Shown here piece after piece: positions 1 to 30,245 of a stretch of 30,245 bases of DNA. A model generated the notes under the pieces. It was not told the origin of the DNA. It saw only the letters and a program-made list of their open reading frames with translations, and did no database searches. A program made the translations under genes and the position numbers. Position 1 is the first letter of the stretch. The number at the start of each line of letters is the position of its first letter. Origin of the DNA: a virus; the IMG/VR virus record IMGVR_UViG_3300020312_000083, positions 1 through 30,245 of that record, one strand, 5' to 3'.

Positions 1-46
1 TAGCGATCTTACCGTCAGCAGATTGATATATTTTTGTTATACTCAT
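1..46 (-). CDS. Start of a truncated gene, probably a virion or ejection protein
   Basis: An ATG at 46-44 overlaps the TGA stop of the preceding gene as ATGA and opens a frame reading MSITKIYQSADGKIA before the window ends. Only 15 codons are visible, so no domain can be named. The four-base overlap is the same coupling used elsewhere in this operon, which supports a genuine start. Its place after three large probable internal proteins suggests another virion protein, but that is inference from position only. Confidence 0.6.
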   Translation of the reverse strand, partial: MSITKIYQSADGKIA

Positions 47-1698
47 TGTGTAAAATCAAACTCAAAATCAGTTGACTTGCCAACAGGGACTTCGTCAATT
101 TCGCCAAATAATATTTGACTAGATTGTGGCATAGCTGTAAGTCCTTTACCTCTTTTTCTTTTGTCAAATAATCTTTGTTCGGTGTCAATTAATTTGTCTA
201 AGAACCCATAACTTTCACCAGCGTTCATAAGAGCTTGATAAGCAGTTTCTGCATTTTTTCCTGGTCTTTCAAAAATAGGTATTAGTTCATTTAAAGCGTT
301 TCTTGCACTACCTATATCTTCCCAATTACCAGAATCAATAGCAACAATTGCGTCAGCTCTTTTTCTGTCAGCGTCAGATATTGTTCTGTTAGATTCTCCA
401 AGAATTGTTGTAATGTTTTTAGCTGTAAAGTTTTTTGCCCATCTTCTTAACTTTTCAGAATCTGATGCATTTACATCTACACCAGAAACATTAGCTAATA
501 GTTTGTTAATAATGTTTTGTGTATTGGGAACAACACCAAAACCAGCTGGATTTATTAATTGTTTAGCTAATTCTATTTCTTCTTTAGAATCATTTGTGTA
601 TTGCACTGCATTATATATATCAGCAAAAACACCATCTACATCTGGACTTGGCCTATACTGTACGCCACCTCCTGGCTTAACATGAACTTCTAGTTTATAT
701 GAAAGAGGGTCTTTTGTTCCTCTTGTATATAAGCCTGGTAATTTTGCATCAACAAATCTTTTAAATTCTGTTGGACCTTTACTATCGCCACCAATTAAAG
801 ATTGTGTTTCTTTTAATAACTCTACTTGTTTTAAAGCATTATCAAGCTGTTGCTCTTCACTTAAATTACTATCAACATCTAATCCATATCTATCTTTAAA
901 AAATGCACTTGTTACATCTTTAGGTAATCTACCAGCTAGTATGGCTGTTTCTAAAAAATCTCCTTTAGCTGGATTTACTTCTTTTGCTAATTCAGCTGGA
1001 GCAAATTCATAACCTAAAGCTGCAGCTTCGTTTGGTGTTATAGGTTCTGGAGTTAAACTGTATTCGTCTTGACCAGCTTCTCTATAAGCCATAAACTGTC
1101 TGTTAGATTCGTCTTCTCTTGTTGCTTGTGATCTTGCTAAATCAGACATAGCCATTCTTTTTTGTACTGTGCCTACTACACTGCCGTCAAAAGGAACTGA
1201 ACTAAAACCAGCTTTTGATTCAGCGTCTCCCACGGTTGACCCTTGTCTAACTCTTTCTAATTCAGAACTAAAATCTTTTGATTGAGTTGGAGATACTTGA
1301 AATTGTCTAATATCCATATCAACAATAGCGTCTAATGCATCACCTGTTCTTCCAGTTTGTTCTTTATAAACTTCGTACAACAAAACATTTGTTTCTGGAC
1401 TTCCAGATACTGGAACTTTTTCTTTTGTTTTTGGTTTAATAAAAAACACTTCTCCAGTTTCTTTATCAGATTCTGTATTATTTTTTATCCACTTTTTAAA
1501 ATCCTCTATATCTTCAAACTCTTGTCTTTCGTCATTTGTTTCTTGTATAGATTCTTTAACACCTGCTTCTTTGTCTTTTTTAGAAACTCTTCCTAACTCT
1601 TCAGTTAAAGAATTTAAATCTTGCTGTATTGCAGCCGGTCTAAGAACTGGACCTCCCACAGCATAATTTTTTGGTTTTATAATAGGTGGGTTGTTCAT
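43..1698 (-). CDS. Large probable internal virion protein, 551 residues
   Basis: No named enzyme family is recognised. The protein is hydrophilic and highly charged. It begins with a short Gly motif (NYAVGGPVLRP, about residues 11-21) and then a Lys/Glu-rich helical stretch to about residue 85. The C-terminal half contains a segment (ILGESNRTISDADRKRAD, roughly 428-445) that I recall from structural proteins of marine podoviruses. There is no signal peptide or membrane helix. It lies 5 bases after the previous stop and overlaps the next start as ATGA. The run of large proteins at the distal end of a podovirus structural operon usually encodes internal core or ejection proteins, and that is the inferred role. 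Confidence 0.7.
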   Translation of the reverse strand: MNNPPIIKPKNYAVGGPVLRPAAIQQDLNSLTEELGRVSKKDKEAGVKESIQETNDERQEFEDIEDFKKWIKNNTESDKETGEVFFIKPKTKEKVPVSGSPETNVLLYEVYKEQTGRTGDALDAIVDMDIRQFQVSPTQSKDFSSELERVRQGSTVGDAESKAGFSSVPFDGSVVGTVQKRMAMSDLARSQATREDESNRQFMAYREAGQDEYSLTPEPITPNEAAALGYEFAPAELAKEVNPAKGDFLETAILAGRLPKDVTSAFFKDRYGLDVDSNLSEEQQLDNALKQVELLKETQSLIGGDSKGPTEFKRFVDAKLPGLYTRGTKDPLSYKLEVHVKPGGGVQYRPSPDVDGVFADIYNAVQYTNDSKEEIELAKQLINPAGFGVVPNTQNIINKLLANVSGVDVNASDSEKLRRWAKNFTAKNITTILGESNRTISDADRKRADAIVAIDSGNWEDIGSARNALNELIPIFERPGKNAETAYQALMNAGESYGFLDKLIDTEQRLFDKRKRGKGLTAMPQSSQILFGEIDEVPVGKSTDFEFDFTQ

Positions 1699-1703
1699 TT
1701 TTA

Positions 1704-2978
1704 TTATCCGTAAGCTCTTTGATTAAATCCTATACTATTAACGCCAGGTAAAGAAGGTAGATTCGGTAATATTTGATATGGGTTTACATAAGGAGCATAG
1801 CCAGACAATGTTGTTTGCATCGGACTTGCTACTGCACCTTGTTGTTGACTCATCATCATTTGATTACTTGGTATACCTTGAGCTAAACCAAGTTGATAAC
1901 TTGTTCTGTTATATGGGTCCATGTAAATGTTATAAGCATTTTGTCTTGCAGTATCATAAACAGATTGTTCATAACCTCTTGCAGTTCTACCAGCATTAGC
2001 AAGGGCTGCAATATCTGCACCTTGTAATCCTTGTAGAGTACCTCCAGCACCTATAAATCCAGAACCTAAACTTTGCATAGCTGGGGCAAATCCTGCTAAA
2101 CCAGTTCCTAATTGAGCAAAGTTTTGACCACCAGAAGATATACCCGTTGATAACTGAGCAAGTAGACCAGCAAGTCCAGAACGAGTATTACCAAAACCTT
2201 GTCCTAAACCAGCCATTGTTGGAGCTGCTCCTCTTAAGGCTTGTTGTTCAATGTTAAATTGATTTTGAGCTTGAGAATAAGCAGATGTTAAACCTTGATT
2301 AATAATTTGTTGCCTGGCTTCTTGTCTTTGTTTTTCCATTTCTAACTCGATCATACCTAATCGTGTAGAACCTCTAAGACCAGAACCTGCCGCATTTAAA
2401 TTTAACTCTGTTATTTTGTTATCATAAAATTCATCAACATCTTCAAGTTGATTTTCAAGAACTGCATCGACATATGGATTCATATAATAGTTAGCTGCTT
2501 GTTCATCAAAAGAACCAAGACCAGCGTTAAGCATATTAATTGCTTCGTAATATCCTCTTTCAGTTGGCTGTAAACCACTTCTTGCTAAGTTAGCTGCATC
2601 TCTTAATCCCATTATACCTTCGGAATAAAGAGGATAAGCATCTCTCATTACAGACGCACCTTCTCCTATAAATGGAAATGCACCTTCATAAGCCTCCATA
2701 CCTCTTTGAAAATAAGGAGCATACGCTCCTACACCTTGAGCAGTTAAGTCAAGTGCTGCTTGTTCTAAAGGATTAAACGGAGCTATTTGTGTAGTTATAG
2801 CTTCTAGGGGTGGTGGTTTAGAAGAAAACGCATACCCTTGATTAAATAAAAATTCTGTTAAAGCTCTTATATATGGATCGGCAAGATTGTAACTGACATC
2901 ACCACCATATGTAGCATCTGTTACGCTAGGTAGTTGACCAGAAAAAGTATATTGACCTTGGTTGACTGGTGTAGTCAT
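1704..2978 (-). CDS. Probable internal or tail virion protein, 424 residues, Ala/Gly/Gln-rich
   Basis: This is a virion-type protein of unknown activity. The N-terminus (about 1-75) is mixed, and the middle carries Ala/Gly-rich amphipathic helical segments. A helical block around 195-245 has the string GLRGSTRLGMIELEMEK followed by a Gln-rich helix. After it comes a long Gly/Leu/Ala-rich region with repeated GLxxG-type steps, then a Tyr/Pro-rich tail. There is no catalytic motif or membrane anchor. The start ATG shares its base with the stop of the upstream gene (TAATG). Composition and position between two other large proteins suggest an ejection or tail-interior component. A tail-needle role is possible but not supported directly. 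Confidence 0.7.
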   Translation of the reverse strand: MTTPVNQGQYTFSGQLPSVTDATYGGDVSYNLADPYIRALTEFLFNQGYAFSSKPPPLEAITTQIAPFNPLEQAALDLTAQGVGAYAPYFQRGMEAYEGAFPFIGEGASVMRDAYPLYSEGIMGLRDAANLARSGLQPTERGYYEAINMLNAGLGSFDEQAANYYMNPYVDAVLENQLEDVDEFYDNKITELNLNAAGSGLRGSTRLGMIELEMEKQRQEARQQIINQGLTSAYSQAQNQFNIEQQALRGAAPTMAGLGQGFGNTRSGLAGLLAQLSTGISSGGQNFAQLGTGLAGFAPAMQSLGSGFIGAGGTLQGLQGADIAALANAGRTARGYEQSVYDTARQNAYNIYMDPYNRTSYQLGLAQGIPSNQMMMSQQQGAVASPMQTTLSGYAPYVNPYQILPNLPSLPGVNSIGFNQRAYG

Positions 2979-4852
2979 TATCTTCCCTCCAAGCTATTCA
3001 TTAAAGCATACATCTTTCTAACGCCTTCTTTTCTATCTCCGTCACCAGCCCCTCTTACAGCTTTAGCTGTCATAACAAATTCGCCATCTGATAATCTTGC
3101 CGGTATAGAATCACTTGTTCCTGTGCCAGGACCACTTGCTTCTCCACCACTGGCTGCATTAATAGCTGTTTGAGGTTGAGCATAAGTAGGATAAAGTTCG
3201 TTATAATCTAATACTTCAAACTGACCTCCTAATTGATTTTGTACATCTTGTCTTGCTCTTGCTGATTCAAAACCTGCATTTCTGCTAAACACATCTGTTG
3301 GAAGATTTGATGGTTTATTCAATGCTTCAAACATCATAAGGAATCTAATATCATCAGCATTTAAAGATTTCTTTCTTCTCTGTTTATCTAATATCTCAGA
3401 ATACTTTTCTATTATTTCTTCGTCATCCATCTGCATGCCAAAACTTTTCATAATAGATTCTCTTGCAGGATTATTAAAAATATCTCCTGACATTGTAGAC
3501 ATACCTTCTCCTCCAAGCATTCCACTACCGCCTCTCATTGGTATGTTTGCATAACCTTCATCACCAAAGATAGAGCCACCAACATATTGTCTCATTTGTT
3601 GTTGAGCTAAGTTTCTAGCTCCTGGTGTACCAATAGCGTTTCCTAATTCTCCTTGAGCATATAAAGCAGCTAAATCACGAATACTTCTTTCTCTGTTTTC
3701 TTCTGTTCCTACAAGAGACTGTACGCCTTGTCTTAATTGTTGTTCTGGAGTTTTTGTAGTTAATGCGTCATAGGCATCTGGACCATACATTATGCCAGCT
3801 GTTCCTAATCCAGTAGAAATAAATGGATGTCTATAAGCAAAACTACCTATACCTTTTAATCCTCTTCCTGTAGCTCTAAGTGCTCCCATTGGAGTAAAGT
3901 TAGAAGCTATTTGACCTGCAACATTTGGAACTCCTACTGAAGCTGAAGCACTTGATGGAGTTCTTTTAAATCTATTTGCGAATGATCCTAAACCACTTCT
4001 CATCTGGCTCATTAGACCTGGTTGTGCATAAGCACCTCCAGCTGCGTTTGGACCACCCATAGTAAATCTACCACCAAACCCAGTCATTGGATTTGGACCA
4101 CCAAAACTTCCAATTCCTGATCTTAATCTATTGAACTGATTGCTTATACCTGATCCAACAGAACCCATCATGTTACGACCTGATGCAAGAACAGAATTAA
4201 AAGCAGCATCGGCTGCTGCATTTGGAACATTTGGATTTGTAGCTACAGCAATTCTTGAATTTGCAATTCTATCTCCCATGTTTCTTAATAATTGACTACC
4301 TTTGCTAAAACCAGTTTGTGTAGCGGGTGGTGCAGCGGCTATTAACTTATTTATTTGTGTTGTAGTAAAACCTCTTCCAGCATTAATTGCGTTACCAAGT
4401 TTTGTGCTTAAAGCAGTTAAATCAATACCTAATTCTAAACCCCTTTGTTTTATTAATTCTTTTGCTTGTGCTACTTTTTGAGCACTAGCTCTACCTGTTC
4501 CAGATTTTGCAATGGTGTTAAATATATTAGCAATATCATCTGCTAATATTTTAGCAGCTTGTCCTGTGTTAGTAGCAAGGCCACCTGATACAAGTTTTCC
4601 TTTACTAAATATTAATTCTCCAGGTTTTGCCCCGTATCCTTTTATAATATTTCCAGCTGAATCTTTTAAAACATTTTTTCCTCGACTAGCACCTCCTGCA
4701 AGACTAGCTAATCCTTGCTGAGTACTTGGACGAGCTAAAACATCGTCTAATAAATTTCTTCCTTTTGATAATCCTTTTCCTACAACTCCTCGTCCTGCTC
4801 TTGCTAATCCAAGAAGTCCTTGTCCTAATCTTACTGCTAAACCTAATGCCAT
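2978..4852 (-). CDS. Giant Gly/Ala-rich internal virion protein with conserved C-terminal DGEFVMTAKAV motif
   Basis: A 624-residue protein. Residues 1-380 are Gly/Ala/Arg/Asn-rich with many small hydrophobic stretches (for example FAYRHPFISTGLGTAGIMYG) able to contact membranes. A helical charged section follows at about 470-520 (DDEEIIEKYSEILDKQRRKK). The last 60 residues carry SDSIPARLSDGEFVMTAKAV and then a Gly/Asp/Arg-rich turn and MYALMNSLE. I recall this ending as a recurrent module in marine phage structural proteins. Small-residue composition and lack of enzymatic motifs fit a DNA-ejection or internal core protein. TAATG coupling ties it to genes on both sides. Confidence 0.75.
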   Translation of the reverse strand: MALGLAVRLGQGLLGLARAGRGVVGKGLSKGRNLLDDVLARPSTQQGLASLAGGASRGKNVLKDSAGNIIKGYGAKPGELIFSKGKLVSGGLATNTGQAAKILADDIANIFNTIAKSGTGRASAQKVAQAKELIKQRGLELGIDLTALSTKLGNAINAGRGFTTTQINKLIAAAPPATQTGFSKGSQLLRNMGDRIANSRIAVATNPNVPNAAADAAFNSVLASGRNMMGSVGSGISNQFNRLRSGIGSFGGPNPMTGFGGRFTMGGPNAAGGAYAQPGLMSQMRSGLGSFANRFKRTPSSASASVGVPNVAGQIASNFTPMGALRATGRGLKGIGSFAYRHPFISTGLGTAGIMYGPDAYDALTTKTPEQQLRQGVQSLVGTEENRERSIRDLAALYAQGELGNAIGTPGARNLAQQQMRQYVGGSIFGDEGYANIPMRGGSGMLGGEGMSTMSGDIFNNPARESIMKSFGMQMDDEEIIEKYSEILDKQRRKKSLNADDIRFLMMFEALNKPSNLPTDVFSRNAGFESARARQDVQNQLGGQFEVLDYNELYPTYAQPQTAINAASGGEASGPGTGTSDSIPARLSDGEFVMTAKAVRGAGDGDRKEGVRKMYALMNSLEGR

Positions 4853-5175
4853 TATGTTATCACCACTGTTATTGTTCCTAGAGAACCTGTGGCACTTACT
4901 CCTGTCGGGTAAAACACCGGTTCATATAAATTTCGCCAAGCATTGCCATCGTACGCTTGATGTACTTCGATCGTTGTATTGAATATTAACCCACCTGGGC
5001 TAAATTTTCTACTATTTCTTTCCGTTGTTGTGTAGGAAGGTACTACATTTAAGTCCAATTGGAAAAGGTTTTGTTCAATTGTTCTCACTAACCTATTCAA
5101 AGTATTGGCATCTATGTCTTCCTGATTAAACCGAGGAAGAGAAGAGAAAGCCTGTCTTATGTCATATCTTGGCAT
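4852..5175 (-). CDS. Small virion protein ending in a TGV-type beta repeat, 107 residues
   Basis: Function is not recognised. The N-terminal 45 residues look helical and charged (FNQEDIDANTLNRLVRTIEQ). The middle has a beta-rich part with an IEVHQAYDGNAWRNLYEPV segment. The protein ends in TGVSATGSLGTITVVIT, which matches the repeat unit of the 147-residue protein at 8229-8672 and the C-terminus of the zinc-ribbon protein at 15386-15721. Both junctions are TAATG. Position next to the nozzle protein suggests a tail or tail-tip component. The shared C-terminal strand may be an assembly element; that is inference. Confidence 0.75.
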   Translation of the reverse strand: MPRYDIRQAFSSLPRFNQEDIDANTLNRLVRTIEQNLFQLDLNVVPSYTTTERNSRKFSPGGLIFNTTIEVHQAYDGNAWRNLYEPVFYPTGVSATGSLGTITVVIT

Positions 5176-7031
5176 TATTGTCTCCCATCTGGTTTAACAT
5201 CTAATCGTGTAGAACCTAATCGCCATCCTACACCTAATCTGTTTGCTGTGTTTGCTGATCCATTATTATAACTAGAAACTTTTAAAGAAAATTGTCTTCC
5301 ACGCCCTCTCATGTTTTTAACTTTTGTCGTTGAATCAACTGGGATATTAGCATCTGTGGATAAATTATCTCCAGGTGAATTTCTCATTTGTACAATTAAA
5401 TCAACAGTTTGACTTCCTGCTATATCTGTACCAATAAATTTAAAATCCGGTATAACTCTACTAACAAAGGCAAATTGTTCACCATCTTGAATATCTATAT
5501 CACCAGATTGAATATATACATCATCCATTGGAGAGCCGTCATTATCATATCCAGTTTCATGGGCATACATATATCCATTAGAAGAACCTTCTGTTGCTCT
5601 TGGTTTTTGATAGATACCGTAATCAATCCAAGCTGTTCTACTTAATTTACCTATAGACCATGTTTGCTGAACATAATTATATGTTACATATCTATCAACC
5701 TCAGTTGATCCTGATGAAGGATAAAACCATCCAACTTCATCAAATGTTTGATTAGAAAAACCAAATATTTTATATCTTTCATCATAGTTAAGATCGCCAA
5801 ATACATATTCTTTTACAGTGCATGGAAGTGATTGAATAGACCCTGTATATACATAAAAATTAGATTTATCCATCCAAAATGTTGCGTCAGCACCATTAAC
5901 AGCAGCATTTGGCCCTATAATCGACGGACCCCTAGCGAGGAGAGAAGTGGTAAAGGGAAGGGGTCCGCCTACGAATCGCAATGAAAACAATGCGACATCG
6001 GTCCATACTAATATTTCTTGTCTTGTTTGTAGACCACCAATAATTTCTGAGCCTAAGTTTAATTCTATTTGATCAGCAGTTGAAGTGCCGTCTGTTCTTA
6101 TTTGCCAATCTACAGCACTATCTTGGTTAGATATTCCTATTATCATAGGGTCTATTGTTCCAGTTCTTGACGATCCAGATATTGGATCAACGCCAAGTGC
6201 TATAACATGTCCATCTCTTTCAGATACGATAACTTGATTGGCTTTAGTTGGTGCAAGGTTGGCACTTGCATCAGCCGTAATGTTGGTGGCACGGGAAGCC
6301 GTCCCTCCAGACTCATCCCATTTGTAAATAGCTCCACCGCGATAATTAATAATAAGGTCTTCACCGTAGTTATCCTGATTCCATAGTCTAAATTCCGTTG
6401 AAGGAGAGCCGTATCCCCAAGAACCTGAGTTCCATGTACTTGCTCCCCAACCACCTAATAAAGACTGTTGGTCTTCTCCGGTTGGAATTTCAAATTCAAA
6501 TGTTAGAGAGCCCCCAGTACTGGAAGTCGAACCAGAGGCAGTCGTACTTACTGTTATATCAAAATTATTAGCATCTACAACAGCTACTGTATGATTTGCG
6601 TTTATTTCTGTAATTGGAATACCATCTACTGGTGCAGCAAGACCAGATATAGTAACAAAGTCACCAGTTGCACAGCCATGAGATGTGACAGTAAACCGCA
6701 CTGAAGTTGTGCCATTTGTTGTCATTGGATTGCTTACAGTTTGTGTATTTCTTAATGGTGTAATATCGTAATAATTTCCGTTATTTAAAACATAAAATTT
6801 ACGATTAGTTCCTACACCAACATATTGGTTAGCATCAAAATCAGACCATTCTAGTAAACTTCTGCAAGTTCCTACAAATGAATTACCAGAATACTTTTCC
6901 CACCCACCTATTTTTTGCGGTAGTCCATATTGAAAACGAACAAGATTACCATCGGTCCATCCACCTTCGTCTGTATAGTCTGTTGTCTCTTTATTTATTC
7001 CTGGTCTGAAATTAAATTTCGCTAACGGCAT
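5175..7031 (-). CDS. Tail nozzle / packaged-DNA stabilisation protein, P22 gp10-like
   Basis: Probable tail hub or nozzle that closes the portal-adaptor channel. The chosen start (MPLAKFNFRPGINKETTDYT) gives 618 residues, has GGAAG about 9 bases upstream and overlaps the S74 fibre gene by 20 bases. A longer reading upstream adds only a Lys-rich stretch and is less likely. The protein is beta-rich with Trp/Gly/Asp blades, such as GTNRKFYVLNNGNYYDITPL near the N-terminus and repeated Trp-centred strands, as expected for a beta-propeller. About residues 113-180 look like an inserted Thr/Ser/Val-rich domain. The family assignment rests on the N-terminal pattern known from podovirus gp10-like proteins. 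Confidence 0.75.
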   Translation of the reverse strand: MPLAKFNFRPGINKETTDYTDEGGWTDGNLVRFQYGLPQKIGGWEKYSGNSFVGTCRSLLEWSDFDANQYVGVGTNRKFYVLNNGNYYDITPLRNTQTVSNPMTTNGTTSVRFTVTSHGCATGDFVTISGLAAPVDGIPITEINANHTVAVVDANNFDITVSTTASGSTSSTGGSLTFEFEIPTGEDQQSLLGGWGASTWNSGSWGYGSPSTEFRLWNQDNYGEDLIINYRGGAIYKWDESGGTASRATNITADASANLAPTKANQVIVSERDGHVIALGVDPISGSSRTGTIDPMIIGISNQDSAVDWQIRTDGTSTADQIELNLGSEIIGGLQTRQEILVWTDVALFSLRFVGGPLPFTTSLLARGPSIIGPNAAVNGADATFWMDKSNFYVYTGSIQSLPCTVKEYVFGDLNYDERYKIFGFSNQTFDEVGWFYPSSGSTEVDRYVTYNYVQQTWSIGKLSRTAWIDYGIYQKPRATEGSSNGYMYAHETGYDNDGSPMDDVYIQSGDIDIQDGEQFAFVSRVIPDFKFIGTDIAGSQTVDLIVQMRNSPGDNLSTDANIPVDSTTKVKNMRGRGRQFSLKVSSYNNGSANTANRLGVGWRLGSTRLDVKPDGRQ

Positions 7032-8229
7032 CTTGTAATTCTTCCACTTTCTCTTCGAGGTCTTCGATTTTCCAGATAGCATCTTTCAATGCCTGAGTAA
7101 GTAAAGGAACCAGCTTAGAATGATCTAATTGCTGTAAAATTGGTGCGTCTGTTACTGGATCAACAGCGTCCTTGTCACCGGTGACTGCTTGAGGTACAAC
7201 TTCTTGTACTTCATGAGCTAAAAAACCTTCTTGTCTTGTAGGATTAATAATATCCTTAAACTCATATTGAAGGGGTCGAAGGTCAAGAACCCTTTCACAT
7301 GCATCTTCTATATCACCAATTACATTTTTCTTTCGGTAATCAGAAGTTGTATTATAAGCGGCATTTACACCATCATTTGAAATAGAACCAACAGTAGTTG
7401 CACCATTTAAAAATGTCATATGTTGAATACCACTACTTTGATAGCTTTTAAAAGTCGTGTTTGTGTCTATAAAAGCAGTTGCGTTGTCAGTAGCCGCAGT
7501 TGATGTTCTGCCACCGTAAAATATATTTCCAGAAGAATCTATTCTTACTCTTTCAGCTGAACCACCAGTCACAAAAGCTAATTGGTTTGATGTGGCTTGT
7601 ATATTGTTTCCATTAAGATTTATTAAATCAACAGTTAAATTTGTTAAAGGAGCATTTGATCCAACATCTGCACCATCTATTGATCCTCCATCAATATCTA
7701 CAGAATCTAAATAAGCAGTTCCATCAATGTATAAATCTTTCCACTCAACTCCCGTAGCTCCTAAATCATATGTATTTGTTGTATCTGGAATAATTCCTTG
7801 TGTTAACAATCTTCCAATGCCATTAGCTATATTACCATTAGTAGCTCCCCCACCATCAGAATAGATAATAGCTGTAATTCCATTAGGAACAGTAACTGTA
7901 GTGCCAGATGTTCCTTGTTTAAAAGTTAAATCATAACCACCGGTCGTAGAATTTTGTACATACCAACTTTTTTCTAAATCACTTGGTCCAAATGTTATAG
8001 TTCTATTAGCTGATAAAGTTCCTGTAAATTTAATAATTTTATTTAATGCATCAGCTGAAGAGCCATCTGCAACATTTAATGAAATATCTCCATCAGACAT
8101 AGAATAATCTACATAACCAGATATTGCCTGGTCAACCAATTCCATATTTGTGTTTGTACTTGTTCCCCAGGTACCTGACTCGTCGCCTGTTCCAATTAAT
8201 TTTATACCTAAATTACTAAATGTAGCCAT
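7012..8229 (-). CDS. Tail fibre with C-terminal S74 intramolecular chaperone
   Basis: A receptor-binding fibre or spike of 405 residues. The N-terminus has the fibre pattern TGDESGTWGTSTNTNMELVD and a beta-sandwich-like domain to about residue 130. A thin Thr/Asn/Ser-rich shaft follows. From about residue 296 the Peptidase S74 domain begins with SDYRKKN, where such fibres cut themselves after trimerisation. It continues with GFLAHEVQEVVP and ends in a Glu/Leu coiled coil (KIEDLEEKVEELQ). I chose the ATG at 8229, which forms TAATG with the preceding stop and has AAGGA about 10 bases upstream. A longer frame would need a TTG start. The S74 domain would be removed from the mature trimer. Confidence 0.9.
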   Translation of the reverse strand: MATFSNLGIKLIGTGDESGTWGTSTNTNMELVDQAISGYVDYSMSDGDISLNVADGSSADALNKIIKFTGTLSANRTITFGPSDLEKSWYVQNSTTGGYDLTFKQGTSGTTVTVPNGITAIIYSDGGGATNGNIANGIGRLLTQGIIPDTTNTYDLGATGVEWKDLYIDGTAYLDSVDIDGGSIDGADVGSNAPLTNLTVDLINLNGNNIQATSNQLAFVTGGSAERVRIDSSGNIFYGGRTSTAATDNATAFIDTNTTFKSYQSSGIQHMTFLNGATTVGSISNDGVNAAYNTTSDYRKKNVIGDIEDACERVLDLRPLQYEFKDIINPTRQEGFLAHEVQEVVPQAVTGDKDAVDPVTDAPILQQLDHSKLVPLLTQALKDAIWKIEDLEEKVEELQDAVSEI

Positions 8230-8672
8230 TATGCAGCAATCCTTACCCAATTAGGTGTTTGACTGGTATCAACTTCTTCCCAAAGAAGTGTAGTACCAAT
8301 AGAACCTGTTATTTCAACTCCTGTTACAAATATATCAGAACCTAATCCTACGGTTACTGAACCTATAAGTAACTGTGCACCTACACCACTTGGATATGCA
8401 GTTACACCAGTGCCAACACTAACATTATCTAGTGTTGATGTCACTTCAATTCCTGTTACTGGAACTGTTACATGAGCAACAACTTCAACATTAACTGTTC
8501 CAAGCAATGCATTAGACTCAACACCTGTTACTTGAATAATAGCTGTTTGACCAGCTGCGACAGTTCCAATTTGTCCAGTTCCAACTACACCAGTAGCTTC
8601 AACAACTATACTAGCGGAAGTTAAAGATTGTGCATAAGCAGCTTCTGAATATGTTGTAAAACCTAAAGACAT
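8229..8672 (-). CDS. Beta-repeat virion protein with VTGVE-type units, 147 residues
   Basis: After a short N-terminus (MSLGFTTYSEAAYAQ) the protein is built of about five degenerate units of 21-24 residues. Each carries (V/A)TG(V/I)E and later L(L/I)G(T/S)V or a similar strand, for example VTGVESNALLGTVNVEV and VTGVEITGSIGT. It closes with a distinct tail, VDTSQTPNWVRIAA, which I recall from marine phage structural proteins. No enzyme motif is seen. A clear TTAGGAGT ribosome site precedes the ATG. It sits between fibre genes, so a fibre, tail-tip or decoration role is likely. The same unit is found once at the end of two other proteins here. Confidence 0.8.
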   Translation of the reverse strand: MSLGFTTYSEAAYAQSLTSASIVVEATGVVGTGQIGTVAAGQTAIIQVTGVESNALLGTVNVEVVAHVTVPVTGIEVTSTLDNVSVGTGVTAYPSGVGAQLLIGSVTVGLGSDIFVTGVEITGSIGTTLLWEEVDTSQTPNWVRIAA

Positions 8673-8706
8673 TTGCCTATATTACTCCTAATACAGACAA
8701 TTTACA

Positions 8707-8919
8707 CTATTCTGTTGTGAATTGTCTATTTTCTTCTTTAATAAGTGCTTTTATTTGATCGCCTAATTCATTAGAATTAATATCTTCTAATGCATTAAGA
8801 AAATTCCTATCTTTACTAATTACAGAAAATTGCACATTAAATTCATGTTTGTGCTGTCTTGAGTGTAATTCATTAACATTCATTTCACCATCTGGATTAA
8901 TTGGTGATGGAAATGACAT
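8707..8919 (-). CDS. Small hydrophilic unknown protein, 70 residues
   Basis: No family is recognised. The N-terminus is Pro/Asn-rich (MSFPSPINPDGEMNVNELHS) with a His pair in HSRQHKHEF. The rest looks like a beta hairpin followed by an acidic helix (NELGDQIKALIKEENRQ). There is no membrane segment and no cysteine. It is coupled by TAATG to the chaperone-like gene before it and precedes the repeat protein by 34 bases. Placement suggests a fibre-assembly helper or minor tail protein, but the sequence does not decide. Confidence 0.65.
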   Translation of the reverse strand: MSFPSPINPDGEMNVNELHSRQHKHEFNVQFSVISKDRNFLNALEDINSNELGDQIKALIKEENRQFTTE

Positions 8920-9329
8920 TAAGCACTACCTTGAGGTGGATATGCAGGTGTAGCAATATTTAAAGATGCAACAGGACAATCAGGAAATGTTATTAAATCA
9001 ACATCAGCATTAGAATCTGGTAAATCTCTTAACTCCTGTCTCCATGTTTGAAGTGCTGTTTTATCATCAGAGCTTAATGGAGAATCAGCAACAAGAGCCC
9101 AATCAGTATCTTTTAAAAGATTATTTCTAATAGACCTAATCCCATCTTTTCTGTTGGTTTCATAATTATCAATAGTCTCTTGAGTTTCTGCTTTTGCTCT
9201 ATCCCACTGTTCATCAGTAAAGTCTTTATTAATCCTTTGACCATAAGTTGGTGAGCTAGGATCGTCATCCCTTACATTCATTTGCGGTCTTGTAGAAAAA
9301 ACCGGAAAATCACTTTGTTGATAAGCCAT
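8919..9329 (-). CDS. Tail-assembly-chaperone-like protein (larger copy)
   Basis: A 136-residue protein. Residues 68-105 read RNNLLKDTDWALVADSPL, then a spacer, TWRQELRDLP and a final FPD. This is the pattern of the phage tail assembly chaperone family (RxxLLxxxDWxxLxDxPL...YRQxLRDLP...FP). The N-terminal 60 residues contain FPVFSTRPQMNVRDDDPSS and a helix with DEQWDRAKAETQET. TTAGGAG lies just upstream of the ATG. It shares the C-terminal domain with the 94-residue protein upstream, so the two are probably ancient duplicates. A role helping fibre proteins fold or attach is inferred from the family and from the adjacent fibre genes. Confidence 0.75.
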   Translation of the reverse strand: MAYQQSDFPVFSTRPQMNVRDDDPSSPTYGQRINKDFTDEQWDRAKAETQETIDNYETNRKDGIRSIRNNLLKDTDWALVADSPLSSDDKTALQTWRQELRDLPDSNADVDLITFPDCPVASLNIATPAYPPQGSA

Positions 9330-9389
9330 ATTTTTACTCCTAATTTTTTAATAAACTATACTATTTTTTTAAAACAATCAACATAACTA

Positions 9390-9674
9390 TTATAGAAAAC
9401 TTGGCTTATTTGGAAAATCTACATAAGGAAAATCAGTATGAGAAGGTAAATCTCTTAACGATTGCCTATATGCGTTAGCCTCTGTTTTTTGAGAATCTGT
9501 TAATTGACAGTCAGCAAGAGCAACCCAGTCGCTGTCTTTCAACAAATCATTTCTCATACCTCTTTTTACAATAGAGTCATTTGTTTTTGTTAATTCTGTA
9601 TCTTCTTCTGGAATACTTACATCAATTTCAATGTATTTATTAAGTGTTCCATCATATACTTGTTGTTTTGCCAT
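9390..9674 (-). CDS. Tail-assembly-chaperone-like protein (smaller copy)
   Basis: A 94-residue protein whose residues 41-88 (RNDLLKDSDWVALADCQL, then YRQSLRDLP and DFPYVDFPNKP) follow the same tail assembly chaperone pattern as the neighbouring 136-residue protein. The first 30 residues form a different beta-rich piece (VYDGTLNKYIEIDVSIPEE). The two copies differ enough at the ends that they may serve different fibres. It starts 8 bases after the fibre-like gene ending at 9683. A 60-base gap separates it from the next gene; that gap is AT-rich. Confidence 0.75.
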   Translation of the reverse strand: MAKQQVYDGTLNKYIEIDVSIPEEDTELTKTNDSIVKRGMRNDLLKDSDWVALADCQLTDSQKTEANAYRQSLRDLPSHTDFPYVDFPNKPSFL

Positions 9675-9682
9675 GATATTAA

Positions 9683-10456
9683 TTACACCGTAATTGCATA
9701 TAAAGCAACGATACCTTCTGTAAAATTTCCAGCTGCATTATAAACATAAAAAGCATCTGCGTAATTTGAAACGGGTTGACTATTAGAAGCACCGGCTACT
9801 CCCCATTCCCTATCCATATAAGTACCAGAAGCAGCAGTTCTAGTAGAAGAATCCCACTGATATCCCGATGCTTTCAGATTATTTTCGTATATAAAATGAG
9901 AGTAAAATCTAGGAGAGTAAGCATTACCATTGTAATCTTGTACGGCATATGTATTACTAGCATAAGGATAACTTAAACCACCAAAATATCCTGGTGACAT
10001 ATAGTTCTGATTCATGCCATAATTTGTTCCTTGATAACTTCCTCCTTGATAAACCCGAAATATTGAAGTGTTCCATTGATTTCCTGTGGAAACAGATGAT
10101 CCATTATTGTAAGGTAATATCCTTATTTGAAAAGTATTTACAGCTGAATTAGTTGATACTCCCCAAAAATGCAATTCATAAGAACGAATATTTGAAGCCG
10201 TCATAGATGCTTTTTTAGAAAGCATAAAATTAGCAGGTGTTGAGGTTTTTAAATCTATAGAACCACAAAATTGTTTTACAGGATCACCAGCTCCAGCCCA
10301 TGATAAAGTTCCGCTTCCATTTGTCTGTAAAAATTGAGCTGCTGTTCCATCTGCTGTGGGCCAAGTATAAGATGTATTTCTTGATTTTATTTTTACATCT
10401 TTTGCAGCGGCTGAAGAAAGAGTTAGATCATCATTAGATTTAACTTCAGAAACCAT
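9683..10456 (-). CDS. Fibre-like protein, paralogue 4 of 4 (257 residues)
   Basis: The last member of a tandem family of four. The N-terminus keeps one copy of the family linker (PTADGTAAQ, then NGSGTLSW at 46-53) but begins with a different leader (MVSEVKSNDDLTLSS). The body is rich in Tyr, Ser, Asn and Gly, as in receptor-binding beta structures. The C-terminus, FTEGIVALYAITV, matches the DGIVELYA or DGMVEMYG endings of the paralogues. The start is coupled as TAATG to paralogue 3. It is shorter than the others because one linker copy is missing. Role as an adhesin or fibre tip is inferred from composition and context. Confidence 0.75.
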   Translation of the reverse strand: MVSEVKSNDDLTLSSAAAKDVKIKSRNTSYTWPTADGTAAQFLQTNGSGTLSWAGAGDPVKQFCGSIDLKTSTPANFMLSKKASMTASNIRSYELHFWGVSTNSAVNTFQIRILPYNNGSSVSTGNQWNTSIFRVYQGGSYQGTNYGMNQNYMSPGYFGGLSYPYASNTYAVQDYNGNAYSPRFYSHFIYENNLKASGYQWDSSTRTAASGTYMDREWGVAGASNSQPVSNYADAFYVYNAAGNFTEGIVALYAITV

Positions 10457-11403
10457 TAAACAACTCCGTCTTTAAACCATCCTGAAAGTACAAATGTACC
10501 ATTATTAATATTACTCCCATTAGCAAGGTGAACTTTAAAAGTCATTGTATGTGTTACACCTACTGTACCAAATGGAGTAGTTGAACTGTTATATACAACA
10601 CCAAAATTATAGCCGTCATATTGACTCCAATCAATATTGTGTGCACTTCCCCATGACATCATTGTTCCAAAAGGATAACCCCTAGCGTTCCAATATATAT
10701 AACTACCACAAATTCCTGCACCTCTATAACCTGTGCTGTTGTAAGATAATTTTTGACCTGAGGTTGTAAAATCACACGATCCACCAAAATACTGAGTACT
10801 TGGATAAAATCCACTTCCAGCAGTATAACTATACATTCCAGAATTTGTATTTCTTCCGTAAGAGCCAAAATAACTTACCCCGTGAGTTTGAAGGTCTACT
10901 TGACCAGCTGTTGTTGTTCCTGCTTGATCATAATTTCTAATAGCAGGATAAGCCTGATAACTATGAGCCATCCCACTAACTGACCAAAAATCCAATCTTA
11001 AGGCAAGAACATCGCTTGGTGTTGTTGTTATTGCTGTTGGTACACTTAAGTCAATTTCCGCTGTATTTCCTGTAACTGATTCGTCAAAAACAACTTTGTC
11101 TAAAAATTGCCAACCCTGCTCTGTGCCGTCTGGTGTTGATGTTGGACTAGTTACAGTTCCCCATCTTGTATCTCCACCTGTAGAGTTTGACTGTAAAAAT
11201 TGACCAGAACTTCCATCAGTGTTTGGTAAAGTATAAGTTAAGGAAGAGCCGTCTGCACTTTTAAAAGTTTCTTGAGAACCCCATCCAAGATTTCCACTTC
11301 CGTCAGTATTCATTACTTGACCAGCTGTGCCATCTGCGGCAGGTAGTTTAAAAGCTGTTGTACTGTTTTGTGACTGAATATTTTTAACTACTATTTTACC
11401 CAT
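10456..11403 (-). CDS. Fibre-like protein, paralogue 3 of 4 (315 residues)
   Basis: The N-terminus MGKIVVKNIQSQN leads to PAADGTAGQ and DGSGNLGW (34-41), with a second, degenerate linker near 74-81 (STGGDTRW). After about residue 95 the sequence is a Tyr/Gly/Ser-rich beta domain with many aromatic residues, such as YGRNTNSGMYSYTAGSGFYP. It ends in FVLSGWFKDGVV, related to the shared ending of the family but more diverged. No catalytic motif, signal or membrane segment is seen. The conserved linker with a variable body is the usual design of phage receptor-binding proteins; the specific receptor cannot be told. Confidence 0.75.
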   Translation of the reverse strand: MGKIVVKNIQSQNSTTAFKLPAADGTAGQVMNTDGSGNLGWGSQETFKSADGSSLTYTLPNTDGSSGQFLQSNSTGGDTRWGTVTSPTSTPDGTEQGWQFLDKVVFDESVTGNTAEIDLSVPTAITTTPSDVLALRLDFWSVSGMAHSYQAYPAIRNYDQAGTTTAGQVDLQTHGVSYFGSYGRNTNSGMYSYTAGSGFYPSTQYFGGSCDFTTSGQKLSYNSTGYRGAGICGSYIYWNARGYPFGTMMSWGSAHNIDWSQYDGYNFGVVYNSSTTPFGTVGVTHTMTFKVHLANGSNINNGTFVLSGWFKDGVV

Positions 11404-11412
11404 AATATTTTC

Positions 11413-12348
11413 CTATACATCTATTCCATTTTTAAAATGAGCATAAAGCTCAACTATACCGTCAATCCAATTAGCTGTTTGGTTATTTGAAAGTATAAAG
11501 CCACCCATGCGAGCACTAGGGCCACCCACGAGTTGTCCATGAGACACAACACGCTCAAAATTATTTCCAGGAGCATTATGAATATTGCAAATATTTAAAT
11601 ATGTTTTATTTGTGATGGCATTATATATTAATATCTCTTGATCCATATGCTGAGTGCCAGAATCTACATTACCACCACCTAATCCGTTAGCGTCATCAAA
11701 AATACTTGATGTAGTATTGTATTGAGATACTATTTGAGAATAATTTGGCTGTATGTAATTAGCACTAGACGGAGCATAACTAAACCCCTGGGGATTACCA
11801 CTGCTGCCGGTATTATGAGCACCACCTGCAACATACTCATAGCCAGCTGAAGAAAGAGCTGAGCCACTTTGATCTGTCAATTGCAATTTCTGACTCCAAT
11901 AATTTGAATTGGCAATTCTTAAGCCATATAATTTTACTGTATACCCTAATATTTCTGATAAATCTGTAGTATAAGCAGTTGGCACAGTAAGCGTAAATGT
12001 TGCGGCGGGCGTAGAATTTGTTATATCAACTCTATCACATAATCTTAATCCTGTTTCTTTTGGCGAAGAACCAGAAACAGTAAAAGGATTTGTCGCACTA
12101 AATGTTGATAAGTTACCTGCTCCGTCTGTTCTAAAAGCTAAACCATCAGATGCAATGCTATTTGGAAAATTTAGTGTCGTGTTTCCGTCTTGTGTTTTTA
12201 TAGGTAAAGAATCAGATGTAAAAGCTAATGTTCCTAATCCATCTGTTGATTTAACCATCTGACCAGCTGTTCCGTCAGCTGTCATCCATGTAAGTTCTGG
12301 AGAACCTCCTGTTGTGTTTTGTAATTTATTTACTACTACTTTACTCAT
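11413..12348 (-). CDS. Fibre-like protein, paralogue 2 of 4 (311 residues)
   Basis: Starts MSKVVVNKLQNTTGG, followed by MTADGTAGQ and DGLGTLAF (36-43), and a second linker DGAGNLST at 75-82. The body is a beta-rich domain that opens with RLCDRVDITNSTPAATFTLT, aligned with the LLDKVD and FLDKVV segments of its neighbours. Its C-terminus NWIDGIVELYAHFKNGIDV is the clearest example of the shared ending. The gene is separated from its neighbours by only 9 and 15 bases, each with its own start context. Fibre or adhesin function is inferred. Confidence 0.75.
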   Translation of the reverse strand: MSKVVVNKLQNTTGGSPELTWMTADGTAGQMVKSTDGLGTLAFTSDSLPIKTQDGNTTLNFPNSIASDGLAFRTDGAGNLSTFSATNPFTVSGSSPKETGLRLCDRVDITNSTPAATFTLTVPTAYTTDLSEILGYTVKLYGLRIANSNYWSQKLQLTDQSGSALSSAGYEYVAGGAHNTGSSGNPQGFSYAPSSANYIQPNYSQIVSQYNTTSSIFDDANGLGGGNVDSGTQHMDQEILIYNAITNKTYLNICNIHNAPGNNFERVVSHGQLVGGPSARMGGFILSNNQTANWIDGIVELYAHFKNGIDV

Positions 12349-12363
12349 ATTCCACCTTTTTTA

Positions 12364-13287
12364 TTACGGGTAATTCACATTAGCGTCTTGCATTAATCCA
12401 TACATTTCAACCATTCCATCATTCCAATTAGTTCCATTAGCACTCACAATCTGTACTCCATAAGGCTTTGAACTTAAAGCCCTCCAACCATTATATTGAT
12501 TTTGTATAAAACAAGCCTCACCACACATTCCAAATGCTTGATTATTTGCATCAGATGCACCATATGCCCACCAAACCGAAGGCATTGCATTGCCCATATA
12601 GGCATATACATGGGCAGTAACACCTTTTCCATACTGTGTGGTACTTGAGGTATCATTAAAAGCTACAGTGCTAGTTCCAAACATACTTTGGTTCATTGCA
12701 TTTGATGATTCAATATAACTACTATTACTTGATTGCCAGTCAGATGCACCTGATCCCTGCCCAGAGGTCCTTCTCCAACCAGCCATATTTTGTGTGTTTT
12801 GATGAACAGAATTTCCACTATTATCTATAAATCTCATATATAAATAATCACCGTTATTTGTATTTCCTAGTCCTATTATTTTTAAATAAATACCTATCAT
12901 AGAAGCAGTGTTAGTTACATAGCTTGATGGAAAAACGAAATTAATGTTAGCACTAGCAGGAGTAGACACACAGTCAACTTTATCTAATAGATAATAACCA
13001 TATCTTCTGTTTGTACTATTTCCTGATTGATACATAGGGTTAGCAGGTGCGTTTGCATAACCTATATTACCTGATCCGTCTGTTTTTAAGGCTTGATTAG
13101 CACTACCAGCAGCGGCAGGGAAAGTATATGTAAGATTAGGTCTTTTTATTGATGATGAATAATTAGTCCAACCTAAATTGCCAGACCCATCTGTTTTTAA
13201 TTGATCATTTGCGACTGGTGTTGCTGTTGGTAAAGTAAGAGCAGTACCGCCACTATATTGAATTTCATCTACGACTAATTTTGACAT
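12364..13287 (-). CDS. Fibre-like protein, paralogue 1 of 4 (307 residues)
   Basis: Starts MSKLVVDEIQYSGG and carries two well-preserved linkers, DGSGNLGW (33-40) and DGSGNIGY (70-77). Residues from about 97 (YYLLDKVDCVSTPASANINF) begin the variable beta domain, rich in Asn, Ser, Gly, Tyr and Trp. The ending WNDGMVEMYGLMQDANVNYP matches the family C-terminus. It follows the fibre-base-like protein by 9 bases. The repeated linker resembles modules found in phage tail fibres and head fibres. The protein could decorate the tail or the head; the adjacent fibre genes favour the tail. Confidence 0.75.
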   Translation of the reverse strand: MSKLVVDEIQYSGGTALTLPTATPVANDQLKTDGSGNLGWTNYSSSIKRPNLTYTFPAAAGSANQALKTDGSGNIGYANAPANPMYQSGNSTNRRYGYYLLDKVDCVSTPASANINFVFPSSYVTNTASMIGIYLKIIGLGNTNNGDYLYMRFIDNSGNSVHQNTQNMAGWRRTSGQGSGASDWQSSNSSYIESSNAMNQSMFGTSTVAFNDTSSTTQYGKGVTAHVYAYMGNAMPSVWWAYGASDANNQAFGMCGEACFIQNQYNGWRALSSKPYGVQIVSANGTNWNDGMVEMYGLMQDANVNYP

Positions 13288-13296
13288 ATTTTTCTC

Positions 13297-13974
13297 CTAA
13301 GTCATCGTAATAGTGCTGCCTAATTCTAATACAGCATGTTGTGTTGCGTCAATAACTTCTATACTAGCACTTGCAGCAACATTTAATGTTCCAGTTACAT
13401 TTAATTGACCTAATGTAACAGATTTATCAGCAATTGTTCCATCTACCCAAAAAGGTGATATTTCATTACTATAAGCTGTATCAGCAATTAAATAAACAGC
13501 GTTATCAAAAACAGTAACATTACCTGATCCTGATATTGTTGTTCCTGTTTTTCCTACAAATACAGAACCCAATGTAAATCCACCTGTTGTTTCAGGTATC
13601 ACTCCTTGAGCACCTGTAATAGTTCCTGATGCAGACGCAATGTCTACAGCAGATAAAACACCAGATTTTTCGGCAGGCATTGTTACGAAAACATTTTTTT
13701 CGGCAGCAGCAAAATTTACTAATGCATCTGAATTAGATGATTCAAAAACAAAATCTCTTGATAATGTGGTGCCAGAGCTTGTATAGGTTCCAATACCTGT
13801 TTCCCATGTGTTATTTGCTGAGTCTACAATAGCATATTGAGTTCTTGCTCCATCTCCTAGAACAGAAAAAGCCTGAAAGCCATCAGCGGCTCCGGCAAGT
13901 GTAAGCGTTCCCGTACCAGAAGTGGTACTGGTTTCTTTTACTCTATCTGCTATTTGCAAACTAAAATGAGGCAT
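13297..13974 (-). CDS. Tail fibre base protein, 225 residues
   Basis: Residues about 8-108 form a widespread fibre module: ADRVKETSTTSGTGTLTLAG, then YAIVDSANNTWETGIGTYTS, TLSRDFVFESSN and NVFVTMPAEKSGV. The C-terminal part is a Gly/Thr/Val-rich beta region that ends ATQHAVLELGSTITMT. This module usually sits at the virion-proximal end of fibres. The gene is coupled by TAATG to the upstream structural gene and stands just before four fibre-like paralogues, so it may be the common attachment point for them. That last step is inference. Confidence 0.8.
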   Translation of the reverse strand: MPHFSLQIADRVKETSTTSGTGTLTLAGAADGFQAFSVLGDGARTQYAIVDSANNTWETGIGTYTSSGTTLSRDFVFESSNSDALVNFAAAEKNVFVTMPAEKSGVLSAVDIASASGTITGAQGVIPETTGGFTLGSVFVGKTGTTISGSGNVTVFDNAVYLIADTAYSNEISPFWVDGTIADKSVTLGQLNVTGTLNVAASASIEVIDATQHAVLELGSTITMT

Positions 13975-14426
13975 TAAGCAATCCTTATTATAGCATTACT
14001 AGCATCAGGTGTCGGAAACTGAATGGTGAAATCCCCAGAACTTGATGATTTATTTGATCCAAAATCAAGAACACATACCGCTTTATTGGATTGTGTTGAA
14101 TTATAAATTAAAGCACCTCTAGCTGTAATAGTAGAAGTACTCCAAGTCGTATCAGCAAAATCTGTAATAGCTGTTGTTCCTGAAGGGTTAGATGGTGTTA
14201 CATTAGTTAAAGTATTTCCGCCAGCTACATAAGCTGTTCCGCTTGCTTCATCACTTGTAGAATATGCCGTAGTGCCAGCACCCATAGTCGCTGTGTCGGC
14301 ATATAAAGCAATTTTAAATGTTGCACCTGTTCCAGATGATCCACCTCCTGATCCGTTGTAGAAATTATGCACACCTTGTAAAAGTTCTACTTTAAAACTT
14401 GTGCACATTGCTTGTGTTATAGCCAT
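13974..14426 (-). CDS. Beta-rich virion protein of a conserved phage family, 150 residues
   Basis: Starts MAITQAMCTSFKVELLQGVH with AAGGAG 8 bases upstream. A Gly/Ser-rich loop (GSGGGSSGTG) follows, then KIALYADTATMGAGTTAYST and several Thr-rich strands, with DFTIQFPTPDASNAIIRIA at the end. I recall proteins with this start and the ALYTSSA-like strand as conserved minor tail or structural proteins of many podoviruses and siphoviruses. There is no enzymatic motif. It lies one base after the previous gene and is coupled to the fibre-base gene, consistent with a tail surface or adaptor role. Confidence 0.75.
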   Translation of the reverse strand: MAITQAMCTSFKVELLQGVHNFYNGSGGGSSGTGATFKIALYADTATMGAGTTAYSTSDEASGTAYVAGGNTLTNVTPSNPSGTTAITDFADTTWSTSTITARGALIYNSTQSNKAVCVLDFGSNKSSSSGDFTIQFPTPDASNAIIRIA

Positions 14427-14427
14427 A

Positions 14428-14718
14428 TTACATTCTCCTTATAATTTCAGCGAGGTCATCATGTCCCTGTTGGGACAATGTACCACAAATAGTCGTACGC
14501 TCAGACAATATAGCTTGTTGCATATAATATCTCAATACCTTGTGGACATTTTCTTTAAATGCTTCTGCCTGGTCTCGTATTGCAGGCGGAGCATCTTGGG
14601 AAACTGAGATAATGTGACTGGTTGCTCTATCGGCCCAATGATCACTATCTAGTCCCTTATTATCTGTTGTTATTACATTAACTGTTCCGGTTTTTACGCC
14701 TAATTCATCTGAAAACAT
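14428..14718 (-). CDS. Conserved small phage protein, 96 residues, function unknown
   Basis: The N-terminus (VKTGTVNVITTDNKGLDSDH) is beta-like and the C-terminal two thirds are helical, with APPAIRDQAEAFKENVHKVL and HDDLAEIIRRM. I recall this arrangement as a small conserved gene beside neck genes in marine podoviruses, but no function is assigned to it. There is no membrane segment, and a single Cys. The start is coupled by TAATG to the adaptor gene upstream and the stop lies one base from the next start. A minor virion or assembly role is the best guess. Confidence 0.7.
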   Translation of the reverse strand: MFSDELGVKTGTVNVITTDNKGLDSDHWADRATSHIISVSQDAPPAIRDQAEAFKENVHKVLRYYMQQAILSERTTICGTLSQQGHDDLAEIIRRM

Positions 14719-15389
14719 TAAGTCACCTCTATTCTTAAACTATCATAACGATATTCATCTCTCCTATCTCTGCCTTCAAATAGGTTTTTCTGTCGTGATA
14801 TTTCCTCTGCGAACCTTTTTTCGTATTCTTGTTGTAAGGTAGGTTCTCCCTTCATAAAAATATATGCCTCAATTAATGATCCGTATAAAAGAGCATTTCT
14901 TGCATTTAAAGATAAATAAGTACCATCAGTATTTGTTACTAAACTAGGCGGTTTGTACAAATAATTTAATTCCATTGTGTAAATTGCGTCTGGTGTAGGT
15001 GAAAGTAAAAAAGTATTATCTTCATTTTCTATAACCGCACCAGCATCAAAATCAGCATAGTATTTTGGTATTCCTTGTAAAGATGCTTGATTTGGATCGT
15101 AATCATATGCTTGTATAAAAGACGGATGTTTTTTATCAAGATAATGATAATCTCCATTTGCATCAATTGCAGCTAAAGAGAATGACGCAAGATAATCACT
15201 TGGTCCTTTTAAAAATCTATTACCAGCAGTGCATTGACCAGTTGATGTTTTTCTAAATACATTTATCTGAACAAGCTCTAATAATCTTTCTTCAGCATTT
15301 TTAATAAAATCATCTAATGAATTTACAAAAGTTGTTTCATTGTTTTGTGTATAATTTTGAATAAGTGATTTTAATTCTGCTAATGTCAT
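14718..15389 (-). CDS. Head-tail adaptor / tail tube gatekeeper-like protein, 223 residues
   Basis: The N-terminus is a helical segment (MTLAELKSLIQNYTQNNETT, then FIKNAEERLLELVQINVFRK) followed by a beta domain with LKGPSDYLASFSLAAID and ELNYLYKPPSLV. A long C-terminal helix follows (LIEAYIFMKGEPTLQQEYEK). This helix-beta-helix order is typical of podovirus adaptor or tail-tubular-A-like proteins that ring the portal. It overlaps the zinc-ribbon gene by ATGA and is followed by TAATG. It may pair with the gp4-like protein at 15721-16404 in the neck. The precise ring position is inference. Confidence 0.75.
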   Translation of the reverse strand: MTLAELKSLIQNYTQNNETTFVNSLDDFIKNAEERLLELVQINVFRKTSTGQCTAGNRFLKGPSDYLASFSLAAIDANGDYHYLDKKHPSFIQAYDYDPNQASLQGIPKYYADFDAGAVIENEDNTFLLSPTPDAIYTMELNYLYKPPSLVTNTDGTYLSLNARNALLYGSLIEAYIFMKGEPTLQQEYEKRFAEEISRQKNLFEGRDRRDEYRYDSLRIEVT

Positions 15390-15721
15390 GTTGTTACCAC
15401 CGTTACTGTTCCAACATTTGATTCAATAGCAGACAAAGAAAAAGCATATCCAATAGGATCAAATGTTTTATCTGTAAATGCGTTTACCTTAGTAGTTTTT
15501 ACTACACCTTCGCCCGCAGGCGTATCTTTATCTGGTCTAGGTTCCCATAGAGCTTCTGGGTCTATTACATTTACTCGTAATTCTAATTGTGGTTGTTTTG
15601 GTTCCCAACAACTAGGGCAAGTTTTTAGACCGTTCCACTCTTTATGTAATTGTTTTAAGTAATAGCGTTGTCCACATCTATCACATTGACCAAGAGCATT
15701 TTTTCCAGCAGCATAAGCCAT
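15386..15721 (-). CDS. Zinc-ribbon structural protein, 111 residues
   Basis: Two CxxC pairs at C13/C16 and C35/C38, with LKQLHKEWNGLKTCPSCWEP between and after, form a clear zinc ribbon. The pattern CDRCG...W.GL..C..CWE.K.PQ is one I recall from a small gene beside neck proteins in many tailed phages. The middle is Pro/Asp-rich (WEPRPDKDTPAG). The end, SLSAIESNVGTVTVVTT, matches the repeat unit of the 147-residue protein and the tail of the 107-residue protein. It is coupled to both neighbours. A structural metal-stabilised connector is more likely than a regulator, given its place. Confidence 0.8.
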   Translation of the reverse strand: MAYAAGKNALGQCDRCGQRYYLKQLHKEWNGLKTCPSCWEPKQPQLELRVNVIDPEALWEPRPDKDTPAGEGVVKTTKVNAFTDKTFDPIGYAFSLSAIESNVGTVTVVTT

Positions 15722-16404
15722 TATGTTAGCCTCCTATAACTACGCATAGAAGGTCGTATCTGATAACTTTCTCTTACTTCATCTTGTTCTGCCGCTCTTT
15801 TAAATTCTTCTTCGTAAACAGCTTTTAAAAGTTGTGTTCTTTCTGGTGCTCTTTTTATAGATAGATAATAAGCAAGACCACTAGCTAAACATGGGTAAAA
15901 TCTAAATGGAACTTGCATAGTGTTTGGGCCATGATCAGCATCGTCAATTCTTTCTAAATAATTATAAACAATTTTGTCGCTGTTATTATTTGATGTCGGC
16001 CATATTTTTATTTTTGGAGTAATTTGTTTATCTACAAAATATTGACTTGGCGTGCTTTCACTAGATTTATCTGGAATTTGTAAATATTCTTTACGACCAA
16101 TTGCTTGAATAATTGTATCAGTATTTTTGCCATTTACTACTTTACGAGTAGCAACACCTAAAACATCAATTGCACCAGTCGGTAAATCATAACTTGTTTG
16201 ACCTTTTGTAAGTGTTTGAATTTTTTCTTTTACAGTCCATTGATTAAGACCTCTATTAGCCCAATCAGCTAACATAAGATTTATACTTCTTTGAGCTGTT
16301 TTTAAATCATAGCCAGTTCGTAGTTGTAAGCCACATCTTTCAAATGCCTCTTCAACATATTCAGCAACATCTAATTCAAAATCCTTACTATTACTAACTG
16401 CCAT
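15721..16404 (-). CDS. Neck protein, P22 gp4-like head-completion adaptor
   Basis: A 227-residue protein with the signature region DLKTAQRSINLMLADWANRG near residues 33-52, then KGQTSYDLPTGAIDVLGVAT, a beta domain and a C-terminal helix (KAVYEEEFKRAAEQDEVRES). This signature is one I recall for gp4-like tail accessory factors, which bind the portal ring and seal packaged DNA. P22 gp4 also has muramidase activity, but no catalytic motif is evident here. It follows the 59-residue gene by 4 bases and is coupled as TAATG to the zinc-ribbon gene. Confidence 0.8.
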   Translation of the reverse strand: MAVSNSKDFELDVAEYVEEAFERCGLQLRTGYDLKTAQRSINLMLADWANRGLNQWTVKEKIQTLTKGQTSYDLPTGAIDVLGVATRKVVNGKNTDTIIQAIGRKEYLQIPDKSSESTPSQYFVDKQITPKIKIWPTSNNNSDKIVYNYLERIDDADHGPNTMQVPFRFYPCLASGLAYYLSIKRAPERTQLLKAVYEEEFKRAAEQDEVRESYQIRPSMRSYRRLT

Positions 16405-16408
16405 TTCA

Positions 16409-16588
16409 TTATCCTATTTTAGTAAATTTTCTTTTACCAGGAGCTATTGCACCACATCCTATATTTCCAGACCTTGTGCCTGGTTGTATAGCTCGACCAT
16501 TATAACTTACTAATCCACCTGTGTTAAATTTTTTTATTTTAGTTGAGTCTTGTATTTGTTCACCCATTTGCGATCGTGATATGGGCAT
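16409..16588 (-). CDS. Small Gly/Lys-rich protein, 59 residues, MPISRSQMG family
   Basis: Found by direct translation. The ATG shares its base with the preceding TAA (TAATG) and the frame stays open to a TAA at 16411-16409, four bases before the next ATG. The product begins MPISRSQMGEQIQDSTKIKK, then FNTGGLVSYNGRAIQPGTRS, and ends in a basic Gly-rich tail (GCGAIAPGKRKFTKIG). I recall the MPISRSQMG start from small proteins of marine phages, without a known function. The tail resembles the end of the 70-residue protein at 26210-26422. It is too basic and flexible to be an enzyme; a virion-associated or DNA-binding role is possible. Confidence 0.75.
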   Translation of the reverse strand: MPISRSQMGEQIQDSTKIKKFNTGGLVSYNGRAIQPGTRSGNIGCGAIAPGKRKFTKIG

Positions 16589-17127
16589 TATATCAATCCT
16601 ATCAAACCAGTAATTCCAGGTGAATAATTATTTCTATTAGAATAATAATTTGTTGCTACATTATTATGTTGAGGAACTGTAGTTGTGTTTTGTGGAGCAT
16701 TTCCATACAATGCTTTGTTTCGAGCAATTTGTGCTTGTAATGCACCTAATGTATTTTCATAATTTGTTGTTCCAGACGCTTTATCAGCTTTTTGAGCAAA
16801 ATGTAATTCTGACATAAATTGTGGCATTTCACCAATCAACATTTGAGTTATATCATAACCACTGTAACCAGGATGACGAACGGGATCATTATAATACTCA
16901 GGAACTTCAGGCCATTTTAATCCAGTTGAAACTGACGGTAGAACAGTTTCTCCAAACGGTGGAGCTTGTAAATTACCACCATAAGCTACATTCGACATTT
17001 TATAATAAGGGCTAGAAGTCTGACCTCTATTAGCCCAACTTCTAATATAAGAACCTATTCCTCTTCCAATATCTGCTATATCTCTACCAACTGTTCTAAA
17101 ATTATTTAAATTAGGCTGCCAATTCAT
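16588..17127 (-). CDS. Unknown Asn/Tyr-rich protein, 179 residues
   Basis: No known family. The N-terminus MNWQPNLNNFRTVGRDIADI is followed by a Gly/Arg/Ser segment. The middle has Pro/Tyr-rich stretches (WPEVPEYYNDPVRHPGYSGY) and a helical part (MLIGEMPQFMSELHFAQKAD). The C-terminus is Asn/Thr/Tyr-rich (NNVATNYYSNRNNYS) and ends in a short hydrophobic piece (GITGLIGLI) resembling the GLTGIGGLLGLLGG stretch in the protein at 17294-18901. It is coupled on both sides (ATGA and TAATG). Similar composition suggests it works with the large Gly/Tyr-rich protein two genes upstream; this is inference. Confidence 0.65.
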   Translation of the reverse strand: MNWQPNLNNFRTVGRDIADIGRGIGSYIRSWANRGQTSSPYYKMSNVAYGGNLQAPPFGETVLPSVSTGLKWPEVPEYYNDPVRHPGYSGYDITQMLIGEMPQFMSELHFAQKADKASGTTNYENTLGALQAQIARNKALYGNAPQNTTTVPQHNNVATNYYSNRNNYSPGITGLIGLI

Positions 17128-17294
17128 ACTGATAACACCAATCTTAATAATAAGGTGATAGTACTAACAGAAGCACCAATCATAACCATTTCCATTCTCC
17201 ACAATCTTTTATCAATTGCTTCGTATCTCTCACTACACGCATCCACATGGTCATCAATTTTTTGTTTAACTGTGGCTACGGTAGGTTTAGACAT
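17124..17294 (-). CDS. XhlA-like tiny membrane protein, 56 residues
   Basis: Found by direct translation between two larger genes. The ATG at 17294 shares a base with the preceding stop (TAATG) and the TGA overlaps the next ATG. The product begins MSKPTVATVKQKIDDHVDAC and continues with SERYEAIDKRLWRMEMVM, an amphipathic coiled coil. A C-terminal hydrophobic stretch of about 17 residues follows (MIGASVSTITLLLRLVL). A soluble coiled coil followed by one membrane helix is the layout of phage XhlA-type proteins, which assist lysis, and the DxxCxxRYExIxxRL pattern is one I recall from phage copies. The hydrophobic stretch holds an Arg, so membrane insertion is likely but not certain. Confidence 0.75.
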   Translation of the reverse strand: MSKPTVATVKQKIDDHVDACSERYEAIDKRLWRMEMVMIGASVSTITLLLRLVLSV

Positions 17295-18901
17295 TATGCT
17301 GTTCCAAATAGATTGTTATACATTGTAGGATTATTAGTACTTAGATAATCTTGATAATCCTGTGAATATTTTTGTCCTTCAAAAGGTGTGTTTAAATAAT
17401 TTTGATAATCTGTTGTATACATGTCCCCACTAAATCCAGGTGAAGAATATTGATTATATAATGTTGAATAAGGGTTATAAGGTAATTGATTATAATTAAA
17501 ACCTCCATAACCTCCGAAGAAAGGACTTGAACCATAACCATATCCTGTTGAATATGGAGACCATCCACTTCCCATATTTCCGTAGAAAGAGCCAATACCA
17601 CCTGCATAAGGATTCATGCCATAACCGTAACCATATCCGCCAAAGAAAGGATTGCCATAAGAAGGATTCATATAACTTCCGCCATACATGTTCCCATAAC
17701 CTCTTCCATAACCTCCAAGAAGACCTAATAGACCTCCAATTCCTGTCAACCCAGTATTATTAGTATTTTGTTGAGGAAATCTTTCATTTAAATAATTTGT
17801 AAAAGCTGTATTAAAATCAAAGTCAGATACTAAATTATTAAAATCATCAACATTATCAACATTTTCTACTGTGTCTGTTGTGTTTGTTTCTTGTGGTGCA
17901 TTTAATTCTGGATAAACTGATAACATTTCTTGAGGGCTATTAAAAGTTTCATAACCTAATATTGCTGCTTCACCGGCATTCATCATTGTAGCTTCACCAG
18001 TTAATGGATTATATGCATACACTGTTTCTCTTCCAGTGCCTGTTCCAAAATCTGGATTATAAGGATTGTATGAATAATTTCCTTCATAAGTATATGTACT
18101 TGGATCAAATCCTTCCATAAGAGCATTAAAGTTATCTAAAGAATCACCACTTAAATATCGATCTCTTATTTCATCAGCTGTTATGCTTCCTTGCTCAAAC
18201 CAATCAGCAGTACTTCCTAAACCAGTTGTATTTAAAAAATTAGTAATATCGTCCATTGTCGTTACTGTTCCTGGTGGTGGATCATTACCAGGAGGCGGAG
18301 GGGGATCATTACCAGGAGGTGGTGGATCGTTATTATCTACATAACTTGTAAAGTTACCATCTGCATCCATTACTCCTGTAGGACTTCCGTCAGCCGCAAA
18401 GTAATATTTTACACCTGTTTCTGGATCAGTATTAACTCTAGTTCCATCATCATTAATAGTTACATTAGGGGGTGTTATCGGTCCAGGAGGATAAAGTGCG
18501 AAATAATCCTCTTCTGATAATAACTCACCTGTATTTGGGTCAGTATACATTGCTGGTGCATTGAAGTCTGCCGTATCTCGCTTTAGAGTTTCTAACTCAT
18601 TAGAATCAATTTCTAAAGTTGAATTACTTGTTGGTGTTCCTAATGTTTGTCCTATAGTTAAAATATCTACTGTACTTAAACCAGCAAAAGCTGGGTCAGA
18701 AGGGTCTAAAACTCCGCCATTATTAGCTATTGCATCTAATTGTGCTTGAGTTACACCATCAGGAGGTGTTTCTAAATTAAAAGGACCTACAACTTTACCA
18801 TTTTTATAAGTAGTACCACCAATAGTAACACTACCATCTGGATTTGTTACCATATCTGGTAATCCAGACATGTTAAAAAAGGAATTAATAGGTATATCCA
18901 T
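17294..18901 (-). CDS. Large low-complexity Gly/Tyr-rich protein, 535 residues
   Basis: No family recognised. Residues 1-190 are acidic and Thr/Asp/Gly-rich, with short beta turns (TNPDGSVTIGGTTYKNGKVV). A proline-rich linker, PPPPGNDPPPPPGNDPPP, spans about 193-210. Residues 215-375 are acidic and partly helical. Residues about 384-490 are dominated by Gly, Tyr, Asn, Ser and Phe, with repeated GYGYG, NPFFGGYG and SPFFGGYGG. Two DYQxYLxT repeats close the protein near 498 and 515. The gene sits between small head-type proteins and the neck genes, so a virion component is plausible. Such composition is unusual for a phage and suggests a disordered or sticky polymer. Confidence 0.75.
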   Translation of the reverse strand: MDIPINSFFNMSGLPDMVTNPDGSVTIGGTTYKNGKVVGPFNLETPPDGVTQAQLDAIANNGGVLDPSDPAFAGLSTVDILTIGQTLGTPTSNSTLEIDSNELETLKRDTADFNAPAMYTDPNTGELLSEEDYFALYPPGPITPPNVTINDDGTRVNTDPETGVKYYFAADGSPTGVMDADGNFTSYVDNNDPPPPGNDPPPPPGNDPPPGTVTTMDDITNFLNTTGLGSTADWFEQGSITADEIRDRYLSGDSLDNFNALMEGFDPSTYTYEGNYSYNPYNPDFGTGTGRETVYAYNPLTGEATMMNAGEAAILGYETFNSPQEMLSVYPELNAPQETNTTDTVENVDNVDDFNNLVSDFDFNTAFTNYLNERFPQQNTNNTGLTGIGGLLGLLGGYGRGYGNMYGGSYMNPSYGNPFFGGYGYGYGMNPYAGGIGSFYGNMGSGWSPYSTGYGYGSSPFFGGYGGFNYNQLPYNPYSTLYNQYSSPGFSGDMYTTDYQNYLNTPFEGQKYSQDYQDYLSTNNPTMYNNLFGTA

Positions 18902-18910
18902 TTTATCTCC

Positions 18911-19240
18911 TTATGCTGTGTAAGATACTACGCAATTAGTAATACCAGCACTAGATACTACCCTCATACCTCTTTTTAATCTATAACCTGCATCTGCGTA
19001 GAAACTATCACTACTTCCGCCATTTACTTTAAAGGTACTATCAGTAGTCCATGTTCCGCCAGAATTTTTTGATTGAATATCAACCGTTCCATCTGACGAA
19101 TCGGCTTGTAAATATATACCTCTAAAGTAAACAACTTGGTTTGTACCTTTAGCAGCAGTATTAGCATTATTAGTGTCACCCGCAACAACTATTGTAGTTG
19201 CACCTGACCCTTGTTGATGGCTTAAATAAGAGCCTGCCAT
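18911..19240 (-). CDS. Small beta-rich virion protein, 109 residues
   Basis: Begins MAGSYLSHQQGSGATTIVVA and alternates strands with small polar loops: VVYFRGIYLQADSSDGTVDI, GTWTTDSTFKVNG, and RGMRVVSSAGITNCVVSYTA at the end. There is no signal peptide, membrane helix or enzyme motif. It lies 9 bases after the 151-residue gene downstream of the capsid terminator. Size, beta character and position after the capsid gene fit a capsid-decoration or head-fibre base protein. This is inference; a small tail protein cannot be excluded. Confidence 0.7.
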   Translation of the reverse strand: MAGSYLSHQQGSGATTIVVAGDTNNANTAAKGTNQVVYFRGIYLQADSSDGTVDIQSKNSGGTWTTDSTFKVNGGSSDSFYADAGYRLKRGMRVVSSAGITNCVVSYTA

Positions 19241-19249
19241 TTATACCTC

Positions 19250-19705
19250 CTAAGATAGGTTGTTATTTTGTACATATAAAACTGTAACAGTCGCAGCACC
19301 TGTGGCACCGTCACCAGTTGCAGCTGTAAAATCTGCAAGTATTTGTAAATCCGTAGTACCTACATTAGTAGCTTCAGTATCTAAAGTTCCATGTGTAGTT
19401 CCTAATGATTTTACATTAGTTGCAGGTAAAAAAGCATCTGCATCAGCTGATGTTCCAATAGCAACAGTAGCAGTACTACTGTCGTTATTAACTGTTGTTA
19501 CATTTAATATTACATCTACCACTTGTGAGTTAGCAGGAACTACTGCAACTGATTGATTAAGTGCAGAAGCACCAATAATATCAAGTACAAAAGTTTGTGC
19601 CATTACTACAGAACCAACATTAGCAACATCAGTGCCAACGGTGGTACCAGTGGTATCTTTGATTGTGCCGGCCTTGATAGGTCCGGAAAAAGTTGTTTGA
19701 CCCAT
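19250..19705 (-). CDS. Beta-rich probable head-decoration protein, 151 residues
   Basis: The start MGQTTFSGPIKAGTIKDTTG is one I recall from small capsid-associated proteins next to the major capsid gene in marine phages. The rest is Ala/Thr/Val-rich: QSVAVVPANSQVVDVILNVT, VAIGTSADADAFLP, then ATGDGATGAATVTVLYVQNN near the end. AAGGAG stands 7 bases before the ATG. It is the first gene after the intrinsic terminator that follows the capsid gene, so it needs readthrough or its own promoter. No convincing promoter was seen in the 140-base gap; a weak TTGCAT/TATTTT pair 17 bases apart is present. Decoration role is inferred. Confidence 0.7.
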   Translation of the reverse strand: MGQTTFSGPIKAGTIKDTTGTTVGTDVANVGSVVMAQTFVLDIIGASALNQSVAVVPANSQVVDVILNVTTVNNDSSTATVAIGTSADADAFLPATNVKSLGTTHGTLDTEATNVGTTDLQILADFTAATGDGATGAATVTVLYVQNNNLS

Positions 19706-19792
19706 TGTTTTTCTCCTTAGTCGTTAAAGTCGACCTTAATTGGTCGTCTAGGGATATCTATAAAATACAGAAGAAAAAAGGATAATGCAAAT

Positions 19793-19824
19793 AAAAAAAG
19801 GGGCTAAGCATCCCTAGCCCCTTT
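19793..19824 (-). terminator. Intrinsic terminator after the major capsid gene
   Basis: On the minus strand the RNA would form a perfect 10-pair stem, AAAGGGGCTA with TAGCCCCTTT, around an 8-base loop, followed by seven Us. The stem lies at 19797-19824 and the U-tract at 19793-19799 (shared with the A/U foot of the stem). It begins 21 bases after the capsid stop codon. The strong GC core and the U-run are the two hallmarks of a factor-independent terminator. It would insulate the capsid message from downstream structural genes. Confidence 0.9.
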
Positions 19825-19845
19825 AAAGAATTGATACTTAATTAA

Positions 19846-20754
19846 TTAAGCACCTGGTGACCCATAGATCGCACGAGGATCAGACCATCCGAAGCTGTAA
19901 CGCTCCCTAGCCTTAAATCTCATGTTACCTGTGTTGAACTCACCTTCCATTGCAGTTCTTAAAGGTGCACGGGTAAAGTGTTTTAGCCCGTTTGGTGCAT
20001 CTGTAAGAATAAAGAATGCGTCAGGGTCTGTTAAGAAATGATTAACAGTATACCCTTCTGGAATCGCACCCGATGATCTAAGTGCATTGATATCGTTATC
20101 AGCAGTTCCAACTCGGCCTTCAGATTTCATTAATCTTTCAGCTACGAATTGAAGTTCCGCAGGGATAACAAGTTTTCTGCCACGAAGTGCTACGATTAAG
20201 CCTCTTTCATCAGTGAATTGACTGATTGAAATAAGACCGTTTTCTAAAGCAGTTTCGTTTAGATCGGTTGCTGTGGTTGGTTCGTTAGAAAAGGTCCCCC
20301 CAACAGAAAGCGGATGGTCTGTTGCAAGTAATTCCTTGCCGTCACCACCAGTAAAATTGTTGTTGAATCCATTATTTAAAATGGAAGCACCTTTTACTTG
20401 CTTACTATGTGCCATTGATCGTGCTAATGCACGAGTATAGCGATTTGACAGACGGTCGTAGAGGTTGTCTTCGACAGCTTCTTCAGTTAAGGCAAAAGCC
20501 ATTGCTACAGTTTCGTGTGTGTAACGAGCTGTATAAACTTCAGTCGCTGAGTCGTATTCAACTCCAGCACCTTCTGATTTTGTTGGGGCCGCTCCAAAGC
20601 CGGAAAGCATTACTTCTTCTTCGAAAGCTCTATCAGATGATTCAGTTTCGAAAATTTCAGCAGCTTCGTCTCCGTACTTGCTGTACTCTAAGCCAAAGAG
20701 AGCGTTTAGACCAGGCTCTAATTCTTTAGCAAGTTGTGCTCTTGATATAGCCAT
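19846..20754 (-). CDS. Major capsid protein (HK97 fold, Mu gpT-like)
   Basis: A 302-residue protein with the character of HK97-fold capsids. The N-terminal helix region is MAISRAQLAKELEPGLNALF, and an acidic E-loop-like segment lies around EVYTARYTHETVAMAFALTE. A helical spine follows (NRYTRALARSMAHSKQVKGA), then P- and A-domain strands. The C-terminal half carries LIVALRGRKLVIPAELQFVA, LTDPDAFFILTDAPNGLKHF and MRFKARERYSFGWSDPRAIY, as in Mu gpT-type major head proteins. No prohead protease gene or cleavage site is obvious nearby. A GGGAG ribosome site precedes the ATG. Terminator, scaffold and accessory gene context agree with this role. Confidence 0.9.
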   Translation of the reverse strand: MAISRAQLAKELEPGLNALFGLEYSKYGDEAAEIFETESSDRAFEEEVMLSGFGAAPTKSEGAGVEYDSATEVYTARYTHETVAMAFALTEEAVEDNLYDRLSNRYTRALARSMAHSKQVKGASILNNGFNNNFTGGDGKELLATDHPLSVGGTFSNEPTTATDLNETALENGLISISQFTDERGLIVALRGRKLVIPAELQFVAERLMKSEGRVGTADNDINALRSSGAIPEGYTVNHFLTDPDAFFILTDAPNGLKHFTRAPLRTAMEGEFNTGNMRFKARERYSFGWSDPRAIYGSPGA

Positions 20755-20765
20755 TGTTTATCTCC

Positions 20766-21356
20766 CTAATTTAAGCCAGTTGTACCAGCAGAAGCGAAAT
20801 GGTTGTTGATAAGGACTACAACATTAGTGTTTGCAGAACCTGTATCATCATTGTCAGGATCGGTAGATACTGCAAGAGCTTTTAAAGGAAGGGAAGCAGT
20901 TGTGTTTGCTGTTCCTACATCTAGCTCTGCATATGAAATACCACTGTTTGAACTTCCTGTACCTGCACCATCCACAATATCATAGTTAGCGAAAACGCCA
21001 GCTATAGTGAATGCATCGTCTGCTTGCACTTCACAAATGATATTAGGATCGTCCACGACATAAGCCTTAACAGTGCTAGTCACATTACTATCACCGGTCC
21101 AATAGTTTGACCATTTAGGTTTACCTGTTGATGAATCTGTAAATTGGCACCCATTAAATACGCCCACTACAAGTCCACCATCAGCAGCAGCCATTCGATC
21201 GATATATCCAGTCGCTAGACCTTTTACAATATCACCTTGATAAACTTTAGTGGTATTAGCATTTGATATTTCGTATTCTCTTTGACCGCCAGTATAAGCA
21301 CCACCGCCAAGTAAGGCAGCAGGTCTTAACCCAAATGGAGCATCTTTGTTAGCCAT
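20766..21356 (-). CDS. Head accessory or decoration protein, 196 residues
   Basis: Begins MANKDAPFGLRPAALLGGGA and continues with strands such as YQGDIVKGLATGYIDR, VVGVFNGCQFTDSS and NIICEVQADDAFTIAGVFAN. It ends in NVVVLINNHFASAGTTGLN. The opening ANKDAPFGLRPVR-like motif is one I recall immediately upstream of the capsid gene in many marine podoviruses, where it is treated as a structural protein. The beta-rich, small-residue composition suits a capsid-surface protein. It stops 11 bases before the capsid ATG. Confidence 0.75.
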   Translation of the reverse strand: MANKDAPFGLRPAALLGGGAYTGGQREYEISNANTTKVYQGDIVKGLATGYIDRMAAADGGLVVGVFNGCQFTDSSTGKPKWSNYWTGDSNVTSTVKAYVVDDPNIICEVQADDAFTIAGVFANYDIVDGAGTGSSNSGISYAELDVGTANTTASLPLKALAVSTDPDNDDTGSANTNVVVLINNHFASAGTTGLN

Positions 21357-21385
21357 TAGCTACTCCTATTAGATTTTGATTCTAT

Positions 21386-21892
21386 TTATTTAGAACCAAA
21401 GGTTACTTTTGAACTTCGCTCTGCCTCAAATTTAGGCATCGCAGGATTGTTGTCACGCATCCAATCATTATCAACCGCTTGCATTTGCTGTCTAGCACGA
21501 TCAGCGTAATATTGTTTGCGTTGTTCAACGAACTCTTCTGGTATTCTTGCCAGAAGTAAACCGCCTACACCAATGACTCCGGTATATTTACCATCCTCGA
21601 CAGTTGGAAAGACGCTACCCTCATACTCATCTGCACGCACGAGTTCATAACCTTCAGTCATTCTTGAATGAACATTGTTCTTATCATCATAACCTAGAAC
21701 TTCGGCTCTTATCCATCTATGGACATAACCAGCGGGTGGGGTTGGGGCGTGCAATTTATTGGGTGGTCGCCATTGCACGGGGCGTTCGCTAGAGGCTCGT
21801 GTGTTGTTTGACCGAGCGTTTCTATCTATAACAGGAGCTTCAGTAGCTTCTGCATCTATAAATTCGTATTCGTTATTTTCTTCTGACATCAT
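21386..21892 (-). CDS. Conserved head-region protein of unknown function, 168 residues
   Basis: An acidic N-terminus (EENNEYEFIDAEATEAP) precedes a basic Arg/Asn stretch, then RPPNKLHAPTPPAGYVHRWI, a globular centre with VLGYDDKNNVHSRMTEGYEL and GVIGVGGLLLARIPEEFVEQ, and a helix with YYADRARQQMQAVDND. The APxPPxGYxHRWI and RxMTEGYE patterns recall small head-assembly proteins found between scaffold and capsid genes. Two in-frame ATGs (21892 and 21889) follow GAGG; the second has the better spacing. A capsid-assembly partner is likely, but there is no direct functional motif. Confidence 0.7.
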   Translation of the reverse strand: MMSEENNEYEFIDAEATEAPVIDRNARSNNTRASSERPVQWRPPNKLHAPTPPAGYVHRWIRAEVLGYDDKNNVHSRMTEGYELVRADEYEGSVFPTVEDGKYTGVIGVGGLLLARIPEEFVEQRKQYYADRARQQMQAVDNDWMRDNNPAMPKFEAERSSKVTFGSK

Positions 21893-21898
21893 GTACCT

Positions 21899-22840
21899 CT
21901 ATGAATTTCTTGCATCAATTTTTGCAACTTCTCTAGCGTATGCATCAAGCGGTACGCCAAGTTTTTTAGCTACAGAAATTTGTGCTGGAGTTAATTTAAC
22001 ACTTTTTTTACTCTTTTGGCTAGTCTTTCCTTGAGTTACAGGAGCGACTGTTTGAGTACGGGTAGTTTTCCCTTCAAATTTATGTGGAAATTCAGTTCTA
22101 ATCCTTTTATCAATTTCTGAATAATATTCATCAGATTGAGGATCAAAACCTTCTTCCTCAACAAGTTGTTGATGAATTGTAAAAGCCGTTGCTGTCATAG
22201 CACGGTCTTGTCCAAACCAACTATTCTCTTCTCTTTCAGCCCAATCAACTGCTTTCGCATCTGGCTGAGGTGGAGGAGCATATTCTTGTTGTTGTGGTTG
22301 TTGTTGTTGAGCACCAGGCTGAGCTTGATAATTTTGTTGAGCTTCTTGTGCTTTTGTTGTTCTTTCTTGATTTTGCTTGAAAAGTCTCAATCTTTCTTTT
22401 TCAATAGCAATTTTAGCCATTACTTGCTGAGCATCAGCCATTTTCTCAACTTCACCAGCTTCATACGCTTCTTTAAAAGCAGCTTTAGCTTGTGATTCTT
22501 GAGAATCAATTCTACTAGATGCTTCTGCACTATAACCTGTATTTAAATTAGAAAGTTGTGCTCTTAAAGCATCAGCCTCTGCTTTTTGCTGTTGAGCAAA
22601 TTGTAAAGCAGCAGCTTCTCTTTCTTCAGTTTCTTTTCTTTGTGCAACAAGTTTGTTAATTCGTTTTTGGGTTTTATCTCTTCTTTTATCAAGTTCTTCT
22701 TCACTTAATCCTTGAGAGACGGGCTCACCATCAGTCTCAGCTTCATTACCAGTTACATCAACAATAGCCGGTTGGCTTTCATCAATAGTTACTGGTTCTT
22801 CAACTTCAACTATTTTTGCTTCTTCTGTTTCATCATTCAT
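21899..22840 (-). CDS. Capsid scaffolding protein
   Basis: A 313-residue protein with an acidic N-terminus (residues 1-45), then a long Lys/Glu/Gln helix predicted as coiled coil over about 45-165 (DKRRDKTQKRINKLVAQRKE and following). A Gln/Pro-rich linker (QPGAQQQQPQQQEYAPPPQP) covers about 174-194. The C-terminal domain ends basic and helical (KTSQKSKKSVKLTPAQISVA, then KKLGVPLDAYAREVAKID). Scaffolds have this helical rod plus a basic C-terminal capsid-binding region. The position between portal and capsid genes agrees. It stops 6 bases before the next gene. Confidence 0.85.
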   Translation of the reverse strand: MNDETEEAKIVEVEEPVTIDESQPAIVDVTGNEAETDGEPVSQGLSEEELDKRRDKTQKRINKLVAQRKETEEREAAALQFAQQQKAEADALRAQLSNLNTGYSAEASSRIDSQESQAKAAFKEAYEAGEVEKMADAQQVMAKIAIEKERLRLFKQNQERTTKAQEAQQNYQAQPGAQQQQPQQQEYAPPPQPDAKAVDWAEREENSWFGQDRAMTATAFTIHQQLVEEEGFDPQSDEYYSEIDKRIRTEFPHKFEGKTTRTQTVAPVTQGKTSQKSKKSVKLTPAQISVAKKLGVPLDAYAREVAKIDARNS

Positions 22841-22849
22841 TAGACACTC

Positions 22850-23338
22850 CTATATTGTAAAAACATCAGTTGGTTCCAAGATAGTTCCAAGAATCTCGTC
22901 GTCATTTAAAATCCTAATTTCGCCGTCAGCAAGTTTAATTCTTGTTCCAGCGTACTTACTAATAATTACCCACTCGCCTTCTTTACAGTAAGCTCCGTTA
23001 GGAAATTTCTTTTTATCTTTGTAAGCATCAGGGCCTAAAGTGACCACATAAGCTACGACCGTAGCTAAAGATTCTCTTTCTCGTGTCTCGTCGGGAATAA
23101 CAATGCCACCTTTAGATTTTTCAAATCCTTGAAAAGGCATAACAACCACACGATATCCTGTGGGTTGCGGTATTCTTTCTTTTGCGGATTTTTTAAGAAG
23201 ACTTGGATCAAGTACTCTTTTGTTTTCTTCAGTGTAAGCATCGGATACTTGTAGTTCAGGCTTCTCTTCCTTTTCTACTTTCTTCTCCACTTTTTTATCA
23301 GCGTACCTATCGGGTACATACAGCTTTGTTTTAGCCAT
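22850..23338 (-). CDS. groES: GroES-like co-chaperonin
   Basis: Residues about 60 to the end match the Cpn10 (GroES) family: PTGYRVVVMPFQ, then the mobile-loop segment KSKGGIVIPDETRERE, VVAYVVTLGPDAYKD, KEGEWVIISKYAGTRIKL and RILNDDEILGTI. The loop keeps the GGIV hydrophobic core used to contact GroEL. About 60 extra Lys/Glu-rich residues precede the domain, an extension absent from bacterial GroES. I chose the ATG at 23338 (162 residues), 9 bases after GGAGG; a GTG six bases earlier is too close. The gene overlaps the previous stop by 8 bases. Phage co-chaperonins such as T4 gp31 help host GroEL fold the capsid protein. Confidence 0.9.
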   Translation of the reverse strand: MAKTKLYVPDRYADKKVEKKVEKEEKPELQVSDAYTEENKRVLDPSLLKKSAKERIPQPTGYRVVVMPFQGFEKSKGGIVIPDETRERESLATVVAYVVTLGPDAYKDKKKFPNGAYCKEGEWVIISKYAGTRIKLADGEIRILNDDEILGTILEPTDVFTI

Positions 23339-23531
23339 CGTCACTATCCTCCTGTGACACCAGAGCGATTATCTCTTGCTCCACATAAGCCAGACTCTGT
23401 AATTGACCTATGCACGACCGATATGCTTCCCAATCTTTGCAGTTCCCTGAAGTTACTTTTTCGTGAACACTCTCCTTTTGTTCACGAATAATATGTAGTA
23501 TTTTTTGGATTAATTCAACCCCATCCATCAT
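23331..23531 (-). CDS. Small acidic helical protein, 66 residues, unknown
   Basis: An ORF of 66 residues after AGAGGAG, with a second in-frame Met directly following the first. The sequence is helical throughout: GVELIQKILHIIREQKESVH, GNCKDWEAYRSCIGQLQSLA and EQEIIALVSQEDSDDG. The DWExYRxCxGxxxxL pattern recalls a small conserved gene between the portal and the co-chaperonin in marine podoviruses, whose function is unknown. It overlaps the GroES-like gene by 8 bases, so the two are probably translated together. It could be a small assembly factor. Confidence 0.7.
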   Translation of the reverse strand: MMDGVELIQKILHIIREQKESVHEKVTSGNCKDWEAYRSCIGQLQSLAYVEQEIIALVSQEDSDDG

Positions 23532-23555
23532 TTTTTTCTCCTCTTAAAAAAATAA

Positions 23556-23666
23556 TTATTTTTTAGATGTTTTTCTAACAGCCCTAACAAGACCAACTCT
23601 ACCTAGTGGGTCTTTGCTTTTTGCTTTTGGCTTAGCTTTAGTCTTAGTCTTTTTTTCTTCAGCCAT
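23556..23666 (-). CDS. Tiny Lys-rich protein, 36 residues
   Basis: Found by direct translation. A near-perfect TTAGGAGG ribosome site, 6 bases before the ATG, overlaps the end of the portal gene. The frame starts MAEEKKTKTKAKPKAKSKDP and ends LGRVGLVRAVRKTSKK. Nearly a third of its residues are lysine. The strong ribosome site and its fit between two genes argue for expression. It resembles basic histone-tail-like peptides and the N-terminus of the 68-residue protein at 28576-28782. Function is unknown; nucleic-acid binding is the simplest inference from charge. Confidence 0.75.
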   Translation of the reverse strand: MAEEKKTKTKAKPKAKSKDPLGRVGLVRAVRKTSKK

Positions 23667-23675
23667 GTTTGCCTC

Positions 23676-26195
23676 CTAATTTCTTTGAGATAAATCTCTT
23701 AAGCGTTTAACATCAATTGCTTCTTGAACTCTTTCTTTATTAAGTTTTTCTAATTCAACAGCAATTCTTGACGCTGCCATTTCTTCTTGAGCGTCTATTC
23801 TTTCTCTCGCAACTTGCGTTCTTTCATTAGCTGTTTGTTGTGCAATATTATTTCTTTGTGCAGCTAATTGATTGTTTAATTGATCTTGTTGAGCTTTCAA
23901 TACAGTATTTGTTTCAAACTCTTTTGCATCTTGTTGTAAGCGTGCACCCTGTAATGCTAACTCTTGTTTTCGTATTTCTACAAGTGGGTCTTCATTATCC
24001 GCAGGTGCAAGAACCTCAGATAAATTTGCAGCTAACTCAGCAATGCGTTGAGCAACTTCATTTTCTATTTCTATTTGTATAGCTTGCATAGCTTCTTGTG
24101 GTATTTGACCATTATATTGTTGCTGTAATTCTTGCAATTTAGGTCCAAATTCTGCTTCAACTAATTCTCTCGCTTGTAACGCAATATGCTCATATATATG
24201 TGAAGTTAAAAGATTAATAACATTTATATTAGCCATAACAGCAGGTGTTCGCATAAATGTTAAATGTGCCTCAATATGTGCTTGATGGTCTTGTTTTGGA
24301 AAAGCCTGTAGTCCCTGCCCTTGTAGAGCTTTTGCATTTTCAATAGCAGGGTCTTGAGGTTGAGGTTGTGGAGGAGGTGGTAATACTTTTTCAATATTAC
24401 GCACGCCCAATGCTTCGTACATTCTTTTATACGCTTCATACATTCCAACTGGTCCATGAACTTGTGGGTTCGATTGCACGAGCTGTAAACTTGTTTGAGC
24501 AATTGCAATTCTTTGAGCTGTTGAAAAGATGTTAGGGTCTGATACAGGCATAACATCAATTCTGTCATCAAAGTCTGATTGCTTAATATTTGGATCGCCA
24601 CCACTTACTTCATATGGATATGTTGGTGGTGTGTAATCACGGAAAAGATTTGCTAGAAGATTAAATTCTATCTTCTGTGCATAGTGTAATCTTTTGTGAA
24701 TAGCTGACATAATTTTTGTGCCACGCTCTAGCATAGCAACAGTCGAACCTACTGGTGCACTGTTCTGTTCAGCTAACGGCATGTCGGCAACGGACGCAAA
24801 TCTCTTACCGCTCTCAACAATAATGCCAAGTAACTGTAGTAAAGTTCCAGATGGTTCTTTAAATGGTAGTGGTATAATAGACGCTCTCAAGTCTCCACCA
24901 GGAGCATCAATATCTCTAAACTCACCAGGTTGCAATGGGTCTGATTCATCTCTAACCCTAATACCTCTAGCTTTAAAACCAGCTGGTAAGTTTGCTAATG
25001 TTCCAGCGTCGATAAGCTGACGCAGAATAGATGTAGCAGAACGAGATAAGTTACCAATAATATGTGGTAAACCAAATCCGTAAAATCCTAGACCAGGTAA
25101 AAATTTGTAATGTACAAAATATTGGTTAGGATTTTTCTGTGGGTCTTCCTCTTCATAATTTCTTCTAATAGCAAGTATGTTAGATGAACCTACATCAATA
25201 GTAATAATGTAAGGTAATTTAATTCCTGTTGGTTCTCCGTCTTGTCCAATGTCTTCAAAACCTTCTAAGTCTAAGAAAGTATGTATTTCATAAATTTCTA
25301 ATTCATCATCTTCGTAAGTCATTGTTGCAGACTCACCAGATACTTTCTCCATAGTCTCTTCTAAATCAGAATAGACATGTGTTGGTCTGACGGGAACATC
25401 TCTGTAGATACCAGCAACTTGAAGTTTACGAACTTCATTTCCTGTCATCTTCAGTCTATGTGTTAGCCTAACAGCATTCGCAAGGTCAACAGAACTGTAA
25501 GGAACAATAATGTCTTCACTAGGAACGAAGCGAGCCACGGGTCTTTGTTTTGTTTCATCGTAATAAACCTTCTTAAAAGCTGATCCACTTAAAGGTAGAT
25601 AGAATAGCAACTGGTCAAGTTCTGGATCGTACTCTTCCATATTGTAGCAAATCTGATAGTTCATATAATCTTGAACTCTTTGTGCCTGTTTTTCTGATTC
25701 TGGATTAGGTTCGCCAATAATATTTACACGCACGGGTCCACCCGCAGGTAATAATTCTTTATAGGCTTGTGCTTGGAATTGAGTAACGCTTTCAGCTAGA
25801 ACAGGATGAGTAACACCAGAAGCTCCCTCAAATGGTTCACTTCTCTCATCTTCCTCTACACCTAATAAATTTAAACCCTTCTCATAAATCTTTTCCCAGT
25901 CTTCACGAGCATCAATGTCGCTTTCTACTGCACTTAATAAATCAGAAGATATTGGACCTAATACACCTTCTTCAACATACTCTGCTAAATTAGCGTCAAA
26001 AGGAATTTGTTCTGGAGCAACTCCTTCTTCAACAAATTCACCAACTTCTACAGAACCATCTTCTAGTTCTGTTATTTCGCCACTTGCTATTGCTTCTGCA
26101 AGAGCAGGCGGAACTTCAGCAGTGTCAATAGGATTTCCCTCAATAGGGAGTTCCTCTTCTTCTGGACCACCTTGTCCAAATGGATTCTCAGCCAT
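23676..26195 (-). CDS. Portal protein (P22-type podovirus portal)
   Basis: An 839-residue protein forming the dodecameric DNA-entry ring. After an acidic N-terminus come DAREDWEKIYEKGLNLLGVE, FEGASGVTHPVLAESVTQFQ, AYKELLPAGGPVRV and YMNYQICYNMEEYDPELDQL. The next part, LPLSGSAFKKVYYDETKQRP with FVPSEDIIVPYSS, is the conserved clip/wing region of P22-type portals. Segments such as YKFLPGLGFYGFGLPHIIGN and SATSILRQLIDAGTLANLPA follow. From about residue 690 the chain is Gln/Glu/Ala-rich helix and probably coiled coil, matching the barrel of long portals. Its size is typical of that class. It follows the terminase and the 70-residue gene closely. Confidence 0.9.
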   Translation of the reverse strand: MAENPFGQGGPEEEELPIEGNPIDTAEVPPALAEAIASGEITELEDGSVEVGEFVEEGVAPEQIPFDANLAEYVEEGVLGPISSDLLSAVESDIDAREDWEKIYEKGLNLLGVEEDERSEPFEGASGVTHPVLAESVTQFQAQAYKELLPAGGPVRVNIIGEPNPESEKQAQRVQDYMNYQICYNMEEYDPELDQLLFYLPLSGSAFKKVYYDETKQRPVARFVPSEDIIVPYSSVDLANAVRLTHRLKMTGNEVRKLQVAGIYRDVPVRPTHVYSDLEETMEKVSGESATMTYEDDELEIYEIHTFLDLEGFEDIGQDGEPTGIKLPYIITIDVGSSNILAIRRNYEEEDPQKNPNQYFVHYKFLPGLGFYGFGLPHIIGNLSRSATSILRQLIDAGTLANLPAGFKARGIRVRDESDPLQPGEFRDIDAPGGDLRASIIPLPFKEPSGTLLQLLGIIVESGKRFASVADMPLAEQNSAPVGSTVAMLERGTKIMSAIHKRLHYAQKIEFNLLANLFRDYTPPTYPYEVSGGDPNIKQSDFDDRIDVMPVSDPNIFSTAQRIAIAQTSLQLVQSNPQVHGPVGMYEAYKRMYEALGVRNIEKVLPPPPQPQPQDPAIENAKALQGQGLQAFPKQDHQAHIEAHLTFMRTPAVMANINVINLLTSHIYEHIALQARELVEAEFGPKLQELQQQYNGQIPQEAMQAIQIEIENEVAQRIAELAANLSEVLAPADNEDPLVEIRKQELALQGARLQQDAKEFETNTVLKAQQDQLNNQLAAQRNNIAQQTANERTQVARERIDAQEEMAASRIAVELEKLNKERVQEAIDVKRLRDLSQRN

Positions 26196-26209
26196 GTTAT
26201 TTCCTTATA

Positions 26210-26422
26210 TTAAAAAGTTCCTTGAAACTTACCGCCCTTAGTTGCAGCACCCATGCCTTTCATGGTACCGCCACCTGGACCTTCTGGAACTTTAACATAT
26301 TTTACTTCCCCACCTGATGAATAACCAGTTTCAACAGTCTTACCAGTTTTGTCTGCATAAGCCGCAGCTTTTGCATAACCTTCTTCAGTATAAGGGAAAT
26401 GTTTTTTTCCTACTTTTGGCAT
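26210..26422 (-). CDS. Small Gly/Lys-rich protein with HFPYTEEGYAKA motif, 70 residues
   Basis: I start this gene at the ATG at 26422, two bases from the terminase stop, with AAGGAG about 13 bases upstream; a longer frame into the terminase gene is less likely. The product begins MPKVGKKHFPYTEEGYAKAA, then AYADKTGKTVETGYSSGGEV, and ends in a Gly-rich basic tail (GMGAATKGGKFQGTF). I recall the MPKVGxxxFxYTxxGxAxA opening as a small family beside terminase and portal genes in marine phages, of unknown function. The tail resembles that of the 59-residue protein at 16409-16588. Confidence 0.75.
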   Translation of the reverse strand: MPKVGKKHFPYTEEGYAKAAAYADKTGKTVETGYSSGGEVKYVKVPEGPGGGTMKGMGAATKGGKFQGTF

Positions 26423-26423
26423 T

Positions 26424-27905
26424 TTAATAATACTCCTTTTTATGGGGACGATCTTCATCCCAGATTTCATCGCTTGGGTGTCTAACAAATCCACCTTCAC
26501 GAAACCGTAGTATAGCCTGAGACATCGAATCTACCAAGTCATCATTGTCTCCAAATGGAAAAGAGGCACATTCTTCTGCCATCTCATCCGCCCATTGAAA
26601 ATCAGGTCGCCATACAAGACCAGATTCAAACATCGGGGCACAGGCATGGACTCTCGAAACTTTATCTTGTCCAGAGCGTCGACCACCTGGTGTAAAATTT
26701 ATAACAGGTATCCCCATATTTCTCAACTCTTGAGTTAAAGGAAGCCCAGAAGCCTTAGCCTCTATAAGAACTATATCAGGCTTATGATTAGAATACGAGT
26801 CCATAGCTATCTTTTTTAACTCAGGAAATTCCCATCGACCTTTACAACAATCTAATAAAATAATATTAGGACCGTCATCTTCATTAGGATAAAATACACC
26901 CCAAGTACTAATAGCACTGTAGTCAGCAGTTTCTGATTTTAAAAACGCAGTATCATATGACTGTAATATATACTCACATTCCGGTGGCTCATCATCTTCC
27001 CACATTTTCCACCATTCTCTTTTAATAATAGCACCTTCTTCCATTGTTGGTTGCTGTAACCACTGAGCATTCCATTTAGAAACTGGTAGGGAAGTTTTAA
27101 CTTTTAATAATTCTTCTTTAGACCAGAAGTTGGGCCATAAAACATTACCATCATCAAAGATAGCTGGAAATTCTACAACCTCCCAATGATCCGCATTTTC
27201 TTCACCTTGTTTTTTTAACACCTCTGCCGTCAAGTCTTTCGTAGACCAACGAGTCATAACGACAACAATACGACCGCCTGGTTGTAATCTTTGTCGTGGA
27301 CCAGAAGTATACCACTCATAACAATGTTCCATAGCCGATGGCGATAACGCATCTTGCTCGGAATGAGGGTCGTCAATAATAAGGAGGTCAGCACCACGAC
27401 CCGTAATCGCTGCGCCAACCCCCGCCGCAAAATATTCACCACCTTTTGTAGTTGCCCAACGCCCAGCGGCTTTAGACTCGGGCGACACTTTTGTATCGGG
27501 AAAGACGGTTTTATAATCTGGAGTATCAACAAGCATTTTGCACTTACGACCGAAACCTGTAGCAAGTTCGGTTGTGTGTGTTGCTTGAATAATTTTTAAT
27601 TTAGGATTAAGTCCTAACATATAGGAAGGAAAATAAATTGATGCGAACTCAGACTTTGTATGTCGAGGTGGCATATTAATAATTAATCTTTTTAATTTTC
27701 CTGTAGCTATGTCTTGTAATTTTTTTGCATAAATTTTGTGATGGTTGCCTTCAATAAAATCGGGCCACATTTTTTTAACATAAGTTAGGAAGTTACTTTT
27801 TGCTGCATCCTTTTCTTCCAAGAAATTTAATCTCTCTTGTAACTGAAGAGCGTAACGAACTTGTTCTTCGTCTAAGCTACTGTAATCAACTTCTGTCTGT
27901 GCCAT
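26424..27905 (-). CDS. terL: Terminase large subunit
   Basis: The DNA-packaging motor of 493 residues. The ATPase half has an adenine-binding-type start (NFLTYVKKMWPDF), a Walker A-like loop PPRHTKSE at 79-86, Walker B LLIIDDP at 174-180 and the coupling motif VVVMTRWS around 214-221. The nuclease half shows an acidic triad in RNase H-like positions: D318 in QSYDTAF, E382 in LIEAKASGLPL and D455/D456/D459 in DNDDLVDSMSQA. All key residues are present. The gene overlaps the HNH gene upstream by 20 bases. No small terminase was identified in the window. Confidence 0.95.
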   Translation of the reverse strand: MAQTEVDYSSLDEEQVRYALQLQERLNFLEEKDAAKSNFLTYVKKMWPDFIEGNHHKIYAKKLQDIATGKLKRLIINMPPRHTKSEFASIYFPSYMLGLNPKLKIIQATHTTELATGFGRKCKMLVDTPDYKTVFPDTKVSPESKAAGRWATTKGGEYFAAGVGAAITGRGADLLIIDDPHSEQDALSPSAMEHCYEWYTSGPRQRLQPGGRIVVVMTRWSTKDLTAEVLKKQGEENADHWEVVEFPAIFDDGNVLWPNFWSKEELLKVKTSLPVSKWNAQWLQQPTMEEGAIIKREWWKMWEDDEPPECEYILQSYDTAFLKSETADYSAISTWGVFYPNEDDGPNIILLDCCKGRWEFPELKKIAMDSYSNHKPDIVLIEAKASGLPLTQELRNMGIPVINFTPGGRRSGQDKVSRVHACAPMFESGLVWRPDFQWADEMAEECASFPFGDNDDLVDSMSQAILRFREGGFVRHPSDEIWDEDRPHKKEYY

Positions 27906-28374
27906 GTATTCTTGATACCCATAACATTAATTCTTTATCTGACATATTATGTTTCATAATATTTACTGCCCAACATACTAAACGAATATTTTCTTTTTTG
28001 TAACCTATATCATTATCTATTCTATCTATTGAAACATTCGTATATATTTTTTTTCCAGTGCCATCTCTTTTGTGTGTCATCTTAATACCACTTACTTGAC
28101 ACTTACCTTTACACTTTAACCATATATCTAAAATATCTTGCCAAGACAAGTCCCAAGATTTTTCTCCTTTTCTCTTTCGAGCAGATCGTAACTGTGTGAA
28201 ATTTCTTCTTAAAAATTTTATTGGGTCTTTATTAGCTTCATCATTGCGAAATTGCATATTGCATTTGCGACAACGCCGTCGGTAGCAAGGAGACCCATTC
28301 CTTGAAAACATTTTTTCAAATGCTGTAATGGGTTTCGTCACTTTGCATGTATTGCACTTGCGTGAACTCTCCAT
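27886..28374 (-). CDS. HNH endonuclease with N-terminal zinc ribbon
   Basis: A 162-residue protein. CxxC pairs at C7/C10 and C35/C38 make an N-terminal zinc ribbon. The C-terminal nuclease region has SIDRIDNDIGYKKENIRLVC around 115-134 and then NIMKHN, the second half of a beta-beta-alpha-metal site. The usual first His is not evident before IDRID, so activity is uncertain. Other Cys (C88, C92) may bind structural zinc. Phage HNH proteins next to terminase often act with it in packaging. The ribosome site AGG lies inside a small hairpin (28380-28394) five bases before the ATG, which may tune translation. It could instead be a homing endonuclease. Confidence 0.85.
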   Translation of the reverse strand: MESSRKCNTCKVTKPITAFEKMFSRNGSPCYRRRCRKCNMQFRNDEANKDPIKFLRRNFTQLRSARKRKGEKSWDLSWQDILDIWLKCKGKCQVSGIKMTHKRDGTGKKIYTNVSIDRIDNDIGYKKENIRLVCWAVNIMKHNMSDKELMLWVSRIHGTDRS

Positions 28375-28509
28375 AAATTCCTACATATAGTAGGTTTGAC
28401 ATTTATGCAACTAAATATTGATTATATGATCTGTAATACACATAAAAACATAGTTGAAACACAAATAAATGTAATAAAATTAAGCATTTAACACCCTTTA
28501 GTTAATAGT

Positions 28510-28537
28510 GTTATATACCTATTTCTTCATTAATCAA
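28510..28537 (-). promoter_or_regulatory. Putative sigma70-type promoter upstream of HNH and terminase
   Basis: On the minus strand TTGATT (28537-28532) and TATAAC (28515-28510) are 16 bases apart, matching the -35 and -10 consensus in four and five of six positions. It lies in the 201-base gap before the HNH gene, the largest in the window. A second TATAAT closer to the gene (28426-28421) has only a weak -35 partner. The region is AT-rich, so chance matches are possible. Confidence 0.4.
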
Positions 28538-28575
28538 CTCAATATAGTGAATAAATACTATTTATTTTGGTAATA

Positions 28576-28782
28576 TTAGCCAGTAAGTACGAAAATTACT
28601 GCTATTACTCCAATTACGAGTACTGGAACAAGCCACTTTGTTGAAAATGGTTGTTTTTCAACTACATAAGCCTCATTTTCTGGAGTAGATGGATCATCGG
28701 CTACAAATCTGCCTTTAGATGTCCTAGCTCGTTTCTTAGCTGGTGCTTTTTTCGTAGTTTTCTTTGTTTTAGCTTTTGCCAT
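28576..28782 (-). CDS. Lys/Ala-rich protein with C-terminal membrane anchor, 68 residues
   Basis: The first 25 residues (AKAKTKKTTKKAPAKKRART plus neighbours) are strongly basic, like histone H1 tails. A short acidic spacer (DDPSTPENEA) leads to one C-terminal helix, WLVPVLVIGVIAVIFVLTG (about 50-68). It overlaps the holin gene by 14 bases. A cytoplasmic basic tail on a single membrane anchor might hold nucleic acid at the membrane or modulate the holin. No family is recognised, and the role is not determined. Confidence 0.7.
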   Translation of the reverse strand: MAKAKTKKTTKKAPAKKRARTSKGRFVADDPSTPENEAYVVEKQPFSTKWLVPVLVIGVIAVIFVLTG

Positions 28783-29248
28783 TTCTTGCCTTCCTTATTG
28801 ATTTCATGCCGCGTTGCCCAAACCAAAATGAAATCACGGTTGAAAACAAAATTTTTGTTTCCTCGTCCCAGCTGGCTAATATAGCCTGGCTGACATCATC
28901 TCCTTCTTGTACTGCAACATAGACAGCTAACCCTTTAATGGTAGCAAACAGTATAAAAAAGAAATAAGTGACGACGGGTCGCACGGATGCTTGTAGTGCA
29001 GATATAAAGGAAGACTTATTACTTCTAGCAAGTTGAGCAGCATGTTCGTAGATAGAACGAGATTCTTCTACATCTGCTGCTGCGTCGAGCTCTTCAAGTT
29101 TCAATTGACTTAAAACTTCAGCGTGCTTTGCCTGAGCCTCCAATAATTTTAATTGGTGACGATTTTTCTGTCCCTGCTCGAAGAATCCCAAGAGCGTGGG
29201 GAGAAATGAAGTTCCGAAGCCCAAGAGGCTTCCAAAAAGTGACAGCAT
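28769..29248 (-). CDS. Holin, three-helix gene-transfer-agent type
   Basis: A 159-residue membrane protein. Helix 1 lies near residues 3-22 (LSLFGSLLGFGTSFLPTLLG). A charged coiled coil follows at about 27-75 (HQLKLLEAQAKHAEVLSQLK). Helix 2 is at about 88-113 (PVVTYFFFILFATIKGLAVY), and a short helix 3 near 131-146 precedes FWFGQRGMKSIRK. The order and the helix-3 ending WFGxRxxxK match the holin family described for gene-transfer-agent release. It would pore or depolarise the inner membrane at lysis. It is coupled as TAATG to the two-helix protein. Confidence 0.75.
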   Translation of the reverse strand: MLSLFGSLLGFGTSFLPTLLGFFEQGQKNRHQLKLLEAQAKHAEVLSQLKLEELDAAADVEESRSIYEHAAQLARSNKSSFISALQASVRPVVTYFFFILFATIKGLAVYVAVQEGDDVSQAILASWDEETKILFSTVISFWFGQRGMKSIRKARNGKS

Positions 29249-29433
29249 TAAATCTCTCCTTTTAATCTAAGGCTTACATAATAGATAAAAATTACATTAA
29301 TTGGCAAGAGAAAAAAGAACATGGGCCAATCTGCCATGAATATATACTGCAAACCACAATATAGAGAAAATACTCCACATATGTAGAATATTATCTTGAG
29401 AACCTCAAGAGCGTGATCTGCCATTTTGTCCAT
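29248..29433 (-). CDS. Small two-helix membrane protein, 61 residues
   Basis: After a short N-terminus (MDKMADHALEVLK) come two hydrophobic stretches, IIFYICGVFSLYCGLQYIF (about 14-32) and PMFFFLLPINVIFIYYVSL (about 37-55), and a charged end (RLKGEI). It starts three bases after the lipoprotein stop and is coupled to the holin gene. Size and topology fit a small holin, antiholin or pinholin partner. No family match is recognised by eye, so this role is inferred from context. Confidence 0.7.
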   Translation of the reverse strand: MDKMADHALEVLKIIFYICGVFSLYCGLQYIFMADWPMFFFLLPINVIFIYYVSLRLKGEI

Positions 29434-29436
29434 AAT

Positions 29437-29571
29437 CTACTCGTCGGTAGATTTAGTGGAAATCTGTATGTCTATTTCTTGTGACTCTGGAATATTTGCT
29501 GAGATGTTAATTGCAGAACTTGCACATCCAGCTAAAACCACTACCATAAGAACTAAAAATAAATTTTTCAT
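29437..29571 (-). CDS. Small lipoprotein, 44 residues
   Basis: Found by direct translation. The product MKNLFLVLMVVVLAGCASSA plus a 24-residue polar tail has a classic lipoprotein signal: two positive or polar residues, a hydrophobic core and the lipobox LAGC with C16 as the lipidated residue. The +2 residue is Ala, which favours the outer membrane. GAGG lies 6 bases before the ATG, and a good promoter is immediately upstream. It leads a membrane-protein cassette with a holin, so it could be a minimal outer-membrane spanin (Rz1-like). The tail lacks the proline richness common in Rz1, so this is a tentative call. Confidence 0.75.
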   Translation of the reverse strand: MKNLFLVLMVVVLAGCASSAINISANIPESQEIDIQISTKSTDE

Positions 29572-29593
29572 TGTTAACCTCTTGTATAATATT

Positions 29594-29622
29594 TTTATAC
29601 AACTTTATTTAACGATTGTTAA
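29594..29622 (-). promoter_or_regulatory. Putative sigma70-type promoter for the lysis cassette
   Basis: On the minus strand TTAACA (29622-29617) and TATAAA (29599-29594) are 17 bases apart; each matches the consensus at five of six positions and the spacing is ideal. The -10 lies inside a perfect AT-rich inverted repeat (TTGTATAA/TTATACAA, 29582-29602), which may be a binding site. The first gene downstream is the lipoprotein at 29571. The upstream gene ends at 29635, just before the promoter. Confidence 0.55.
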
Positions 29623-29634
29623 CTATTAATTATG

Positions 29635-30021
29635 TTAAAAATATGTTCCGAAGACATTGATGTCTGGATAGTTTTGAAGTTGAGGAGGATTCCTTAGTCC
29701 ACGAAGGTATTGACTAAAGTTGTTTATTTTTTCCATAGCTATTGGATTTTGAATATTGTTATTAGTTTCTGGAGTAGGCGGCACCGGATTACCTTGTGGT
29801 AATGGCGGTGGAGTTCTTTGTGCAAACATATTTTGTGGAGGCATCATATTATGCATTGGAACTTGTGCCATTGGCATCATAGGAGGTCTAGTTGCCGGAT
29901 GCATGTTTGGTTGTTGTTGTAATATTTGACGACCAGGATTGTAAGCCTGATTACCACCAACAGCGTGATTTAAATTTCCTTGCTGGAATGGTTGATTCAT
30001 ATTGTTTGGATTGTTTTGCAT
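29635..30021 (-). CDS. Low-complexity P/Q/N/M-rich protein, 128 residues
   Basis: The sequence is dominated by Asn, Gln, Pro and Met (MQNNPNNMNQPFQQGNLNHA; RPPMMPMAQVPMHNMMPPQN). A short ordered piece near the end (MEKINNFSQYLRGLRNPPQL, then NYPDINVFGTYF) may be the functional element. There are no Cys, helices in the membrane or enzyme motifs. It stands alone between an upstream terminator and the lysis promoter, so it is probably transcribed from the AT-rich region 30022-30190. No clear ribosome site was seen before the ATG. Function unknown; the open frame and distinct composition support a real gene. Confidence 0.55.
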   Translation of the reverse strand: MQNNPNNMNQPFQQGNLNHAVGGNQAYNPGRQILQQQPNMHPATRPPMMPMAQVPMHNMMPPQNMFAQRTPPPLPQGNPVPPTPETNNNIQNPIAMEKINNFSQYLRGLRNPPQLQNYPDINVFGTYF

Positions 30022-30184
30022 ACCGCCATTTTATAATTTTTTTATTAAAAGTCAATCGGAGTCCCACAGGGTACCTTAAAAATTTAAAAGTTGTGTTCGT
30101 ATGTCATAAACCTACTTTGTACTATTTTTCTTTTTTATTAGAGCGAAAGGGGTAGGGGGGCAGGATTTTTTTTCTGTTAGGCAT

Positions 30185-30220
30185 AAAAAAAGACTAGGGA
30201 ACCTGAAAAGTTCCCTAGTC
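30185..30220 (-). terminator. Intrinsic terminator at the right end
   Basis: On the minus strand an 11-pair perfect stem, GACTAGGGAAC with GTTCCCTAGTC (30192-30202 and 30210-30220), encloses a 7-base loop and is followed by seven Us (30191-30185). The arrangement is a textbook factor-independent terminator. It ends transcription coming from genes to the right of the window and separates them from the genes here. The U-run is only on the minus-strand side, so action on plus-strand transcripts is not expected. Confidence 0.9.
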
Positions 30221-30245
30221 TATAAGTTAGATTAATCGCTTACTG

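Follow-up and report, generated by a model that had tools for sequence, protein, structure and literature searches.

Phage fibres are usually built as homotrimers, and a literature search for heterotrimeric tail fibres made of paralogous chains found none among the papers covered. To our knowledge, little has been described of how SAR11 phages recognise the most abundant bacteria of the ocean. The paper describing the HTVC023P-type clades makes no mention of tail fibres or receptors (PMC9599517).

The branched TSP1-TSP4 complex of the Ackermannviridae appears to be the closest working analogue of the genes described here. In CBA120 and S117, these tailspikes are encoded in tandem by four genes whose N-terminal assembly regions are conserved and whose C-terminal parts vary (PMC8825819, PMC11414711). 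The cluster forms a branched complex of which one part is anchored to the virion, and the tandem receptor-binding proteins widen host range (PMC8825819, PMC11414711). Another described system is that of Alteromonas A5/V22, in which a fibre and its cognate chaperone have been exchanged between distant marine phages (PMC10579305).

The window, meaning the whole stretch of viral DNA analysed (an IMG/VR record of 30,245 nucleotides), has a terminase that is 62-64% identical to those of 023Pt_psg01, Pelagibacter phage HTVC027P and Phage DSL-LC04, and the virus is a Pelagibacter-phage-like podovirus. Its tail-fibre locus holds the following features.

13297..13974, minus strand: G, probable virion adaptor, 225 aa, by N-terminal domain homology to long fibres
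12364..13287, minus strand: fibre paralogue A, 307 aa; leader about 1-99 (13287-12991), body about 100-307
11413..12348, minus strand: fibre paralogue B, 311 aa; leader about 1-96 (12348-12061), body about 97-311
10456..11403, minus strand: fibre paralogue C, 315 aa; leader about 1-93 (11403-11125), body about 94-315, predicted 11-strand beta-sandwich
9683..10456, minus strand: fibre paralogue D, 257 aa, probable exchangeable receptor-binding tip; leader about 1-57 (10456-10286), body about 58-257
9390..9674, minus strand: tail-fibre chaperone E, 94 aa, Phage_tail_APC (Pfam PF16778, E 3e-15)
8919..9329, minus strand: second chaperone F, 136 aa, Phage_tail_APC (Pfam PF16778, E 2e-12)
8707..8919, minus strand: 70-aa protein that accompanies the cassette, role unassigned (77% identity to its counterpart in L335)

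The four fibre ORFs of 307, 311, 315 and 257 aa lie on the minus strand exactly where the original prediction had placed them. They are separated by gaps of 15 and 9 bases and then by a one-base overlap, and both strand and spacing are consistent with a single operon. A scan for promoters and terminators gave matches at chance level only.

These four proteins had been proposed to be diverged paralogues, and their similarity is indeed beyond chance. Blastp E-values are 1.5e-18 for A-B, 4e-13 for A-C, 2e-10 for B-C and 4e-7 to 3e-6 for D against the others. Measured against 300 shuffles, leader similarity among the four reaches z 7.9-16.9. The same control gives z 10.3 (A-B), 5.3 (B-C) and 5.8 (B-D) for the bodies, and only 2.0-3.3 when A-C, A-D and C-D are compared pair by pair. 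The predicted leader repeat (..DGTAGQ..TDGSGNLGW) is present once or twice in each protein, with the strict pattern found in two copies in A and C and in one copy in B and D. Related C-terminal ends had been predicted for all four, which holds for A (DGMVEMYG), B (DGIVELYA) and D (EGIVALYA) and more loosely for C (NGTFVLSGWFKDGVV). By itself the leader carries little information because its motif is very widespread in environmental phages, being present in 343 of 600 candidate stretches from a leader-based scan of IMG/VR.

Database searches revealed no relation of these proteins to any curated tail-fibre family. There is no notable match for A, B or D in Pfam and PHROG, and C has a 36-residue leader match to phrog_12090, whose function is unassigned. 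Among 50,697 phage records, tblastn found no match to A or D, and for B and C only chance or leader-motif matches even at E 10.

The suggestion that the middles of the four proteins are different domains is not sustained, as the bodies instead form one domain family with a predicted 11-stranded beta-sandwich. Profile-profile probabilities are 99.7% (A-B), 99.5% (A-C) and 99.9% (B-C) among the first three bodies, and 97.4% (A-D), 97.6% (B-D) and 91.6% (C-D) for D. Restricting the D profile to the window's own D type still gives 94-96% against A, B and C. For C, AlphaFold2 (36 sequences) predicts a beta-sandwich over residues 95-315 with pTM 0.64 and an unordered leader. The AlphaFold model of D (pLDDT 73, pTM 0.67) has 11 strands ordered as in C, although the two models are not independent because the alignment for D also contained B and C. 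Thus the structural and profile comparison proposed earlier gives one family for all four bodies by profile, and similar predicted folds for C and D.

A Foldseek search of viral predicted structures with the C and D models retrieved a large, mostly unnamed phage family. Most of the best structural neighbours are common to both models, and those of D include one annotated tail fibre protein. Profile searches of PDB with the C, B and D alignments found no relatives, and the C model has no significant fold match in PDB (TM < 0.3). A, B, C and D are old paralogues, each with a leader and a body of one family, for which the models predict the beta-sandwich fold.

The arrangement recurs beyond the window. 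The ordered series G-A-B-C-D-(E-like)-F is found in L081, L084/L248, L083, L088, L107, L112, L117, L326, L328, L250 and L335, a set of about ten related contigs that includes near-duplicates and some contigs cut at one end. In every complete cassette the A-B-C-D order and copy number are constant, all four genes are intact and chaperone F is present. The fibre genes of the window are followed directly downstream by two Phage_tail_APC genes, E and F. Repeated duplication with diversification had been envisaged; the bodies do diverge faster, but the duplication is old, and copy number and order are fixed across the complete cassettes. Independent adhesins produced by recent duplication are the less likely reading.

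The cassette and the rest of the genome have different relatives. Window and L335 share 51-54% identity in A/B/C and 73% in F, but only 33% in T635 and 45% in S74. The 70-aa protein follows the cassette in that its 77% identity to L335 is accompanied by the same low figure for the T635 homologue. Conversely, window and L107 are 84% identical in T635 and 83% in J223, but only 32-35% in A/B/C. Because backbone and cassette identities disagree in these comparisons, we conclude that the cassette has been exchanged between lineages. It moves as a unit, since between distant phages it is better conserved than the backbone.

Relatives whose T635 is 84-90% identical often carry one long gene of 696-1496 aa at this site. 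Fibres of 545, 696, 800, 899, 1113 and 1496 aa have N-termini that are 45-53% identical to G, and the shared N-terminal domain comprises the first 100-130 or so residues of G. G-like sequence is also found in HTVC023P gp58 and in a protein of Roseobacter phage CRP-6 that is annotated as its tail fibre. The single-chain fibres (L093, L095, L103, L168, L188) resemble the window's set in genome position and N-terminal domain, but they are encoded by one gene rather than five. After the long gene comes one for a protein of 151-153 aa; in L095 an E-type chaperone takes that place. At its C-terminus the 899-aa L095 fibre has a D body (37% identity over 242 aa, E 4e-40), so that both this end and the chaperone after it are as in the window. 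Because G-like N-termini occur at the same site, and because a D body ends the L095 fibre, the window holds this tail-fibre locus in a split state.

The placement of A-D at a host-recognition (tail-fibre) locus, as originally proposed, is supported by the adjacent APC chaperones and by the G-like N-termini of the monolithic fibres found there. The four sister fibre genes are a mobile set where relatives often carry one long tail-fibre gene. G is probably the virion adaptor, judging from its sequence. Its identity between the window and other A-D cassettes is 72-76%. The locus shows a conserved N-terminus and a variable C-terminus, with G at 64-99% identity across cassettes and the bodies at identities down to 12%.

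Faster divergence of bodies than of leaders, another feature anticipated earlier, is evident between window and L335, where the A/B/C leaders are 77/76/80% and the bodies 37/41/41% identical. In the leader tree each slot forms one group, with SH-aLRT 99 for B, 74 for A and 98 for C. The body tree needs three slot-label changes against a minimum of two, the extra change falling at weak nodes; both trees are quick searches, and the body tree is poorly supported at its deep nodes. The same sub-groups recur within each slot, namely window and L335 with L081, L084 and L083; L088 and L092 with L328 and L326 (weakly in A, L092 being without A); and L250 with L112, L107 and L117. Body identities are correlated at 0.76 for A-C, 0.70 for B-C and 0.57 for A-B (Mantel p <= 0.0035), whereas the D body correlates with those of A, B and C at 0.17-0.37. 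These alignments and trees indicate that A, B and C are slot-specific, co-diverging and inherited together. Their co-inheritance may be simple linkage because the three genes are adjacent.

Diversifying selection acting purely through point mutation is ruled out as the sole cause of body divergence for window/L335 and L107/L112. At four-fold sites in conserved codons, bodies are 2-3 times more diverged than leaders in these pairs (p 9e-6 and 5e-4, respectively), and the same test does not reject point-mutation selection alone for L107/L117 or L081/L084. The pattern at these synonymous sites points to selection and recombination together as sources of the bodies' divergence.

The D body behaves differently. 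Between window and L335 the D leader is 86% identical in one comparison and 91% in another, and the D body 12%. L083 and L084 are 92-100% identical in A/B/C/G (G 99%, B 98%, C 97-100%), but their D bodies are only 19% identical. Likewise, L088 and L092 share 95-100% identity in C and 98% in F, but 16% in the D body. The converse is seen for L107 and L112, where D is 97% identical, the A/B/C bodies are 47/40/56% and the leaders 90-95%.

D bodies are of three types, from which the E-type chaperone can be predicted. Type one (window, L092, L095) is accompanied by E-type homologues of 92-94 aa, those of L092 and L095 having 49-52% identity to E. Type two (L081, L084, L335, L326, L328) comes with a 106-aa homologue that is 35-41% identical to E, and type three (L088, L107, L112, L117) has no E-type chaperone after D. 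These comparisons indicate that the D body is replaced alone, with its matching chaperone, between otherwise near-identical cassettes. The freely swapped tip is probably the virus's way of changing its attachment target.

This behaviour can be set against the described systems. Like TSP1-4, A-D are several tandem genes with conserved N-termini, and a receptor-binding role for A-D is a prediction. No sequence relation was found between the two sets, the adaptor of A-D is a separate gene, and tailspikes are swapped individually whereas three of the four genes here are co-inherited. No gp10-like XD docking domains or enzyme folds were found in A-D by Pfam, and the PDB fold search with the C model, whose leader is not confidently modelled, gave no significant match. 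Because XD docking domains were not found, we describe A-D as possibly working like TSP1-4 and not as members of that family. As in Alteromonas A5/V22, a host-recognition module with its chaperone crosses between unrelated phages. However, that module is a single fibre, and here there are four paralogues of which only D and its chaperone are freely swapped.

Related phages carry other tandem sets at this site. In L185 a 545-aa fusion protein combines the G N-terminus with a leader and a D body of type three, and it is followed by three more proteins (284, 290 and 316 aa) whose starts are slot-specific. This second set is also present in L111, and two of its three proteins are complete in L086. 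Its profile links to the A-D bodies are weaker, at 92% at best, with none for the third protein. The cultured Pelagibacter phage HTVC023P encodes the G-like gp58 (54% over 103 aa) followed by the paralogues gp59-62 (451, 443, 491 and 491 aa); in 023Pt_psg01 a G-like adaptor precedes three tandem paralogues of 460-473 aa. These tandem genes, annotated as hypothetical or putative structural, share with the window the G-like adaptor in first position and the arrangement of 3-4 paralogues of near-equal length with slot-specific N-termini (beginning MSKIEVDEI etc.). Their bodies are glycine-rich, unlike the predicted beta-sandwiches of A-D, and Gly_rich_2 (PF21722) matches gp59, gp61 and one psg01 protein (E 1e-13 to 1e-19) but none of A-D. 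Hardly any homology to A-D extends past the first 55 or so residues (gp59-A, E 0.009). Thus tandem paralogues of near-equal length behind this adaptor are a recurrent design of this phage group, realised with more than one body fold. Because the number of fibre-type genes at the site differs by lineage (3 or 4 in related sets, 1 for monolithic fibres), four copies are not obligatory for the group.

The explanation that we consider somewhat probable is a split tail fibre in which a virion adaptor is combined with a complex of three co-inherited subunits and with a receptor-binding tip that can be exchanged. G would anchor the whole assembly to the virion, and the slot-specific leaders would give each of A, B and C a fixed docking place within a single hetero-oligomeric fibre complex. 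This complex may be branched or stacked, and the two APC chaperones would assist. D, matured by its cognate chaperone, would lie at the distal end as the receptor-binding tip and determine specificity. The A-C bodies, which change fast, may likewise be in contact with the cell surface or with host defences.

Alternatively, A-D could be four independent adhesins on separate, probably trimeric fibres, each specific for a receptor of its own, so that a single phage could bind in several ways. Bodies that diverge much faster than leaders would fit this arrangement, as would the broadening of host range by tandem receptor-binding proteins in the Ackermannviridae (PMC8825819, PMC11414711). However, the constant order and copy number, the slot-bound and joint divergence of A-C with swapping in D only, and the presence of the long fibres' adaptor domain on G only make this possibility unlikely, if still a serious competitor. 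Fixed A-C slots and D-only swapping are more readily understood if the proteins are parts of one complex than if they are four interchangeable adhesins.

An improbable explanation gives D the only receptor-binding role and makes A, B and C stalk or decoration proteins, whether of tail or capsid. D is indeed the only one of the four to be swapped freely, as a receptor-binding tip should be, and the G-D fusion of L185 suggests that G and D suffice as a fibre. Yet the A-C bodies are homologous to that of D, and they are the fastest-diverging parts of their genes, which is unusual for purely structural proteins. The homologous leaders could recombine, but an allele reservoir in which one of the four genes is used at a time through recombination or switching is very improbable given the slot identity, the lack of clear between-slot exchange in either tree and the intactness of all four genes in every complete cassette.

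A narrower form of the split-fibre explanation, in which A, B and C each contribute one chain to a heterotrimeric tail fibre and D is a separate exchangeable tip, is doubtful. The three proteins have near-equal lengths and are slot-specific and co-inherited, and sets of exactly three exist in L185/L111 and 023Pt_psg01. Joining A-B-C into a single chain to mimic a heterotrimer in a model proved unsuitable: MAFFT split the rows between blocks, and the short linkers would rule out a parallel trimer.

If A, B and C do form one hetero-oligomer, this would be a departure from the usual homotrimeric construction. Judged from sequence comparison, the window's cassette would provide a concrete host-recognition module that is mobile and consists of an adaptor, three co-inherited subunits and a swappable tip. 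An analogous form of this module is present in a cultured phage, as gp58-62 of HTVC023P.

Three related contigs carry, at the site of the cassette, a monolithic fibre that begins with a region resembling the probable virion adaptor G:

L093:2872-7362, monolithic fibre of 1496 amino acids
L188, monolithic fibre of 1113 amino acids
L103:482-2572, monolithic fibre of 696 amino acids

Beyond the G-like start, these proteins have almost no match to known families, the exception being a Phage_cement_2 domain at residues 105-198 of the L103 protein. Two further contigs, L333 and L334, encode a G-like protein of 164 amino acids, which in L333 is followed by a long series of small, unassigned genes (79-246 amino acids) that is possibly a further expanded tandem set.

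Elsewhere in the window are the following genes:

5175-7082, minus strand, 635-amino-acid ORF
7012-8250, minus strand, S74 fibre gene
8229-8672, minus strand, beta-repeat protein preceding the S74 fibre
22850-23344, minus strand, 164-amino-acid Cpn10 (GroES-like) domain protein with a GTG start (Pfam E 7e-13)

The first two share 71 bases. Because many relatives have a 618-amino-acid form starting at MPLAKFNF, the true start of the 635-amino-acid ORF is probably internal. The beta-repeat protein has 147 amino acids, whereas its counterparts in close relatives have 216-337; its C-terminal end is the same as in these longer forms, and it is apparently a contracted repeat protein. Similar Cpn10-domain proteins are found in Pelagibacter phage HTVC027P and in 023Pt_psg01.

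The leaders of the window's cassette proteins match no Pfam family. Their motif, TADGTxGQxLxTDGSGxLxW, is very widespread among environmental phage proteins (IMG/VR loci) and is likely a common fibre assembly element.
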